Below, in pieces: positions 1 to 64,000 of a stretch of DNA of 64,000 nucleotides (the stretch's first letter is position 1; every line of letters starts with the position of its first letter). The stretch is taken from positions 620,001-684,000 of the forward strand of contig NZ_JAVDDX010000002.1 of NCBI RefSeq assembly GCF_030848575.1. Reading direction: 5' to 3'. The position numbers and the translations under genes were made by a program. The stretch is from Haloarcula sp. H-GB4. GTDB lineage: Archaea > Halobacteriota > Halobacteria > Halobacteriales > Haloarculaceae. Below the pieces are notes generated by a model that was given only the letters and a program-made list of their open reading frames with translations, had not been told where the DNA came from and did no database searches.

Positions 1-545
1 AAGGCGACTGCCGTTTCGCCGTAGGCGTCCTGTTCAGCAACGGCGCGGAGCATCTCGCGTCGGTCGTGCGTTCCAGAGGCGAGGACTCTGAGGTATCGGA
101 CTGCGCCGGGAAGCGTGGCTGCGATGTCCGCGCGCCGCGCGCTTGCGACCCACGAGAGATACCGGTTCCCGGCGACGAACACGCCCCGTTTGAGCGTGAG
201 TCCAGCGATGGTTCCGAGGACAGTGGCCACGAGAAGTCGAGGGACTTCCGGTAGCGCCAGTCGGTTGATAACCGGGAGGCTCTGCTGGAGTACCGCGACG
301 AACGAATTGAATGTCTCCGGCGGCACAAGCATCGCTGCCGTGGCGGTTCCGACAACGCCCACAATGAGTGCCAGCCACGAGAGCCCGTACACCCTGGCAA
401 CGTAGACGCCGAAGCCGGCACTTGGATAGGCGGCCCGGTAGCGGTCACGCGTGCTTGCGTGGCTGTCGTCCTCGGCGTGGTGGGCGAACAGGGCGTACAG
501 ACCCCGGTCGAGCAAGCCGAGCGTCCCACCGCCCTCAGTCGTCAC
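1..545 (-). CDS. TadC/GspF-like pilus platform membrane protein, C-terminus cut by window edge
   Basis: Reading on the minus strand from a GTG at 545, the frame stays open to the window edge (181 codons). The start overlaps the last 11 bases of the upstream ATPase gene, typical of translational coupling. The protein has a charged N-terminus, two hydrophobic stretches (about residues 48-66 and 88-106) and then a soluble part. In archaeal type IV pilus and archaellum loci the gene after the PilB/GspE-type ATPase usually encodes the TadC/PilC platform protein, which anchors the ATPase at the membrane. The identification rests on this position and the membrane-then-cytoplasm layout. No diagnostic motif is visible. 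Confidence 0.75.
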   Translation of the reverse strand, partial: MTTEGGGTLGLLDRGLYALFAHHAEDDSHASTRDRYRAAYPSAGFGVYVARVYGLSWLALIVGVVGTATAAMLVPPETFNSFVAVLQQSLPVINRLALPEVPRLLVATVLGTIAGLTLKRGVFVAGNRYLSWVASARRADIAATLPGAVRYLRVLASGTHDRREMLRAVAEQDAYGETAVA

Positions 546-2772
546 CCGTACCGACCTCCAGTTGCGGATTGTCGGGGGTGCCGGCCTGCCGCCGCAGTCG
601 CTCGACAGTCGCTGCCTCGTTCGTCTCCAGATCGGCCAGAACGCCGAACAGGTCGTCGAAATCAGTCAGTCCCTCCTGCACGAGGTACTGGACGTAACGG
701 TGGCGACGGTGGAACGCGTCTTCGACGGCCGAGACCGGTTCGTCACGGAGAGCCGAGAGTCGGTCGAAGATACCGGTGTCGACCTGCCGCCGGTCGTCGC
801 CGAACTGCGGGTGGTCGTAGGCGAGTTCAAAGCTCCCGTCGGGCCGTCGCCAGCAGACGGAGTTCCAGTGGATAGTCGTGCCGTCCTTGTGTATCGTCCC
901 GCTCCGATCGCTCCCACTCTCGACGACAGACGGATCGTCCACGAACTCGACTACGTCGCCGACGTAGCGCTCTCCATCGACGTGCCGGGGGAACACGACG
1001 AGGTCGATTTCTTTGAGCAGGTATGTCGGCACGCCCTTCTCGATAACACGGTTGACCAGCGATTCGATGTCGCCGGCGTGAGTCGTCCCGATAACGCCGT
1101 GACCAGTGTTGAGCGTTTCAGCGAAGGTTTCGAACGATGCGGCGGTGTTGATCTCCGCGATGACCTCGACATCCGGGTTGAGATAATTACATTGCGTCAT
1201 CAGATCAGCCATCGTCACGCGGCGATGGTCCTGCTCGTGGTCTCGGGTAGTGAGAGAAACACCTGTCTCGTGCGGGATGCGGACTTCGCGCGACCCTTCG
1301 TCGATACTGATGGGGCGGTCCCGATACGGGATAAACGGCATATGCGCGTTCATAAGGGTCGTTTTGCCGGCTCCGGTTGGGCCCGAAAAGAGGACGACAC
1401 CGTGGGATTCATACAGGAGCCACAATAGCGCGACCAGTTCCGTCGGCAGTGAATCGCGCTGTACCAAATCGACTGGTGTCATCGCATCGCCCGACTGTTT
1501 CCGGATCGAGATGTGGGGACCACCTTCGCTGATAGTCGGCAGGGCAACGGCACAGCGGATGGTGTCGTCGGCGTCGTGGAGGCCGTCGCCGTCGGGGTCG
1601 ATGTTGACCTTCGCGCTCGGGTTCGAGGCGTTGAGTTCAACCCCATCGTCGGCGGCCAGTTGTGTGACGACATTGACGAACGCCGCCTCCGAATCGAAGG
1701 AGAGATTGGTCGGGACGCGGCCGTCGTGGCCGAGGTTAGCGCGCGGGAGAACCTTCACGCGTTCATCGACCCGGTTCGCCTCGATGTCCTCGAGCGTGTG
1801 GTCTCGGATCGGGACCGTGAGCTTCCCGTAGCCGACCAAGTCCCGAAGCACGTAGTACAGTAGATCATCGAGGCGGTCGTCGGCGAACCGGTGATCGACC
1901 GGTGGCACAGCCAGATCGAGTTCGGCCAGCGCCGAGCGTAGCCGGTAGCGGGCGGCGTCGACCCACTCGGTCGTGTTGCGGACAGTTAGCTGCCGGGCGA
2001 GCAGTGAGTGAGCGCGTTCCCGGACGAACTCGACGCGGTCTTCGACGACGCCGTTGACGCCGGTCTCCCAGACCCGCTCCTTGCACACCTCGATGAGTTG
2101 TTCGTCGCCGGGGAGCAGGTCAGGCTCTCGGACCGCGTACTTCGTCGTGAACGGGTCGGCACCGAGGAGATGCTCGCGGTAGACGACGACCGGAATCTCA
2201 AACCCCTGAAACCGAACCGTATGACGCTCAACACACTCGCTCGCGAAGCGGTTGAGATACGCCGGGTCCGGTCCGAGGTCGGTCTCGGCCGGGGCGTAAT
2301 CATCGGTATGGACGACGACACCGTCATCGGTCACGTCAGCGACGTCGATGCGAGAATCCAATGCGTACGGGGTCAGATCATCGAAACACGCCAGCGACGA
2401 GAGCGCATGGTACTCGATTCGGCGACGACTCGCCGGCGATGCATCGACCAACCGATCAATAACCCGACGGTGTTTCGCGTCGAACCCCCCGTTCATTCGT
2501 TCCACTGCCCCCTCACGCGTCCGTGGTCGCTCGATATTCGCGCCTGCGAAGTGTGACTCGACAGTCGACAGTGCGTCGGCCTCTGCCGCTGAAAGTACTG
2601 GATCACGGACATCGTACCGGAACCCGCTCCGTCCCCGTCGAACAGTCGCGACGACGCCCGGGTACACCTCGTCTTGCTCGCGAACGTCCGGCGCGTACCA
2701 GGCGCCGGCGGCGTCCGGTGGCATCGGTGCAGGGACCACCGGTGCGGTCTCCGTGCCAGCCTGTGCAGTCAT
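535..2772 (-). CDS. Type II/IV secretion system ATPase (PilB/GspE/VirB11 family) for archaeal type IV pili
   Basis: This is a cytoplasmic ATPase that powers assembly of type IV pilus-like filaments. With the start at 2772 it has 745 residues. A Walker A loop GPTGAGKTT lies at about 464-472. It is followed by the family's acidic patch (DEGSREV), a His-box-like stretch and Walker B/VIAEINT. The long N-terminal half is typical of haloarchaeal members. An in-frame ATG at 2793 exists, but a TATA-like TTTAAGTAT sits 26 bases upstream of 2772, so 2772 is the better leaderless start. It is coupled to the TadC-like gene. No pilin gene is adjacent in the window, though a pilin-domain protein is encoded at 55.3-56.6 kb. 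Confidence 0.9.
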   Translation of the reverse strand: MTAQAGTETAPVVPAPMPPDAAGAWYAPDVREQDEVYPGVVATVRRGRSGFRYDVRDPVLSAAEADALSTVESHFAGANIERPRTREGAVERMNGGFDAKHRRVIDRLVDASPASRRRIEYHALSSLACFDDLTPYALDSRIDVADVTDDGVVVHTDDYAPAETDLGPDPAYLNRFASECVERHTVRFQGFEIPVVVYREHLLGADPFTTKYAVREPDLLPGDEQLIEVCKERVWETGVNGVVEDRVEFVRERAHSLLARQLTVRNTTEWVDAARYRLRSALAELDLAVPPVDHRFADDRLDDLLYYVLRDLVGYGKLTVPIRDHTLEDIEANRVDERVKVLPRANLGHDGRVPTNLSFDSEAAFVNVVTQLAADDGVELNASNPSAKVNIDPDGDGLHDADDTIRCAVALPTISEGGPHISIRKQSGDAMTPVDLVQRDSLPTELVALLWLLYESHGVVLFSGPTGAGKTTLMNAHMPFIPYRDRPISIDEGSREVRIPHETGVSLTTRDHEQDHRRVTMADLMTQCNYLNPDVEVIAEINTAASFETFAETLNTGHGVIGTTHAGDIESLVNRVIEKGVPTYLLKEIDLVVFPRHVDGERYVGDVVEFVDDPSVVESGSDRSGTIHKDGTTIHWNSVCWRRPDGSFELAYDHPQFGDDRRQVDTGIFDRLSALRDEPVSAVEDAFHRRHRYVQYLVQEGLTDFDDLFGVLADLETNEAATVERLRRQAGTPDNPQLEVGTGDD

Positions 2773-2793
2773 ACGCGGCTTTAAACTAACCAT

Positions 2794-2802
2794 TATACTT
2801 AA
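2794..2802 (-). promoter_or_regulatory. TATA-like promoter of the pilus ATPase gene
   Basis: TTTAAGTAT on the minus strand is centred 26 bases ahead of the ATG at 2772, inside an AT-rich stretch. That spacing matches a haloarchaeal leaderless transcript and rules against the ATG at 2793, which abuts the box itself. Confidence 0.6.
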
Positions 2803-3054
2803 AGGTGTAGACTTTGTTTTGAGAAATTAAATAAAAATATAATCCCCCGAATAGAGAATTTCGGTGAGAGTACAGATCATAGAAATGCTCTGTCAGCAGA
2901 AAAGCATACGAACACAATAGGGCCCTCTGAGACCATCAAAAAGTCGCTAATTAGGAAATCTGAACCTACTTTTGGGTCCGCTTTCTCCCATAACTCGGTG
3001 TTTCGAGATATGCACCAGAATTATCATAACTGCGCCTCCGGATAAGTCACTTGG

Positions 3055-3669
3055 ATGAAAGAAACACAGCTGACGAGGAGCAGTGATCGCCCAGAGTCGA
3101 CACCCACCACACGACGACGGCTCCTCAAAGGAGCACTTGGTGCAGGGCTGACCGCGGCAGCGGTTCCAAGCCTAAGCGGCATCGCGGCAGCCCATTTTCC
3201 GGTCGAGATCGCAATCGAGATCCAGCCCGAGAACGCGGAGAACTTCATCGACCTGTCGGAACACGACACCATCACCGTCGCAGTCACGCAGTCGGAGTTC
3301 GTCAACAACGATGGAGACAGCGAGACGTTCGACCCCACTGAGCGAGCCGTCCGCTATCGATTCGGTTCGCGTCTCGCACTGGAAGACGGCGAGGGTACTC
3401 GACCTGTCGACGACGGCGAGATCAGGGAGTCGGACGGCGATGCTGCGGACGGCCAGTCATCGCTCGTGCTCACGTTCCCAGTCGATGAGATGGGACTCGA
3501 CGGTGGCGAGGAGACAGCATGGCTATACTGGGAGCGGGACGAATCAGGAGATCACGGCTACGCTGGCTTCGATTCCGTGCGAGTGTATCGTGGACATCCC
3601 AGAGGCAGCGGCCTGATCGAACAGCTCCAGCGGTTGCTGGAAGGTGAGACGGCGTCCAGTTCTGACTAA
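3055..3669 (+). CDS. Tat-exported haloarchaeal protein of unknown function
   Basis: The 204-residue protein starts with a twin-arginine signal: TTRRRLLKG at about 17-25, a hydrophobic stretch, and an Ala-rich end (IAAAH, about residue 45). It should therefore be exported folded. The mature part is acidic with short beta-like segments and no cysteine pairs. I recognise no enzyme motif. The AT-rich TTATCATAAC at 3021-3030 lies about 29 bases upstream and could be its TATA element. It stands alone between the pilus operon and an HTH_10 regulator. Confidence 0.75.
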   Translation: MKETQLTRSSDRPESTPTTRRRLLKGALGAGLTAAAVPSLSGIAAAHFPVEIAIEIQPENAENFIDLSEHDTITVAVTQSEFVNNDGDSETFDPTERAVRYRFGSRLALEDGEGTRPVDDGEIRESDGDAADGQSSLVLTFPVDEMGLDGGEETAWLYWERDESGDHGYAGFDSVRVYRGHPRGSGLIEQLQRLLEGETASSSD

Positions 3670-3755
3670 GCGTCTGCAAACCCAGAACAGTGCTGCCAGC
3701 GTGTGTCTGTAATCGCTATGCTGGCGACTATATACGTCGAATCCGATAGGACGCT

Positions 3756-4433
3756 ATGGCCATCGTTGCAGAAATCCTCCTCGCGGACGAGACCCTTCCG
3801 CTGGTCGGCGTGGCGGACTCGGTTCCAAGCGGCGAGCTCTCAATTTCAAACGCCGTCGGCCTTGAAGACGGAAAACTGCTGCTTACGGTTAGCGTCGACG
3901 CTGACTCCCGTGACGCCTTTGAACAGGAACTGGACGCACAGCCACACATCACCGACGCGGCGAAGATCGGACAGATGGCCGATGGCTGGTTCTACAAGGT
4001 GGTGGTCGACAACGCGTCAAGTCTCATCGCATCACACGACCCGGCGGAGTTCGAGGGCGTTGCGATGGACGCAACGGTCACCGGCGAAGGGATACGGGAG
4101 CAAAAGGTGTTCTCCGACTACGACGCGTTCAGTGCGCTACAGGACCGGTGTGCGGTCAACGACATCCCGCTCGAACTGCTGAACATCGCTTCAGACCCCG
4201 AGAACCCTGGCGAGCGCGACCAGTTCGGGCTCACGGACAGGCAGTATCGGGCGATGTCCGTCGCCCTCTCTGCGGGGTACTACGACTCACCGCGTCGGTG
4301 TTCGACAGCGGACCTCGCCGACAAGCTCGATGTGTCAGCCGCCGCGGCGTCCGATCTCCTGCGCCGAGCCGAAAAACAGCTCATCAGTTCGACGGTCGGC
4401 CCCGACCAAATCCGGGACGCACTCGCCCAGTAG
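3756..4433 (+). CDS. HTH_10 (bacterioopsin-activator type) transcription regulator
   Basis: The 225-residue protein has an N-terminal sensor-like half of beta strands (about 1-150) and a C-terminal HTH_10 domain that begins at FGLTDRQYRAMSVALSAGYY (about 158-177). The recognition helix lies in LADKLDVSAAAASDLLRRAE. This is the layout of the large haloarchaeal Bat-like family. TATA-like ACTATATACG (3727-3736) is centred near -25, supporting a leaderless start at 3756. A second protein of the same design is encoded at 46463-47113. The target genes cannot be read from the sequence. Confidence 0.88.
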   Translation: MAIVAEILLADETLPLVGVADSVPSGELSISNAVGLEDGKLLLTVSVDADSRDAFEQELDAQPHITDAAKIGQMADGWFYKVVVDNASSLIASHDPAEFEGVAMDATVTGEGIREQKVFSDYDAFSALQDRCAVNDIPLELLNIASDPENPGERDQFGLTDRQYRAMSVALSAGYYDSPRRCSTADLADKLDVSAAAASDLLRRAEKQLISSTVGPDQIRDALAQ

Positions 4434-4465
4434 CCGTTCTCCTGTTCGACTGCGTCTTCCCTGTC

Positions 4466-4493
4466 TGCTTATAAATGGGCTTATCAGTAAGCA
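4466..4493 (+). promoter_or_regulatory. TATA box flanked by a short inverted repeat ahead of the SDR gene
   Basis: TGCTTA (4466-4471) and TAAGCA (4488-4493) form a 6-base inverted repeat around CTTATAAAT. The implied start of transcription near 4498 leaves a leader of about 32 bases before the ATG at 4530. Arms overlapping a TATA box could be a repressor operator, but they are short. Confidence 0.35.
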
Positions 4494-4529
4494 AAGCACG
4501 CTCGTTGCTGTCGCAGCTACTGAACACCG

Positions 4530-5306
4530 ATGGCAGACAAACCTGAGACAGACGACGATCAGAGTACACAACGACTTGCAGGCGACGTTGCGATTATCAC
4601 GGGCGCGTCATCGGGAATTGGTGAGGCCACTGCCGAGGCGCTCGCTGACGCAGGCGCAAGTGTTGCGCTCGCGGCACGCCGCGCTGACGAACTGGAGGCC
4701 CTTGCGGACCGAATCGAGTCATCCGGTGGGGATGCGCTGGTTGTACCGACCGACGTCACCGACGAGGACGACATCGACTCGCTGGTCGAGGCGACGACCG
4801 ACGAGTACGGTCGCATCGACATCCTCGTCAACAACGCCGGCGTAATGCTTCTCGAACCGTTGGAACGAGCAGACCGCTCGAACCTCCAGCAGATGGTCGA
4901 GGTGAACCTGCTCGGGTTGATGAACCTCACCCATGCGGTGCTCCCAGTCATGCAAGAGCAGGAGAGCGGCCACATCGTCAACGTCTCCTCCGTCGCAGGA
5001 CGCCGCGCATCGGCCGATTCGAGCGGCTACAACGCGACGAAGTTCGGCGTGAACGCGTTCACTGAGGCCGTCCGGCAGGAAGTGACGACACAGGGTATCC
5101 GGACGACGGTTATTGAACCGGGTGCTGTCGATACGGAACTCGCAACACACGTGCCGGACGAGCAGGTGCTGGAACGGTTCGCAGAGATGGACCTCCCGAT
5201 GCTCCACCCCGACGACATCGCTCGCGGCATCGTGTACGCTACGAGCCAGCCCGCCCGGGTGGACGTGAACGAACTCCTGATCAGACCGACCGGCCAGGAT
5301 ATCTGA
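4530..5306 (+). CDS. Short-chain dehydrogenase/reductase (YdfG-like)
   Basis: This is a 258-residue classical SDR that should oxidise or reduce a hydroxy/keto substrate with NAD(P). It has the dinucleotide loop GASSGIG (about 27-33), the NNAG motif (about 101-104) and the active-site Ser-Tyr-Lys: SSVAGR, then YNATK (about 169-173). The AARRADE segment after the second strand, with two arginines, suggests NADP(H). The first 17 residues are an acidic tail common in halophiles. The substrate is unknown. The genes on either side do not form an operon with it. Confidence 0.88.
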   Translation: MADKPETDDDQSTQRLAGDVAIITGASSGIGEATAEALADAGASVALAARRADELEALADRIESSGGDALVVPTDVTDEDDIDSLVEATTDEYGRIDILVNNAGVMLLEPLERADRSNLQQMVEVNLLGLMNLTHAVLPVMQEQESGHIVNVSSVAGRRASADSSGYNATKFGVNAFTEAVRQEVTTQGIRTTVIEPGAVDTELATHVPDEQVLERFAEMDLPMLHPDDIARGIVYATSQPARVDVNELLIRPTGQDI

Positions 5307-5556
5307 GACGGCCACTGCTCTCATCAGACGCAATGTAGCGATAGTCGACTCGAAACGCCGTCTCTGCTGTTTTTACTGGACGCGCGACCGACGGCACTGA
5401 CCGCTGGGACCAGCCGTTAGCTGCTCGAAACGGTAGGACAGTCACATCGTGGTCATCTCCATCGTTTGAGAGGGAGGCTGTCACTGAAACGGGACGCACA
5501 GTTGTCGAAACGCCCGGTATCGGAGGACCCTTACGTCAGCTACCCTAACCATATAC

Positions 5557-6777
5557 ATGGCAATTGAGACGGATGTCCTCGTCGTCGGTGGTGGCGCGAC
5601 CGGCGCTGGCGTCACTCGTGACCTAGCACTCCGCGGTGTCGACGTGACACTCGTCGAGCGTGACGGTCTGACAAGTGGCACCTCCGGGCGCTCGCACGGA
5701 CTGCTGCACAGCGGTGCCCGCTACGCCGAGGCGGATCAGGTCGGTGCCGAGGAGTGCATCACCGAAAACCGGATACTCAAGGAGATCGCCGGGGAATGCA
5801 TCCGTGACACCGGTGGGTTGTTCGTCCAGCTTGCCGGAGACGACCCTGACTACTTCGAGACCAAGCGGGCGGCCTGCGAGGAGATCGGTATTCCCGTAGA
5901 GACGCTGGACGCCGACGCGGCCCGTGAGCGAGTGCCCGACCTCGCATCGGATGTCGAGCGCGCGTTCGAGGTTCCAGACGCCGTCATTTATCCGTCGCGG
6001 CTCGTCGCCGCGAACGCCGCAGACGCCCGTGACCACGGCGCAACGATACACCCACACGCACCCGTGCAGGATGTACTCGTCGAGAACGGGCAAGTGGCTG
6101 GCGTGCAAGTCGGCGGGACAGTCGAGGACACCATCGAGGCCGACTACGTCGTCAACGCGACCGGTGCCTGGGCGGGCGAGTTCGCCGCGATGGCCGGCCT
6201 CGACGTCGAGATGCAACCCACGCGAGGTGTGATGGTCTCGGTCGAGTACGACGACCTCGGGCCGGTGCTCAACCGCTGTCGGGACCCTGACGACGGCGAT
6301 ATCGTCGTGCCACACGAGAGTGAGGCCGTCCTCGGAACGACGAGTGTGCCTGTCCGCGACCCGGACGAGTACGAGACGGAGCAGTGGGAAGTCAAAGAGA
6401 GCATCGAGGAATGTGCGGCGATGCTGCCCTCGGTCGCGGACGCCCCCGAAGTTCGGACCTGGTGGGGTGTCCGGCCGCTGTACGCGCCCGACGAGGCGGA
6501 GCGCGGCCGCGGCATCTCGCGGGGCTTCTTCCTGCTCAATCACGCCGACGACGGCGTCAAGAACATGGCGAGCATCGTCGGCGGCAAGCTGACCACCTAC
6601 CGGCAGATGGCCGAAGCGACGGCCGACCTCATCTGTGACGACCTCAGCGTCGACGCCGTCTGTCGGACTGCAGACCAGACACTCCCGAACGTCGACGATC
6701 CGGCGCAGTTGGACGCGCTCGTGGCCGAGTTCGACGGGCAGGGCCCGACTGACGAAGACGTGGTAGGGTCAGCGTAA
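5557..6777 (+). CDS. GlpA-like FAD-dependent glycerol-3-phosphate dehydrogenase, short form
   Basis: This flavoprotein has the GlpA/GlpD FAD fold: GGGATGAGVTRDLALRG at about 11-27, then SGRSHGLLHSGARY and VVNATGAWAGE. It would oxidise sn-glycerol 3-phosphate to dihydroxyacetone phosphate and pass electrons to the respiratory chain. Anaerobic-type GlpA proteins normally run on to more than 500 residues with a C-terminal cysteine-rich (BFD-like) domain. This one stops at 406, and only 88 bases separate it from the next gene, so that domain is absent rather than frameshifted away. glpB, glpC and glpK are not adjacent. It may be a paralogue with another polyol-phosphate or hydroxyacid substrate. 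Confidence 0.75.
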   Translation: MAIETDVLVVGGGATGAGVTRDLALRGVDVTLVERDGLTSGTSGRSHGLLHSGARYAEADQVGAEECITENRILKEIAGECIRDTGGLFVQLAGDDPDYFETKRAACEEIGIPVETLDADAARERVPDLASDVERAFEVPDAVIYPSRLVAANAADARDHGATIHPHAPVQDVLVENGQVAGVQVGGTVEDTIEADYVVNATGAWAGEFAAMAGLDVEMQPTRGVMVSVEYDDLGPVLNRCRDPDDGDIVVPHESEAVLGTTSVPVRDPDEYETEQWEVKESIEECAAMLPSVADAPEVRTWWGVRPLYAPDEAERGRGISRGFFLLNHADDGVKNMASIVGGKLTTYRQMAEATADLICDDLSVDAVCRTADQTLPNVDDPAQLDALVAEFDGQGPTDEDVVGSA

Positions 6778-6836
6778 CCACGCCTATTGTTGCCCTGACC
6801 CAAGCCGGGAAAGAGGACTATCGGCTGACTGTACCG

Positions 6837-6842
6837 TTATAA
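6837..6842 (+). promoter_or_regulatory. TATA box of the eIF2B-like gene
   Basis: TTATAA is centred 26 bases before the ATG at 6866. It sets that codon as the leaderless start in preference to the in-frame GTG at 6845. Confidence 0.6.
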
Positions 6843-6865
6843 GGGTGGCAGCCGCACATGCTCTC

Positions 6866-7717
6866 ATGATAAACGAGACCGTACGGCAGATCGAGGAGAT
6901 GGAAACACAGAGTTCCTCGATTGCCGCCGTGAAAGCCGCCAAAGCACTCCGCGAACTAACAGACCGCGAGTGCCACACGGTCGAGGACTTCTGCCGTGTC
7001 GTCGAGCGCAACAGCAGCGCACTCCAGCGAGCGAACCGATCGCACGCGCCGCTATACACCACACAGCAACGGATCGTGACGGATCTGAAAGACGCCGACC
7101 TCGACTCTGTCTCGGCGGCCAAGAAGCGATTACTCGACACAATCGACGAGGTCGTTACGGAAATCGAGACCAGCAAAGATCGCGCGGCGGAGCGAGCGGC
7201 GACGCTCATCGACGACGGCGACGTGCTGGTGACACACGAGAACTCCTCGACGGTGATGGCGACGCTCATGGCGGCGCTGGACGACGGCAAGGAGTTCCAC
7301 CTGTACGCGAGCGAGTCCCGGCCGCATTTTCTGGGCCGTCGAACCGCTCGCCAGTTGGCTGACCGGGACGGAGCCGACGTGACGCTCATCGTCGACGGCG
7401 CAGTGGGCCACTATCTCTCGGAGGCCGACCGCGTTTTCGTCGGCATGAACTGCCTCATCGACGACGTGGTGTACAATCGTATCGGAACACTACCGCTGGC
7501 CGCGACGGCTAACGAGATGGATGTTCCTGTGACCGTCGTCGGAACCTCCTCAAAGTTCATCGGCAGCGGCTTCTCCTTCAGGAACACATTCAGGCAGGGT
7601 TCGGACGTGATGCTCGAACCGCCGGAGGGATTCGATATCGGCAATCCGGGCTACGACGCGACGCCGACCCGCCTGCTCGATACGGTCGTCACGGAGGACG
7701 GCATCCTGCAGTTCTGA
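6866..7717 (+). CDS. eIF2B/ribose-1,5-bisphosphate isomerase family protein, likely without isomerase activity
   Basis: The 283-residue protein belongs to the eIF2B alpha/beta/delta - MtnA - R15P isomerase superfamily. It has an N-terminal helical region and a C-terminal Rossmann-like part with ESRPHFLGR, LIVDGAVGHYL and NRIGTLPLA. Isomerase members carry a catalytic Cys in a THCN-type motif and an Asp in a GAD motif. Here these read THENSS (about 123-128) and VGMN (about 193-196), so both residues are missing. It is therefore more likely a regulatory or structural eIF2B-like paralogue than the AMP-pathway isomerase. The start is set by the TATA box at 6837-6842. Confidence 0.75.
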   Translation: MINETVRQIEEMETQSSSIAAVKAAKALRELTDRECHTVEDFCRVVERNSSALQRANRSHAPLYTTQQRIVTDLKDADLDSVSAAKKRLLDTIDEVVTEIETSKDRAAERAATLIDDGDVLVTHENSSTVMATLMAALDDGKEFHLYASESRPHFLGRRTARQLADRDGADVTLIVDGAVGHYLSEADRVFVGMNCLIDDVVYNRIGTLPLAATANEMDVPVTVVGTSSKFIGSGFSFRNTFRQGSDVMLEPPEGFDIGNPGYDATPTRLLDTVVTEDGILQF

Positions 7718-7723
7718 GGGGCC

Positions 7724-9214
7724 TCAGCGGATTGTTCTATCAGTGACGCGTTGAAGTCGATCGGCGATGTCAGTATCAAGCGCAGCTTCGGTCACCCGCC
7801 ACTGCCAGTTCCCGGTCGCCGTGCCGGGGACGTTGAATCGGGTGTCACTACCGAGGCCGAGCAGGTCCTGCATGGTCGTCATTGCAACGATTGCGTTCGA
7901 GTTCCACACCGCCTCGATGAGGTCCCAGTTAATTTCCTCTCCGTCGGTGCCGAGATTGTACTGGAGGCAGTCGCGCTGGCGGTCCGCGAGGTCCCGGTAG
8001 TAGCCGATGATGGTGTCCGTATCGTGGGTCGATGTGTAGCCGACGGCGGATTCCGGGTAGTGCATCGGCTGGTACATATGCCCCTCTTCGCACCAGTCGG
8101 CGTACTGCGGCACGCGCATCCCGGGGAAGCCGAACTCGTCCCGGAGCGCGACGATGCTCTCGTCGAGAAAGCCCAGGTCCTCGACGAAAAACGGGAGTTC
8201 GCCGAGCCTGCCTTTGACCGTCTCGAAGAAATGCGCGCCGGGGCCGTCCCGCCACTGTCCGGCGGCCGGGTCGTCCGCTTCGGCCGGAATCGACCAGAAC
8301 TCGTCGAAGCCCTTGAAGTGGTCGATGCGGGCGATGTCGACGAGGTCGAACAGTCGCTCGAACCGGTCGACCCACCAGCCGTAGTCATCTGAGCGGAGGG
8401 CGTCCCAGTCGTAGACGGGATTCCCCCACCGCTGGCCGTCGTCGCCGGGGTTGGGCGGAACGCCGGCCACCTCAGCAGGATGGTGGTCGTCGTCGAGTCG
8501 GAACACCTCAGGATACGCCCAGACATCCGCCGAATCGAGGCCGACGTAGATTGGCAGGTCACCCACGAGACCGATGTCCCGGTCGGCCGCGTACTCGGCC
8601 AGCGCCTGCCACTGACTGTCGAAACACCACTGGACGAACTTGTGGTAGCGGATGTCGTCGGCCAACTCGTCCTGATATCGCTCCATGGCCGCTGGCTCGC
8701 GCGTTCTGATATCGTCCGGCCAGTCCATCCAGCCGACATCGTCGAACTCGGCTTTCAGCGCCGTGAACAGTGCGTAGTCGTCAAGCCAGCCGGCCTCGCG
8801 CTCACAGAACTCGGTGAACGACTGCTGGTCCGCGTCGCTTGCGCTCTCGTCGAAGGCGGCGTACGCGTCTCGAAGCCGGGCTTCCTTGAACTCGGTTACG
8901 CGGTCATAGTTGACGTGCTGTCGTGAGAGGTCCTCGGGCGGTTCAGTGTCGGCCTCCGTGAGATAGCCGCGGTCGGCGAGGTCCTGCAGGTCGATGAGCA
9001 AGGGGTTCCCCGCGAAGGCGGACGAGGACTGATACGGGGAATTCCCGTGGATGCTCGCCGTCGGACCGAGCGGGCAAAACTGCCATAGCGACTGGTCCCC
9101 CCGGTCGAGGAAGTCGACAAACGCCCGCGCACCGGCACCGAGGTCACCGATGCCGTGTGGCCCCGGAAGCGACGTCAGGTGGAGAAACACGCCACTCTGC
9201 CGTTCGAATTGCAT
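7724..9214 (-). CDS. malQ: 4-alpha-glucanotransferase (amylomaltase, GH77)
   Basis: MalQ moves alpha-1,4-glucan segments between oligosaccharides or to glucose in the cytoplasm. The protein of about 496 residues shows the GH77 hallmarks: the N-terminal SGVFLHLTSLPGPHGIGDLG, SPYQSSSAFAGNPLLIDL, PIYVGLDSADVWAYPEVF, then ARIDHFKGFDEFWSIP with the nucleophile Asp, FVEDLGFLDE with the acid/base Glu region, and TSTHDTDTIIGYY with the third catalytic Asp. ATGs at 9214 and 9220 are both plausible; the first matches the usual N-terminus. It is the first gene of the alpha-glucan block and can recycle the short maltodextrins left by the GH13 and GH15 enzymes downstream. Confidence 0.93.
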   Translation of the reverse strand: MQFERQSGVFLHLTSLPGPHGIGDLGAGARAFVDFLDRGDQSLWQFCPLGPTASIHGNSPYQSSSAFAGNPLLIDLQDLADRGYLTEADTEPPEDLSRQHVNYDRVTEFKEARLRDAYAAFDESASDADQQSFTEFCEREAGWLDDYALFTALKAEFDDVGWMDWPDDIRTREPAAMERYQDELADDIRYHKFVQWCFDSQWQALAEYAADRDIGLVGDLPIYVGLDSADVWAYPEVFRLDDDHHPAEVAGVPPNPGDDGQRWGNPVYDWDALRSDDYGWWVDRFERLFDLVDIARIDHFKGFDEFWSIPAEADDPAAGQWRDGPGAHFFETVKGRLGELPFFVEDLGFLDESIVALRDEFGFPGMRVPQYADWCEEGHMYQPMHYPESAVGYTSTHDTDTIIGYYRDLADRQRDCLQYNLGTDGEEINWDLIEAVWNSNAIVAMTTMQDLLGLGSDTRFNVPGTATGNWQWRVTEAALDTDIADRLQRVTDRTIR

Positions 9215-9329
9215 ATGCATCTGTTGCCCTGACAGGCATTTCAATGGGCGGGGTTTTTCGAGCAGGGAGGAGAGGCTGAGCGGGATACCGTCGTATCCGT
9301 GTCAGGACGTTGCGGCGGGGGTACGCAAA

Positions 9330-9339
9330 CATATATATT
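9330..9339 (+). promoter_or_regulatory. TATA box of the glycosyltransferase gene
   Basis: CATATATATT lies about 22 bases before the ATG at 9356, close to leaderless spacing. It falls inside the frame that would be translated from an upstream GTG at 9299, which argues against that longer start. Confidence 0.55.
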
Positions 9340-9355
9340 GTATCCATTTGATGCT

Positions 9356-10435
9356 ATGACGAGAGAGTCAGTTACAGAGATGCCACCGAACGTTCTGATG
9401 CTTGGCTGGGGGTTCCCACCCAACATCACCGGCGGGCTTGATACCGCTATCGGGGAGCTGTTCGAACAGCTCGAACCGAGAGACGACGTCGAGTTCGAGC
9501 TGGTGTTGCCCGCGGAGTACGCGCCGCCGGACCGCGACGGGATCCACGGCGTCTCAACGGGAAGCGGTGACATTATCACCCGCATTGGTCGGCTGGCTGG
9601 AGAGTTTGCCGACAAAGCGGCCGACGCCGACATCATCCACACGAACGACTGGTTCGGCTACAACCCCGGCTCGCGGGCTAAATCGTCACACGATGTGGAG
9701 TGGATTTCGACGTTTCACTCGCTATCGGCGGACCGGAACGTGACGCCACCACAGCGTGAGGTCGAAACAGAGCAGCGGGTCGCCAACCGCTCAGACCACG
9801 TCGTCGCGGTGAGCAAGTTCACACAGCGGCGGATTCGCGAGCAGTACGACGCAGACTCGACGGTCATCTACAACGGGTTCTCGTCGGTGGAGCCGACGGG
9901 CCGAGACATCAAGGCGGAGCTGGGTATCGACGGGAAGATGCTGTTTTTCGTCGGTCGACACACCGACCAGAAGGGGCTGTCGTACCTGCTGTACGCGCTC
10001 TCAAAGCTCGGTCGGGACGACGTGAGCCTCGTACTCGGCGGCTCGGGTCACCTCACCGAACAGCTCGAACGGTTCGCGGAGCTGCTGGGAGTCGAGGACC
10101 GTGTCTACTTCCCGGGGTATCTCCCCCAGTCGGAACTCGGGGACTACTACAACAGCGCCGACTTGTTCGTCTCGCCGTCGCTGGCGGAGCCGTTCGGCAT
10201 CACCATCGTCGAAGCGCTGTCGGTCGGGACGCGCGTCGTCGCTTGCGAGAGCGGAGCCGCGGAACTTCTCAACGAAGACTGCGTCATCGAGGTCGAGCCC
10301 GATTCGGACTCCATCGCTGGGGGAATTGAGCACGCGCTATCGCTGTCGACGCCGATTGAGTACGATGTTCGAACCTGGGGCGAAGTCGCTGACGAGCACG
10401 TTGAGTTCTACCACGAAGTTCTGGATGAAGCCTGA
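9356..10435 (+). CDS. Glycogen-synthase-like glycosyltransferase (GT4/GT5, GT-B fold)
   Basis: The 359-residue retaining glycosyltransferase has the synthase-type N-terminal signature GWGFPPNITGGLDTAIGEL, a HTNDWFGY strand, an FVGRHTDQKGLSYLL donor-domain entry, and the E-x7-E motif in EPFGITIVEALSVGT. The E-x7-E motif contacts the sugar nucleotide. With the sugar nucleotidyltransferase and three alpha-glucan enzymes around it, a role in building an internal glycogen-like glucan from NDP-glucose is likely. It is shorter than bacterial GlgA (about 480). It could instead decorate another glycoconjugate. Confidence 0.82.
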   Translation: MTRESVTEMPPNVLMLGWGFPPNITGGLDTAIGELFEQLEPRDDVEFELVLPAEYAPPDRDGIHGVSTGSGDIITRIGRLAGEFADKAADADIIHTNDWFGYNPGSRAKSSHDVEWISTFHSLSADRNVTPPQREVETEQRVANRSDHVVAVSKFTQRRIREQYDADSTVIYNGFSSVEPTGRDIKAELGIDGKMLFFVGRHTDQKGLSYLLYALSKLGRDDVSLVLGGSGHLTEQLERFAELLGVEDRVYFPGYLPQSELGDYYNSADLFVSPSLAEPFGITIVEALSVGTRVVACESGAAELLNEDCVIEVEPDSDSIAGGIEHALSLSTPIEYDVRTWGEVADEHVEFYHEVLDEA

Positions 10436-10450
10436 CCTGCGGCCCCGAAC

Positions 10451-10780
10451 TCACCGGAGAAAGCGAACGTCCGTGACCGGCTCCGGGTGGACGATCAGAT
10501 AGCCGTCAGCGGTCGGCTCCAGCCCCGTCACAGATGTTGTGTCCGTTTGTGTCCGGTACGGGCTATCGGCGGTTCCGTCAGCCGACTGGTAGGGGCTGTC
10601 GTACGGTGTCTGCCTGTCTTCCGGCGGGCGGTCGAAATCTTCTGGCGGCAGGTATATTTTCTCGCCCGATTTCGAGCGGACCACGACAGCCGTGTCGCGG
10701 TCGCCCGTGACATCAATTCTGGTCCGGCCGTCGTCGATTGTCATCTCGAACGTGACTGGCTCCGTTTCTGTTTGTGCCAT
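10451..10780 (-). CDS. Small haloarchaeal protein of unknown function
   Basis: The 109-residue, strongly acidic protein starts at the ATG at 10780. It has a beta-rich first half (VTFEMTIDDGRTRIDVTGD, SGEKIYLPPEDF), a Pro/Asp/Ser/Tyr-rich low-complexity middle and a short hydrophobic C-terminal stretch (GYLIVHPEPVTDV). No cysteine, membrane segment or catalytic motif is visible. It sits between the glycosyltransferase and the nucleotidyltransferase, convergent with the former. Confidence 0.7.
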   Translation of the reverse strand: MAQTETEPVTFEMTIDDGRTRIDVTGDRDTAVVVRSKSGEKIYLPPEDFDRPPEDRQTPYDSPYQSADGTADSPYRTQTDTTSVTGLEPTADGYLIVHPEPVTDVRFLR

Positions 10781-10909
10781 GTTATCTGGTAGCTTGCGTA
10801 CGGCGAGTAAACGGCGCTGTGTCACTTAGTCCTTCGCCAGCGGTGCGATGGCTGGCGGTGGACCGCCGTGAGTCCTGCACTCGAACAGCGGACCCGTTGT
10901 CGCGAGCCA

Positions 10910-11854
10910 TCAGCGGTTGATGATGAGCGAGCCCGACATGTTGTACCCCTCGACGTAGACGTCCTCGCCGAGGATCGTTTCGTCGAGGTCGCAGTCGTGG
11001 ACCTCGGCGTCCGGGAAGACGATGGTCCGTTCGAGGCTGCTGTCGGTCACTTCCGCCCCGGCCATCACGTGGACAGTGTCACCGATTTCGGAGTTCTCGA
11101 CGGTCGCGTCGGGGTGGATGAGTGACCCGCCACCGAGTTTCCACTCGACGGTCTCGAAATACGAATCTGGCGTCCCGATGTCGAACCAGACATCGTCGAA
11201 GGTGAACGCGGACACCGGCTCCTGCTGTTGCAGCCAGTCGATGTACCAGCCCGGTTCGTCGGGGTTGTTGTCGCCCGAGAGGTACTCCTCGAAGCGGAGC
11301 GATTCAGCCGGGAAGGCGTAGCAGGCAATCGAAACAAGCGTGCTCTTAGGATGGTCCGGTTTCTCCTGAAAGTCGATGACACGGTCGCCATCGAGTTCGA
11401 CGAGCCCGTAGGATTTGGCTTTCTCCCGCGAGCCTACGTCGTAGGCAGCAAGTGCCGGCCCGTCGCGCTCCTCGAAGAAGTCAAGGAACTCCGAGGGGTC
11501 GAAGCCGATGAGGTTGTCCCCGCCGATAATAAACAGGTCGTCGTCGATACCTTCGCGGTCGATCAGTTGTGCGAGCGCGCCGACGACGCCGAACTTCTCG
11601 TCTTCGTCCGCCGTGCTCTCGATGGAGAGTTGGACCTTTTCGTAGCCCATCTCGTCGATGTGGGCCTCGAACTCGTCGGCGAAGGCCTCGTTCGTGCTGA
11701 GATACGTCGTTCCGATTCGCTCGTCGTCTTCCAGTGACTGGAGAACGCCGTCGATAACGGTCGTTTCACCGACCGGGAGTAGCATCTTTGGCCGACGCCG
11801 AGTGATCGGCCACAGCCGTGTCGCGTAGCCGCCAGCTAGAACTATCGCGTCCAT
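10910..11854 (-). CDS. Sugar-1-phosphate nucleotidyltransferase (NDP-glucose pyrophosphorylase)
   Basis: The 314-residue enzyme should condense a sugar 1-phosphate with an NTP to give an NDP-sugar and PPi. The N-terminus AIVLAGGYATRLWPITRRRP is the nucleotide-binding signature, with the conserved Arg and Lys (RRRPKMLLPVG). DLFIIGGDNLIGF carries the metal-binding Asp, and QEKPDHPKS supplies the sugar-binding Lys. The last 80 residues (VENSEIGDTVHVMAGAEVTD and on) have the hexapeptide pattern of a left-handed beta-helix. Given its neighbours, glucose 1-phosphate is the likely substrate; the nucleotide cannot be told. A TTTATAAT box lies about 24 bases before the start. Confidence 0.88.
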   Translation of the reverse strand: MDAIVLAGGYATRLWPITRRRPKMLLPVGETTVIDGVLQSLEDDERIGTTYLSTNEAFADEFEAHIDEMGYEKVQLSIESTADEDEKFGVVGALAQLIDREGIDDDLFIIGGDNLIGFDPSEFLDFFEERDGPALAAYDVGSREKAKSYGLVELDGDRVIDFQEKPDHPKSTLVSIACYAFPAESLRFEEYLSGDNNPDEPGWYIDWLQQQEPVSAFTFDDVWFDIGTPDSYFETVEWKLGGGSLIHPDATVENSEIGDTVHVMAGAEVTDSSLERTIVFPDAEVHDCDLDETILGEDVYVEGYNMSGSLIINR

Positions 11855-11904
11855 ATCCCACAGTCAGACCCGAATTATAAAGTGGTAACTACTTGTTGGC
11901 GGCT

Positions 11905-14900
11905 CTAGAGGTTGAGCTGCCAGACGGTTGTCCCGGCAGTAACCAGATCTTCGTCGTCCGCGGCGGCAACGATTACTTGGTTCTCACCGGGATCGACATC
12001 GACTGCGACCTCGAATTCACGGTCATCAACGGGAATGTATGTGATGTCGGCTGGCGTCTTGACGACAACACAGACACCGGTCGTCTCGCCGGAGACGACC
12101 AGCTCGTTCCCACGGAACTGCGTATCGACGCGGAGCGCGGGGCTGCGGTCGGGCGTGTGCGCCCGCCGCTCCCGGTAGCGGTCGTCGACGAACGCGGGCG
12201 TCTCGACCGGCTCGCCGGCGCTGATTCCGTGAGCCAGCCGCACGTACTGGGCCATCGACCACGCCAGCGGCGTCGCCGAGCCGGTCCCTTCGGCGAACTC
12301 CCAGTCGTACTCGGTCGCGTGGCCGCGGTCCCAGATCTGTTCGGCGATCATCCGGCCCGAGTTCGCCACGTCCTGCATCATCCGGAGAGCGTTCTCCGGG
12401 GGGATGTCCGGGTCGTCACGGTGGAGTTCGTACTCGGCGCGCTCGCCGGTGAGTAGCGGCCAGAGGCGGCCCTTCCCCTTGTGTTCGACCGTCCACGGCG
12501 CGCCCTGGTCGTCCCGGCCGCGTTCGCCGTATCCGTCGCCGTTGTACCGGTAGAACCCGGGCGCGTACTCCGTGTCGACGCTGATGGTGTCGTCGACTTC
12601 GACGAGGGAGTTCCGGATCGTTTCGTCGTCGTCAGGCTTGATACCCAGCCGGACGAGTTCGAGGAAGCCGCCGTCGATGATGTTGCGCTCGTCCAGCGTC
12701 GGACCGTCGTTGGCGAGCGTCCGGAGGTGGCCCATTTCGGGGTTCCCGTCGAGCGTGATCCGCGTGTAGTAGGGCGTGTTGGTGTGGCGCTCGGTCCCGG
12801 TCTCGGTCGCGGTCCAAGCCTCGACGTTGTTCGCCCACTGGTCGGCCAGCGCCAGCCAGACGAGCGCGTCGGCCTCGTGGCCGGTGTCGAGGGCGATTTT
12901 CGCCGCACACGCGAGTCCCGCGATTTCGGCCGCAATCGAGGACGGCGAGAAGCCGGCCTCCTCCTCCCAGCGCTCCTGTGCGGTCTCAGGGCCATGGCGG
13001 ACGACGTACTCGGCCGACCGCCGGACGTTCTCGTAGCTGTACTCGACATCCTCGAAGTCGACGCCGCTCTCGGCAAGCCGATAGGCCATCACCTGCGGGA
13101 ACGAGATGTTGTCCATCTGCTCGCCGCCCCAGCGGGTCGTCCCGTTGACGTAGGTGTTCTGCGGAATGAAGCCGGCGTCGTCCTGCTGGTACTCGTAGAT
13201 ATACTCCAGCTGGTCCGTCGCGATGTCCAGCGACCCGATGGCGTCGAACACGCTGAACACCTGATACAGGTCCCGGGACCAGACGAAGTTGTAGCCGTAG
13301 CCCTTGGGCTCCTCGGCGTGGACGGCCTCGCCCCACGGCACTGACGGCGAGGCGATAGACGCTCCGTGGTAGGTCTTGTCCTCCACGGCCAGAAGCGTCA
13401 TCAGCGCGGTTCGGTACTGGTTCGCCAGCGCGTCGTCGTCAGCGACCGAGTCCGGGAGTTGCTTGTCCGACAGGAAGTCGGCCCAGCTGTCAGCGTACTC
13501 GGCACTGACCGTCTCGTAGCCGCGGTCGAGCGCACCGTCGGCTTCGCCCAGCGCGGCGGCGGTGTCAGCCTGTCGCGCGAAGCCGAGCGCGACCGTGTCC
13601 CTGACTCTGGTTCCCGAGTCCAGCCGACCGATGAGGACGAGGTTCGTCCCGTCGATGGATTCGACCGGGTCCGGGAGGTCACCGTCAGAGTACAGTCCGT
13701 CGAGGTGGTCGCTACCAGCCGCGCCGACGGTTGCCCAGTCGAAGCGCCCGGCCGCGGCCATCGCCACAGCGACGGAGTAGGCGTCACCGTTCTCGTCGAC
13801 GAGCAGGTCGTTGTCGGTCTGGTCGGTGTAGGCGCGGGGGTTCCGGCCGACAAGGTGGTAGCTCCCGGGCTGGCCGTATCTGATGGCGCGGTCCTCCGTG
13901 ATCGTACTGGTAAGCGCGATGTCCGCGACGGAGAACACGTCGTAGGATTTGTCGTCCGCTGAGCTGAATGATACGTCGGCGACGATGGCGTCGTGTTCGG
14001 GGTCGGTCGCGTAGTCGACGGTGAGCGTCCACTCGTGGCCTTGGCCGTCGCCGGTCTCGGTGAAAACGTGGCGATAAAGCAGCGCCTCGTCGTCGACGGG
14101 TTCGACGCGTCGCCTGACGCTGTCGTCGGTCCGGCGGTTCTCGCGATGGGTCCGGACGGCGTAATCCGTCTCGTCCGTACACCGGACCAGAAAATCGAGC
14201 GTCCGCAGGTTCATCAGGTCCACCTGCGGGTAGCGAGCCTCCGTCAGTGCGCCCTCGGTGAGCGTGAACCAGACGCGGGAGGGGTCCTGCTCGTCGTGGT
14301 CGGCGACGGTGCCGACGCCGTACTTCTCCCCGGTCGTCCAGGTCGGGCGCTCACTCGGCCCCTCAGTCCCGGCCGATGTCGTGGGGAGCGCGTTTAGCTC
14401 ACCCAGCCGTGCGGTCGCGTGAAGCCGTAACGCGTGCGACCAGCCAAGCGGCGTCGCGCTGTCGAGGGCGCCGTCGTCGAAGGCCTGTTCGGCGAGGTAG
14501 CCAGCGTCGGTCGTGAGTGGGCCGTCCTCCTCGAGCAGTTCGTACAGGTCGCTCGCGCGGTCAAGGTAGGCGTCGCCGCCCTCGTCGCGGTCGTTCAGCA
14601 TGTCGCCGACACGGGCGGCTGCGAGGGCCCCCATCGCCGTCGTGACTGTCCAGACCTTCTCGCTGTCCTGATGACCGGTCCGCCAGCGGTCGCCCTCGTA
14701 GCGGGCCAGTCCCGCGACCCGGCTCTCGGAGGGGTTCCGGAACAGCGTGTCAAGCGTCGTGCTCACGTGGTCGGCCAGGTGCGTGAGGTGCTGGTCAGAG
14801 AGTGTCGTCCGCTCGACGTTGTCGTACTCCTGCAGTGCATCCGCGAGGTGGAGCCCCGCAGCGTCGATGCGGTGGTCCGGCGTTCCGTTTGTCAGCCCCA

Positions 14901-16440
14901 TCACGTACACGCCCAGATCACTGTCCCAGAGCGTATCCAGCCCGTCGAGCAATTGCTCGGCCGCCGCCAGACTCCGCTCACAGACCGACTCTGGCATTGG
15001 GGCACGGCCCACCGCGGCGAAGGCCCCAATGAACGTCGCAGTAGTATGGGTGAACTGCCCGATTGAGTCCTCCCAGACGTTCTGACACGGCTCGGGCAGG
15101 TCGTTAGCCGCAATGTCTTCAATGAGCGTGTCGACGGCTGTCTGGATCGTTTCCCGAACCATCGCCGTCAGTTCGGCGTCCAGCTTGCTGCGATGTGTTC
15201 GCAACAGTGTCGCGAGGAAGGCAGTGACAGTCGCGGTCTGGTCGGCCTGATACTCCGGCGATTCCGCGTTGTGCTCAACTCTGGCATTGGCCCACCCCGG
15301 CGCGATAGCCCCGGTGTCGGCCCAGACGCGGTGGGGCCACCGCCCGTCGGAAAGCTGGCTATCACAGAGGAACTCTGCGCTCTCAGTCAGCATTTCTACG
15401 GTATCGATATCGAGTCGGTCGCCGGCTTCGAGCAGGTGCCGGGAGACCGAGGCGTCATCGCGGAACCAGACGTACCCGTAGCCGCCGGAGTTCGCATAAA
15501 ACGGGTCGAATTCCGGGGCAGCGATGCGACCGCCGGTCGGCGAGGACAGCAGGTCGAGCACCCGCAGGTCCATGCGTATCGAGTCCGAGCGTGGCATGGA
15601 TTCAGTCACGTCGATGCGCGTTCGTTCCCGTCCAGCCTGCCGGAGGTCGTCAGACGTCGTATGCTCCGTCACGCAATCGGCAAGGTCGAGCAGTGCCGTC
15701 TCCCGGTCGACCTCGTCGTGGTTCGAGAGCTGACTGACCAGGGTCGTGTCCTTGCTGCGTCCGGACCGATCAAGCGGCGCAGTCACGAGGAAGTCGCCGG
15801 TGAGTCGAGTCTGGTCGCGTCGCTCGACCGGCTCCGACCGCGGGAACTCGATCGGGCTGTCCTCGAGTATCTCGGCGAGGCGTTCCGGCCGCTGTCCGGC
15901 GACAGCGTCCAGCCCGGTCGACGAGGCGAGGTAATCGTGCTCTCGTCGGTGGTACACTTCCAGCACCCGCGAGTTGTCGGGCCCGGCATCCTCGTGAATC
16001 AGCGAGCCGACGCCGCTGTCGCTACTGTCGGGAGCCAGTGTGACGAACGCTACGAGCTTGGCGTCCTGAGGCACGGCTCCGCGCATCGCGACGTGCGTGA
16101 CGTGTGCCCGTCCCAGCGTCAGGTCGTACTGGTGGACCGTGAACGATCCCGCGTCGTATTCGGTCTCAACGAGCCGCGTCTCGCGATAGTAGTGCTGTCT
16201 GATCGTCTCCAAGTCACTGAACCACCGTGTTTCGTCTCCAAGCATAACCCCAAGGCGGGAGCGGTCGATACCGGAGAGCCCGGAGAGCGAATCGGAATAG
16301 TCCTTCAGTGTGCCGTCTTCGCCGACGTGTACGAGTCGATCACCATGCCCGGAGAAAGAGCCTGAAACAGTCCTGCGCTCCTCTGGAAAGCGCTCATGAC
16401 GAGTCCGTTTGTATTCGTTGAGCGCTGTCGAAAGCCGCAT
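11905..16440 (-). CDS. Double-domain GH15 glucoamylase/glucodextranase-like protein (1511 residues)
   Basis: This giant cytoplasmic protein contains two GH15 domains. The first (about 1-680) is of the archaeal type: VWFRDDASVSRHLLEAGDR near 330, PCQNVWEDSIGQFTHTTATF near 455 with the probable general-acid Glu, and ATPLGWSHALRL near 665. About 700-960 is a beta-sandwich like the glucodextranase N domain. The second GH15 domain (about 1030-1440) is of the bacterial type: GYNFVWSRDLYQVFS, RWEEEAGFSPSSIAAEIAGL near 1160 and GSATPLAWSMAQYVRLAHG. A C-terminal beta domain follows. No signal peptide is present, so it should release glucose from internal alpha-glucan. TATA-like TTTATAG lies 26 bases before the ATG at 16440. 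Confidence 0.88.
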   Translation of the reverse strand: MRLSTALNEYKRTRHERFPEERRTVSGSFSGHGDRLVHVGEDGTLKDYSDSLSGLSGIDRSRLGVMLGDETRWFSDLETIRQHYYRETRLVETEYDAGSFTVHQYDLTLGRAHVTHVAMRGAVPQDAKLVAFVTLAPDSSDSGVGSLIHEDAGPDNSRVLEVYHRREHDYLASSTGLDAVAGQRPERLAEILEDSPIEFPRSEPVERRDQTRLTGDFLVTAPLDRSGRSKDTTLVSQLSNHDEVDRETALLDLADCVTEHTTSDDLRQAGRERTRIDVTESMPRSDSIRMDLRVLDLLSSPTGGRIAAPEFDPFYANSGGYGYVWFRDDASVSRHLLEAGDRLDIDTVEMLTESAEFLCDSQLSDGRWPHRVWADTGAIAPGWANARVEHNAESPEYQADQTATVTAFLATLLRTHRSKLDAELTAMVRETIQTAVDTLIEDIAANDLPEPCQNVWEDSIGQFTHTTATFIGAFAAVGRAPMPESVCERSLAAAEQLLDGLDTLWDSDLGVYVMGLTNGTPDHRIDAAGLHLADALQEYDNVERTTLSDQHLTHLADHVSTTLDTLFRNPSESRVAGLARYEGDRWRTGHQDSEKVWTVTTAMGALAAARVGDMLNDRDEGGDAYLDRASDLYELLEEDGPLTTDAGYLAEQAFDDGALDSATPLGWSHALRLHATARLGELNALPTTSAGTEGPSERPTWTTGEKYGVGTVADHDEQDPSRVWFTLTEGALTEARYPQVDLMNLRTLDFLVRCTDETDYAVRTHRENRRTDDSVRRRVEPVDDEALLYRHVFTETGDGQGHEWTLTVDYATDPEHDAIVADVSFSSADDKSYDVFSVADIALTSTITEDRAIRYGQPGSYHLVGRNPRAYTDQTDNDLLVDENGDAYSVAVAMAAAGRFDWATVGAAGSDHLDGLYSDGDLPDPVESIDGTNLVLIGRLDSGTRVRDTVALGFARQADTAAALGEADGALDRGYETVSAEYADSWADFLSDKQLPDSVADDDALANQYRTALMTLLAVEDKTYHGASIASPSVPWGEAVHAEEPKGYGYNFVWSRDLYQVFSVFDAIGSLDIATDQLEYIYEYQQDDAGFIPQNTYVNGTTRWGGEQMDNISFPQVMAYRLAESGVDFEDVEYSYENVRRSAEYVVRHGPETAQERWEEEAGFSPSSIAAEIAGLACAAKIALDTGHEADALVWLALADQWANNVEAWTATETGTERHTNTPYYTRITLDGNPEMGHLRTLANDGPTLDERNIIDGGFLELVRLGIKPDDDETIRNSLVEVDDTISVDTEYAPGFYRYNGDGYGERGRDDQGAPWTVEHKGKGRLWPLLTGERAEYELHRDDPDIPPENALRMMQDVANSGRMIAEQIWDRGHATEYDWEFAEGTGSATPLAWSMAQYVRLAHGISAGEPVETPAFVDDRYRERRAHTPDRSPALRVDTQFRGNELVVSGETTGVCVVVKTPADITYIPVDDREFEVAVDVDPGENQVIVAAADDEDLVTAGTTVWQLNL

Positions 16441-16462
16441 ACACATCAAAGTAGACCACTCT

Positions 16463-16469
16463 CTATAAA
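16463..16469 (-). promoter_or_regulatory. TATA box of the double-GH15 gene
   Basis: TTTATAG on the minus strand is centred about 26 bases before the ATG at 16440. This makes 16440 the leaderless start and excludes the ATG at 16446. Confidence 0.6.
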
Positions 16470-16566
16470 CTCCTGTGGTTCGGACAAATTAGTGATACTT
16501 CGGGGCCACGACTGCGTACCCCGGGAGGGCGGAGCCGCTGGTGTTGAACGGACCCGCCCGCGTGGA

Positions 16567-18558
16567 TTACTGGCGCAGGTCGCTCTCGGCAGCCGAAAAC
16601 ACGCCAACACTATCGACTGAAACGGTCGCATCCCCGTCGCCAGCAGCGCCACAGTGCTCCCCGGAAACGAGGTCGGTACCGTCAGTTCCGGCCGGTAGCC
16701 CAACCGTCGTCGGCTCGCTGCTAAAGTTGAGCACTACGACAGCCGCGTCCTCTGCAGTCGTTCGTGCGTACGCGACGACGCGGTCGGACGGCCCGTCTCG
16801 GACCTCGTACGGGATTCGGACGAGGTCAGCATCCGCCGACAGCGCCGGCTGGTCGTGTCTGGTTGCCGAAAGATCGCTGACAAACGACCGGAGCGTCTCG
16901 TCGGCGTGGTCCCACGCAAGGTCGTCGCGCCGGCCGCGCTGGCCGAACTCCTGACCGGCGTACAGCAACGGTGCGCCCGGGAGCGTGAACAGCGCCCCCG
17001 CGGCAGCCTCGGCGGCGTCCCGTCCGTAATCGACGATATAGCGAGTTTCGTCGTGGTTCTCAGCGTACAGCATGAACGACGCGTGCTCGGGGAAGCCGAT
17101 CTCCGCCCGACCCTCGATGGCACTGAGGACAGCCTCGGCATCGCCGCCGCCGCCGACCTGCCGGAGCGCGGCGTAGGTCGTCGAGTCGAAGTGCATATCG
17201 AACAGCCCGGCCTGGAAGTCGGGGATGTACGGGATGGTCTCGTCCAGTAGTAAGAACTCGCTGTCGTGGTCCTTGCAGTAATCGTGGATCTCACGCCAGA
17301 AGCTGTTCGGGACGGCCCAGGCCATGTCACAGCGGAACCCGTCGACCAGTTCAGCCCACTGGGCAACCGCATCGAGCAGGTGCCGGCGGACCGGCAGGTG
17401 ATCGAAGTTGAAGTTCGCGATATGCTCCCACTCGAAGTACGTCTCTGGTTCGGTGTCACTTCGCCACTCGTACCACTCCCGATAGTCGGCGTTTGGCCCT
17501 TCAACGGCGGACTCGAAGTAGGGGTGGGTCCGCGCCGAGTGATTACAGACGAGGTCGAACAGCACCTTGAGCCCGCGGTCGTGGGCCGCCTCGATGAACC
17601 GCTCGTAGTCCGCGCGGGTGCCCAGATCCGACGCGATTTCGAAGAAGTCAGTGATGTTGTAGCCGTGGGGCGCGTGGTCGTTCTGTAACACCGGCGTGAG
17701 CCAGATGGCGTCGACGCCGAGCGAGTCGAGATAGTCCAAACGGTCGATAATCGCGTCGAACGGCGAGTCGTCGCTCTCGCCGGCGAATGTGCGGACGTAG
17801 ATCTCGTAGATGACAGCGTCCTCAGCCCAGGCCGGCGCGTCGTACGGTCGACTGGCAGCGACCCCGTCGCCGCTCGTCACTGTCTCGACGCCGTTCCCGT
17901 CGCGAGTGAACTCGACGGCGTCGGGCACGCTGTAGCCGTGGTCTCCGACGGCAACGGCGTGGATACGAGCGCGGTCCGGGAGCGCGTCCAGCGGAATCCG
18001 GAGAGTCGTCCCGCCCCGGGTCACCGCGTCGGCGTCGATGTCGTCACGGTCGTCCAGCAAGAACTCGACGGCGAGGTCGCTGGCTGTCTCGGTCCCCTCG
18101 GGGTGGGGGCTGCAGTCTGCCCGAACCACGGCCTCGTCGCCCTCGATCTCCGGCCGCAGCGTCAGGCGCGGCTGGCCGCCGCCGCCGTCTCCGCCGCTGT
18201 CCCTTGCCGAGGTGTACTCGCCGCTCCCGCTACGGCCCGAGCCACTTCGCTCACCGGAGACGCCACCGCTGTGACCGCCGGAGCGGCCGGACGTGTGTGT
18301 GTCACTCGGCTGGAGACTCCCCGGAAACGCGCGCACAGTGAGGTCGTGTTCGCCGTCGGGTGCGGTGAGTCGGACGACGTATGTGCCCGGCGCATCGGGG
18401 ACGAGATGCTCGACCGGGTCGTCGCCGAGCGATACTCTTGATTCTTTCGGTGCCTGCGTGAGTCGCCATGTGTAGGTCGCCGACGGGTCCGGGTCGCGGG
18501 GCGCGAGTTCGACCTCGTCACCCGTCGCCACGAACCGCGGCGGTCCAGGATGGTGCAT
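16567..18558 (-). CDS. GH13 alpha-amylase family glycoside hydrolase
   Basis: The 663-residue retaining alpha-glucan hydrolase starts with a PKD-like beta domain (about 1-80), then a Ser/Gly-rich linker (about 85-130) and a second beta-sandwich (about 135-225). The catalytic barrel follows with all four GH13 regions: VLFDLVCNHS, GFRCDMAWA (nucleophile Asp, about 409), FLLLDETIP (acid/base Glu, about 437) and AENHDETR (third Asp, about 500). The early PHGYNITDFFEI fits maltogenic amylase/neopullulanase-like subfamilies. No signal peptide is seen, so it works inside the cell, cutting the polymer that the GH15 enzyme and MalQ then finish. Confidence 0.9.
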   Translation of the reverse strand: MHHPGPPRFVATGDEVELAPRDPDPSATYTWRLTQAPKESRVSLGDDPVEHLVPDAPGTYVVRLTAPDGEHDLTVRAFPGSLQPSDTHTSGRSGGHSGGVSGERSGSGRSGSGEYTSARDSGGDGGGGQPRLTLRPEIEGDEAVVRADCSPHPEGTETASDLAVEFLLDDRDDIDADAVTRGGTTLRIPLDALPDRARIHAVAVGDHGYSVPDAVEFTRDGNGVETVTSGDGVAASRPYDAPAWAEDAVIYEIYVRTFAGESDDSPFDAIIDRLDYLDSLGVDAIWLTPVLQNDHAPHGYNITDFFEIASDLGTRADYERFIEAAHDRGLKVLFDLVCNHSARTHPYFESAVEGPNADYREWYEWRSDTEPETYFEWEHIANFNFDHLPVRRHLLDAVAQWAELVDGFRCDMAWAVPNSFWREIHDYCKDHDSEFLLLDETIPYIPDFQAGLFDMHFDSTTYAALRQVGGGGDAEAVLSAIEGRAEIGFPEHASFMLYAENHDETRYIVDYGRDAAEAAAGALFTLPGAPLLYAGQEFGQRGRRDDLAWDHADETLRSFVSDLSATRHDQPALSADADLVRIPYEVRDGPSDRVVAYARTTAEDAAVVVLNFSSEPTTVGLPAGTDGTDLVSGEHCGAAGDGDATVSVDSVGVFSAAESDLRQ

Positions 18559-18640
18559 AGGTTCACTGCGATTGACAGTGTCTTTGTACTTGGGGTAGCC
18601 GCGAGCATCCCGCCGCCGGCAGCACCGCTTTCTGGCTACG

Positions 18641-18991
18641 GTGTGTACCGTCCCTGTGCCCAGCTACCGACGCGATGCCGGGTTTGCCCTGCTCTGTGGA
18701 CTGGTCCTCGTCGCGTATCTGCGCCGGGCCGGCGCACTCGACACGCTCTGGGCCGAATCCGCCGTCGCTGTCGGGGTAATCGGCGCACTAGGTGTCGAAG
18801 CGTTGTTCGTGCTCGACACACCTGTGGCGTCGCTGTGGGAGCGCCGCGGCGTGCGGACGGCTTCGGCTGTCACGCTTCTGGGTGTTGCTGGCGGATTCGC
18901 AGTCTTTCTGGGTCCAGCCGTCGTCGCTGCGGCGTGCTGGGGGCTCATAACGTACTTCGGTATCCTCGCTGTGAGTCTGTGGTACCGATAA
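18641..18991 (+). CDS. Small integral membrane protein of unknown function
   Basis: The open frame of up to 116 residues starts at GTG 18641 or GTG 18656. It is mostly hydrophobic, with three to four likely membrane helices (about 13-26, 40-58, 73-92 and 95-112) and arginine-rich short loops. The GC skew and codon use look like a real haloarchaeal gene. No family motif is recognised. It is divergent from the GH13 gene, and no function can be inferred from context. Confidence 0.5.
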   Translation: MCTVPVPSYRRDAGFALLCGLVLVAYLRRAGALDTLWAESAVAVGVIGALGVEALFVLDTPVASLWERRGVRTASAVTLLGVAGGFAVFLGPAVVAAACWGLITYFGILAVSLWYR

Positions 18992-19485
18992 TCGTTCGCT
19001 CTCCCAAGAACAGTCCTGTGAGCAGCACTAGTCGATGGTCTTCCAGCAACTCTGTTTAGGACGCCAGATAGCGACAGGTGACGCCGACGTATACTGATAG
19101 TCGCATATCTAGCACATATTTTTCCCAGTCTAGGGTTGAGAATCCATATTTGGAACTACTATGACTGATACGTAACTATATATTCGATATTGCCGCCAAA
19201 ATACATCTATATCCTGTGTCTTTCTCGGTATATATTCACCTATCAAAAATGTATTTTCAAGATAGGAGAGGAGATACTAGATAGGGGGAGAAGCAGTCCG
19301 TGAGTAGCATTATGTCGAGGAATTTGGGTATAGGTGTATCTCCCAAAGACAATCCGACTTGTCCGCCACGAGTAGCGGGTACTCAGTCGTCGAATAACAA
19401 CTGTACTGGTATTAGATTTCACCGAGAATCGGACAGTCCACAGGGATAGCGGCCGACCGGGCTGTCGATACCACAACCAGAGCGG
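18992..19485. other. AT-rich intergenic stretch, no gene seen
   Basis: About 490 bases, much richer in A and T than the flanks, separate the small membrane protein from the IclR gene. I see several TATA-like runs but no convincing coding frame, RNA fold or terminal inverted repeat. Confidence 0.5.
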
Positions 19486-20250
19486 TTACTCGTGAGCCAG
19501 GTTGACCTCAATGACGTTAGCAGCCTGTTGCACCGTGTCAATGAGCTGTGCCTTGCGGCCCGGCGACTGCAACCGGTTGATTGGTGCGGTGATGCTGATG
19601 GCGGCCTCGCGGCGGTCGCCGGTATCGATGGGAACCCCGACACAGCCGGTCCCGTCGACCCGCTCTTCGGTGTCGTCGGCGACGCCGCGTTCTCGGATCG
19701 TCTCCAGTTCCGCGAACAGCGTCTCGCGGTCTGTGATGGTGTTGTCCGTCTCGGCCGGCAGCCCACGGGTATCGATGATTTCCGTGACCCGGTCGTCGTC
19801 GAAACTCGACAAGAGCGCTTTGCCGATGGCGGTCTTGTGGAGGTGAATCCGCTTCCCGAGGCGCGTATCGAGTGCGACTGCCTGGTCGCCGCTGGTCGTG
19901 TGGATGTAGATGCCGTAGCCCTGCTCTTCGATCATCAGGTTCGCCAGTTCGCCGGTCTCAACGGCCATCCGTCTAACCTCGGGCTTTGCGACCTCGTAGA
20001 TGCCGTCGTAGCGCTGTGCCATGCCGCCGAACTCTAGCCACCGGAGCCCGATTCGGTACTCGCCGTCCCGTTCGACGACCAGTCCCTCGTCTTCCAGCGT
20101 CACCAAGTGTTTGTATATCGTGCTCTTGGCCGGCTCCAGCGAGTCAGCGAGTTCGACCAGCGTCGCACTCCCACCGAGGTCTTTGATACCCGAGAGTACC
20201 GCCAGCGAAGTCTGCGTCGCCCGGACCGAGTCCGTTTTTGCCTGTGTCAT
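19486..20250 (-). CDS. IclR-family transcription regulator
   Basis: The 254-residue regulator has an N-terminal winged helix (about 12-70: TLVELADSLEPAKSTIYKHL as recognition region, then EDEGLVVERDGEYRIGLRW) and the C-terminal IclR effector domain with LHKTAIGKALLS and GCVGVPI. It is divergent from malate synthase across 413 bases, so control of that gene and of two-carbon metabolism is likely. IclR of Escherichia coli governs the glyoxylate bypass, a suggestive parallel but no proof. A TATA-like ATTTTATTC sits about 27 bases before the start. Confidence 0.9.
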   Translation of the reverse strand: MTQAKTDSVRATQTSLAVLSGIKDLGGSATLVELADSLEPAKSTIYKHLVTLEDEGLVVERDGEYRIGLRWLEFGGMAQRYDGIYEVAKPEVRRMAVETGELANLMIEEQGYGIYIHTTSGDQAVALDTRLGKRIHLHKTAIGKALLSSFDDDRVTEIIDTRGLPAETDNTITDRETLFAELETIRERGVADDTEERVDGTGCVGVPIDTGDRREAAISITAPINRLQSPGRKAQLIDTVQQAANVIEVNLAHE

Positions 20251-20663
20251 TAGTCATCAGTTCTGCCGCCGCTCGAATAAAATTGCCGTATCGACTGTGA
20301 CAACCGCTCTGCGGTAGCTTCCGGGGCAACACGTACGGCAGAATGTGCGTCATCGAGCTTTTCGACCGGCACAGGTATTCGAAAAGACGAAACGGAAAAT
20401 CGGGTCACTGGCGCGAAACCACCGGTCGAAGTCGCCGGGGGCTCCCTAATGTGGCGACCGAACGGCCACGAGATACCGACAGACCAGTGTACGCCGTTGA
20501 CCGTTGTGTCGTCCGAGCGGAGAAGTAATGAAAGGTAACATAGCATAGATATTTCGTATTTTCGAATCTGCTGAGAGACGGTGGAACGACCGCTCTCGTT
20601 GATGTTTCGGTCGATGGTGGACGGTAGATTTAAGCGGCTCCGTTGGGTTTTTTGAGATGAGTT
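20251..20663. promoter_or_regulatory. Divergent control region between IclR and malate synthase genes
   Basis: No coding frame is supported here. The IclR promoter lies at its left end and the malate synthase TATA (AGATTTAAG, about 20626-20634) at its right. ATTCGAAAA (20377-20385) and TTTTCGAAT (20559-20567) are a 9-base inverted pair 173 bases apart, which might be operator half-sites. Confidence 0.4.
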
Positions 20664-21971
20664 ATGAGTGTGACGCGACACTACGACCGCGAGTTCGTCA
20701 GAACGTTCTTTACCTCGCCGACAGCGGTGGACGGTGAGGAGGATTCCGCGAAGATGCTGCGAAGCGCCGGCCAGCTCCGCGGCCTGCAGGCCCCGGATGT
20801 CTGGGTCCCGGACAACGAAGACGCGACGGCACCGAACATGCGCGCTGAGGGTGTCGAGAACATCATCGACGTCGTCGCCAACCAGGGCGCTGAGTTCCCC
20901 GGCGAAATCCACCCACGCGTGGTCTGGCACCGCGAGTCGCCGTCGACCCGCTATCAGGGCTTCCAGCAGATGCTCGAAATCACTGATCCCGAAAACGGCG
21001 CGGTCGAGCACATCGACGGTTTCGTGATTCCGGAGGTTGGTGACATCGACGACTGGAAGAAAGCCGACGAGTTCTTCACCATCATCGAGAACGAACACGG
21101 GCTCGAAGAGGGGAGCCTCTCCATGTCGGTCATCGTCGAGAGCGGCGAAGCCGAACTGGCGATGGGCGACCTGCGAGACGAGATGGGCAAGCCCTCGAAC
21201 AACCTCGAACGCATGTTCCTGCTCGTCGACGGCGAGGTCGACTACACGAAGGACATGCGCGCGATGACGCCCACCGGGGAACTCCCGCCGTGGCCCGAAC
21301 TGCGCCACAACACCTCCCGGGGTGCCAGCGCCGCGGGTCTCATCGCCGTCGACGGCCCGTACGACGATATCCGGGACGTCGAGGGGTACCGCGAACGGAT
21401 GCAGGACAACCGTGCGAAGGGGATGACCGGCATCTGGTCGCTGACGCCGGGCCAGGTCGTGGAGGCGAACACGGCTCCGCTCCCGCCGAAGACTGGGAGC
21501 TGGCTCCTCGAAGCCAGCGGTCAGGAGGTCGAACTCGAGGCACAGGACGGCAAGCAGGTGTACGACGGCGACGACCTCTCGCTTGAGGCGGTCGGCGACG
21601 GCGGCTACGTCCTGCAAGCAGGTGGTGAGCGACTCGAACTGGACGACGACGAACTCACCGAGGAATTGCTCGACCGCACCGCCTACATCCCCAGCATGAA
21701 CGACATCGTCGACTCGATGGAGGAGTTCGAGGCCGCAAAGGAGGCCGGCAAGGGAGCTATCGCGATGACCCAGGCCGCCACGCTGGTCATCAACGGCGTC
21801 GAAGTCGACATCAGCAAAGACCGGATGTGGGACGAAGCGACCTATCAGGCTGCCCAGACGCCCATCACGCTGTTCCAGGACGTGTACGAGCACCGGCCGG
21901 ACCAGCACGAGGAACTAGAGGAGATGTACGGCGCTGACATCGTCGAACGCGCCACGGCTGTCGGGAACTGA
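20664..21971 (+). CDS. aceB: Malate synthase, haloarchaeal type
   Basis: This enzyme condenses glyoxylate with acetyl-CoA to malate. The 435-residue protein matches the haloarchaeal malate synthase class, which is related to the CitE/malyl-CoA lyase family and much shorter than bacterial forms A or G. Recognisable parts are VWVPDNEDATAPNMRAEGVE, EIHPRVVWHRESPSTRYQGF, MSVIVESGEAELAMGDLRDE and KGMTGIWSLTPGQVVEANTA. Isocitrate lyase, often its neighbour in other haloarchaea such as Haloferax, is not in the window. This fits Haloarcula, where glyoxylate comes from the methylaspartate cycle. It is divergent from an IclR regulator. Confidence 0.9.
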   Translation: MSVTRHYDREFVRTFFTSPTAVDGEEDSAKMLRSAGQLRGLQAPDVWVPDNEDATAPNMRAEGVENIIDVVANQGAEFPGEIHPRVVWHRESPSTRYQGFQQMLEITDPENGAVEHIDGFVIPEVGDIDDWKKADEFFTIIENEHGLEEGSLSMSVIVESGEAELAMGDLRDEMGKPSNNLERMFLLVDGEVDYTKDMRAMTPTGELPPWPELRHNTSRGASAAGLIAVDGPYDDIRDVEGYRERMQDNRAKGMTGIWSLTPGQVVEANTAPLPPKTGSWLLEASGQEVELEAQDGKQVYDGDDLSLEAVGDGGYVLQAGGERLELDDDELTEELLDRTAYIPSMNDIVDSMEEFEAAKEAGKGAIAMTQAATLVINGVEVDISKDRMWDEATYQAAQTPITLFQDVYEHRPDQHEELEEMYGADIVERATAVGN

Positions 21972-22014
21972 CGGGCGCATCCCGTTTCGTCACTCGAAAC
22001 GCCGTGGGCGCGGT

Positions 22015-22395
22015 TCAGTCTTCCAGCGGTTCGATGAGTTCGACGTGATGGCCGTCGGGGTCAGCGACGAAGGCCGTGTACGCACCGGCTTCCGGCTGTG
22101 GACCTGGCTCTTTGACGACACCGTGGTGGTCGATTCGCTCGACCGTCGCGTCGACGTCGTCCACGCCGAGTGCGAGGTGGTCCCAGCCGGACCCCATCTC
22201 GAAGCTCGTCTCCCCGTTCGTTTCCGATAGTTGCAGTTCGACACCATCGTCGTCGGTTACGTAGTAGTTCGTCGTCTCCCCGTCCGGCGTGGTGAACTGC
22301 CAGGACTCCTCGAAGCCGAACTGCTCGTAGAACGCGATCGATTCTGTGGCGTCGGCGACGTTCAGGCACATGTGAAGTATGCTTGCACTGGCCAT
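22015..22395 (-). CDS. VOC superfamily (glyoxalase I-like) protein
   Basis: The 126-residue single-chain VOC protein has two beta-alpha-beta-beta-beta modules. The four metal-ligand positions of glyoxalase I appear filled: His in ILHMCLNV (about 8), Glu in GVELQL, His in WDHLALGV and Glu in HHVELIEP. A lactoylglutathione-lyase-like or dioxygenase-like role on a small ketoaldehyde thiol adduct is possible. The start is placed at the ATG at 22395, just before the first beta strand. It is convergent with malate synthase and divergent from the large dehydrogenase. Confidence 0.83.
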   Translation of the reverse strand: MASASILHMCLNVADATESIAFYEQFGFEESWQFTTPDGETTNYYVTDDDGVELQLSETNGETSFEMGSGWDHLALGVDDVDATVERIDHHGVVKEPGPQPEAGAYTAFVADPDGHHVELIEPLED

Positions 22396-22497
22396 ACATC
22401 GCTTCCAGTGCCCTCGGGCAAATAGCTGGCGGGCTACGCAAAGCGAATTGTGACCGCATGCCACAGACTTTAATGATTATTACTCCTGAATGCTCGT

Positions 22498-25400
22498 ATG
22501 GCGATCGAAAATGTCGAGGACACCTGGTCGGCACAGGAACTGGACCTGAATCGGCCGGATGTTGACGCGTATCGGGACCTGGCGGAAGCGCTCCGTTCAC
22601 GCGTCACTGGTGGGGTTGAGTTCGACGAATACGCCCGGATTCTGTATGCGACGGATGGGAGCATCTATCGCGCTGAACCGGCAGGGGTCGTGTATCCGAC
22701 TGATATCGACGACGTGCGGGCTGCTGTCGACGTGGCAACGAGCCACGGCGTCCCGATACTGCCCCGCGGGACCGGGTCGTCGCTCGCCGGGCAGACCGTC
22801 GGCCCGGGCTGTGTCGTCCTGGATATGTCTCGACATATGGACGATATCCTCGATATTCGGCCGGATGAGCAGACAGCGCACATCCAGCCCGGTGTGGTGC
22901 AGGACGACCTAGATGACACGCTGGCCGAGTACGGCCTGAAGTTCGCCCCGGACCCCGCGTCGTCGAACCGCGCTTCGGTCGGCGGCGGCATCGGGAACAA
23001 CTCTACCGGCGCACACTCGGTACGGTACGGCATCACCGACGCCTACACTGACGCGGTGAAAGCCGTCCTCTCTGACGGCTCACTTATCCACGCCCGCGAG
23101 GTCGTCATCGACTCGCCAGAGTGGGACGACATCGTGAGCAAGGACGACCGTGAGGCCGACATCTATCGAACGGTCCGCGAAATCGTCGAGGAGAACGCCG
23201 AGGAAATCGAGGACCGCTACCCGGACCTCAAGCGCCGGGTGTCGGGCTACAACCTCGACCGTGTCATCTACGAGAACGACGACGGCGAGCGGGTGCTGAA
23301 CCTTGCGAAGCTATTCGTCGGGAGCGAGGGGACCCTCGGGGTCATCGTCGAGGCCGAACTCTCGCTGGTGACCGTCCCCGAGGAGACTGCCCTGGTGTTG
23401 TACTGCTTTGACACGCTGGCGGACGCGATGCGGGCCGTCCCGGTCGCACTCGACTACGGTGTCAGCGCGGTCGAGCTGATGGACGACGAGGTGTTCAGGC
23501 TCGCAGCCGGCTCCGACGGCTACGCCGAGTATGTCGACCCGATTCCCGACCGGGCGGCGGCCGCACTGATGCTCGAATACGACTCAGAGTTGCACGACGA
23601 CTTCGAGGCGGCCATCGCGCGGACCACCGAGCGGTTCCTCGATAACGGAGCGGCCTTCGACGTGGTCGAGGCCTACACCGACGCGGATCAGGCCGACCTC
23701 TGGAAGCTCCGGAAGGCGGCGATTCCGCTCCTGATGTCGATGGACGGCGACCCCAAGCCATACCCGTTCATCGAGGATGCGACGGTCCCGCCCGCCGAAC
23801 TGGCCGAGTACGTCGAGAAGTTCGAGGAGGTGCTGACTGACCACGACACCTCCGCTGCATACTTCGCTCACGCTGGGTCCGGGACGCTCCACATCCGGCC
23901 GATTCTCAATCTGAAAGAGGAATCCGGTATCGAGGACATGCACTCCATCACCGACGACGTGACCGACCTCGTGCTGGAACACAACGGGTCGTTCTCCGGC
24001 GAGCACGGCGATGGGATGGCCCGAACAGAGTTCACGCCCAAGATGTACGGCGAAACGCTCTGGGATGCGTTCAAACAGGTCAAGACGGCATTCGACCCGC
24101 AATGGTGGATGCACCCGGGCAACGTCGTCTACCGCGAGGGACCGGATGACATCGGCCCCGACGCCGACCGTGGTGTCGGTGCAGATATGCGGGAGAATCT
24201 CCGGTACGGGCCCGACTACCAGTCTCTGGAGCCACAGACGACGCTGGACTTCGAGGACGAAGGCGGCTTCTCGGAGCTCGTCGAGCTATGTAACGGCTGT
24301 GGGACCTGCCGCCAGACCGACGGGGACGTGATGTGTCCGACCTACCGCGCCTCAGAGGAGGAGGTCCAGACGACGCGGGGCCGGGCAAACCTCCTCCGGT
24401 CGGCTATCAGTGGCGACCTTGACGAAGACGAAATACACTCCGAGCGCTTCCAAGAGGAAGTGCTCGATCTCTGTGTCGGCTGCAAGGGCTGCAAGAGCGA
24501 CTGCCCGACCGGTGTCGACATGGCGAAACTCAAGACCGAGCTGAAACACCAGCACCACGAAGCGGAGGGGACCAGCCTCCGTGAGCGCCTGTTCGCCAAC
24601 ATCGACACCGCCTCGAAGATTGGGTCGGCGCTGGCCCCGGTCTCGAACTGGGCGACGAACATCCCTGGCGCGCGAATGGTCATGCAGAAACTGTTCGGCA
24701 TCGCGCCCGAGCGCGAACTCCCCACCTTCAGCCGGGAAACGCTCCGTGGCTGGTTCGACGCACGCGGTGGCTCAACTGTCTCACGGGCCGAGGCCGACCG
24801 CAAAGTCCTGCTGTTCCCCGACACGTACACGAACTACTCGTACCCGACGGCCGGCAAGGCCGCCGTCGAAACCCTCGAAGCCGCAGGCGTCCACGTCACC
24901 ATTCCGGACAACACCGCGCCGTCCGGGCGAGCGGCGTACTCCACTGGGATGCTGGACCTGGCTCGCGACCGAGCCGAGACAAACACGGACCGGCTGTCGG
25001 ATCGCGTCGCCGAGGGCTGGGACATCGTGTTTGTCGAGCCTTCCGACGCCGTGATGTTCCAAGACGAGTACCGGGACTTACTCGACGGGTCGGCAGTATC
25101 GCAGGTGGCCGACAGCGCCTACGGCGTGCTGGAATATCTTGATACGTTCCGACTTGACGACGCGCTGCCGGTCGAGGACCGATCGCTCGGGGCCGCTGGC
25201 GCGGTCAGCTATCACGGCCACTGTAACCAGAAGGGGACCAACAAGGACCATCACGCCGTCGGCGTCATGCGCCGCGTCGGCTACGAAGTCGACCCGCTGG
25301 ACTCGACGTGCTGTGGCATGGCCGGGAGCTTCGGCTACCACGACGAGCACTACGACCTCTCGAAAACTATCGGGCGGCTGCTGTTCGACGAAGTCGATGA

Positions 25401-25536
25401 GAGCGATGGTGACCGCGTCGTTGCGCCGGGCGGCTCCTGCCGCTCGCAGTTGGGTGACCGCGACGGCGTCGACGAGATTCCGCCCCACCCTATCGAGGTC
25501 GTCGCCGAGCGCGTGCCGGACAGGACGACCCCGTAG
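22498..25536 (+). CDS. FAD/Fe-S D-2-hydroxyacid dehydrogenase (GlcD/Dld-GlpC fusion)
   Basis: The 1012-residue respiratory enzyme fuses a GlcD/D-lactate dehydrogenase flavin domain (about 1-560: GVPILPRGTGSSLAGQT, ASVGGGIGNNSTGAHS, and GHAGSGTLHIRP-like YFAHAGSGTLHIRP) with a two-cluster ferredoxin part (CNGCGTC about 598, CVGCKGCKSDCPTG about 658) and a C-terminal CCG domain (YHGHCNQKG about 905, CCGMAGSFGYH about 937). Such fusions oxidise D-lactate, glycolate or D-2-hydroxyglutarate and pass electrons to quinone. Its place beside malate synthase makes glycolate attractive. The LarA-like gene nearby makes D-lactate equally possible. Confidence 0.88.
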   Translation: MAIENVEDTWSAQELDLNRPDVDAYRDLAEALRSRVTGGVEFDEYARILYATDGSIYRAEPAGVVYPTDIDDVRAAVDVATSHGVPILPRGTGSSLAGQTVGPGCVVLDMSRHMDDILDIRPDEQTAHIQPGVVQDDLDDTLAEYGLKFAPDPASSNRASVGGGIGNNSTGAHSVRYGITDAYTDAVKAVLSDGSLIHAREVVIDSPEWDDIVSKDDREADIYRTVREIVEENAEEIEDRYPDLKRRVSGYNLDRVIYENDDGERVLNLAKLFVGSEGTLGVIVEAELSLVTVPEETALVLYCFDTLADAMRAVPVALDYGVSAVELMDDEVFRLAAGSDGYAEYVDPIPDRAAAALMLEYDSELHDDFEAAIARTTERFLDNGAAFDVVEAYTDADQADLWKLRKAAIPLLMSMDGDPKPYPFIEDATVPPAELAEYVEKFEEVLTDHDTSAAYFAHAGSGTLHIRPILNLKEESGIEDMHSITDDVTDLVLEHNGSFSGEHGDGMARTEFTPKMYGETLWDAFKQVKTAFDPQWWMHPGNVVYREGPDDIGPDADRGVGADMRENLRYGPDYQSLEPQTTLDFEDEGGFSELVELCNGCGTCRQTDGDVMCPTYRASEEEVQTTRGRANLLRSAISGDLDEDEIHSERFQEEVLDLCVGCKGCKSDCPTGVDMAKLKTELKHQHHEAEGTSLRERLFANIDTASKIGSALAPVSNWATNIPGARMVMQKLFGIAPERELPTFSRETLRGWFDARGGSTVSRAEADRKVLLFPDTYTNYSYPTAGKAAVETLEAAGVHVTIPDNTAPSGRAAYSTGMLDLARDRAETNTDRLSDRVAEGWDIVFVEPSDAVMFQDEYRDLLDGSAVSQVADSAYGVLEYLDTFRLDDALPVEDRSLGAAGAVSYHGHCNQKGTNKDHHAVGVMRRVGYEVDPLDSTCCGMAGSFGYHDEHYDLSKTIGRLLFDEVDESDGDRVVAPGGSCRSQLGDRDGVDEIPPHPIEVVAERVPDRTTP

Positions 25537-26085
25537 TCACGCGGGGACATAAAAATTCACTGGGCGGTCTCGGCAACAGGGGCGGCCATCGCGATGGCTG
25601 GACGTTCGTTCCCCGCCCGAAGCCGACTGGAGCACAACAGCAGCGATAAGCTAAGCACCTGATGCACTTGCTTGCGCTGTCGCGGTCCGAATCCGATGAT
25701 ATCGCCACCTGCTGGCCGGAGACAACGGTTTTTTCAGGCTGGTCATCCACTGCTGCATTTACACCGATGGGAAGTACCGCGCCCTCCCCGTGTTTTATTA
25801 CTATATTTAGATTTTCTGGATCCATATTATCGAAAACACATCTAGAAATGTATTTATGTTAAACAATATGCCCCATACACTCGTACTAAGTGTATATTGG
25901 TTCGATGTGGCATAATATAATCGTGTATATTCAGAATACAGCTCTACTTTACCTCTCACACTGGCACGGGTTGCAGTCCTGTCTGAGCCACAGCGGAGCA
26001 CAGCGACACAGTTCAGTCAGAGAAACGGATGTACAGTTGTTAGAAATTGTTTCAGGAGCATGACGGGGGCGCCGATATCGATGGG
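25537..26085. other. AT-rich intergenic stretch with a short inverted repeat
   Basis: About 550 bases between convergent genes. It contains ATACACT (25875-25881) and AGTGTAT (25889-25895), a 7-base inverted pair with a 7-base spacer, within a long AT-rich run. Short frames here have no supporting codon bias. I see no RNA gene. Confidence 0.45.
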
Positions 26086-27384
26086 TCACTCCCGGGTAAA
26101 CGACGCTGTCCCGTCGGGAAAGGCAAGCGACTCGAAGTCGGTGACTTCGGCGGCGGCTGGTAACTCATCGACAAGCGGCTCGGAGACGTGGAGCGTCGAG
26201 AGGTCCTGTGTGGTCTGTATCCAGACAATGCGGACGGTGTCAGGGTCGTAGCCGCCGAGCCCGGACAGCGCCGTCCGGATGGCGAACTCGTCGTCCGGCG
26301 CAACGAGGGGGAGCTTCGCCTTTGCCGTCGACCCGCTGGTGAGCGCGTTCGCGTACGTCTTCTGCAGGTCCAACTGGTCGAGGGCGGCCTGTCGGGTGAT
26401 GTCAGCCAGCCCAATGCCGTTGCCGTTGCCCTTCGTCGCCTCGGTGAGTCCACGGGCGTACAGCAGCTTGATCGACGGCTCGTCGGGGTCCGGCGCGTTG
26501 AGAACGCGGTAACGGCCGATAACATTCGTGTCCATTCCCGCGCCGGAGACGTCCTTGCCGAGTTCGTCGACGACGAGCAGGTCGATGTCGTTGACCGGGA
26601 GCGTCGCCATCTCGTCGTAGGCCTGTTCCAGCAGCGCTGGCTCGCGGTCGGTGAACGAGCCCGCCGGAATCGCTTCGACGTGGGCCGTCTCCTCGTGGAA
26701 GTTCTCGACCAGCGCCACGCCGCCGACCAGCGGCAGCGCCGACTCGACAACCGGGAGTGCGGCTTCCAGCGCCTCCACGTACCCCTCCTTGATCGCTGTT
26801 GAGTGGAACGCCTTCGCGCCGTGTTGCTTGCCCAGCCCGACGACAGTCATCTTCGCCAGACCGCTCTCGATGCGGCCGCTGTAGTTGGTGTGGGGCTTCA
26901 CCCGATTCACGACGACGACGGCATCCGCTTCCTGTGCCGCCGTCGAAACGTGGACCGGAAACGCTGTGTCACCGACAGTGACGGTGTCGACCTGTGCAGT
27001 GTCCATCCGGGCATCGATGGGGGCATCGAGGCGCGACTCCGTGACGCCCAGACTCTCCAGTACTTCGCGCTGTCCCTCCGGCGTTGCTCCGCCGTGACTC
27101 CCCATCGCCGGGACGATGACCGGCTCGAAGCCCCGGTCGCGGACAGCTTTGACGACAGCCTCGGCGATATCATCGATATGGTGAATGCCGCGGCTGCCGA
27201 CGGCAACGGCAACGGTCGCGCCAGATTCCAGCCCATCGAAGTCGAGGCGGTCGAGTTCGGCCCGCGCCGCGGTCGACGGGTCGTCGACGGCGGCCGTCTC
27301 CGGCTCGTACTGGACGCGAGCGAAGTTCGGCAGCGGCTGTGGGTCAATGAGGGCGTCCACATCGCCTCGGTCGGGGAAGTTCAT
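26086..27384 (-). CDS. LarA-like (DUF2088) lactate racemase family protein
   Basis: The 432-residue protein resembles LarA, the nickel-pincer-nucleotide lactate racemase, and its broader hydroxyacid racemase/epimerase family. AVAVGSRGIHHID, then PAMGSHGGATPEGQREVLES and VVVVNRVKPHTNYSGRIESG are typical N-terminal segments, and VVGLGKQHGAKAFH follows. The pincer-cofactor genes larB, larC and larE are not in the window. It may racemise or epimerise a hydroxyacid and so feed the D-hydroxyacid dehydrogenase encoded next door, convergently. Confidence 0.78.
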   Translation of the reverse strand: MNFPDRGDVDALIDPQPLPNFARVQYEPETAAVDDPSTAARAELDRLDFDGLESGATVAVAVGSRGIHHIDDIAEAVVKAVRDRGFEPVIVPAMGSHGGATPEGQREVLESLGVTESRLDAPIDARMDTAQVDTVTVGDTAFPVHVSTAAQEADAVVVVNRVKPHTNYSGRIESGLAKMTVVGLGKQHGAKAFHSTAIKEGYVEALEAALPVVESALPLVGGVALVENFHEETAHVEAIPAGSFTDREPALLEQAYDEMATLPVNDIDLLVVDELGKDVSGAGMDTNVIGRYRVLNAPDPDEPSIKLLYARGLTEATKGNGNGIGLADITRQAALDQLDLQKTYANALTSGSTAKAKLPLVAPDDEFAIRTALSGLGGYDPDTVRIVWIQTTQDLSTLHVSEPLVDELPAAAEVTDFESLAFPDGTASFTRE

Positions 27385-27497
27385 GTCAGAATATTATCGG
27401 CAAGCCATACAAAAACTCGGGTCACGCAACTCTATCGTGGCCGGGGACACGAACGGTCAGAAGCCCCTGTAGCGACAGGCTCCAGAGGATGCCGCTT

Positions 27498-28631
27498 TCA
27501 GTCCTGCAACAACAGCCGGACGGCGTCGGAAAGCTGGCCGACGCGAGCGGCGTGTTCGAAGGATTCCTCGCGGATACCGTTCGTGACGAGCGCGAATCCG
27601 ACATTCAATTCAGGGTCGCCCCACCCGAACGAACTCCCGAGGCCGGCGTGGCCGAACATCCGTTCTTTGCTGGCGGCCCCGAACATATCGGCGGCCAGCC
27701 CGCCGGTCCAGACGCCGAGTCCGTAGCGGGCCGGGCGCGACAGCGTGCCGTCGGATTCGGTTTCGGCGTGGGTCGTGGTCGCCTCGTCAACGGTCGCTTC
27801 GGTCAGCAGTTGCGTCCCGTCCAGCGACCCACCGTTTGCGAGACAGGCGTAGAACCGGGCCATGTCCCGGGCGGTGCCGATGCCGTTGGCTGCGGGAATC
27901 ACCGCCCGATGGGTCGCTTCCTGATTGAATGCGGCGGCGTACTCCGTAGCAGGGTCTTCGAGCCCTTCTTCGACGTCGTGACACCGCTCGGACGTCTCGT
28001 AGCCGGCCAGGGTCGCAACGGTGTCGGGCTCGTTGTCCCGCAGACCGATGCCGGTATGGTCCATCCCAAGCGGCTCGAACACGTGCTCCGCAACGTACTC
28101 CTCGGCCGGCTGGCCGCTACAGCGCCGGATGAGTTCGCCGACCAGCCAGCCGTAGTTGATTGCGTGATACGCCGGGGTCGTTCCGGGCTCGAACACGGGC
28201 TCGATATCTTCCATCGCCGCGACAACGGCATCCCAGTCGCCCCATCGCTCGGGCTGGTCGTCGAACTCGCCGAACGGGATACCGGCAGTGTGGCTGAGCA
28301 CCTGCCGGACAGTGATCGATGCTTTCTGTGTGCCGTCGTCGGCAAACTCGGGCCAGTGTTCGACGACCCGGTCATCGTAGTCGAGTTCACCCTGTTCGAC
28401 GAGTTGGTGCAGGCCGACGCCAGCGAACGGTTTCGTACAGGAGAACAGGAGGTGGCGCGTCTCGGGCGTCGTTTCGTCACCGTCGGGACCTGTGGAGCCA
28501 CCGGCGAAGTCGACGACAAGGTCGCCGTCAACGTACACCGCCAACTGTGCGCCGTGGTGCAGTCCGACATCGAGCTGTCGGTCGAACTGGGCCCGAAGCT
28601 GTTCGATATCGTCCGCGCTAATCTGTGACAT
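27498..28631 (-). CDS. Serine hydrolase of the beta-lactamase/EstB esterase family
   Basis: The 377-residue protein carries the class C beta-lactamase fold active site: SCTK (Ser64, Lys67) and a YHAIN motif with Tyr155, as in EstB-type esterases and lactonases. HTAGIPFGEF and FGHAGLGSSFGWGDPE complete the pattern. No export signal is present, so a cytoplasmic esterase or lactonase is more likely than antibiotic resistance. The start at 28631 has a weak AT-rich element about 27 bases upstream. It is divergent from an IclR regulator at the edge of the acyl-CoA block, so it may open a lactone or ester substrate for that pathway. Confidence 0.83.
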   Translation of the reverse strand: MSQISADDIEQLRAQFDRQLDVGLHHGAQLAVYVDGDLVVDFAGGSTGPDGDETTPETRHLLFSCTKPFAGVGLHQLVEQGELDYDDRVVEHWPEFADDGTQKASITVRQVLSHTAGIPFGEFDDQPERWGDWDAVVAAMEDIEPVFEPGTTPAYHAINYGWLVGELIRRCSGQPAEEYVAEHVFEPLGMDHTGIGLRDNEPDTVATLAGYETSERCHDVEEGLEDPATEYAAAFNQEATHRAVIPAANGIGTARDMARFYACLANGGSLDGTQLLTEATVDEATTTHAETESDGTLSRPARYGLGVWTGGLAADMFGAASKERMFGHAGLGSSFGWGDPELNVGFALVTNGIREESFEHAARVGQLSDAVRLLLQD

Positions 28632-28776
28632 GGTCTGTGTTGAGTCCGGCCACGTAATAGAAGTTAGGTTCGGGTGCAAAATCGAACAGCGGATAGCTAC
28701 TGGTTGCGTTCGGGCTGCCGAACTATCATAGTCAATTGTGCGAAACGTTGATCACACTGAGAAGTCACAATTCCGT

Positions 28777-29547
28777 ATGCTCGAAAACAAGAACGGAACG
28801 TCCGAGGTGTCGACAACCCGGACATCGTTCGAGATTCTGGGGCTGATTCGGGACGCGAGTGGCGCGACAATCGCAGACATCCGGGCGGAGACGGACCTCG
28901 CAAAGAGCACGGTGTATCGGCACCTCAAGACGCTGCACGACATGGACTATCTCGTTGAGGAAGACGGGGAGTACCGGCTGTCGCTTCGGTTTCTGCAACT
29001 CAGCGAACCACCGCGGATACGGCGGCCAGGCTATCTCGTCGCCAAGCAGAAAGTCATCGAACTGGCGATAGAGACCGACGAGCGAGCCCTGTTTCTGGTC
29101 GCGGAGGGGTTCGAGGGCGTGTATCTGCACCGGGCCGGCGGCCGGAATCCGCTCCAGAGCGACACAATGATCGGCAAACGCCGGCCGTTGCACGCGCTCG
29201 CCTCAGGGAAAGCCATCCTCGCGGAGTGGACTGACGAACACATCGAGGAGTTCGCCGAAACCGCGTCCCTCGACGGGCTGACGGCGAACACGATTACCGA
29301 CCGGGACGCGCTGCTCGAGGAACTCGAACAGATCCGCGAGCAGGGCTATGCGACCAATATGTCCGAGCACATGGATGGCCTGCGGGCGGCGGGCGTGCCG
29401 GTGTACAACCACGAGGACGACCTCATCGGCGCGCTGAGTGTCTTCGGCCCGAGCGGCCGGGTAAGCCAAGAGGACATCGAATCGACGTACCCCGATCTGC
29501 TGGAACGGAAAGCCAGCGAACTGAAAATCGACCTCACGTACGATTGA
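28777..29547 (+). CDS. IclR-family transcription regulator (second)
   Basis: This regulator of about 256 residues has a winged helix (ATIADIRAETDLAKSTVYRH and HDMDYLVEEDGEYRLSLRF) and the IclR effector domain (GKRRPLHALASGKAILAEW, RAAGVPVYNHEDDLIGALSV). An in-frame GTG at 28738 would add 13 residues. The ATG at 28777 places the HTH at the usual distance. It lies between the divergent serine hydrolase and the acyl-CoA catabolic genes, the obvious candidates for its control. Confidence 0.88.
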   Translation: MLENKNGTSEVSTTRTSFEILGLIRDASGATIADIRAETDLAKSTVYRHLKTLHDMDYLVEEDGEYRLSLRFLQLSEPPRIRRPGYLVAKQKVIELAIETDERALFLVAEGFEGVYLHRAGGRNPLQSDTMIGKRRPLHALASGKAILAEWTDEHIEEFAETASLDGLTANTITDRDALLEELEQIREQGYATNMSEHMDGLRAAGVPVYNHEDDLIGALSVFGPSGRVSQEDIESTYPDLLERKASELKIDLTYD

Positions 29548-29606
29548 GAAGTGCTGTTTCACGCCGACGGGTCGTCCCACATACCGGAAGGTATCGGACA
29601 GCCGCC

Positions 29607-30770
29607 CTACTCGAAGGCCGGGATGCCAGTCAGGTCGTGTCCGAGGATTAGCGAGTGGATGTCGTGAGATCCTTCGTAGGTGTAGACGGTTTCGAGGTTC
29701 GTCAGGTGCCGCATCGGGGAGTAATCGGCCGTGATGCCGTTGCCGCCAAGCATCTCGCGGGCCACCCGTGACTGCTCGCGGGCCATCCGCGCGTTGTTTC
29801 GTTTTGCCATCGACACCTGTTCCGGACGGAGGTCGCCGCGTTCCTTCAGGTCGGCGAGCCGGTGGGCGAGCAGCTGGCCTAACGATATCTGGGTCGCCAT
29901 CTCAGCGAGCTTCTCCTGCTGGAGCTGGTAGCCGGCGATCGGTTTGCCGAACTGCTCGCGGTCGGTGGCGTACTCATGAGCAGTCTCGAAACAGTCCATG
30001 GCGGCTCCGACCGTCCCCCAGGCGATGCCGTAGCGGGCCTGCGTGAGACAGGACAGCGGTCCTTTCATCCCCTCGACACCCGGCAGGACGTTCTCCTCGG
30101 GGACGCGGGCGTTCTGCAGGCTGATCTCACCGGTAATCGAGGCCCGCAGTGAGAGCTTTTCGTCTATCTTGTTCGTCGTCACGCCGTCACGCTCCGTTTC
30201 GACGAGGAAGCCCCGCACAGGGTTGCCATCGGCGGATGTGACTTTTGCCCAGACCACTGCGACGTCGCTGATTGGCGCGTTCGTGATCCACGTTTTCGAG
30301 CCGTTCAGGACGTAGCCGTCGGCGTCGCGCTCGGCCGTCGTCTCCATCGCTGACGGGTTCGAGCCGTGTTCGGGCTCGGTCAAACCGAAACAGCCCACCC
30401 GCTCGCCACTGCCGAGTGCTGGCAGCCATTCCTCCTTCTGGGCGTCGCTACCGTAGGCGTGAATCGGGTACATGACGAGCGCGCCTTGCACGCTGGCCAT
30501 CGAACGCAGGCCGCTGTCGCCGGCCTCCAGTTCCTGCAACAGGAGGCCGTACGCCGTCTCACTGAGCCCCGGCAGGCCGTACCCATCAAGATTCGGGGCG
30601 TAAAATCCGAGTTCACCCATCTCGGTGATGAGGTCCGTCGGGAACGTGCCGTCGATCCAGTGTTGCCCGACGTCCGGCTTGACTTCGTTCTCGACGAACT
30701 CCCGGGCTGTGTCACGGACCATCCGCTCTTCCTTGCCGAGGTCGCCTTCGAGACCGAGGTAATCGATCAT
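29607..30770 (-). CDS. Acyl-CoA dehydrogenase, glutaryl-CoA dehydrogenase-like
   Basis: The 387-residue flavoenzyme has FGLTEPEHGSNPSAMETTAE and DGYVLNGSKTWITNAPISDV (FAD/substrate cleft), ARYGIAWGTVGAAMDCFETA and a C-terminal YEGSHDIHSLILGHDLTGI. This last segment is close to the glutaryl-CoA dehydrogenase signature, and the catalytic base Glu is about residue 366. It should desaturate and perhaps decarboxylate a dicarboxylyl-CoA. The ATG at 30770 has a TTAATTG element about 27 bases upstream; the longer frame does not. It is divergent from an aldehyde dehydrogenase gene. Confidence 0.87.
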   Translation of the reverse strand: MIDYLGLEGDLGKEERMVRDTAREFVENEVKPDVGQHWIDGTFPTDLITEMGELGFYAPNLDGYGLPGLSETAYGLLLQELEAGDSGLRSMASVQGALVMYPIHAYGSDAQKEEWLPALGSGERVGCFGLTEPEHGSNPSAMETTAERDADGYVLNGSKTWITNAPISDVAVVWAKVTSADGNPVRGFLVETERDGVTTNKIDEKLSLRASITGEISLQNARVPEENVLPGVEGMKGPLSCLTQARYGIAWGTVGAAMDCFETAHEYATDREQFGKPIAGYQLQQEKLAEMATQISLGQLLAHRLADLKERGDLRPEQVSMAKRNNARMAREQSRVAREMLGGNGITADYSPMRHLTNLETVYTYEGSHDIHSLILGHDLTGIPAFE

Positions 30771-30852
30771 ATAGGATCTGTGGCCGGGGTTCAATTAAGC
30801 GTTTGCCTGCTGCCAAAGTGGTAAAAGTCCGTGGCGCTGTCGATACTATGGA

Positions 30853-32322
30853 ATGTCACAACCAGATAGCCAGACGGCGTGGGACCGACTGTACATCGAC
30901 GGTGAGTGGAGAGACGCTGGCGCATCTGAGACGATTCCGGTGACTAACCCCGCGACAGGCGATGAGTTCGCGGCGGTACCCGCCGGAACGGAGGGCGATG
31001 TCAACGATGCCTATCAGGCAGCCGATGCGGCCCAGTCCGACTGGGCGGCGCTGTCGCGCGAGGAGCGCAACGAGTACGTCCAAGCGATGATCGGGGTGAT
31101 GCAGGAACGACTCGACGAGATCATCGAACTGCTCGCGACGGAGTCGGGCAGTGTTCAGGCCAAAGCAACTGCTGAGGCCAACTTCGCAATGGCGGACTTC
31201 CAGAGCGCACTGGAGATGGTCCCGCCGGAAGAAGAGGTACGTGATTCGATGTATCACGAGGACAAGGACCATCACATCGTCCGCGAGCCCGCTGGCGTCG
31301 TCGGGATTATTTCCCCGTGGAACTTCCCGCTGCACCTCACGACACGAGCGCTCGGCCCCGCGCTCGCGCTGGGGAACACTGTCGTCATCAAGCCCGCAAC
31401 AGACACGCCAATTACCGGCGGCCTCCTGCTTGCCGACATCGCCGAGGAAGCCGGCCTCCCGGACGGCGTCGTCAACGTCGTCACGGGCCACGGCTCCGAC
31501 ATCGGCGACCGGATGGCCGGCCACCCGACCGCCCGCGTGATGTCGTTCACCGGGTCCACGGCAGTCGGCAGGTCCGTGGCCAGTCAGGCCGGAGACGCGC
31601 TCGCCCTCCCGGCGCTTGAACTCGGTGGAAACGGACCGTTCGTCGTCACTGAGGACGCCGATATCGAGGCGGCCGCCAAGGCCGGCTCTGTCGGCGCGTT
31701 CGGGCATCAGGGACAGGTGTGTATCTCGATTAACCGCCACCTCGTCCACGAGGATGTCTACGATGAGTACGTCGAGAAGCTCGTCGAACACGCGGAGTCG
31801 CTGACTATCGGAAACCCACTTGACCAGGATGTGGAGTTCGGTCCGATCATCAACGAGAGCCAGGTCGACCAGCTCACCACGTTCATCGAGCAGACTGTCG
31901 ATGCCGGCGCGACGCTGGAAACAGGTGGCGAGGCGGAGGACCTGTTCCTCGAGCCGACCGTCCTCTCAGGGTGTACCAACGATATGTCCGCGGCATGCAA
32001 CGAGCACTTCGGCCCCGTCGCCCCGGTCATTCCCTTCGAGTCCGACGAGGAAGCCGTCGAACTCGCCAACGACACCGAGTACGGCCTCGCTGCGGGCGTG
32101 TACAGCGATGATATCGAACACGGCCGGTCCATCGCCGACCAGATCGACGCCGGGATGGTCCACGTCAACGACCATCCGATTCAGGACGAACCCAACGCCC
32201 CGTTCGGCGGGATGAAGAACTCCGGCCTCGGCCGGTACAACGGTGAGTGGATCATGGACGAACTGACCGAGACCAAGTGGATCTCCGTCCAGCACGAAGA
32301 GCGCGACTACCAGCTGCTCTGA
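30853..32322 (+). CDS. NAD(P)-dependent aldehyde dehydrogenase
   Basis: The 489-residue ALDH should oxidise an aldehyde to its acid. It shows the cofactor loop FTGSTAVGRSVASQAG, the base Glu in LELGGNGPF (about 256) and the nucleophile Cys in GHQGQVCISINRH (about 290). PWNFPLHLT and FGGMKNSGLGRYNGEW are further family marks. It is convergent with an alcohol dehydrogenase gene 56 bases downstream. The pair could turn a primary alcohol or diol into a carboxylic acid for the CoA ligase encoded after them. Confidence 0.92.
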   Translation: MSQPDSQTAWDRLYIDGEWRDAGASETIPVTNPATGDEFAAVPAGTEGDVNDAYQAADAAQSDWAALSREERNEYVQAMIGVMQERLDEIIELLATESGSVQAKATAEANFAMADFQSALEMVPPEEEVRDSMYHEDKDHHIVREPAGVVGIISPWNFPLHLTTRALGPALALGNTVVIKPATDTPITGGLLLADIAEEAGLPDGVVNVVTGHGSDIGDRMAGHPTARVMSFTGSTAVGRSVASQAGDALALPALELGGNGPFVVTEDADIEAAAKAGSVGAFGHQGQVCISINRHLVHEDVYDEYVEKLVEHAESLTIGNPLDQDVEFGPIINESQVDQLTTFIEQTVDAGATLETGGEAEDLFLEPTVLSGCTNDMSAACNEHFGPVAPVIPFESDEEAVELANDTEYGLAAGVYSDDIEHGRSIADQIDAGMVHVNDHPIQDEPNAPFGGMKNSGLGRYNGEWIMDELTETKWISVQHEERDYQLL

Positions 32323-32378
32323 ACTGTCGATAGCGCCGTCAACGGCGTTGTGGAAATCTATGGTGGCCCCGTAACGCC

Positions 32379-33440
32379 TCAGAACTCGTCGATAACGGGG
32401 ATGCCGACCGTCTCGTACTCGCCCATCGACGAGAGGGTCGCCGGCACGTCTTCGAGTGCAAGCGTCTCACCGACAATCTTTGAGGGGTTGAGCGTCCCGG
32501 CGTCGATGAGCCGGAACAGTTCGTCGTAGCGGATCGGCGGCATCCCGTAAGAGCCGTGGAAGTCGATTTCCTGCAGGGTCATCGTATCCACTGGCAGGGA
32601 GATTTCCCCGGCCTCTTCGTCAGTCGTGAGTCCGACCTGCACGTGGGTGCCCTGCTTGTCCAGCGACCCGACAGCATTGCGACACGTCTCCGCGATACCC
32701 AACGCGTCGATAGCCACATCGGCCCCGCCGTCCGTGACTGCATGAACCTCACCAGGAACGTTGTCCACCTCGGCAGCGTTGATTGTCGCCGCCGCGCCGA
32801 GGTCCTGTGCCCGGTCGAGTTTGCTGTCCTGCACGTCGATCGCAATCGGTTCGGCCCCCAGCGCATCGGCGATATGGACTGCCGAGAGTCCAACGCCGCC
32901 ACAGCCGTGGATCGCGACGGCGTCGCCCGGCCTGAGATCCGCCCGGTCAGTCAGCGCGTGGTACGCCGTCATGAACCGACAGCCGAGCCCAGCCATCTCG
33001 GTGAAGTCGACCGCGTCCGGCAGCGTGACGCAGTTGAAGTCAGCTTCGCGAACAGGGAACGCCTCGGCAAACGCCCCCGGTGCGGCGTCGAGGAAGCCGA
33101 GCGGCATCGATGTCTCACAGATGTTGGCGTGCCCGCGCTGGCAGTACTGACACGACCCGTCGCCGAGGTGGAACGGAACTGTGACGCGATCTCCCTCGGA
33201 GAACTGTTCGACGTCCGCACCCACGTCGGCGACGACCCCGGCCGGCTCGTGACCAAGAATCTGCCCGGGACCGGTCTGGATGCCGAACCATTCCCAGTCC
33301 CCCTGCCAAGCGTGCCAGTCGCTCCGGCAGACCCCGCAGGCTTCGGTCTCGATGACGACTTGGTCCGGCTGGGGCTCCGGATAGGGCACGTCCTGAATCG
33401 TGAGCGGTTCGCCGTGCTCCTCAATGACAGCTGCTCGCAT
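32379..33440 (-). CDS. Zinc-dependent alcohol dehydrogenase (MDR superfamily)
   Basis: The 353-residue enzyme has catalytic zinc ligands in GVCRSDWH (Cys38) and GHEPAGVV (His64, Glu65). Its structural zinc loop reads D-x2-C-x2-C-x7-C (Asp94, Cys97, Cys100, Cys108), with an acidic residue in place of the first Cys, as also known in some archaeal ADHs. The Rossmann motif GCGGVGLSAVHIADALGA with a following IAIDVQD suggests NAD. AATAAATATTTATGATA just upstream on the minus strand is a strong TATA region. It is convergent with the aldehyde dehydrogenase gene. Confidence 0.9.
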   Translation of the reverse strand: MRAAVIEEHGEPLTIQDVPYPEPQPDQVVIETEACGVCRSDWHAWQGDWEWFGIQTGPGQILGHEPAGVVADVGADVEQFSEGDRVTVPFHLGDGSCQYCQRGHANICETSMPLGFLDAAPGAFAEAFPVREADFNCVTLPDAVDFTEMAGLGCRFMTAYHALTDRADLRPGDAVAIHGCGGVGLSAVHIADALGAEPIAIDVQDSKLDRAQDLGAAATINAAEVDNVPGEVHAVTDGGADVAIDALGIAETCRNAVGSLDKQGTHVQVGLTTDEEAGEISLPVDTMTLQEIDFHGSYGMPPIRYDELFRLIDAGTLNPSKIVGETLALEDVPATLSSMGEYETVGIPVIDEF

Positions 33441-33585
33441 ACCACAATCATCACAGGGGTATCATAAATATTTATTCGCGATTGGGGCTGTTGTGGCTGG
33501 AGCCGTACGATGGCTGCACACTACCGAGAACGCCGCCGTCGATAGTGTGTCTGACAGCCAAAAGCTCCGCCACGCTTCAGCCGAA

Positions 33586-35241
33586 TTACGTCGCCGGGGC
33601 GTTCTCGGCGACGGTTTCGATGACCGACTCGTCAACGTACTCGTCACGGAGCGTCTGCTTGGAGAATTTCCCGGTCGCACCCTTGGGGATCCCATCGACC
33701 AGACGGATGGCGTCGGGGACCCACCACGACGGATAGGACTCGGCGACGAGGTCTTTGATTTCCTGACGGAGCGCGGCTTCATCGGACACAGCGTCGCGTG
33801 TGACGACGAACGCGGCAGGGCGTTCGTCCCACCGCTCGTGGGGAACAGGGACAACTGCGGCTTCGACGACTTCGTCATGACCCATAACCGCGTTTTCGAC
33901 CTCGACGCTGGCGATCCACTCGCCGCCGCTCTTAACCAAGTCATCCATCCGGTCGACCACGTCGACGTACCCCTCCGGGCTCACCCGGACAATGTCACCG
34001 GTTTTGAACCAACCGTCGTCGGTGACGGCCTGTTCGGTCGCGTCGGGAGCGTTGTAGTACTCCTGTGTGACCCACGGGCCACGCATCCAGAGTTCGCCCA
34101 GCGACTCGCCGTCCCAAGGCACTTCCTCGCCGTCGGTGTTGACGACTTTGAACTCCAGCCCGGCAATCGGGAGCCCCGCGGAGTGGCTCCGCAGGTCGAA
34201 CAGTTCCTCCTCCGGCAGGTCCGTCATTCCGGGCTTGGGCTCGTAGGCGTGGGTGACTGGTGATGTCTCGGTCATGCCGTAGCCGGAGATGAGGTCCACA
34301 TCGAACTCCTGCTTGTAATCTTCCATCAGTGACCGCGGCGTCGCGGACCCGCCGCTGGTGAAGTACCGAACCGAGGAGAAATCCACGTCGGTGTCACGGG
34401 CGTACTCCAGCAGGTCCATGAAGACGGTCGGGACCGCTGCGGAGACGGTCACGTCCTCTTCGTCAATGAGCTTCGCTAGATCCTCGGCCGATGGATTCGG
34501 CCCGGGGAGGACCGTCTTAGCGCCGGCAGCGATAGTCGTGAACGGGCGACACCAGCCGCTGACGTGGAACATCGGGACGTACGTTAGCTCCACGTCGTCG
34601 GTCTTGATTCCGGCCTGACTGGTCATCAACGACATGACCTGTGTCCAGTACATCTTCTGGGTGTACTCGACGCCTTTCGGCTTGCCTGTTGTCCCGGACG
34701 TGTAGCACATCCCCGCCGGCTGGTCCTCGGGCAGTTGCGGGAAGGAGTAATCGGGGTCGCCGTCGGCGATGAACGATTCGTAATCGACGACTGGCCCCAG
34801 CGACGTTTCGGGGACGGTGTCGCCCATCACGATGTACTGCTCGACGGACGCGAAGGCCTCCTCGTCGTAGGCACCTTCGAGCTTTTCTAGCATGACGGGG
34901 TCGACGATGAGGATTTCGTCCTCGGCGTCGGCTACGATGTGTTGGATGTGCTCGTCGGGCAGGAGGAGGTTAATCATGTGGACCTGTGCGCCCATGCAGG
35001 CGACCCCGTAGTAGGCTTCCTGGTGCCAGTGATTGTTCCAGGCGAACGTCCCGACTCTGTCGCCGCGTTCGATGCCCGCCTGTTCGAGGGCAGAGGCTAG
35101 CTTCCGTACGCGTTCGGCGTAGTCCGCTATCGTGTACCGGTGAATCCCCTGATGTGTCCGCGAGACGATCTCGCTGTCGGGGAACACGTTCTCGCCACGC
35201 CACAGGAATGACCGGAGGTTGAGTGGTGCACCACCTGGCAT
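33586..35241 (-). CDS. Acyl-CoA synthetase (AMP-forming, fatty-acid/medium-chain type)
   Basis: This ligase of 551 residues activates a carboxylic acid to acyl-CoA via acyl-AMP. It has the P-loop YTSGTTGKPKGVEYT, the SGYGMTETSP motif, the adenylate-binding GWFKTGDIVRVSPEGYVDVV, hinge RMDDLVKSGGEW, and the C-terminal catalytic Lys in PKGATGKFSKQTL. The start at 35241 (MPGGAP) has TTTTAACATA about 27 bases upstream; the longer frame has no promoter support. In the 4-hydroxyacid model it is the LvaE-like entry step. Confidence 0.9.
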   Translation of the reverse strand: MPGGAPLNLRSFLWRGENVFPDSEIVSRTHQGIHRYTIADYAERVRKLASALEQAGIERGDRVGTFAWNNHWHQEAYYGVACMGAQVHMINLLLPDEHIQHIVADAEDEILIVDPVMLEKLEGAYDEEAFASVEQYIVMGDTVPETSLGPVVDYESFIADGDPDYSFPQLPEDQPAGMCYTSGTTGKPKGVEYTQKMYWTQVMSLMTSQAGIKTDDVELTYVPMFHVSGWCRPFTTIAAGAKTVLPGPNPSAEDLAKLIDEEDVTVSAAVPTVFMDLLEYARDTDVDFSSVRYFTSGGSATPRSLMEDYKQEFDVDLISGYGMTETSPVTHAYEPKPGMTDLPEEELFDLRSHSAGLPIAGLEFKVVNTDGEEVPWDGESLGELWMRGPWVTQEYYNAPDATEQAVTDDGWFKTGDIVRVSPEGYVDVVDRMDDLVKSGGEWIASVEVENAVMGHDEVVEAAVVPVPHERWDERPAAFVVTRDAVSDEAALRQEIKDLVAESYPSWWVPDAIRLVDGIPKGATGKFSKQTLRDEYVDESVIETVAENAPAT

Positions 35242-35398
35242 ACTCCGTGTCAACACACACCGATATGTTAAAACTAGCCCTGCTATCTGTGGTGGCCTGT
35301 GGCGTGCCATCTCCATTCGTGGCCAGCGCTAACTGAAACTGTAAACCAGCGGTAAATTTATACCGGGACCGTGTGAAGCGACCCCATGCAGCTACCAC

Positions 35399-35404
35399 GG
35401 AGGG
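35399..35404 (+). promoter_or_regulatory. Shine-Dalgarno site deciding the enoyl-CoA isomerase start
   Basis: GGAGGG lies seven bases before the ATG at 35412. The TATA box (TAAATTTATA, about 35353-35362) predicts transcription from about 35384, so this gene has a leader of roughly 28 bases with a real ribosome site. That is unlike the leaderless genes around it. Confidence 0.6.
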
Positions 35405-35411
35405 ATATCCG

Positions 35412-36206
35412 ATGAGCGAATCCGTACTGCTCGCCATCGACGACGGCATCGCCACGCTGACGCTGAATGAACCGGAGATGCGGAACGCGCTCACACAGCC
35501 TGTGTACGACGCGCTGGAGCGCCACCTCGACACTATCGAGACAGCGTCCGATGTTCGATGTGTCGTCATCGAGGGCACTGGCGAGTCGTTCTCGGCCGGC
35601 GGCGACATCGAGGGGATGAGCGAGCGGCTCACGAACGACGACCCGACCGACGACGCCGTCAGCGAACTGGCCCGGCGGACCCGCGACACCATCGCCAGAG
35701 TCGTCGCACTGCCGGTCCCGACCGTCGCGAAGGTCGACGGGTCGGCCGTCGGGGCCGGCGCGAACCTCGCGATCGCCTGTGACATCCAGCTGGCGAGCGA
35801 GTCGGCCAGCATCGGCTTCGTGTTCCGGCAGGTCGGCCTCAGCGTCGACGCCGGCACGTCGTATCTGCTCCCACGAGTCGTCGGGACAAACGTCGCAAAG
35901 GAACTCGTGTTCACCGGCGAGATTCTGGACGCCGAGCGAGCCACGGAACTGGGCCTGTTTAACCACGTCTACGACGCCGAAGCGTTCGAGTCCGAAGTCG
36001 CGGCGACTGTCAGCCGCATTGCCAATGGGCCAACCATTGCCCTCCGGCATTCCAAGCGGCTGCTTCAGGACGGTCTGGAGAAGTCTTTCGACCGCGCCCA
36101 GCGCGACGAGGCGACGGCCCAGGGCATCGTCTTCGAGACAGTCGACCACGAGGAGGGTGTCGAGGCGTTCCTGACCGACCGCCGGCCAGAGTTCGTCGGA
36201 CGGTGA
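35412..36206 (+). CDS. Enoyl-CoA hydratase/isomerase family protein, PaaG/ECI-like
   Basis: The 264-residue crotonase-fold protein has oxyanion-hole segments SFSAGGDIEGM and GSAVGAGANLA. The two catalytic glutamates of true hydratases are not present: the first position is Asn (GANLA) and the second lies in FVFRQVGL. Instead it keeps the Asp in SVDAGTSYLLPRVVG, the pattern of PaaG and delta3-delta2 enoyl-CoA isomerases. It is more likely to shift a double bond than to add water. A Shine-Dalgarno site sets the start, and the gene is 44 bases from the downstream kinase gene. Confidence 0.82.
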   Translation: MSESVLLAIDDGIATLTLNEPEMRNALTQPVYDALERHLDTIETASDVRCVVIEGTGESFSAGGDIEGMSERLTNDDPTDDAVSELARRTRDTIARVVALPVPTVAKVDGSAVGAGANLAIACDIQLASESASIGFVFRQVGLSVDAGTSYLLPRVVGTNVAKELVFTGEILDAERATELGLFNHVYDAEAFESEVAATVSRIANGPTIALRHSKRLLQDGLEKSFDRAQRDEATAQGIVFETVDHEEGVEAFLTDRRPEFVGR

Positions 36207-36250
36207 ACACGACCCCCAGCTTTTCATGATACCGAACCCAATCAGCGACC

Positions 36251-37321
36251 ATGACTGAGCACAGCAGCGACTACTACCAGCGGCTGGTCGACGAAAGTGC
36301 GCTCGAAGAGTTTCTTACGAGGGAGATAGGGCCGGTCGAGACGTTCGACGTTACGCGCCACGAGCAGGGCCACTCCAACGAGACGTTGTTTGTCACCTGG
36401 GGTGACCGTGAGCTGGTCGTCAGGCGGCCCCCGCCGGGCCAGACCGCCGAGACAGCCCACGACGTGTTGCGAGAGTATCGCGTCATCGACGCACTGCAGG
36501 ACACAGCCGTACCGGTCCCGCCGACGGTGACGGCCTGTGACGATCAGTCGGTCATCGGCAGCGATTTCTACGTCATGGCCCGCGTCGAGGGGACCGTCAT
36601 CCGAGACGACGAGCCAGCGCGCTTCGGGAACGACGACGCCCGAGCGGCAGTCGGCACCGAGCTGGTCGACACCCTCGCGGCTATCCACGAGGTTGATACC
36701 GAATCCGTCGGCCTGTCAGATCTCGGCCGTGCAGACGGGTATGCGAAGCGGCAGGTCGCGCGCTGGGGGAAACAACTGGCCTGGGCGTTCGAGCGGACGG
36801 CCGAATCCCGCACTGTCCCTGAACTGGAGCGGGTCGGCTCGTGGCTCCAGGACGAGTGCCCTGACGACCATCCAGAGACGCTGGTTCACGGCGATTACAA
36901 GCTCGACAACGTGATGTTCGGCCCCGGTGACGACCCGGACCTCGCCGCCGTCTTCGACTGGGAAATGGCGACGCTGGGCGACCCACGGGCCGATCTCGGC
37001 TGGCTGCTCTCGTACTGGCGTGACGCCAAGGACCCCGAGCCGGAGATTCCCGACCTCGCGATGGAGTTCATCGAAGCACCGGGCTACCTGACCCGGACGG
37101 ACCTGGTCGACCGCTGGGAAGCCCAGACCGGCCTGACGTTCGAACACGAGCGGTTCTATCGGACGCTCGCCGTGTACAAGCTCGCCGCCCTCGGTGAGAT
37201 GTTCTACCGCCGCTATCTGGAAGGCAACGCTGACGACCCGTTCTATCCATTGATGGAGAACCGTGTCCCGGCGCTGGCCGACCGTGCGATTCGGATTATC
37301 GAAGGCGACGAACCGCTCTAG
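36251..37321 (+). CDS. APH-fold kinase, ACAD10/11-N-terminal/LvaA-like (putative 4-hydroxyacyl-CoA kinase)
   Basis: The 356-residue protein has the aminoglycoside phosphotransferase/choline kinase fold. The Brenner-type catalytic loop is HGDYKLDNVMFG (about 212-223, with catalytic Asp and Asn), and the metal-binding segment is FDWEMATLGDPRADLGWLLS (about 235-254). HEQGHSNETLFVTW forms the nucleotide loop, and LAALGEMFYRRY near the C-terminus is typical of this branch. Relatives form the kinase half of ACAD10/ACAD11 and LvaA, which phosphorylate 4-hydroxyacyl-CoA. It follows the isomerase gene closely and precedes the hydroxyacyl-CoA dehydrogenase fusion, with ligase and ACAD genes on either side. 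The substrate is inferred. Confidence 0.8.
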   Translation: MTEHSSDYYQRLVDESALEEFLTREIGPVETFDVTRHEQGHSNETLFVTWGDRELVVRRPPPGQTAETAHDVLREYRVIDALQDTAVPVPPTVTACDDQSVIGSDFYVMARVEGTVIRDDEPARFGNDDARAAVGTELVDTLAAIHEVDTESVGLSDLGRADGYAKRQVARWGKQLAWAFERTAESRTVPELERVGSWLQDECPDDHPETLVHGDYKLDNVMFGPGDDPDLAAVFDWEMATLGDPRADLGWLLSYWRDAKDPEPEIPDLAMEFIEAPGYLTRTDLVDRWEAQTGLTFEHERFYRTLAVYKLAALGEMFYRRYLEGNADDPFYPLMENRVPALADRAIRIIEGDEPL

Positions 37322-37488
37322 CAGAGACGAAGCAAGAGCTCATTTGGGTGTCGAAGTCCCGGCAGATGGCAGCAACCACATACACAGCTCGCCGGGGGCT
37401 TTCTGGCTGGTAATAATCGTCGACGTATTGCGACACAAAACGGACGCTAGGGGGATGATTGATATGTGTTGCAATAGACACTACGCGT

Positions 37489-39453
37489 ATGCGAGCAGAG
37501 CAGACAGAGATAGCGACAGTTGCAGTGCTCGGTGCGGGAACGATGGGCCACGGCATCGCCGAGGTCACGGCAATCGCCGGCTACGACGTCGTGCTGCGTG
37601 ACATCGAGGCGGACATCGTCGAGGACGGCTACGAGGAAATCGAGTGGTCGCTCGAAAAGCTCGCCGAGAAGGGGCGACTCGACGAGGACCCCGACGACGT
37701 GGCGGCGCGGGTCGCGACGACGACCGATCTGGAAGCGGCGGTGAGCGACGCGGATCTGGTCATCGAAGCCGGCCCGGAACAGCTCTCAGTGAAACAGGAC
37801 ATCTTCGAAGCCGTCGACGCCGCAGCGCCCGAAGATGCGCTGCTGGCGACGAACAGCTCCTCGCTGTCCATTACGGAGATCGCCGCAGCGACGGAGCGGC
37901 CGGACTCGGTGCTGGGACTTCACTTCTTCAATCCGCCGGTGAAGATGGACCTCGTCGAAGTCATCTACGGCGAGGCAACGACCGACGAGACAGCCCAGCG
38001 CGGCTACGAGTTCATCGAATCTCTCGGCAAGACGCCGATCTACGTCCGTAAGGACGTGCGTGGGTTCGTCGTCAACTCTGTCCTCGGACCGTTCATGAGC
38101 GAGCCGGCCTGGATGGTCTCGGCGGGCGAGGCGACCATCCGGCAGGCCGACGCCGCGATGGTCCACGAGCGAGGCTACCCGATGGGCCCGTTCGAACTCG
38201 GCGACCTGACCGGCATCGACATCGGCTACCACGTCCGGACGGAGGCCGGGACGCCGATTCCGCCGATCATGGAAGAGAAGGTCGAAAACGAAAACCTCGG
38301 CCGCAAGACCGGCAAGGGGTACTACGACTATGACGACGGCGGCGGCCCGGAGTACGTCCCGGAGGATGCCGAGGGGTTCGACCATCTCCGCGTCGAAGCG
38401 GTGATGGCGAACGAGGCCGCAAAGCTCGTCGGCGACGACGTAGCGACGGCAGAGGCCATCGACACGGGGATGCGACTCGGGGCGGGCTTCCCCGAGGGAA
38501 CCTGCCGCCGGGCCGATGACATCGGCCTCGACAATATCCTCGGAAAACTCCGAACGCTCTACGACAAACACGGCGACGACCGCTACGAGCCGGCGGAGTA
38601 CCTTGTTGAGCTCGTAGAAGCCGGCCACACCGGCACGGAAGCGGGCCGGGGCTTCCACGAGTACGACACCGGCGACGGCCCGGGCGACTACCACACGATT
38701 AACTGGGAACTCGATGACGATGGCCTGCTAGAAGTGGAACTCGACCGCCCATCGCGAATGAACGCTATCAGCGAAACCCTCGCGGACGAGGTCGTCGACC
38801 TGCTTTCGTCGGTTGACGAGGACGATGTCCGGGCCGTCGTGTTCGAAGGGGCCGGCGACCGCGCCTTCTCTGCCGGAGCCGACATCTCCGGCTTTGCGGA
38901 CCGCGACCCAGCACAGACCTCAGAGCCGACAGCAGTGTTCACGACGGTCGCCGAGTACCCCCGGCCGACACTGGCGCGCATCGACGGCTACTGTCTCGGC
39001 GCGGGGCTGGAACTCGCCCTTGCCTGTGACCTCCGGCTAGCGACGACCGACTCGGAGTTTGGCTTCCCCGAAATCACGCTCGGCCTGCTCCCCGGCGGCG
39101 GTGGGACACAGCGTGCGATCCGAATGTTGACCGACGCCCGAGCGAAAGAACTCGTGTTCCGCGGCGAGCACATCTCCGCCGAGCGGGCGGCCGACTGGGG
39201 ACTCATCAACCGGGCCGTCGACGCCGACGAGTTCGATGACGTGGTCGAAGAGTTCGTTTCGGACCTCGTTTCCGGGCCGCCGATTGCTCTGCGGAAGGCC
39301 AAGCGTGTGATGAACGAAGGAGCCGACGAGAGCCTCGACGCCGGCCTCGAAATGGAGAGCCAGGCCTTTGCGCTCCTGCTGACGACTGACGACGTAGCGG
39401 AAGGGACGGCGGCCTTTGCGGCCGACCGCGAACCGGAGTTCGAGGGAGAGTAG
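37489..39453 (+). CDS. 3-hydroxyacyl-CoA dehydrogenase/enoyl-CoA hydratase fusion
   Basis: The 654-residue beta-oxidation enzyme has an NAD-binding domain (VAVLGAGTMGHGIAEVTAIA at the N-terminus), the catalytic His in GLHFFNPPVKMDLVEVI, two helical C-terminal dehydrogenase domains (to about 390), then a crotonase domain (about 405-654). The hydratase domain retains both catalytic Glu positions, in GAGLELALACD and GFPEITLGLLPGGGGTQR, so it should be an active hydratase. The order is the reverse of bacterial FadB and matches haloarchaeal and some archaeal fusions. The start at 37489 is preferred over 37459, which would add ten unlikely residues. Confidence 0.92.
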   Translation: MRAEQTEIATVAVLGAGTMGHGIAEVTAIAGYDVVLRDIEADIVEDGYEEIEWSLEKLAEKGRLDEDPDDVAARVATTTDLEAAVSDADLVIEAGPEQLSVKQDIFEAVDAAAPEDALLATNSSSLSITEIAAATERPDSVLGLHFFNPPVKMDLVEVIYGEATTDETAQRGYEFIESLGKTPIYVRKDVRGFVVNSVLGPFMSEPAWMVSAGEATIRQADAAMVHERGYPMGPFELGDLTGIDIGYHVRTEAGTPIPPIMEEKVENENLGRKTGKGYYDYDDGGGPEYVPEDAEGFDHLRVEAVMANEAAKLVGDDVATAEAIDTGMRLGAGFPEGTCRRADDIGLDNILGKLRTLYDKHGDDRYEPAEYLVELVEAGHTGTEAGRGFHEYDTGDGPGDYHTINWELDDDGLLEVELDRPSRMNAISETLADEVVDLLSSVDEDDVRAVVFEGAGDRAFSAGADISGFADRDPAQTSEPTAVFTTVAEYPRPTLARIDGYCLGAGLELALACDLRLATTDSEFGFPEITLGLLPGGGGTQRAIRMLTDARAKELVFRGEHISAERAADWGLINRAVDADEFDDVVEEFVSDLVSGPPIALRKAKRVMNEGADESLDAGLEMESQAFALLLTTDDVAEGTAAFAADREPEFEGE

Positions 39454-39479
39454 CGACCGTTGCCGCTGACGGCCCTATC

Positions 39480-40697
39480 CTACTCGCGGTAGCGACGCAC
39501 TGGCTCCAGTTCCTCGCTGTCCACGTCCTCGAAGGCCTCGCGGGCGATGGTCCGAAGATGGACCTCATCGGCCCCGTCGACGATGCGGAACGTCCTGACC
39601 AGTTCATAGAAGTCCGCCAGCGGGAGGTCCCGGCCGATGCCGTTGCCGCCACAGAACTGGACCGCAGTGTCGATGGCGTCCTGCGTCGCTCGGGCGGCGA
39701 ACACTTTGCTCATCGACACCTCGACGCGGGCTTCTTTGCCGGCGGCGATGGCGTCCGCGGCGGCCCGGACCAGCGCCCGCGCGGCCTGAATCTGTGTCTC
39801 CTGTTCGGCGATTTCAAACCGGACGTGCTGTTTGTCGGCCACGGAGTCGCCGAAGGCCTGCCGCTCGGTGGTGTAGGCCTTGGCGATGGACAGCGCCCGC
39901 TCAGCCATCCCCGAGAAGCGCATACAATGGGTGAGCCGCGCCGGGCCGAGCCGTTGCTGGACGTGCTGGAAGCCGTTGCCTTCCTCGCCCAGCAGGTGTT
40001 CTTCGGGGACGCGAACGCCGTTGAACTCGATTTCGGCGTGGCCCTTCGGGTCGCCCTGGCTGCCCATATGCGGAATGTTCCGAACGATGTCCACGCCGTC
40101 GGCGTCGGCCGGGACGATGAACACTGAACACCCCTCATACGGGTGTACGTCCTCGTCCGTCCGAGCGAAGACGAGCAGAATATCGGCGTCAACGCCACCG
40201 GTTGTCCACCACTTGTGGCCGTCGATGACCCACTCGTCGCCGTCCTTCTCCGCCGTGGTGCGTATCATTTTCGGGTCGGAGCCCGCGCCCTGCATCGGCT
40301 CCGTCATTGCAAAGCCCGACTGTATCTCGCCTTCGACGAGCGGGTCGAGGTACTCCGATTTCTGGAGTTCGGTACCCTGCATCTCCAGCAGGTGCATGTT
40401 CCCCTCGTCGGGCGCGTCGACGCGCATCGCAATCGGGCCAAGGAGGCTTCGGCCCGCTTCCTCGAATGTCGGCAACACGTCACGGAAATCGTAGCCCATC
40501 CCGCCGTGTTCCTCGGGTATCTGTGGGGCGTACACGTCGTACTCCCGTGCGGCAGCGCGGAGGTCGCGGACTGTTGCATCGGAGATAGCCGTCCCGCCCG
40601 CGAGTTCTCGCTCCCGCGGGATGACGACCTCGTCCATCAACGCTCGGGCACGCTCGGCAAGCGTAGTCGCGGCCTCGGAATCGGTGAACGATATCAT
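39480..40697 (-). CDS. Acyl-CoA dehydrogenase of the ACAD10/11-LvaC type
   Basis: The 405-residue flavoenzyme shows segments I associate with the ACAD domain of ACAD10/ACAD11: APDEGNMHLLEMQGTELQK, GFAMTEPMQGAGSDPK, VIDGHKWWTTGG, GHAEIEFNGVRVPEEHLLGE, RLGPARLTHCMRFSGMAERA and FRIVDGADEVHLRTIA. The usual catalytic Glu (YEGTS) is Asp374 here, as in that branch. Such enzymes eliminate phosphate from 4-phosphohydroxyacyl-CoA rather than simply desaturating. The start at 40697 has CTTATGATG about 30 bases upstream. It ends 26 bases from the convergent dehydrogenase/hydratase gene. Confidence 0.82.
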   Translation of the reverse strand: MISFTDSEAATTLAERARALMDEVVIPRERELAGGTAISDATVRDLRAAAREYDVYAPQIPEEHGGMGYDFRDVLPTFEEAGRSLLGPIAMRVDAPDEGNMHLLEMQGTELQKSEYLDPLVEGEIQSGFAMTEPMQGAGSDPKMIRTTAEKDGDEWVIDGHKWWTTGGVDADILLVFARTDEDVHPYEGCSVFIVPADADGVDIVRNIPHMGSQGDPKGHAEIEFNGVRVPEEHLLGEEGNGFQHVQQRLGPARLTHCMRFSGMAERALSIAKAYTTERQAFGDSVADKQHVRFEIAEQETQIQAARALVRAAADAIAAGKEARVEVSMSKVFAARATQDAIDTAVQFCGGNGIGRDLPLADFYELVRTFRIVDGADEVHLRTIAREAFEDVDSEELEPVRRYRE

Positions 40698-40864
40698 GGC
40701 ACATTCTCGTTCTCGCACGTCGACATCATAAGTGTTGGAGCACAGCGAACGCGTGGTCGGTCGTTTATTTTCCAGAGCTGTGCCCTGGGACGCCCATCAC
40801 GATGCACCCACGGACTCAGAGCGTCGGCGGTAGTTTCATACCCGGGCCAGTCCAAGCCGCTGCC

Positions 40865-41560
40865 GTGACCGAGAGTCCAGACGTTGAGGCCGTCTTCTGG
40901 GACATCGGGGGCGTAATCCTTCGGATGGCGTCCGTCCGGGCGGCCCACCGCGAGTTTGTCGAACGCCTGTGTGCCGAATACCCGGCGACTGGGGATTCCG
41001 ACGCGGCCCTCGAACGATGGCGGGATGTTCTCGGAACGTACTTCGACGAGCGCGAAGGGACAGCGTTCCGGCCAGCCCGCGAGGGCTACCGGCGGGCAGT
41101 CGATGAGATTCTGACAGTCAATCCCGCGGAAACCGAGTGGGAATCACTGTTTCAGGAAATCCGTAACGAACAGGTCGAGCCCAACCCCGACGCCGTCACG
41201 GCGATCGAGGATCTGGCAGACGCGCCGCTCCATCAGGGCGTCATCAGCGATGTGGACGACGACGAGGGTGAGCAACTCCTTCGGACCTTCGGCGTCTGGG
41301 ACGCGATGGATTCGTACACCGCCTCGGAGGCCGTCGGTCAGACCAAACCGGACCCGGCGATGTTCGTAACGGCGCTCGGAAAAGCCGGAGTCGAACCGGC
41401 ACAAGCTGTGATGATCGGTGACCGCTACGAGCACGATATGGACGGCGGAACACGGGCCGGGCTGTGGACGGTTGCCTACGGAGCCGAGGACGGACCTGCC
41501 GTGGATATCGCCTTCGACGACCTCCGGGAGTTGCCGGACTGGCTCGGCGTCGCAGAGTGA
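40865..41560 (+). CDS. HAD-superfamily hydrolase
   Basis: The protein of about 231 residues starts from GTG 40865; an ATG at 40802 would add 21 residues. Motif I is FWDIGGVIL, with the nucleophile Asp but Gly where many phosphatases have the second Asp. QGVISDVDDDEGEQLL carries motif II, the QTKPDPAMF lysine is motif III, and MIGDRYEHDMDGGTRAG is motif IV. It is therefore a dehalogenase/phosphatase-like HAD enzyme. It is divergent from the ACAD gene and convergent with an SDR gene. A phosphatase role linked to the kinase pathway is imaginable but not shown. Confidence 0.83.
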   Translation: MTESPDVEAVFWDIGGVILRMASVRAAHREFVERLCAEYPATGDSDAALERWRDVLGTYFDEREGTAFRPAREGYRRAVDEILTVNPAETEWESLFQEIRNEQVEPNPDAVTAIEDLADAPLHQGVISDVDDDEGEQLLRTFGVWDAMDSYTASEAVGQTKPDPAMFVTALGKAGVEPAQAVMIGDRYEHDMDGGTRAGLWTVAYGAEDGPAVDIAFDDLRELPDWLGVAE

Positions 41561-41600
41561 GGCCGCGACTCCGGCTGTCGTTGCTGGGACTTCCCGGCGC

Positions 41601-42389
41601 TCAGATGTCGGGCGTCTCTTCGAGCCGTGGAACACCGGCGGCGGTGATCGTCTGGCCAACGATGTATGACGACGCCGGACTGGCAAGGAACAGCGCGATA
41701 TCGGCAATCTCCTCCGAGAGACCGATTCGGCGCTCGACGGCTTCGCGGTCGATATTGTCGGCGCTGACACCCATCTGTGACTCGACGCCTGGCGTGGCGA
41801 CGAAGCCCGGCGCGATGCAGTTGATGCGGATGTCGCGGTCAGCCCACTCCGCTGACAGCGTTGACGTGAGATTGCTGACGCCGGCCTTTGCGGCCCCGTA
41901 GTGGCTCATATACGGTGCGCCCTGTTCTCCGGCGACGCTGGAGAGGTTGATGACCGTCCCACCGCCGTCCGTGGCTAGCGCGTCCCCGGCCGCCTGCGTG
42001 CAGTGGTAGGTCCCGTGGAGGTTGATGTCGACGATGGTTTTCCAGCCGTTCTCGCTGATGTCGTCGAACCCGGACATGAAGCTCGCGCCGGCGTTGTTCA
42101 CGAGCACGTCCAGTCCGCCGAACTCGTCGACGGTCGCTTCCACAAGCGCCTCGACGGCCTCGCGGTCTGTCACGTCGCATTCGATAGCGACCGCTTCGCC
42201 GGGCCGGTCGCTGTCGTTGATTTCGTCGGCTACCGGTCCGACGTTGTCCTGTTCGCGCGAGCAGACAACCACATCGGCCCCGTCGGCCGCGAACTCCTCC
42301 GCGATTGCCCGGCCGATGCCGCTCGATGCACCTGTGATAATCGCCCGCTGATCCTCCAGGCGAAACCGCTCCGTGTGTGGCTTTGACAT
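41601..42389 (-). CDS. Short-chain dehydrogenase (3-oxoacyl reductase/LvaD-like SDR)
   Basis: The 262-residue SDR has the cofactor loop TGASSGIGRAIAEEF, a CSREQ segment suggesting NADP(H), NNAGASFMSGF, the active-site Ser in LSSVAGEQG and Tyr-Lys in YGAAKAGVSNL, and the C-terminal PASSYIVGQTITAAGG-like glucose/3-oxoacyl reductase ending. ATGs at 42401 and 42410 are in frame, but CTTTATTG lies 28 bases ahead of 42389, so that start is chosen. Levulinate operons also contain an SDR (LvaD), so reduction of a 4-oxoacyl-CoA is one possible role. Confidence 0.87.
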   Translation of the reverse strand: MSKPHTERFRLEDQRAIITGASSGIGRAIAEEFAADGADVVVCSREQDNVGPVADEINDSDRPGEAVAIECDVTDREAVEALVEATVDEFGGLDVLVNNAGASFMSGFDDISENGWKTIVDINLHGTYHCTQAAGDALATDGGGTVINLSSVAGEQGAPYMSHYGAAKAGVSNLTSTLSAEWADRDIRINCIAPGFVATPGVESQMGVSADNIDREAVERRIGLSEEIADIALFLASPASSYIVGQTITAAGVPRLEETPDI

Positions 42390-42686
42390 CGCATCGAACA
42401 TCTCGGGCATCCGCAATAAAGCTACGTCCTGAACGCTCTCTGCCGGGTTCCGTTGAATATAGTTGAACAGTCAGAACAGCCTGTAGACGCTGTGTCTCCC
42501 TGTGTGGTGTCGCGAGTAACCGGCGAGCCCCGGTAGGATTAACACCGGTGCGGGACACGGTTCCGACGTGTATGTCCAGCAACAGTAGCGGACCGCAGTC
42601 CCGGGACCGGCGGGTACGAACGCGGCAGTGCCGACTCGACCAGCAACCGAAGCGCCGTTCCACGGCCGCTTGCGAGGGCCGGTAAG

Positions 42687-43130
42687 ATGACCGGCGAGTT
42701 CGACGCAGTCGACGTTGGCGATAGCTTCACCACCTCGGGACGGACCATCACCGAGGCCGACGTGGTCAACTTCGCGGGTGTCAGCGGGGATTTCAATCAT
42801 CTCCACACGAATGCCGAGCGGATGGCCGACTCGGGGTACGGCGAGCGTATCGCCCACGGCGCGCTGGTGTTTTCGGTCGTCACTGGCCTCCTATGGCAGG
42901 CCCGCGACGAGGCCGAAAAGCGGCACATGGTCGCGTTCTACGGCATCGACCGGGTTCGGTTCATCAAGCCGGTGTTCCTGGGAGATACCATTCACGTCGA
43001 GGCTGAGATTGTCGACACGGAACGGCGGGACCACCCGGTTGCGACGGGCGTCGTCCGGACCGAAGTCACCGCGCTGAATCAGGCCGACGAAGCTGTTTTC
43101 TCGGCCGAGTTCCTGACGCTCCGGCGGTAG
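42687..43130 (+). CDS. MaoC-family (R)-specific enoyl-CoA hydratase
   Basis: The 147-residue hot-dog-fold hydratase has the R-hydratase signature: Asp35 and His40 in VSGDFNHLHTN, then RIAHGALVFSVVTGLL. It would convert trans-2-enoyl-CoA to (R)-3-hydroxyacyl-CoA, the PhaJ reaction that links beta-oxidation to polyhydroxyalkanoate synthesis, which Haloarcula is known to perform. It is downstream of, and divergent from, the SDR gene. It is the last intact gene before the rearrangement scar. Confidence 0.86.
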   Translation: MTGEFDAVDVGDSFTTSGRTITEADVVNFAGVSGDFNHLHTNAERMADSGYGERIAHGALVFSVVTGLLWQARDEAEKRHMVAFYGIDRVRFIKPVFLGDTIHVEAEIVDTERRDHPVATGVVRTEVTALNQADEAVFSAEFLTLRR

Positions 43131-43178
43131 GCCGGCTGTCGAATCAGTGACAGCGTCGGCAGTCCGTCTGTCGCGGCC

Positions 43179-43340
43179 TCACAGCACGCGGTCGGCGATG
43201 ATGTTCTTCTGGATCTCGCTGGTCCCCTCGTAGATCTTGGTGATGCGGGCGTCGCGGTAGTACCGCTCGACGTTGTGGTCGGTGACGTAGCCCGCGCCGC
43301 CGTGGACCTGAATCGCCGCGTCGGCCAGTTCGTTCGACGG
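43179..43340 (-). pseudogene. Acyl-CoA dehydrogenase C-terminal stub
   Basis: The minus frame ending at the stop 43179-43181 reads 53 codons of a typical ACAD C-terminus: [20 protein letters not shown], then [20 protein letters not shown] with the catalytic Glu, and [10 protein letters not shown]. Nothing upstream of about 43340 continues the homology; the sequence changes there to the livG remnant on the other strand. It is a truncated remnant of a gene that once ran leftward. Confidence 0.85.
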
Positions 43341-43954
43341 GGGTGCAAGCGACGATGCAATCGCCGGCTACGCCGCACAGGTCAACATCGAGGACGCGCT
43401 CAACGACAACCATAGCACCCTACATCACGCCGATGTTCGCTGCCTCGAAATTGCGAAAGCGCTGGCAACAGAGCCGGACCTCCTCTTGCTCGATGAACCC
43501 TTCCCGGGTTGAACCAATCGGAGGTCCGGCAACTCTCCGAGCAGTTCGAATCGTTCCGCGAGGACCACGATGCCATCCGGGCTGACCTGAAGATGGTATC
43601 TGACCTGTTCCCGCGGCTCGATGATCGTCGGGACCAGCAGGCCAGACCATGAGCGGCGGCGAGCAGCAGATGCTGGCCATTGGACGGGCACTGATGGACG
43701 ACCCGGAGCTACTCGTTCTCGACGAGCCGACGCTCGGGCTGGCCCCCGTTATCATCGACAACATCGGTGACGCTATCGAGACGCTGAACGACCAAGTCCA
43801 GACACTCCTGCTCGTCGAGCTGAACGCTACGTTCCCGCTGCGCCACGCCCACCGGCTCTCGCTGCTGGAATCCGGCCGGGTCAAACTCAGTAGCTCCGCG
43901 GCGGAGTTTCAGGATAACGACTACATCACGGAGGCATACGTCGGCATCCACTGA
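43341..43954 (+). pseudogene. Deleted and frameshifted livG-livF fusion (branched-chain amino acid-type ABC ATPases)
   Basis: The plus strand reads a LivG-like part (CLEIAKALATEPDLLLLDEP, then after a lost base LNQSEVRQLSEQFESF), which passes straight into a LivF-like part (IRADLKMVSDLFPRLDDRRD). A second lost base before MSGGEQQMLAIGRALM shifts the frame again. It then runs to a LivF C-terminus with LDEPTLGLAPVIIDNIGDAI. Both Walker A loops are gone and an in-frame TGA at 43510 stops the first part. An internal deletion has joined two adjacent transporter ATPase genes. The last 101 codons from 43649 remain open but lack Walker A. Confidence 0.85.
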
Positions 43955-43979
43955 GCGGGCGCTGGTGAGGTAAATGAAG

Positions 43980-43997
43980 GGCATGGTACACCATGCC
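43980..43997 (+). repeat. 18-base inverted repeat after the livF remnant
   Basis: GGCATGGT and ACCATGCC are perfect 8-base arms around AC. It begins 26 bases after the remnant's stop codon. It could be an old transcription terminator hairpin, though no T run follows, or a protein-binding site. Confidence 0.5.
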
Positions 43998-44730
43998 TGT
44001 CGCCGGCTGGCAGTCCCGCAGTCGCGGTTCGCTGCCGATAATTCACATTTTCGAACACGTGCTGTGACAGTGGGAGCGGCGGATGGCCACCTACCGACTA
44101 CAGCGCCCCGCGAAATATGCGCATCTGTTGCTGTACGCGCGTGCTGGTATTTTCCGCATCACCTTGTTCCATCGTCGGCAAACGCAAAGCAACCGGAAAC
44201 AAACACAATCGAAGCGCTGTCGTTCCGTATGCTGAAACTGACGGTGTTCCACGACACCGTGGCTCGCCCGGAGCCCGGTCCAGCGCGAGAGACAGGAGAC
44301 TGTTCAGTATAGAGTGATAATAACCGTACTTTTGTTATCCAGGCGGAGAAGAGCGGGCAGCCTGCCTCGTTAACCGTGTGTCGCCTCTCGTTCGATTTAT
44401 CTGAACCATTAGCACAGAGCAGTGCATCTTCGATGAAGTGTGCGATTACCGAGGCTATAGTACCAGACTCGGCCAGAGATGCAAGTCCAAATAAGCAATA
44501 TATATCGAAGTAATTTGGAACTACGAGACTCGATAAGATTTTTTATTTTTATACCCACGTATTGGTTTCCAGACTTGTGAAGAGTATATCTCAATTCTAG
44601 CTTATAGAGGTATATGGGGGCAACACAATGATATCCATACAACTCGGTTTTGCAGTGAAACAGCCGTCAGATGGGGCTGTTGTAAGAGATATGGAAACGC
44701 ATTTCTACAAGTGTGCATATATTTGCTGCC
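43998..44730. other. Intergenic stretch between scar and small regulator
   Basis: More than 700 bases with a GC-rich left part and an AT-rich right part (44470-44720) holding several TATA-like runs. Short frames here have poor haloarchaeal codon use and no motif. It probably holds decayed sequence plus the promoter of the gene at 44731. Confidence 0.45.
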
Positions 44731-45066
44731 ATGGGAGACGAAGACGACATCGAAGGCGAGGCCGTGTCAGTATCGATGGAGATATCGGGGAATTACGACG
44801 AAGTTATGTCGAAACTGGCGACAGAAGATGAGGGATCGACATCGCTCGTCTCACTACTCGACGACCTCGAACAGTTGCTCGACACGGTGGTCCGGATGGA
44901 CGGTGGGACACGCAGCGCAATCGCCCAGCAACTGCCCGAGGATATGACCGTCTCCTTCGACGCGCAGGCAGTCGTCGACACGCTTCAGGTGCTCGAACGC
45001 TACGACCTTGTTGTCCTCGAAGGCAACACCTGGAAGCCAGGCCCGAAACTCACCACCGAAGAATAA
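44731..45066 (+). CDS. Small acidic protein with winged-helix-like C-terminus
   Basis: The 111-residue protein starts at ATG 44731; a GTG at 44713 is in frame. Residues about 58-105 (GTRSAIAQQLPEDMTVSFDA, then VVDTLQVLERYDLVVLEGNT) look like a winged helix: a helix pair, a dimer-like helix and a beta wing. The N-terminal part is acidic. It may be a small transcription regulator, but no family is recognised. It is preceded by a long AT-rich region. Confidence 0.6.
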   Translation: MGDEDDIEGEAVSVSMEISGNYDEVMSKLATEDEGSTSLVSLLDDLEQLLDTVVRMDGGTRSAIAQQLPEDMTVSFDAQAVVDTLQVLERYDLVVLEGNTWKPGPKLTTEE

Positions 45067-45610
45067 GGACCACTTCGGCGGACCCGTCGTGGGCCGACTC
45101 GTTTCACACCAGACCGGTGTCGTGATGTCCCACGACCCAGCCAGTAGCGGTTGGCTAGTCCGTCGCAAACGGACAGTAATGGCCGAAGTCGACAACCATA
45201 AGACCCGCCAGTGTACCAGTTGCGGTGTTCAACGACGACGCATGTCGGTCGGTGTGGACAACGTTCAGTAGCGGCCTCCTGCTGCCCAGTTCACCGACGG
45301 TCAGCAAATAAAGAGCTATATAACAAATATCGGATGGCGCGGAGCACTGTCTGCGAGCACATTGGGTGCTCGTACTCTCCCGACGCCCACCGTCTCATGC
45401 TCCCCTGTACGGGACGGTTTCACGCCGGGTTTGCCCACCCGGCATTGGTCTTTGATACGCCCATTACACAACTGCAGGTCCTGAGCCGGGACCGCAAACC
45501 GCGTTGGCAGCCCGAAACTGGCTGTGACACCAGCTATCTTGTGGCTGACAGGCCAGCTTTCGCATGCAGGCCGCACTCTCGTGGACGAACAGGCAGTAGC
45601 AAAGACCGTA
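45067..45610. other. Intergenic stretch, no supported gene
   Basis: About 540 bases. A 30-codon frame (45179-45271) contains one CTSCG motif but no second pair, so it is not called. AGCTATATAACAAAT (near 45312-45326) is TATA-like. No RNA fold or long repeat is seen. Confidence 0.4.
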
Positions 45611-45958
45611 ATGTCACAGCCCCTCACTGACGCAGCACATCTGAGCGAGCGGGAACGCGAGTGTCTGAAACTGTGTCGAGAAGCAGTCGACGTGTGCGAG
45701 TGGTGTGCCGACGAGTGTGCGGAACTCGACGGCATGACCGAGTGTATTCGGCACTGTCATGACGTGACGGACGTTGCAGCCCTCCACTGCAAGCTCCTCG
45801 CGCGAGGGTCATCACACCGAGAAGCGATGGCCGGGCTCTGCGCGACAGTTTGTCGGGAGTGTGCCAAAGAGTGTCAGCAGCACGACCACGACCATTGCCG
45901 TACCTGTGCGGAGGTCCTTTCAGAGTGTGCTGAGGCCTGTGAAGCGATGGTCAAATAA
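45611..45958 (+). CDS. Cysteine-rich four-helix copper-storage-like protein (DUF326/Csp)
   Basis: The 115-residue protein has 16 Cys, spaced mostly as C-x2-C or C-x3-C on predicted helices (CLKLCREAVDVCEWCADEC, CIRHCHD, CATVCRECAKEC, HCRTCAEVLSECAEACEAM), plus a His-rich HDHDHC turn. This is the pattern of the Csp/DUF326 four-helix bundle, whose Cys-lined core stores Cu(I). No signal peptide is present, so it would be a cytosolic store, as in Csp3. The start is set at ATG 45611. Confidence 0.88.
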   Translation: MSQPLTDAAHLSERERECLKLCREAVDVCEWCADECAELDGMTECIRHCHDVTDVAALHCKLLARGSSHREAMAGLCATVCRECAKECQQHDHDHCRTCAEVLSECAEACEAMVK

Positions 45959-46067
45959 CGGCGACCGACGGCACGAACGAGCAACACGGTTTGTCACCGC
46001 CTCCCCGTTCGGGCTCGAATGCAAAAACAGTCGTAGCACGATACCCCGGTTTCTGACCGTCTGTCTG

Positions 46068-46316
46068 TTACAGGTCCGTGCTGAGACGGATCTGATCCTC
46101 GGTGATGGTGTCGACGGCATCAGTCTGCAGCGGGTAACCGTCATCGGCGTCGGTGTCTTCCCAGCCGAGTTTCGTCAGGAGTGTCGTTTTCAGCCCGGGA
46201 TCAGGGTCAACGTAGGCGGTGCCGTATCTGTACCCGCTGACGATGCCGATTTCGTCGCCGGTACTCGTGACAACTGTCTTGCCGACATCGTCGTCGGTCA
46301 ACTGGATCGTAGACAT
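46068..46316 (-). CDS. PRC-barrel domain protein
   Basis: The 82-residue protein starts at ATG 46316 with TIQLTDDDVGKTVVTSTGDE, then IGIVSGYRYGTAYVDPDPGL. This is the beta-strand pattern of PRC-barrel proteins, which are abundant in haloarchaea. Some of these act in cell division or RNA metabolism, but most are uncharacterised. It lies between the copper-storage-like gene and the second HTH_10 gene and is divergent from the latter. Confidence 0.8.
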   Translation of the reverse strand: MSTIQLTDDDVGKTVVTSTGDEIGIVSGYRYGTAYVDPDPGLKTTLLTKLGWEDTDADDGYPLQTDAVDTITEDQIRLSTDL

Positions 46317-46462
46317 TGCAGTCGTCGCTACCGGCGGGACGCGCATCACCGACGTGCTTGCACACGCAGCCGCCAATCGGGCGGCGAAACGGTCACGTGG
46401 CCACCGACCCGTAATAGTCAACGGAAAGACATACTAGCGTGCCACTCCCAGTTCGGGTATCT

Positions 46463-47113
46463 ATGCCCACCATCGTCTCCGGGACGGTTCCGGCCAGCGA
46501 CCTGGCGCTCAATCACTCGCTGGAACAGTTACCGGAGTTGCAGTTCGAAATCGAGCGGATCGTCACGAGCGGTGACGACGCACTCATGCCGATGCTGTGG
46601 GTCCGTGGGAGCCAGCGCGAGGACATCGAGCAAACACTCGAAGCGGACCCCTCCGTTGACAACGTCGAACTGCTGGGCGACTTTGAGGACGAGTGGCTGT
46701 TCAGGATGGAGTGGATCGACCACGTCGACCTCATCGTTCAGATGCTCACTAACTCAGAGGCGACGATTCTCGATGCCGTAGGCCAGGGAACGGCCTGGAA
46801 ACTGCGCGTACTGTATCCGCGGCGCTCGCTGTTCTCCAAGACACACGACTTCTGTGCAGAGCACAACCTCGCCTTCGAGGTCTCCTCGATCCGGGAACTC
46901 GACGAAGACCCGGCGGGTCGCTACGGACTTACGTCGGCCCAGTACGAGATTCTCGCCGAGGCGTCCGACCGCGGCTACTTCGAGGTGCCCCGCGAGGTAG
47001 ATTTGTCAGAGCTCGCCGACGCGCTGGGTATAACACACCAGGCAGCCTCCGAGCGGCTCAGACGCGCGACCGACGCCCTTGTCGAGGACGTGCTGTTTGT
47101 CGATTTCGACTGA
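46463..47113 (+). CDS. HTH_10 (bacterioopsin-activator type) transcription regulator (second)
   Basis: The 216-residue protein has an N-terminal sensor-like half (TIVSGTVPASDLALNHSLEQ, then beta-rich sequence to about 145) and a C-terminal HTH_10 domain with YGLTSAQYEILAEASDRGYF and LADALGITHQAASERLRRAT. It shares its layout with the 3756-4433 protein. The ATG at 46463 is preferred over the GTG at 46439, because CATACTA lies about 31 bases upstream. Confidence 0.88.
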   Translation: MPTIVSGTVPASDLALNHSLEQLPELQFEIERIVTSGDDALMPMLWVRGSQREDIEQTLEADPSVDNVELLGDFEDEWLFRMEWIDHVDLIVQMLTNSEATILDAVGQGTAWKLRVLYPRRSLFSKTHDFCAEHNLAFEVSSIRELDEDPAGRYGLTSAQYEILAEASDRGYFEVPREVDLSELADALGITHQAASERLRRATDALVEDVLFVDFD

Positions 47114-47140
47114 CGCACGGACCGTGCATCGTTGCCGGCG

Positions 47141-47503
47141 CTACGTTTCCCCGCTTGAAGACCGACGGCGGCGAGAGAGGTAGACACCGAGTACAACGAG
47201 CCCGAAGGCCAGCGTCCGGCGAGACCGGAGTCGACTGCCGGAGCCTGAACGCGAGCCGACCGGTTCGTCGTCCCCGCCAGACGACGCCGACTGGTCAGCG
47301 TCTGTGCTGTCCGACGAGTCCGCTTTGGCGTGTCTCTCCGGAGTCGCGGCCGCTTTTCCAACTTCAGCGTTTCCGTCCCCGGTCTGAGCCGCGTCCGCGA
47401 GTACCTCCTGTACCGCTTCCTTGACCGGTCGTTTGATGGCTTGTTCCGCGCTGGACTGCAGACGCCCGGCGACCCGGGGCCGCAGTGACGATGATTCGCT
47501 CAT
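47141..47503 (-). CDS. Small protein with one C-terminal membrane segment, unknown function
   Basis: The 120-residue protein has an N-terminal helical part (RLQSSAEQAIKRPVKEAVQE), a Ser/Asp/Gly-rich disordered middle (about 50-90) and a C-terminal hydrophobic segment LAFGLVVLGVYLS flanked by arginines (RRRR). It looks tail-anchored in the cell membrane. No family is recognised. It is convergent with the HTH_10 gene and lies just downstream of the YihY-like membrane gene. Confidence 0.65.
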   Translation of the reverse strand: MSESSSLRPRVAGRLQSSAEQAIKRPVKEAVQEVLADAAQTGDGNAEVGKAAATPERHAKADSSDSTDADQSASSGGDDEPVGSRSGSGSRLRSRRTLAFGLVVLGVYLSRRRRSSSGET

Positions 47504-47583
47504 GTGGCGACTGGATAGACCGGAGGAACCAGAAGGAAGCTACTGCCTGCCAATGCAAGACTCGACGCGGCCGCCCACAGATG

Positions 47584-48342
47584 CTACCAGTCCAGCGTCG
47601 CATTAACGACGACACCGAGCAGCAACACGATGGCAGCCAGATACAGCGCCGTGACGAACAGGAGCAGCGCGCCGAGGTAGCCGTATGCCGCGTACTGACC
47701 GGCAGTCCCAGCGTAATAGAAAAATCCGACCTGGATGGTGATCCAGCCCGCCGCGGCAAACAGCGCTCCCGGGGCGACGTGTGTAAGCGAGGTTTCGACG
47801 GGTGGCAGAACGTAGTATATCGGGACGAACGCGATAACGAGGGCGGCAAATGCAGCGAGGTTGCCGACCAGCATCGGATACGGGACCTGAAACTGGACGT
47901 ACGTGAGTGCGACGCTAGTGGCCGACAGAAAGACGACAGCACCGAGGAGCACGCCCATTACGATTGCGCTGCGGACGAGTCGAGCCAGCAGCGATATCTC
48001 CGCGACTTCGCAATACACCTGGGTAAAGGCGACGGAGAGGCCGCGGAACACCTTGCTGCCGCTCCAGACGACGAACACCAGACTCAGGGTTCCGGTCGCC
48101 CCATGGCCGCGCGTGTTCTCAAGCAACTCTGTCAGAATCATCTGACCGTTCTCTGAGAGGACCGTCCGAAGCAGTTCCAACAGCGTCGCGGTGCCCCCAA
48201 ACGTAGAGAGCACAGCGAGCAAGAGCGCGAGGAGCGGGACGATCGACGCAATCGCATAGTAGGCGATGCTGGCTCCCATAAACGGGACGTTCTCATCGCG
48301 GGCCCGCTGAACGATCTCGTGTCCGGTTGCGATACCGCTCAT
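47584..48342 (-). CDS. YihY/BrkB-family integral membrane protein
   Basis: The 252-residue protein has five to six membrane helices and the family N-terminal mark ENVPFMGASIAYYAIASIVP. LGALLLFVTALYLAAIVLLLG lies at the end. Bacterial relatives were once called ribonuclease BN but are membrane proteins of uncertain, possibly transport, role. The start at 48342 gives the usual N-terminus. An ATG at 48408 would add 22 residues including HSHHHW and cannot be excluded. Confidence 0.83.
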   Translation of the reverse strand: MSGIATGHEIVQRARDENVPFMGASIAYYAIASIVPLLALLLAVLSTFGGTATLLELLRTVLSENGQMILTELLENTRGHGATGTLSLVFVVWSGSKVFRGLSVAFTQVYCEVAEISLLARLVRSAIVMGVLLGAVVFLSATSVALTYVQFQVPYPMLVGNLAAFAALVIAFVPIYYVLPPVETSLTHVAPGALFAAAGWITIQVGFFYYAGTAGQYAAYGYLGALLLFVTALYLAAIVLLLGVVVNATLDW

Positions 48343-48730
48343 CGGTATCTGGGGCGCGTTCCAGTGATGGTGACTGTGATCGATAGCTGGTCGGGGCTCA
48401 CAGTACATGGGTCGCGAGCCACGGGAATAGAACGAAAGCCTGCGATGGCAGGTATTGTGTGAGCCGGTGTCCGCCGCGGACTGATTGGCAGTTCCGGTGT
48501 GGACCACAAGGTCCGAGAGGTGTCTGACACCTTCTCATATTCTGATACGAAGATAGCCGATAAATGTCTGAATCCATATGTTTTCTATTGCCAGAATGAT
48601 CAGATACAGTATATGAATTCGGGGACTTCAGCGTTGTTCTAGATGGAATTCTGAGACATATTTCGCTGCGTCAGCCGTTGTTTACCGTTGTCAAAAGTAT
48701 ATGCAATCGTAAACTTTCATCCAGCGGCGA
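48343..48730. other. Intergenic stretch between YihY-like and aldo/keto reductase genes
   Basis: About 390 bases, AT-rich from 48540 to 48715. Apart from a possible extended start of the YihY-like gene (to 48408) I see no coding frame or structured RNA. Confidence 0.45.
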
Positions 48731-49720
48731 CTACCAGCGATGGTGGACGTCGTCGAAGACGTACTCTTCGTAGCTGTCCCGCACCGCGCCATGAACCTGA
48801 TTTGAGAGCGGGTCCATCTCGCTGACCGCCGCGTTCGCCCGGACGTGGTCCGGCGAGGTGGAGCCGGGGATGACAGTCGACACCGCATCGTGGTCCAAAA
48901 TCCAGCGTAGCGCCATCTGAGCCATCGTCATCCGCTCGGGGACGTGCTCGCGGAGTTCGTCGACAGCGTCAAAGCCCGCGTCGACCGGGAGGCCAGCGAA
49001 GGTCTCACCGCGGTCGAACGCCTCGCCCTCGATGTTGAAGTTCCGGTGGTCGTTCTCGGGAAACTCCATGTCCCGGGAGAGCTTCCCGGTCAGGAGCCCG
49101 GAAGCCAGCGGGACGCGGACGATGACACCGATGTCGCGGCGCTTGGCTTCCTGAAAGAATAGCTCCGCGGGTCGCTGACGGAACATATTGAAAATTATCT
49201 GGACCGTTTCGATTTCCGGATACTCGATGGCTTTCAGCGCTTCCTCGACGCGTTCGACGCTGACGCCGCAGTGAGCGACTTTCCCCTCGGCTTGCAGCCG
49301 TGAGAGGGCGTCGAACGTCTCGGGCTGGTAGTAGGCGTCAGTCGGCGGACAGTGCAGTTGCAACAGTTCCAGTGTATCAGTCCCGAGGTACTCACGCGAG
49401 CGGTCGACGTGCCCGGAGAGGTTGTCGTAGTTGTAGCGGTCGGCCGTATGTGGGTCGAGCCGGCGGCCGGCCTTCGTCGCGACGGTCACTTCGTCGCGGA
49501 CCCCGCGTTCGTCGAGCACGTCTGCGATGCGCTGCTCGCTGAAGCCGTCACCGTACACGTCGGCGGTGTCGATGAAATCGACGCCAGCGTCGAGCGCGGT
49601 CCGGATCGTTTCCCGACCCTCCTCCGCCGAGACATCGCCCCAGTCACCACCGATGTTCCAGGTCCCCAGTCCAACGTCTGTCACGTCGTACCCTGTCGTC
49701 CCTAGCTGTCGTCGGTTCAT
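48731..49720 (-). CDS. Aldo/keto reductase
   Basis: The 329-residue NADPH-type aldo/keto reductase has the catalytic tetrad: Asp and Tyr in DTADVYGDGFSE, Lys in VTVATKAGRR and His in LELLQLHCPP. GLGTWNIGGDWG starts the barrel, and IPGSTSPDHVRANA forms the phosphate-binding end. It should reduce aldehydes or ketones in the cytoplasm; the substrate is unknown. It is transcribed towards the YihY-like gene and is convergent with nothing nearby. Confidence 0.92.
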   Translation of the reverse strand: MNRRQLGTTGYDVTDVGLGTWNIGGDWGDVSAEEGRETIRTALDAGVDFIDTADVYGDGFSEQRIADVLDERGVRDEVTVATKAGRRLDPHTADRYNYDNLSGHVDRSREYLGTDTLELLQLHCPPTDAYYQPETFDALSRLQAEGKVAHCGVSVERVEEALKAIEYPEIETVQIIFNMFRQRPAELFFQEAKRRDIGVIVRVPLASGLLTGKLSRDMEFPENDHRNFNIEGEAFDRGETFAGLPVDAGFDAVDELREHVPERMTMAQMALRWILDHDAVSTVIPGSTSPDHVRANAAVSEMDPLSNQVHGAVRDSYEEYVFDDVHHRW

Positions 49721-49839
49721 GGACGACCGTACCGTCGGCGGTCACTTGGTGGCTGTGGTACGCGGCAACAACCTGAAAAAAGGGCAGTGTAGCCCGATAG
49801 CAGGCAGTCCGGTGGACGTGCCAACGTGGACGCCGGGGG

Positions 49840-49989
49840 CTACGTGAGCCACTTCGTCCGGCGGATGTCGTACGCACCGCAGTCCGGACACGAGTGGTAC
49901 TGAACGTCGAACGACGCCTGGCACACCAAACAGGTGTATCGGCGTCTCGGTTCCTCCCCAGGGGACGCAGCGTTATCGAACAATCCCAT
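49840..49989 (-). CDS. 49-residue zinc-ribbon micro-protein
   Basis: This short frame reads M-G-L-F-D-N and then two CxxC knuckles: YTCLVC (about 18-23) and HSCPDCGAYD (about 32-41). It ends RRTKWLT. It is a treble-clef or zinc-ribbon micro-protein of the kind common in haloarchaea. A TTTTTACTC element is centred 27 bases before the ATG, matching leaderless expression. Function is unknown; such proteins often affect stress or biofilm traits. Confidence 0.8.
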   Translation of the reverse strand: MGLFDNAASPGEEPRRRYTCLVCQASFDVQYHSCPDCGAYDIRRTKWLT

Positions 49990-50246
49990 CGACGACCACA
50001 CGCCAGCTTAGCAGTACGAGAGTAAAAACAGGGTAGATTGTTCACACCTTTCACACCAGTGGCGTCTGGCGATTGTGATTATGGAGTAGGGTAGTGGAAG
50101 CCAAGGACTGGCGACACAAAAGTGAGATTTACTGTACTCTTACCGTGGGGGAGTTACGCTCTCAGCAGAGGTGTGGGACCGACCTCGCCCTGAACAGAGA
50201 GTCGTGACCGCGGATTTTAATGCCCAGTCACCGGGTAACAGACGAT

Positions 50247-51428
<1,182 letters not shown>

Positions 51429-51660
51429 CGCCACGTCAAACCGACACCCGCAGTTCGAGGCGAGATTCTGTCGGGTCTATCTTTACCACCTCGTGGCTCC
51501 CGATTTCTGCTTTGTTTCGAGACCTGTGGCGACTGCCTCAAGCACATCACAATAGTATGGTTCACGCTATCCGACCAAGCTGGTCACGCAGACTGGCTTT
51601 CTTACCCTGCGGGAATATATATCATGATTTAATTCACCTTAGCTAACATATCTATGTGTG

Positions 51661-52479
51661 ATGTACAGTGTACTCATACCCGTCGACAGAGACGAAGCGC
51701 GCGCGTCGAATCAAGCGAGCTATGTTTCACGGCTCCCGGATGCCACTGAAACCGTCGAGGCAACAGTGCTCTACGTGGTTCCCCCGGATGAATTCGCCGA
51801 CGCTGCTGAGGCGGAGTTCGATGACATAGACGCCGCCGTCCAGGCAGCCGACCAACTGGAAGCGGCCGGTATCTCCGTGACTCGGATGGTTGATGACGGC
51901 GGCGTCGCCCAACAGATCGTCCGTACCGCGACCGAACTGGACAGTGGTGAGATTGTCGTCGGCGGACGCAAGCGATCGGGCGTCTCGAAAGTCTTGCTCG
52001 GCAGTACTGCACAGGACGTGTTGCTCTCGGCCGAAAGCCCAGTCACAATCACGGGCGAGAGTGTCGTGCTCGGGGAGGGGATACGGCAGGTACTGGTCCC
52101 AGTCGATACGAGCGAAGAGCGAGCACGGAACCAGGCTAAATATCTTGCTTCTCTTCCCAACGCTCCCGATTCAGTCGAAGCAACGGTCCTCTTCGTGTTC
52201 CCACATCAGGATTACAAGGGCGCTCCATCTCACGACTTCGAAGAGGTCGACGCCGCTGTCACTGCTGCGGAGCACCTAGAAGCAGAAGGGATCCCCGTCG
52301 AACGGGTCGCCGTCGGCGGTGAAGTCGGACGGAAGATACTCGACGCCGCAACGGACCGCGATGCCGATAACATCGTCATGGGCGGACGCAAGCGGTCGGG
52401 GATCGCGAACGTCCTCCTCGGGAGCACCACGCAGGACATCATGCTCGCTGCCGAACGCCCGGTTACGCTCACCGGCTGA
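51661..52479 (+). CDS. Tandem UspA-domain universal stress protein
   Basis: The 272-residue protein has two UspA repeats (about 1-135 and 140-272) that are clearly alike. Each ends with the ATP-binding G-x2-G-x9-G-S/T motif (VGGRKRSGVSKVLLGSTAQD and MGGRKRSGIANVLLGSTTQD). Two covalently linked domains form a built-in dimer. It is a cytoplasmic stress protein of unknown partner. TTTAATTC about 30 bases upstream of the ATG is a likely TATA element. Confidence 0.9.
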   Translation: MYSVLIPVDRDEARASNQASYVSRLPDATETVEATVLYVVPPDEFADAAEAEFDDIDAAVQAADQLEAAGISVTRMVDDGGVAQQIVRTATELDSGEIVVGGRKRSGVSKVLLGSTAQDVLLSAESPVTITGESVVLGEGIRQVLVPVDTSEERARNQAKYLASLPNAPDSVEATVLFVFPHQDYKGAPSHDFEEVDAAVTAAEHLEAEGIPVERVAVGGEVGRKILDAATDRDADNIVMGGRKRSGIANVLLGSTTQDIMLAAERPVTLTG

Positions 52480-52622
52480 TGACCTCTAGTCAGCCGGATG
52501 GTGCAGGGTCGAAAGGCAAGTCTGTCCTCGTTTGAACACTCTGAACGGCGCTCAAATCGGCTCGGTGAGTGTGCCTTCCGCTTACAGTCTCACTATGTTC
52601 GATGATTCGAGGAAAACCAAGT

Positions 52623-52695
52623 CCGCCCTCCCCGATTTGAACGGGGGACAAGTCGATCTACAGTCGACTGCTCTACCAGTCTGAGCTAAGGGCGG
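52623..52695 (-). tRNA. tRNA-Tyr (GUA)
   Basis: The 73-base minus-strand sequence folds as a full cloverleaf: acceptor stem CCGCCCT/AGGGCGG, D stem GCTC/GAGC, anticodon stem GTCGA/TCGAC with loop CTGTAGA, five-base variable loop, and T stem CCCCG/CGGGG with TTCAAAT. The anticodon is GTA. CCA is not encoded and there is no intron. Confidence 0.95.
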
Positions 52696-52959
52696 TCGAC
52701 ACCCGAAAATACCCCGCCGTCTGGACTTAAGGGTTGTTATTCGCAGAGGGTTCGGCGAACGGTCACACGACGCGAGGTGACACACTGGACCGTGTCAGAC
52801 ACGTCTGACCCGTTCTCCGATGCTCTGATAGACGGGTCAAACCAGTCTACGAACCGAATCCGAGCAAGAAGCTGTATCGCGTCATGCCGGTAGCTGACGG
52901 GCGTCAGACAGTGCGGGAAGATTAAAATACCATCATGTATAATACTCTCACCGAGTCCG

Positions 52960-53586
52960 ATGAGTAAAATAACGTTCCGTGCTGACGATGACCTCATCGA
53001 CCAACTCGAGGCGTTCGACGCCTCGAAGAGTGAGGTCATGCGCGAGGCGCTCCGGGAGTACCTCGGAGACGCGTCACCGTCAGCGTCGGACCTATCGTCG
53101 TCGTCGTCGGAGTCCGTAACCGACGCCGAGACGATCGACGAACTCATCGAAGAACGCGTCGACAGCATCATCGCCGACCGGCTGCAGACGCGACGCCAAC
53201 CCTCGCAACCACAGGATGTCAACGTAAACATCTCGTTAGACGGCGTAAGCACAGGGGCAGCGGACGCCGAAACCGAACGACGGCGCACCGCTGACCGAGG
53301 AGCGAGCACCGAGGGCGAGCGGTCCCACGACGAAGTTCAAACGTCTGATACGAGCAGGCGTAAGACAGAAGCGGAAACACGAGACAGATCCGACACGGAG
53401 GAACGTAAGACGTGCGCGCAATGTGGTGAGAATATAGGTTCTGACCACGTTTACTGCCCGAACTGTGGTGAGAAGGCGTCCCGCCGGGTGTTCTGTGATT
53501 GCGGTGATGAGCTCCGGTCGGACTGGGGTTTCTGCCCGGGTTGTGGTAGACGAACGCCTGCGGCGGATGTACTTGACCAGACCTAA
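52960..53586 (+). CDS. cdrL: CdrL-like regulator: ribbon-helix-helix domain plus zinc ribbons
   Basis: The 208-residue protein starts with a ribbon-helix-helix DNA-binding domain (KITFRADDDLIDQLEAFDAS, KSEVMREALREYLGD). A long Ser/Asp/Glu-rich, probably disordered linker (about 45-145) follows, then two cysteine-rich ribbons (CAQCGENIG, YCPNCGEKA, CDCGDEL, FCPGCGRRT). In haloarchaea the gene upstream of cdrS and ftsZ2 encodes CdrL, which binds the cdrS-ftsZ2 control region. I assign the name by this position and fold. TATA-like runs lie at 52921-52928 and 52938-52944. Confidence 0.78.
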   Translation: MSKITFRADDDLIDQLEAFDASKSEVMREALREYLGDASPSASDLSSSSSESVTDAETIDELIEERVDSIIADRLQTRRQPSQPQDVNVNISLDGVSTGAADAETERRRTADRGASTEGERSHDEVQTSDTSRRKTEAETRDRSDTEERKTCAQCGENIGSDHVYCPNCGEKASRRVFCDCGDELRSDWGFCPGCGRRTPAADVLDQT

Positions 53587-53653
53587 ACTAGCGTTTGCAC
53601 ACGTTACACGCCCTCAAACGCCGTAAACGGGAAAGTGTATGACACTGCCCGTA

Positions 53654-53663
53654 AGTTTTAATA
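53654..53663 (+). promoter_or_regulatory. TATA box for cdrS-ftsZ2
   Basis: AGTTTTAATA predicts transcription from about 53685, leaving a leader of some 140 bases before cdrS. That is long for a haloarchaeon. A second AT-rich element (TTTATTC near 53679) could start slightly further on. Confidence 0.55.
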
Positions 53664-53689
53664 CATCAGGGTCAGTGGTTTATTCTGCG

Positions 53690-53705
53690 TAAGACGGTCG
53701 TCTTA
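53690..53705 (+). promoter_or_regulatory. 16-base palindrome, candidate RHH operator
   Basis: TAAGACG-GT-CGTCTTA has perfect 7-base arms and lies just downstream of the predicted transcription start. That is a good place for repression by a ribbon-helix-helix dimer such as CdrL or CdrS. Confidence 0.55.
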
Positions 53706-53759
53706 CACAGCGATGAACGCGGGGGGATGCCGCCCTCGTACTGCGGTTTCGCTGTGTAA
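53703..53759 (+). promoter_or_regulatory. Long hairpin in the cdrS leader
   Basis: TTACACAGCGA (53703-53713) and TCGCTGTGTAA (53749-53759) are perfect 11-base complements around a GC-rich 35-base loop that can itself pair. It would lie in the transcribed leader. It may control translation, RNA stability or premature termination, or be a DNA-binding site. Confidence 0.5.
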
Positions 53760-53795
53760 ACACTCGTGCGGGTCGTAAACAGATCCCGTCCGGGC

Positions 53796-53802
53796 CGTCT
53801 TA
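53796..53802 (+). promoter_or_regulatory. Extra CGTCTTA half-site before cdrS
   Basis: CGTCTTA repeats one arm of the 53690-53705 palindrome, 21 bases before the cdrS start. It may be an accessory site for the same regulator. Confidence 0.35.
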
Positions 53803-53823
53803 CCCAAGGGGAAACTACCAAAC

Positions 53824-54000
53824 ATGGAGCGTGTGACACTACGGATTCCGAAGCAGCAGATTGAAGAGGTCGAACAGATGGTCGAGACGGGCGAGTACCC
53901 CAATCGGAGCGAAGCGATTCGCTCGGCGGTTCGGGAAATGCTCGCCGAGGAAGGCTCCGAGCAAGCCTCCGAAAAGAAGCGGTCCTGGGCCAAGGTGTAA
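53824..54000 (+). CDS. cdrS: CdrS, short ribbon-helix-helix cell-division regulator
   Basis: The 58-residue protein is a bare ribbon-helix-helix: beta strand [10 protein letters not shown], helix [10 protein letters not shown], turn EYPNRSEAI and helix [11 protein letters not shown], then a charged tail. Two bases separate its stop from the ftsZ2 start, so the genes are co-transcribed. CdrS in Halobacterium and Haloferax regulates ftsZ2 and many division genes. The name follows from fold, size and this exact gene order. Confidence 0.9.
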
Positions 54001-54002
54001 CG

Positions 54003-55241
54003 ATGCAGGATATCGTTAACGAGGCCCTCGAACGCGACGAGCAAGAAAAGAAGAAGATGTCCGACGAGGATGTCGACGGGTTCGGCGACCCGCGCATCGT
54101 CATCGTCGGCTGTGGTGGCGCCGGCAACAACACGGTCAACCGCCTGTACAACATCGGCGTCGAGGGCGCTGACACCGTGGCCATCAACACGGACAAACAG
54201 CACCTCAAGATGATCGAAGCCGACACGAAGATTCTGGTCGGCAAGTCCCTCACCAACGGCCTCGGTGCCGGCGGTGACCCGTCGATGGGCGAGCGCGCCA
54301 CGGAGATGGCACAGGGGACTATCAAGGAAGTGCTGGGCGACGCTGACCTCGTGTTCGTCACCGCCGGCATGGGTGGCGGAACCGGAACGGGTGCCGCCCC
54401 CGTCGTCTCGAAGATCGCCAAGGAACAGGGCGCAATCGTCGTCGGCATGGTGTCGACACCGTTCAACGTCGAGCGGGCCCGCACGGTCAAGGCCGAGGAA
54501 GGGCTGGAGAAGCTCCGCAACGAAGCGGACTCCATCATCGTGCTGGACAACAACCGCCTGCTCGATTACGTCCCGAACCTCCCGATCGGCAAGGCGTTCT
54601 CCGTGATGGACCAGATCATCGCCGAGACCGTCAAAGGCATCTCGGAGACCATCACGCAGCCGAGCCTCATCAACCTCGACTACGCCGACATGACATCCAT
54701 CATGAATCAGGGCGGCGTCGCGGTGATGCTGGTCGGCGAGACCCAGGACAAGAACAAGACCGAGGAGGTCGTCAAGGACGCGATGAACCATCCGCTGCTT
54801 GACGTGGACTACCGCGGCGCGAGCGGTGGTCTAGTCCACATCACCGGCGGCCCGGACCTCACGCTGAAGGAGGCCGAGGGCATCGCACAGAACATCACCG
54901 AGCGGCTCGAGGCCGACGCCAACGTCATCTGGGGCGCACGGATTCAGGAAGAGTACAAGGGCAAGGTGCGGGTCATGGCCATCATGACCGGCGTCCAGTC
55001 CGCGCAGGTACTCGGTCCGACGACCCAGAAGCAGGCCAACAAGTCCCGCGAGGCGATTCAGGAAGTCGGCGACGACACGTCCTTCGATGCGTCCGACAAC
55101 GTCGAAAGCTTCGACAGTCCCGCTCCGAACAGCGGGAATCAGAGCAGCGGCGGTCGCACCACCGGCTACAGCGAGACTGACGGTGGGCAGGACCAGCGCG
55201 AGAAGAACAACGGACTCGACGTCATCCGGACCAACAAGTAA
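54003..55241 (+). CDS. ftsZ2: Cell-division GTPase FtsZ2
   Basis: FtsZ is the tubulin-like GTPase that forms the division ring at midcell. The 412-residue protein has [14 protein letters not shown] at the N-terminus, the tubulin signature [10 protein letters not shown] (about 123-132), the [11 protein letters not shown] loop with the T7 catalytic Asp region, and a disordered, Ser/Gly/Asp-rich C-tail after about residue 345. The last residues ([11 protein letters not shown]) may be the partner-binding tail. Linkage to the cdrS-type gene marks it as the FtsZ2 paralogue, which works in constriction, rather than FtsZ1. Confidence 0.93.
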
Positions 55242-55246
55242 CGTCG

Positions 55247-55262
55247 TTTCGTTTTCTGTTTT
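55247..55262 (+). terminator. T-rich terminator after ftsZ2
   Basis: Three T runs separated by one to three bases begin 6 bases after the ftsZ2 stop codon. U-rich tracts without a stem are the usual archaeal terminator. The convergent pilin-domain gene ends at 55280. Confidence 0.5.
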
Positions 55263-55279
55263 CGCTGTCGAACTCGATA

Positions 55280-56557
55280 TCAGACGGCACCAGTTTCAAC
55301 GTCACCGTCGACCTGTGAGCCGCTGTCGTCAGTCAGGAACTTCCGTTCCCAGTCCCCGGTTGGCTGGTCGATGTTATCGACGTATCGCAGCTTCCCGCTA
55401 CTGTCTCCGATATAGACGAGTTCGTCAGCGCCGTCGTCGTCAACGTCCGCTGCGGCGACAGCGGACTGTTTCGCACTCGGTGCAGTGCCGCCTGTGACGT
55501 CCCCACTTTCGATTTTGGTGTCGCTACTGGCGTCGATCATGTGTATGTCGTTGCCGCCATCGACGACTGCGACACGGGTCCGGCCGTCGCTGTCGAAATC
55601 ACCCAGCGTGCCGGCCCCCATACCAGTGCTCGCGCCGAGTGTCGGGCCGACCGGTGTCGGCGTTCCGCCCGGCGAGTCGTAGTACTGGAGTTGGGCGCTC
55701 GCGTCGGCGAAAATGAACTCGTCGTCGCTGTCTGCATCGATGTCACCGATACCGAGTACCGCCGTGCCGCCATCGCCGGGGTCGGCGATACGCGTGGCCG
55801 ACCCGCCAGTAGGAGCACAGTAGATATCGTCGTCATCACCAGCGAAAAACACGCCCGTACAGCCGTCCCAGGTCCCGCTGGCGAGGCGAGTCTTGTCCGT
55901 ATCGATACCAGCGCCGGTAGGAATACTGGTAGTGACAGTTTCGACAGTCCCGTCGGTCGCGACAATCTTGATTTCGCCGCCGCTTGTGGCATACGGAACC
56001 TCGATAGTGCCGTCGCTGTCGATATCCATTGCCGGACCGAGTGCCGTCGGCTCGGTCGGCGTCGCAAGCGTCGTCGTGTCTCCCGTGGTCCCGGCTATCT
56101 GTCTGACACCGCCGGGAGCCCCGGTAAACACCGTGCCGACCGCGAGGGTGTCCGCGGTAGTCGCCGGTCTAAATGTCGAGAGCACGTACGACGACGGTGC
56201 GCCGTCGCGCTCGGTCCAAACGACACGGACAGAGTCCGACCGGGCTTGCACGAGGACCGACTTCCCGGCCGTGAACGCTATGCCTGCGAGCGCGTCGGGG
56301 TCGGCTACGCCGCGCAGTGTGATCCGGTCGCCATCGATGGTGTCACCGGATTCGTGGACGAGGCGATACTCGCCCGGCGTGTCTGTCTGCTCCAGCGCGA
56401 GCGTAGCCTGTGGCGCTGGGTCCTGCAGCTCGGTGAGACCGAAGACGAACCCAGCTGACACGGCGGCCAGCAGAAGGACGATACCCATCAATAGCACCGT
56501 TCCGACGACCGGCGAGACAGCGCGTTCTGACAGAGAGTGAGACGCGACCCGACACAT
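55280..56557 (-). CDS. Pilin-domain-anchored FG-GAP/VCBS beta-propeller protein
   Basis: The 425-residue protein starts with an archaeal type IV pilin N-domain (DUF1628): SERAVSPVVGTVLLMGIVLL, with the hydrophobic helix at about 11-37, to be cut by the prepilin peptidase. After a beta domain (to about 165) the rest carries repeated D-x-D-x-D-G calcium-loop motifs of FG-GAP/VCBS blades (DIDSDGTIEV, DIDADSDDEF, DFDSDGRTRV, DVDDDGADEL). It is likely a surface protein held or assembled through a pilin helix, with a propeller for adhesion or binding. The start at 56557 follows the pilin pattern; the frame continues further upstream over the next gene. Confidence 0.83.
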   Translation of the reverse strand: MCRVASHSLSERAVSPVVGTVLLMGIVLLLAAVSAGFVFGLTELQDPAPQATLALEQTDTPGEYRLVHESGDTIDGDRITLRGVADPDALAGIAFTAGKSVLVQARSDSVRVVWTERDGAPSSYVLSTFRPATTADTLAVGTVFTGAPGGVRQIAGTTGDTTTLATPTEPTALGPAMDIDSDGTIEVPYATSGGEIKIVATDGTVETVTTSIPTGAGIDTDKTRLASGTWDGCTGVFFAGDDDDIYCAPTGGSATRIADPGDGGTAVLGIGDIDADSDDEFIFADASAQLQYYDSPGGTPTPVGPTLGASTGMGAGTLGDFDSDGRTRVAVVDGGNDIHMIDASSDTKIESGDVTGGTAPSAKQSAVAAADVDDDGADELVYIGDSSGKLRYVDNIDQPTGDWERKFLTDDSGSQVDGDVETGAV

Positions 56558-56621
56558 CCTGCTTTCCCTAGCAAACTCGATGAAAAAGGGCCTTTGCCCG
56601 ATACCGGACGCCGTGTTCCGT

Positions 56622-57614
56622 TCAGACCGCTTCCAGCGCGTCCAGCAGATTGCACTTCCGGCAAAGGTCCCGCGCCGTCGGTGCGCCGCAGTTGTCGCAC
56701 TCGCCGTAGTCGGTGTCGCTGTTCTCGCCGCCGTAGGTGTCGGCGGCCAGCGCCGCGAGCTTCTCGTAGCCGGCCATAATCGAGTGTCGGGTCCCGGGGT
56801 GGTTCTCCTCCAGTCCGAGCATGAGATCCTGTATCTCACCGCGGTAGGCCTCATCAGCGTGGGGGCATTCAGTGATGTGTGCCGGGAGGTCCTCGAAGCG
56901 AGCGTACAGCGCGACTTCTTTCTCTGGGATGTCACGGAGCGGCTTGGCCCGTGGGATGTGATGGTCTTGGGCCTCGCGCGTCTGGTCTGTCGGTGCGTCA
57001 GACGAGTCGAACGGCCCCAGCGACGCCTCGAAATGTTTGGCGATCTGTGAGATGTCGCCTTCGAGGAAGTTCATCAGCGCCGTCTCGGCCTCGTCGTCGA
57101 GGTTGTGACCGGTCAGGAGCTTATCGGCGTCGAGTTCCTCCGCGTACTTCGAGAGGAGGTCACGGCGGAACACACCACAGTAGGCGCAGGCGGCCATCCC
57201 TTCGGGGTCGTCCTCGACGACATCGTCCATCTGGACCCCGAACTCCTCGGCGTATGAGACGGTGACGTGTTCGATGCCGAGGTCATCGGTCAGTTCCTCG
57301 CAGGCCTCTAAGCTCGCGTCGCGGTAGCCCTCGATGCCCTCGTGGATAGAAAGCGCGACCAGTTCGATGCGGGGGTCTTCGGCGAACGTGTCGTGCAGAA
57401 TCTGCGTAAGAACGACGCTGTCTTTGCCACCCGAGAGGCCGATGACCCACGTCTCGGGGTCCTCGACCGTGGCATCGTCGGACACGAGGCCGTCCTCGCG
57501 GATGCGACGGCGAACCCGTTTCGTGACCGCTCGGCAGAGATGAGACTCACAGAGGTGAAGCCCGGAATAGGCCGCGTGTAACACCGCATTCTCGCCGCAT
57601 TTGTCGCACTCCAT
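56622..57614 (-). CDS. ncsA: tRNA 2-thiolation enzyme NcsA (CTU1/TtcA family)
   Basis: The enzyme adenylates U34 of Lys/Glu/Gln tRNAs and, with the ubiquitin-like SAMP2 as sulfur carrier in haloarchaea, makes 2-thiouridine. The 330-residue protein has an N-terminal zinc knuckle (CDKCGENAV, CESHLC), the PP-loop GLSGGKDS (61-66 core), CAYCG (Cys143, Cys146) for the Fe-S cluster, GHNLDDEAETALMNFL, and a C-terminal knuckle (CDNCG, CRKC). The ATG at 57614 removes an unlikely eight-residue extension. Confidence 0.9.
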   Translation of the reverse strand: MECDKCGENAVLHAAYSGLHLCESHLCRAVTKRVRRRIREDGLVSDDATVEDPETWVIGLSGGKDSVVLTQILHDTFAEDPRIELVALSIHEGIEGYRDASLEACEELTDDLGIEHVTVSYAEEFGVQMDDVVEDDPEGMAACAYCGVFRRDLLSKYAEELDADKLLTGHNLDDEAETALMNFLEGDISQIAKHFEASLGPFDSSDAPTDQTREAQDHHIPRAKPLRDIPEKEVALYARFEDLPAHITECPHADEAYRGEIQDLMLGLEENHPGTRHSIMAGYEKLAALAADTYGGENSDTDYGECDNCGAPTARDLCRKCNLLDALEAV

Positions 57615-57702
57615 CGTGACGAGTAGTCGTGGCCGCAATGGTGAGAGGGTTTCGTCTCGGGTCCGACAGGACAGATCGCACCGAATCGGTCACAGCCACA
57701 CC

Positions 57703-58401
57703 TCACAGCGCGTCGGGACCGTGCTGTAGTGTGTCGATGACTGTCTCAGTGGTGTCCTCGCGGCCGCTCGACGAGAACAGTTCGTGGCCGCCGTCGTACA
57801 GCCGGATACGGTCGGCCGGCAGACGCTCCCCGACGGCACGCGGGTCGACAACTGTGTCCGTAAGTGAGCAAAATGCCGCGGCAGTGTCCCGGGCCGGCGG
57901 CAGCGACCGCTGGGCCCGAAACACAGTCCGAAGGAAGGCGGGCGAAACCGACGACGGAGCCTCCGCGAGCTGCTGGGTCGTCGCCAAGTCGCCAATGGCG
58001 TCGGCATCCAAGGTATCGATAGGGATGAACGGTTTCGTAATCGGGAGCGATGCGATAGCGTCGAGCACCGGCCCCGGAACCGGAAAGTCACTGTCCCACC
58101 AGGGGCTCAGATACACTCGGTTGCCAATACCGTCGGCGTTGAGGTGGGCCGCTGTTAGCCCACCCGCGCTGTGCCCGAGCAGGTCGAACTCGCCGAGGTC
58201 GGCGGCATACTCCTGCACCGGACCGACCCACTCCCGCCGGTAGTCGGTGATGTGTGTCGGCAGTTCGACGGCGTGGACGCGGTACGCCGTGGCAAGCTGG
58301 TCGATGAGCCACTGGACGTTCCGGTGTCGACACCGGTTCCCCCAGCCAAGGACGAACAGGCAGTCCCGGGTCGCCCCCTCGTCGTACACGCGAATCTGCA
58401 T
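57703..58401 (-). CDS. Alpha/beta hydrolase
   Basis: The 232-residue hydrolase has FVLGWGNRCRHRN after the first strand, the nucleophile elbow LLGHSAGGLTA, an acidic residue region LTDTVVDPRAV and the catalytic His in YDGGHELFSSSG. It is probably an esterase-like enzyme of unknown substrate. The ATG at 58401 has CTTATGTCC about 28 bases upstream and is the likely leaderless start; a longer frame would run through the next gene. Confidence 0.83.
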   Translation of the reverse strand: MQIRVYDEGATRDCLFVLGWGNRCRHRNVQWLIDQLATAYRVHAVELPTHITDYRREWVGPVQEYAADLGEFDLLGHSAGGLTAAHLNADGIGNRVYLSPWWDSDFPVPGPVLDAIASLPITKPFIPIDTLDADAIGDLATTQQLAEAPSSVSPAFLRTVFRAQRSLPPARDTAAAFCSLTDTVVDPRAVGERLPADRIRLYDGGHELFSSSGREDTTETVIDTLQHGPDAL

Positions 58402-58489
58402 ACCCGACGTTCCCGCGGCGAGGACATAAGCCCGGGTGAACGCCTGACAGCCGCCCGTCGCGTTGTCGACGTGGAGAGCCCGTGCGCGC

Positions 58490-59515
58490 TCACGGCTGCC
58501 ACGATAGCCACGCCCCGTGTGGCTCGTAGTCGACGAGGTGGGTCGCCTCGACGCCGTCACCACCCCAGCGCTTCCAGTCCAATTCCACCGACTCGCCGCC
58601 CGACAGGTCCCGCCGACCAGTGAGCCAGTGCAGCGGGCGCTCGGCCATTTGCTCTTCGAGCAAGGTCGTTAGCGACTCATTCAGTTCCGCCGGGACCTGA
58701 TACAGCACGAGCGTGTTAACGACACAGACCGGGACGTCGGACGGAATCTCGTCGAGTACCGCCGGCAGGTCATCGAGCATATCGCCCTCGGTAAGCGCAG
58801 GTGGGTCGTCCCGTGCAACCGCCAGCGCACCGTCTAAAACGGCGCGCCGCTCCTCGTGTTCGGGCCAGACGAGTGCGCGGAGCCAGTCCCTGTCGGCCTT
58901 GTCGGTCACGTCAAGCGGATTCCGGTCGATACCGACCCTAGAGCGAATCGCGGGCGGCGCCTCCGGAAGCGGCGGGTCGCCACGCCGGACGCTGCTCTCG
59001 ATGGTAAGCGGCGAGTCGCTGTTGCCGACCACGCGACCGTCGTAGTCGTAGCGGTAGTGGTCGAACAGCAGGTTCAGGCCGGCGCTCGGCCCGAGTTCCA
59101 CCAGCGCGAGCGGCCCGTCGGCAGCGCGGGCTACCTGTGCGATAGCCGGGTAGAGGACCGCGCTGCGCCGCACTGCGTTCGTCTGCGTGCGCCGGGTCCG
59201 CAGGAGCGGCCGGATATCGTCGGCATGGTCGAGACAGAACTCGCGGAAGGCTGGAAAGCACTCATCGTCGGAGTCACGCGCCCTCCGGGTGATGCTCGGG
59301 TAGTACTCGGCCAGCCGATGGGCAGAGTTCCGGTCAAGCAGATAGTGGACCGCGGCAAGCAAGAGGTGTGGGGCCTGGCGGCCTTCGGGAACGGTCGCCG
59401 CGATGTCGAGGATATCGCTGTCTTCAGCCGCCTCACGGCAGAGATGGGCGTACAGCGGCGAGGAGTCGTCGGCCCATTCAGCCAGGTCCCGGAACTGCGC
59501 TCGGCGGTCAGACAT
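58490..59515 (-). CDS. DUF2332-family protein
   Basis: The 341-residue protein has an N-terminal helical part (MSDRRAQFRDLAEWADDSSP) and a methyltransferase-like core with VELGPSAGLNLLFDHYRYDY, which resembles an S-adenosylmethionine-binding glycine loop, then VVNTLVLYQVPAEL and an HWLTGRRDL stretch. It matches the widespread but uncharacterised DUF2332 family. A methyltransferase fold is inferred; activity is unknown. It is divergent from the CrtI-like gene. Confidence 0.78.
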   Translation of the reverse strand: MSDRRAQFRDLAEWADDSSPLYAHLCREAAEDSDILDIAATVPEGRQAPHLLLAAVHYLLDRNSAHRLAEYYPSITRRARDSDDECFPAFREFCLDHADDIRPLLRTRRTQTNAVRRSAVLYPAIAQVARAADGPLALVELGPSAGLNLLFDHYRYDYDGRVVGNSDSPLTIESSVRRGDPPLPEAPPAIRSRVGIDRNPLDVTDKADRDWLRALVWPEHEERRAVLDGALAVARDDPPALTEGDMLDDLPAVLDEIPSDVPVCVVNTLVLYQVPAELNESLTTLLEEQMAERPLHWLTGRRDLSGGESVELDWKRWGGDGVEATHLVDYEPHGAWLSWQP

Positions 59516-59679
59516 ATCAGCGGGGACACTGCACTGACAGATGAGTGTTTGGCTGCTGGGAGGTACTATTTTCACCGGCACACATGTAGACGAAGTAATG
59601 AGCTTGTGTCAGAAAAACGACTTCGGACGAGCAACAGCCCTCACCGCGGCTATCGAGTATGTGGTACAGGTGAGGAGTT

Positions 59680-61158
59680 GTGGGAACTGAGTCTGCAGAC
59701 GTAGCCGTCATCGGGGGCGGTGTCGCCGGCATGAGCACGGCCGCACGATTGCAGGCGGACGGCTACTCGACGGTCGTCCTCGAACAGCACGACAGCGTCG
59801 GTGGCTGTGCGGGCTACTACGAACGAGCGGGGTTCCGGTTCGATGTCGGTGCGACGACACTCGTGGATTTCGTCCCGGAGGGTGTCGGCGGCCAGCTGTT
59901 GTCGGCTGTCGGCTTCGAACCTCCAGCAATGGCGATACAGGATGCCTACGACGTCTGGCTGCCGGACCGGACGGTAACGCTGTACCGCGATCAGACCGAC
60001 TGGGACACCGAACGACGCACGAAACTCGGCGATGACAGGCGGCATCTGGCGTTCTACGACTTCATCGACGACCTCTCGGCGCGGCTCTGGCGACTCACCA
60101 GAACAGACGTCAAGATGCCGATACAGAGCGTCGACGACCTCGTTCGGAACGCCAGTGCGGTCGGCTTTCGGGACCTGCCGCTGATCAGATACCTCCGCTG
60201 GACGATGGCCGACGCGATGCGTGCCCACGGCGTGTACGACGACCGACCGCTCCGAGCAGTCGTCTCGATGCTCGTCGAGGATACGGTCCATGCCGCGCTC
60301 GACGACGCCCCGCTGTTGAACGCCGTCCTCGGGATGACGATCCATCGGACAGGACTGGGCCGAGCGACCGGCGGGATGTACGGCTTCTGGCAGTCCTTCG
60401 TCGACCAGTACACGGACATCGGCGGACGAGTCGAGACGGGCCGCACTGTCAGGTCGATAACCAGGACCGGCGGTAACTTCTGTATCGACTCGGCGGCTGG
60501 GCCGGTCCACGCAGACCAAGTCGTCAGCACTGTCCCAGTCCCTGTTACCAGAAGCCTCGCGCCAACGGTTGTCGGTGATAGACTCGACGAATACTGCTCG
60601 ATGCTGCAAACCCACGAGGGGAGCGCACTCATGCTATTTCTCGGCGTCCCGGCAGCCGAGGTCGACGGCCGCGAGCGGACGCACCATCAGATTCTGCAGG
60701 CCTACGACGAACCGCTCGGCAACGGGAACAACATGTTCGTCTCCGTCTCCGCGCCGGGTGACGACGTGAGCGCACCGGCCGGCCACCGGGCAGTCATGCT
60801 GTCTACCCACTGTGCAGTCGAACCGTGGCAAGGCCTTGACGAGGCGACCTACGAGGAGGAGAAGGCAGCCGCCCGCGAGCGACTACTTGCAGGCGGCCAG
60901 ACCGTCTATCCCGACCTCGGGACCAACCCGGTCGTCTCCGAGGTGGCGACGCCGGTCACCTACGAACAGTTCACGAACAGACCCCGCGGGGCTGTTGGGG
61001 GATACAGGCAGACGCCGGCAAACGCGAACCAGGGAGCCGTTCCACAGGACGTGGGCGTCGAGGGGTTCTACCTCGCCGGCGACACTACATGGCCGGGCCT
61101 TGGCACCGTCGCCTGTGTCAAAGGGAGCGAAATCGCGGCCGACCACATCCGGAGCTGA
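59680..61158 (+). CDS. CrtI-like FAD-dependent oxidoreductase (carotenoid desaturase/isomerase superfamily)
   Basis: The 492-residue protein starts at GTG 59680, preceded by GAGGAG at 59672-59677 as ribosome site. It has the dinucleotide loop VAVIGGGVAGMSTAARLQAD, then EQHDSVGGCAGYYERAGFRF, and the C-terminal FAD segment VEGFYLAGDTTWPGLGTVAC. This matches the phytoene desaturase/CrtISO/retinol-saturase group. No carotenoid genes lie beside it, so the substrate is open. A carotenoid or isoprenoid lipid is the natural guess. Confidence 0.83.
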   Translation: MGTESADVAVIGGGVAGMSTAARLQADGYSTVVLEQHDSVGGCAGYYERAGFRFDVGATTLVDFVPEGVGGQLLSAVGFEPPAMAIQDAYDVWLPDRTVTLYRDQTDWDTERRTKLGDDRRHLAFYDFIDDLSARLWRLTRTDVKMPIQSVDDLVRNASAVGFRDLPLIRYLRWTMADAMRAHGVYDDRPLRAVVSMLVEDTVHAALDDAPLLNAVLGMTIHRTGLGRATGGMYGFWQSFVDQYTDIGGRVETGRTVRSITRTGGNFCIDSAAGPVHADQVVSTVPVPVTRSLAPTVVGDRLDEYCSMLQTHEGSALMLFLGVPAAEVDGRERTHHQILQAYDEPLGNGNNMFVSVSAPGDDVSAPAGHRAVMLSTHCAVEPWQGLDEATYEEEKAAARERLLAGGQTVYPDLGTNPVVSEVATPVTYEQFTNRPRGAVGGYRQTPANANQGAVPQDVGVEGFYLAGDTTWPGLGTVACVKGSEIAADHIRS

Positions 61159-61272
61159 CCACCACAGCGAGGCATAGATGTGCTACTACGACGTGGTGCG
61201 GGTGACGGGCGACGCGCAACGTAACCGGCACGGAGAGTCAGCGTTTAGGCCGCGCAACTGATAGAGCAGGTA

Positions 61273-61923
61273 ATGAGTCTGGACCGTCCGGAGGCAGTCG
61301 AGCGGGTGGAAGAAATCGTCGCTACGGTCGAGGACGAGACGATGCCGGTCCCGGTCCGCGAGGTGTGGGTGTACGGCGACGTGGCGCTCGGGCTAGACCC
61401 GGTCGAGCGGCTGGACGTGTACGTCACCAAGGACATCCTGTTCAAGGACGCGCCGGAACGCGCCGAGGAGTTCCAGCGCAGTCACGGGGTCGACGGCGTC
61501 GGCAAGACCGTCCGGGCCGCGTGGGCCGACGAGCATCCCGAGTACATCCGCGCGAACGCTAACGGACATGCCGCCCCCGAGAAGTGCCTCGCCGCCCACC
61601 TCCTGAACGATGACGAGCCGGTCCATCTGGAAGTGTGTAACGCCTCCTTCGAGGACAACGTCACCCAGCGGCTCAAAGGCGCGAAGATGCGAAACGACTA
61701 CGAACAGATTCTGGACCCCCGCGGGGCCTGCCTGTGGCTCGATGGTGAACGGTCGCCCGACGCGTTCCAGAAGCTCCGTGACAACGAGTTCGTCTTCCCC
61801 ACGCTGACGCAGTCGCTGTCGATGCTCGGGATGGACGAGACGGAGGCCGGCGACGCCGCCGACGCGGTCAAAGAGTACCGGGCACAGCAGGAAGGAGCGA
61901 CGGTTCGGGGCGATGTGGTGTAG
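61273..61923 (+). CDS. Conserved haloarchaeal protein of unknown function
   Basis: The 216-residue acidic protein has a segment VREVWVYGDVALGLDPVERL (about 28-47) that faintly recalls a nucleotidyltransferase strand-turn-helix, but the diagnostic paired Asp are not clear. EKCLAAHLLNDDEPVHLEVC and NDYEQILDPRGACLWLDGER follow. I do not recognise the family. It has ordinary codon use and stands alone. Confidence 0.75.
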   Translation: MSLDRPEAVERVEEIVATVEDETMPVPVREVWVYGDVALGLDPVERLDVYVTKDILFKDAPERAEEFQRSHGVDGVGKTVRAAWADEHPEYIRANANGHAAPEKCLAAHLLNDDEPVHLEVCNASFEDNVTQRLKGAKMRNDYEQILDPRGACLWLDGERSPDAFQKLRDNEFVFPTLTQSLSMLGMDETEAGDAADAVKEYRAQQEGATVRGDVV

Positions 61924-61954
61924 GCGGTTACCGAACTGACTTTGACAGGCTGAC

Positions 61955-62113
61955 TTACTGCAACCACGGCGCGTCGACCGTCGAGAACCGGTGTCCGCAG
62001 GCAGGACATTCGACGAGCCGCGAGCCGCCCTCACCGTCGTCGACCGCAGTGAACCGACGGCTCCAGGTCACGTGACGGCATTCCGGACAGCGGCGGACGA
62101 GCGGTGGTATCAT
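61955..62113 (-). CDS. 52-residue zinc-ribbon micro-protein
   Basis: Reading from ATG 62113, the protein has RRCPECRHVTWSRRF and VECPACGHRFSTVDAPW, two CxxC knuckles about 27 residues apart that should bind one zinc. It is of rubredoxin-like or zinc-ribbon type, function unknown. It is convergent with the preceding unknown gene. Confidence 0.8.
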   Translation of the reverse strand: MIPPLVRRCPECRHVTWSRRFTAVDDGEGGSRLVECPACGHRFSTVDAPWLQ

Positions 62114-62283
62114 GGGGAGGCGCGAATCGGTATGTATCGTCCGTAGCCGCTCGCCCTGCAAGGGTCTATCGACGGGCAACATCGCTCTAGGCGGGACATT
62201 GGGCGTGAACACAGTCCATGACAACTACAACGCGGTTTTGAGCGTACAGAAGGGATACATCCGTGCCAATCGGAGCGTCTCGT

Positions 62284-63093
62284 ATGAATCGAACGAGACG
62301 CGAGACACTGGGTCTGGTCGGTGGCCTCGCGGTGACCGTCCTCGGTGGCTGTCTCGCTCCCGAGGCTGGCGGCGACGGCTCGGGCGGAAGCGACGGCGGC
62401 GCGACGACACCGACGCACCCGACGCCGCGAAACGGAACCGACCGGGGCACGCCGACGGACACCGAGAACGAAACCCCGACCCAGACGCCGAGCGGACTCC
62501 CCGCGGGCGTCGATCGAGTCGACGCGCCGCCGTATGACATCGATGAGACCACGTGCTCGGGAGACGGGCAGAACGAGGACTACGACCCGCTGTACCTCTG
62601 TGCCAACATGCCGGCCGAGCCGTCGCTGGCGTTCGACCAGCGGCCGGCGCGGGGAACGGTGTTTCGCGAGGAAGGGCACCAGTTCTCGCCCGACGACGAC
62701 AGCGGCGGAAACGGCGATCAGCTCTACGCGACGCTGCTGACCGGGCCCGACGATGTCGACCGACTCAACGACGACAGGGACGAGATTCACGCGTTCGTCT
62801 CGGAGACTGACTTCGAGCGCCGGGCCGTCCTTGTCGTCCAGACCGGCTGGGGATCGGGGTCGATACTGCCCCATCTGAAACGCATCGAGGCGACCGACAG
62901 CGGAATCCACGCCTTCGGCTGTTACACCCAGCCCTGCGTCTACACCGCCGACTACACCGCTCGAACGACGGTGGCACGGTTCGATCGTCCGGACACCCTC
63001 GACAGTGGCGTCGTCAGCCTGACCGTCGACCCGGCAACGCGGTACAACGTGGCGACGGGCGAGGACGTGGTGACAATCGACCAGTCAAACTGA
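62284..63093 (+). CDS. Tat-dependent lipoprotein of unknown function
   Basis: The 269-residue protein has a twin-arginine signal (NRTRRETLGLVGGLAVTVLG) ending in a lipobox with Cys at GGCLAP, so it is exported by Tat and lipid-anchored outside the membrane. A Gly/Thr/Pro-rich linker (to about 75) holds the domain off the surface. The folded part has four Cys (TTCSGD, YLCANM, GCYTQPC), possibly two disulfides. No enzyme motif is recognised. The start at 62284 places the signal at the N-terminus. Confidence 0.82.
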   Translation: MNRTRRETLGLVGGLAVTVLGGCLAPEAGGDGSGGSDGGATTPTHPTPRNGTDRGTPTDTENETPTQTPSGLPAGVDRVDAPPYDIDETTCSGDGQNEDYDPLYLCANMPAEPSLAFDQRPARGTVFREEGHQFSPDDDSGGNGDQLYATLLTGPDDVDRLNDDRDEIHAFVSETDFERRAVLVVQTGWGSGSILPHLKRIEATDSGIHAFGCYTQPCVYTADYTARTTVARFDRPDTLDSGVVSLTVDPATRYNVATGEDVVTIDQSN

Positions 63094-63132
63094 CCCCCGT
63101 GTTCTTTGCGACCTGCCGGTGAAGCGACAGCT

Positions 63133-63564
63133 ATGGCAGCCCTCCCAATTCGGACCCTACACGTCCTCGCGATGGCGGCCCTCGTCGGCGGCACGACCGT
63201 GCTCTGGTACAGCTATCGGAGCGGTGCTATCGACTCACTTGTGCCCGCACGACAGTTCGAATGGCTGTTTTGGGGCGGCGTCGGCGTGCTCGTGCTCACC
63301 GGTGTCGGGAACCTCGGTGCGCTCGGGCCGCCGGGTCCCGGAACCGACTGGGGACGAACCCTGCTGGCGAAGCTGACCATTGTCGTTGTCCTCGTCGGCG
63401 GGTCGGTCGTCCGCACGCTACTCCTCGTTCGGGCCGGTGACCGCGTGAACACGTTCGACGATCTGCCCCCGGCCATTCAGCGAACGCTCTCGCGGGCCTA
63501 CGGCGCGACGGCAGCCATCCTCCTGGGCATCGTCGTCCTCGCGGAGGTCCTCGCGCATGGGTGA
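63133..63564 (+). CDS. CopD-like integral membrane protein
   Basis: The 143-residue protein has four membrane helices (about 7-26, 40-60, 75-94 and 118-140). LHVLAMAALVGGTTVLWYSY and the RLLLAKL-like TLLAKLTIVVVLVGGSVVRT match CopD-domain proteins, some of which handle copper or haem export. Its stop overlaps the start of the next gene by 8 bases, so the two are translated together. Confidence 0.78.
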   Translation: MAALPIRTLHVLAMAALVGGTTVLWYSYRSGAIDSLVPARQFEWLFWGGVGVLVLTGVGNLGALGPPGPGTDWGRTLLAKLTIVVVLVGGSVVRTLLLVRAGDRVNTFDDLPPAIQRTLSRAYGATAAILLGIVVLAEVLAHG

Positions 63565-64000
63565 GAACCAGCGTGAGCGAGAAGATATGGCGGAACGAGC
63601 GAGTGAGACCAAGCCAGCACCCGACGCCATACAGCGTTCCACGCGCCCGGTGTCACTCGTGACGTGGGCGCTTGCCACGTTCGACACCGTCCTGTTCGTC
63701 CTGCTCGGCGTCCTCGCCGCCCACGCGAGCGGCAGTCTCGCCGACCTGCTCGCCGGGCTGAACACCCTCGTCGGCGTGGCCGTCTTTTGTTATCTCTGGG
63801 CGCTGTTCGTCCTGGCGGTCCGATGGGTCCACAGCCGGGTGGCACTTGGGGATGTCCCGCTGCAAACCCTCGTCCTCCACGGAGTTGCGGCCGGGAGTGT
63901 CGCAGGCGTCGCGTTCCTGCTGGGACTGCTCGCGGTGGCACTCGTCCCAACAATACAGAGCGGCGGGGTCAGCCTCCAGACCGTGGTACTGGTCCTGCTC
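63557..64000 (+). CDS. Membrane protein of unknown function, C-terminus cut by window edge
   Basis: Open from ATG 63557 to the window end (148 codons). After a charged 30-residue N-terminus it has hydrophobic segments LATFDTVLFVLLGVLAAHAS, LVGVAVFCYLWALFVLAV and LHGVAAGSVAGVAFLLGLLA. Overlap with the CopD-like gene suggests a shared membrane complex or task. I recognise no family. Confidence 0.75.
   Translation, partial: MGENQREREDMAERASETKPAPDAIQRSTRPVSLVTWALATFDTVLFVLLGVLAAHASGSLADLLAGLNTLVGVAVFCYLWALFVLAVRWVHSRVALGDVPLQTLVLHGVAAGSVAGVAFLLGLLAVALVPTIQSGGVSLQTVVLVLL

Follow-up and report, generated by a model that had tools for sequence, protein, structure and literature searches.

A palindrome at the predicted transcription start of the haloarchaeal cdrS-ftsZ2 operon, a candidate operator that shares bases with a conserved, probably folded leader RNA

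Ribbon-helix-helix (RHH) proteins of bacteria, among them Arc, MetJ, CopG and NikR, bind operators built of short, near-symmetric tandem half-sites about one helical turn apart. In archaea, few transcription factors have been linked to FtsZ-based division; the RHH proteins CdrS and CdrL are two of them. CdrL has been reported from Halobacteria only, and in Hbt. salinarum its sole reproducible ChIP-seq site is upstream of cdrS-ftsZ2, with a peak that covers the operator region without base resolution (Darnell et al., 2020; PMC7439475). That promoter is like the one described here in operon, gene order, regulator and a ChIP peak in this region; the text of the paper makes no mention of a motif, palindrome, UTR or leader, and the site sequence, the array, the leader RNA and the ancestry are added here. 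The H. volcanii CdrS motif is likewise a symmetric RHH motif with 11-bp spacing (Haloferax ftsZ1 GTCGGAC-N4-GTCTGAC or similar), but it has a GTCNGAC half-site and occurs at several sites per genome, versus one here, and its sites lie mostly 41-110 nt upstream of the start, whereas the palindrome here lies on the start (Liao et al., 2021; PMC8406309). SegB and aCcr1 are also archaeal RHH proteins with palindromic sites before cell-cycle genes, probably in feedback; unlike the present case, their site is TCTAGA-S-TCTAGA, with 46 sites in the S. solfataricus genome, and the available part of the source notes no structured leader (PMC12284271).

Here, we describe the cdrS-ftsZ2 upstream region in a 64-kb stretch of a 4.19 Mb Haloarcula genome (hereafter the window; G000:C2:620001-684000), in which cdrL and cdrS flank a palindrome (Table 1). 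In contrast to bacterial RHH operators, the candidate operator is predicted to lie within the transcript, where its arms would form stems of a conserved leader RNA. We consider it probable that the region is a two-layer control element, in which an RHH-bound DNA operator and a folded leader RNA share bases, and as such it would be a clear example of a sequence constrained both as a protein-binding site and as a folded RNA. Genetically tractable laboratory strains make either layer open to test. The leader RNA and the half-site array are undescribed in the freely accessible journal literature searched, and no paper was found there resolving how CdrS or CdrL reach cdrS-ftsZ2.

Loci containing cdrS came from Haloarcula and its family, from further families of the order and from a public genome collection; spacings were counted in 138 cdrS loci, and folds and signatures in 86 non-redundant leaders. 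For the palindrome census, the pattern GTAAGAC-N2..6-GTCTTAC was searched in 392 Halobacteriales genomes, with the reversed pattern as control. The presence of CdrL was scored by whole-protein search, Pfam CdrL_M being too insensitive as a presence test. CdrS is 100% identical among close Haloarcula, and its PDB matches are NikR and CopG/Arc/MetJ-family antitoxin chains.

Table 1. Positions of genes, promoter features, half-sites and RNA stems in the window
Feature	Position	Strand	Remarks
cdrL	52960..53586	+	208 aa; RHH, CdrL middle region and double zinc ribbon; Pfam RHH_1, CdrL_M (PF24252), DZR
Site R, GTAAGAC in cdrL coding sequence	53360..53366	+	329 bp before A
Site U, half-site upstream of BRE/TATA	53637..53643		GTATGAC here; GTCTTAC in most of class; 52 bp before A
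TATA box TTTTAATA	53656..53663	+	TATA-like match begins 32-33 bp before A in 104/138 loci
Predicted transcription start	53687	+	31 nt past first TATA base; from spacing and Y-R-C pattern
A, first palindrome arm and 5' strand of closing RNA stem	53689..53697	+	GTAAGACGG; nearly invariant
B, second palindrome arm and base of RNA stem P1	53700..53706	+	GTCTTAC, 11 bp from A
RNA stem P1, 5' strand TTACACAGCGA	53703..53713	+	Compensatory changes in inner pairs
P1 inner hairpin (P1a)	53718..53745	+	Strands 53718-53726 and 53733-53745 in the window's predicted fold
RNA stem P1, 3' strand TCGCTGTGTAA	53749..53759	+	Perfect complement of P1 5' strand
C, third half-site position	53756..53762	+	GTAAACA here; decayed in Haloarcula, GTAAGAC elsewhere
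RNA hairpin P2	53765..53792	+	Strands 53765-53774 and 53782-53792; compensatory pairs within genus
D, extra half-site and 3' strand of closing stem with A	53795..53803	+	CCGTCTTAC
cdrS	53824..54000	+	58 aa RHH regulator; Pfam RHH_1
ftsZ2	54003..55241	+	Pfam Tubulin and FtsZ_C

An earlier sequence-only reading had proposed a TATA box, a palindrome, a long hairpin and an extra half-site in a leader of about 140 bases. The palindrome (TAAGACGGTCGTCTTA, 53690-53705), the 11-base stem (53703-53713/53749-53759, perfectly complementary) and CGTCTTA at 53796-53802 are all where it placed them, and the TATA box is present, although at 53656-53663 and not at 53654-53663. Every part that it named is real; its list missed U (53637), R (53360), the A:D pairing (53689-53697/53795-53803) and the second hairpin (53765-53792). 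An exact match to the palindrome is unique in the genome, and the five copies of GTAAGAC/GTCTTAC in the window all fall within 53360-53803. Among the Halobacteriales genomes, 373/392 carry the palindrome pattern, as a single copy in all but one (G381, with two), and the reversed pattern is nearly always at zero; in the loci read, the palindrome sits in front of cdrS, on the promoter. Chance falls far short of explaining these figures. The palindrome is an exact candidate operator of rare constancy, with one copy per genome across an order. In the whole Haloarcula genome, GTAAGAC occurs 50/49 times against 167/148 for the reversed control, about three times more rarely, a scarcity that may reflect avoidance of stray sites or merely base-step composition.

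Immediately before A, the 86 leaders always have a pyrimidine at A-3 and a purine at A-2, and C at A-1 in 97%. This Y-R-C pattern has the form expected of a transcription start at A-2 (window 53687), and from the TATA spacing and the class-wide signature together the start is predicted at about 53687 and the leader at 137 nt, as against the 140 or so first proposed. A cdrS-only RNA of about 250 nt has been reported in H. volcanii (PMC8406309), versus about 309 nt predicted from the start placed in this way, so that processing or another start is possible. The spacing from A to B is 11 bp in 117/138 loci, C is offset from A by 66-68 bp in most loci, and D is placed 20-30 nt before the start codon. 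Upstream, half-sites with at most one mismatch to GTCTTAC concentrate at U, with 47 of the 86 leaders at -52 and 12 at -53 over a background of 0.07 per offset. Between TATA and start, CTGTGG is found at A-16 to A-11 (window 53673-53678), each position being kept in about 70-90% of the 86 leaders, and is a possible additional promoter element.

A further half-site, R, lies inside cdrL, in its variable linker. It is found in 52/80 cdrL genes, its orientation and frame always constant, and in nearly all carriers it lies 312-350 bp before A. The first encoded residue varies between R, S and G with the bases unchanged, 53/56 such tripeptides are encoded by GTAAGAC, and CGT makes up only 18% of cdrL Arg codons; judged by this coding pattern, site R is constrained at the nucleotide level. 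It may serve in looping, as a roadblock within cdrL, or in pairing between RNAs. A second GTAAGAC copy in cdrL, at 53405-53411, is common to several Haloarcula and relatives.

The sequence-only reading had pointed to CdrL and CdrS as RHH proteins that bind short palindromes. The RHH-type layout of the site holds, its two near-symmetric half-sites being 11 bp apart, about one helical turn; between the two proteins, CdrL is the likeliest reader. The occurrence of the site once per genome is what a CdrL-specific operator would show. CdrS is ranked lower because its motif, as deduced here from the ftsZ1 promoter, is GTCNGAC and because cdrS's own promoter is absent from the H. volcanii CdrS ChIP table, which has a target in front of ftsZ1 at -50 (PMC8406309). 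The half-sites of A-B resemble GTCNGAC but are GTAAGAC/GTCTTAC. The N-terminus of CdrS is MERVTLRIP in 156/160 loci and that of CdrL, among the loci with a CdrL hit, is mostly (S/T)KITFRA, so the putative DNA-contacting strands differ by R/K at residue 3. The leaders read from families f2 and f13 lack an intact palindrome, and CdrL is likewise missing next to them. Four complete or nearly complete genomes (G046, G073, G059 and G072) keep the palindrome at cdrS with CdrL undetected by whole-protein search, from which it follows that CdrL is not the sole reader and that the palindrome may be read by CdrS or a further protein as well. The literature claims CdrL in all sequenced Halobacteria; these four are without a detectable one.

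In the predicted fold of the window leader, a closed three-way junction, the A:D stem does the closing, P1 joins B and the bases next to it to the P1 3' arm and carries an inner hairpin, and P2 stands before D; the energy of the fold is -60 kcal/mol versus -45.4 (sd 3.9) for shuffles (z -3.8). A:D and B:C are present together in 75/86 minimum-energy folds of the non-redundant leaders. Because the half-sites hardly vary, the covariation test rests on the pairs outside them. For inner P1 pairs 9-12, pairing is 66-77% within species and 45-53% when the arms are mixed across species. Over both stems there are 99 pairing-preserving double-change cells, versus 52.8 in shuffles (0/500 reaching it), and the highest slid control gives 67. 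In a tree made from the coding sequence downstream, 16 compensatory double events fall on inner P1; slid pairings give 0-5, and no more than 8 are seen in any of 265 same-column re-pairings. Arms and half-sites are therefore conserved across haloarchaea and the arms covary, as the comparison proposed with the sequence-only reading anticipated, and this conservation and covariation support its central suggestion that operator palindrome and RNA stem share bases.

Within Haloarcula alone, compensatory changes are found in 9/32 consensus pairs, spanning P1, P1a, P2 and the closing stem, and this consensus fold is well supported. At P1a it includes an inner stem with compensatory changes, in a register not exactly the window's. 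On the genus alignment, the window's own fold gives 21 double-change cells versus 23, with two slid controls not beaten. RNAalifold on the alignment of 86 leaders recovered the A:D stem alone, since MAFFT leaves the divergent P1 loop unaligned, and the fold was assessed on the genus alignment and by anchored tests instead. The leader thus has the conserved secondary structure and the covariation of the structured cis-regulatory leaders in Rfam, and like them it is a conserved, covarying 5' leader RNA before one operon family; unlike them it matches no family, a search of 53000-55300 with the Rfam 15 covariance models at E up to 1 giving zero matches. It is a candidate for a new structured RNA, carried on the ftsZ2 message.

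Two rival accounts each take one layer as sufficient. In the first, R, U, A, B, C and D are a phased RHH operator array and the RNA pairing is incidental to inverted repeats. This accommodates U and R, which have the same sequence as the other sites yet lie outside the leader RNA, as well as the RHH-type 11-bp spacing of A-B and the arrays of CdrS-type sites in methanogen leaders (below). We nevertheless think it unlikely, because covariation reaches past the half-sites into inner P1, P1a and P2, and because in Haloarcula the C half-site has decayed while the P1 stem is retained. D, too, changes almost solely to bases that still pair with A: over the 9-bp A:D complement 99.5% of cells are paired, the variants being G-U, U-G and A-U pairs, and in f13 (L149) A and D have changed together, to GTAAGACAG and CTGTCTTAC. 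The extra half-site of the sequence-only reading is accordingly real but best explained as the RNA partner of A, not simply as a further operator. Families f9 and f11 have lost both C and D, which counts against the two-layer element.

In the second, no protein recognises the palindrome as DNA, and the half-sites are there for the leader fold. Both the deep conservation of the fold and the complementarity that A and D retain in f2 and f13, despite the decay of B, are as this account would have it. It is extremely improbable all the same: leader folding cannot explain U, at a fixed 52 bp and upstream of TATA, or R, in cdrL, since both are outside the leader RNA, CdrL binds the region in vivo (PMC7439475), and the ftsZ1 site has an equal layout without such a leader.

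The sequence-only reading had gone further, to a feedback switch; its mechanistic form, a switch between two folds, is not supported. In such a switch, A:B + C:D would compete with A:D + B:C, and a protein, a ligand or the speed of transcription would select between them. The four elements can indeed pair with one another in either register, A:B, as the first to be transcribed, would be the first to form, and the minimum-energy folds of five leaders are A:B + C:D, with both A:B and C:D included in that of another. The nested fold, A:D + B:C, is nonetheless the better one in 79/86 leaders, by a median of 4.4 kcal/mol and by 10.6 kcal/mol in the window; covariation for A:B + C:D is not above shuffles, the invariant pairs there being unable to show any, and neither a U-tract nor a sequestered start signal differs between the states. 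With the alternative less stable and without an excess of covariation, a static fold is better supported, and we regard switching as improbable. Two related candidates were rejected: for a C:D stem running inward from the half-sites, paired cells drop to chance past the half-sites, P2 being separate, and a terminator or attenuator was discarded because D is, by inspection, without a following U-rich tract.

In the two-layer element that we prefer, RHH dimers, most likely of CdrL and possibly of CdrS, would occupy GTAAGAC-type half-sites at A-B, U and probably R. Dimers on A-B, which overlaps the predicted transcription start, would impede initiation. At U they could promote it, from a position like the -50 at which CdrS probably activates ftsZ1. 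After transcription, pairing of A with D and of B with C would close the three-way junction (A:D, P1 and P2), leaving about 20 nt between its end and the start codon. The role of the RNA would most likely be sequestration of the 5' end, setting message stability and/or ribosome entry. A and B would be constrained as DNA by the protein, and D and much of C in turn by pairing in the RNA, so that the same bases would serve both layers. Ribosome profiling in Halobacterium suggests post-transcriptional control of the cdrS-ftsZ2 operon (PMC8303175), which fits, without proving, an RNA role of the leader, and the leader RNA offers a possible reason why mRNA and ribosome occupancy of the ftsZ2 operon do not match in the published data. 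A more elaborate version, in which the sequence is read twice, by an RHH protein at the start and in a co-transcriptional choice between palindrome hairpin and three-way junction, and forms a single feedback circuit setting FtsZ2 level and division timing, with the cdrL site as a further contact through looping or RNA pairing, is speculative and strikes us as quite unlikely.

The history of the operator can be traced through its GTCNGAC relatives. The ftsZ1 promoter has GTCNGAC-N4-GTCNGAC in Haloferax, Haloarcula and the Halorubrum-like G067, in the 11-bp layout and with a third base that differs from the cdrS palindrome. This pattern has 1-6 copies per genome and its reverse has 0, and these sites are probably the CdrS regulon. 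Their places include G000:C1:1078315-1078332 and L163-L168, at ftsZ1 and a few others. In methanogen-type relatives, 43 GTCNGAC sites fall in 2,200 bp of cdrS-ftsZ leader and 0 in the 14,845 bp further upstream, often with spacings of 11, 22, 33 or 55 bp. The simplest history would be that CdrS ancestrally regulated its own gene via arrays of GTCNGAC, and that the promoter of cdrS shifted to GTAAGAC in Halobacteria at the arrival of CdrL; by comparison of these sites, the motif split, with GTCNGAC in methanogens and GTAAGAC in haloarchaea, likely follows the gain of CdrL. The methanogen-type leaders (L223-L242) hold GTC(A/T/G)GAC arrays and strong hairpins, such as a long perfect stem in L239. 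Among the haloarchaeal loci, XH8 (Haloferacaceae archaeon, CP132292.1; L045 and L046) has two near-identical cdrS loci with an identical leader, near both chromosome ends, which is either a duplication or an assembly overlap.
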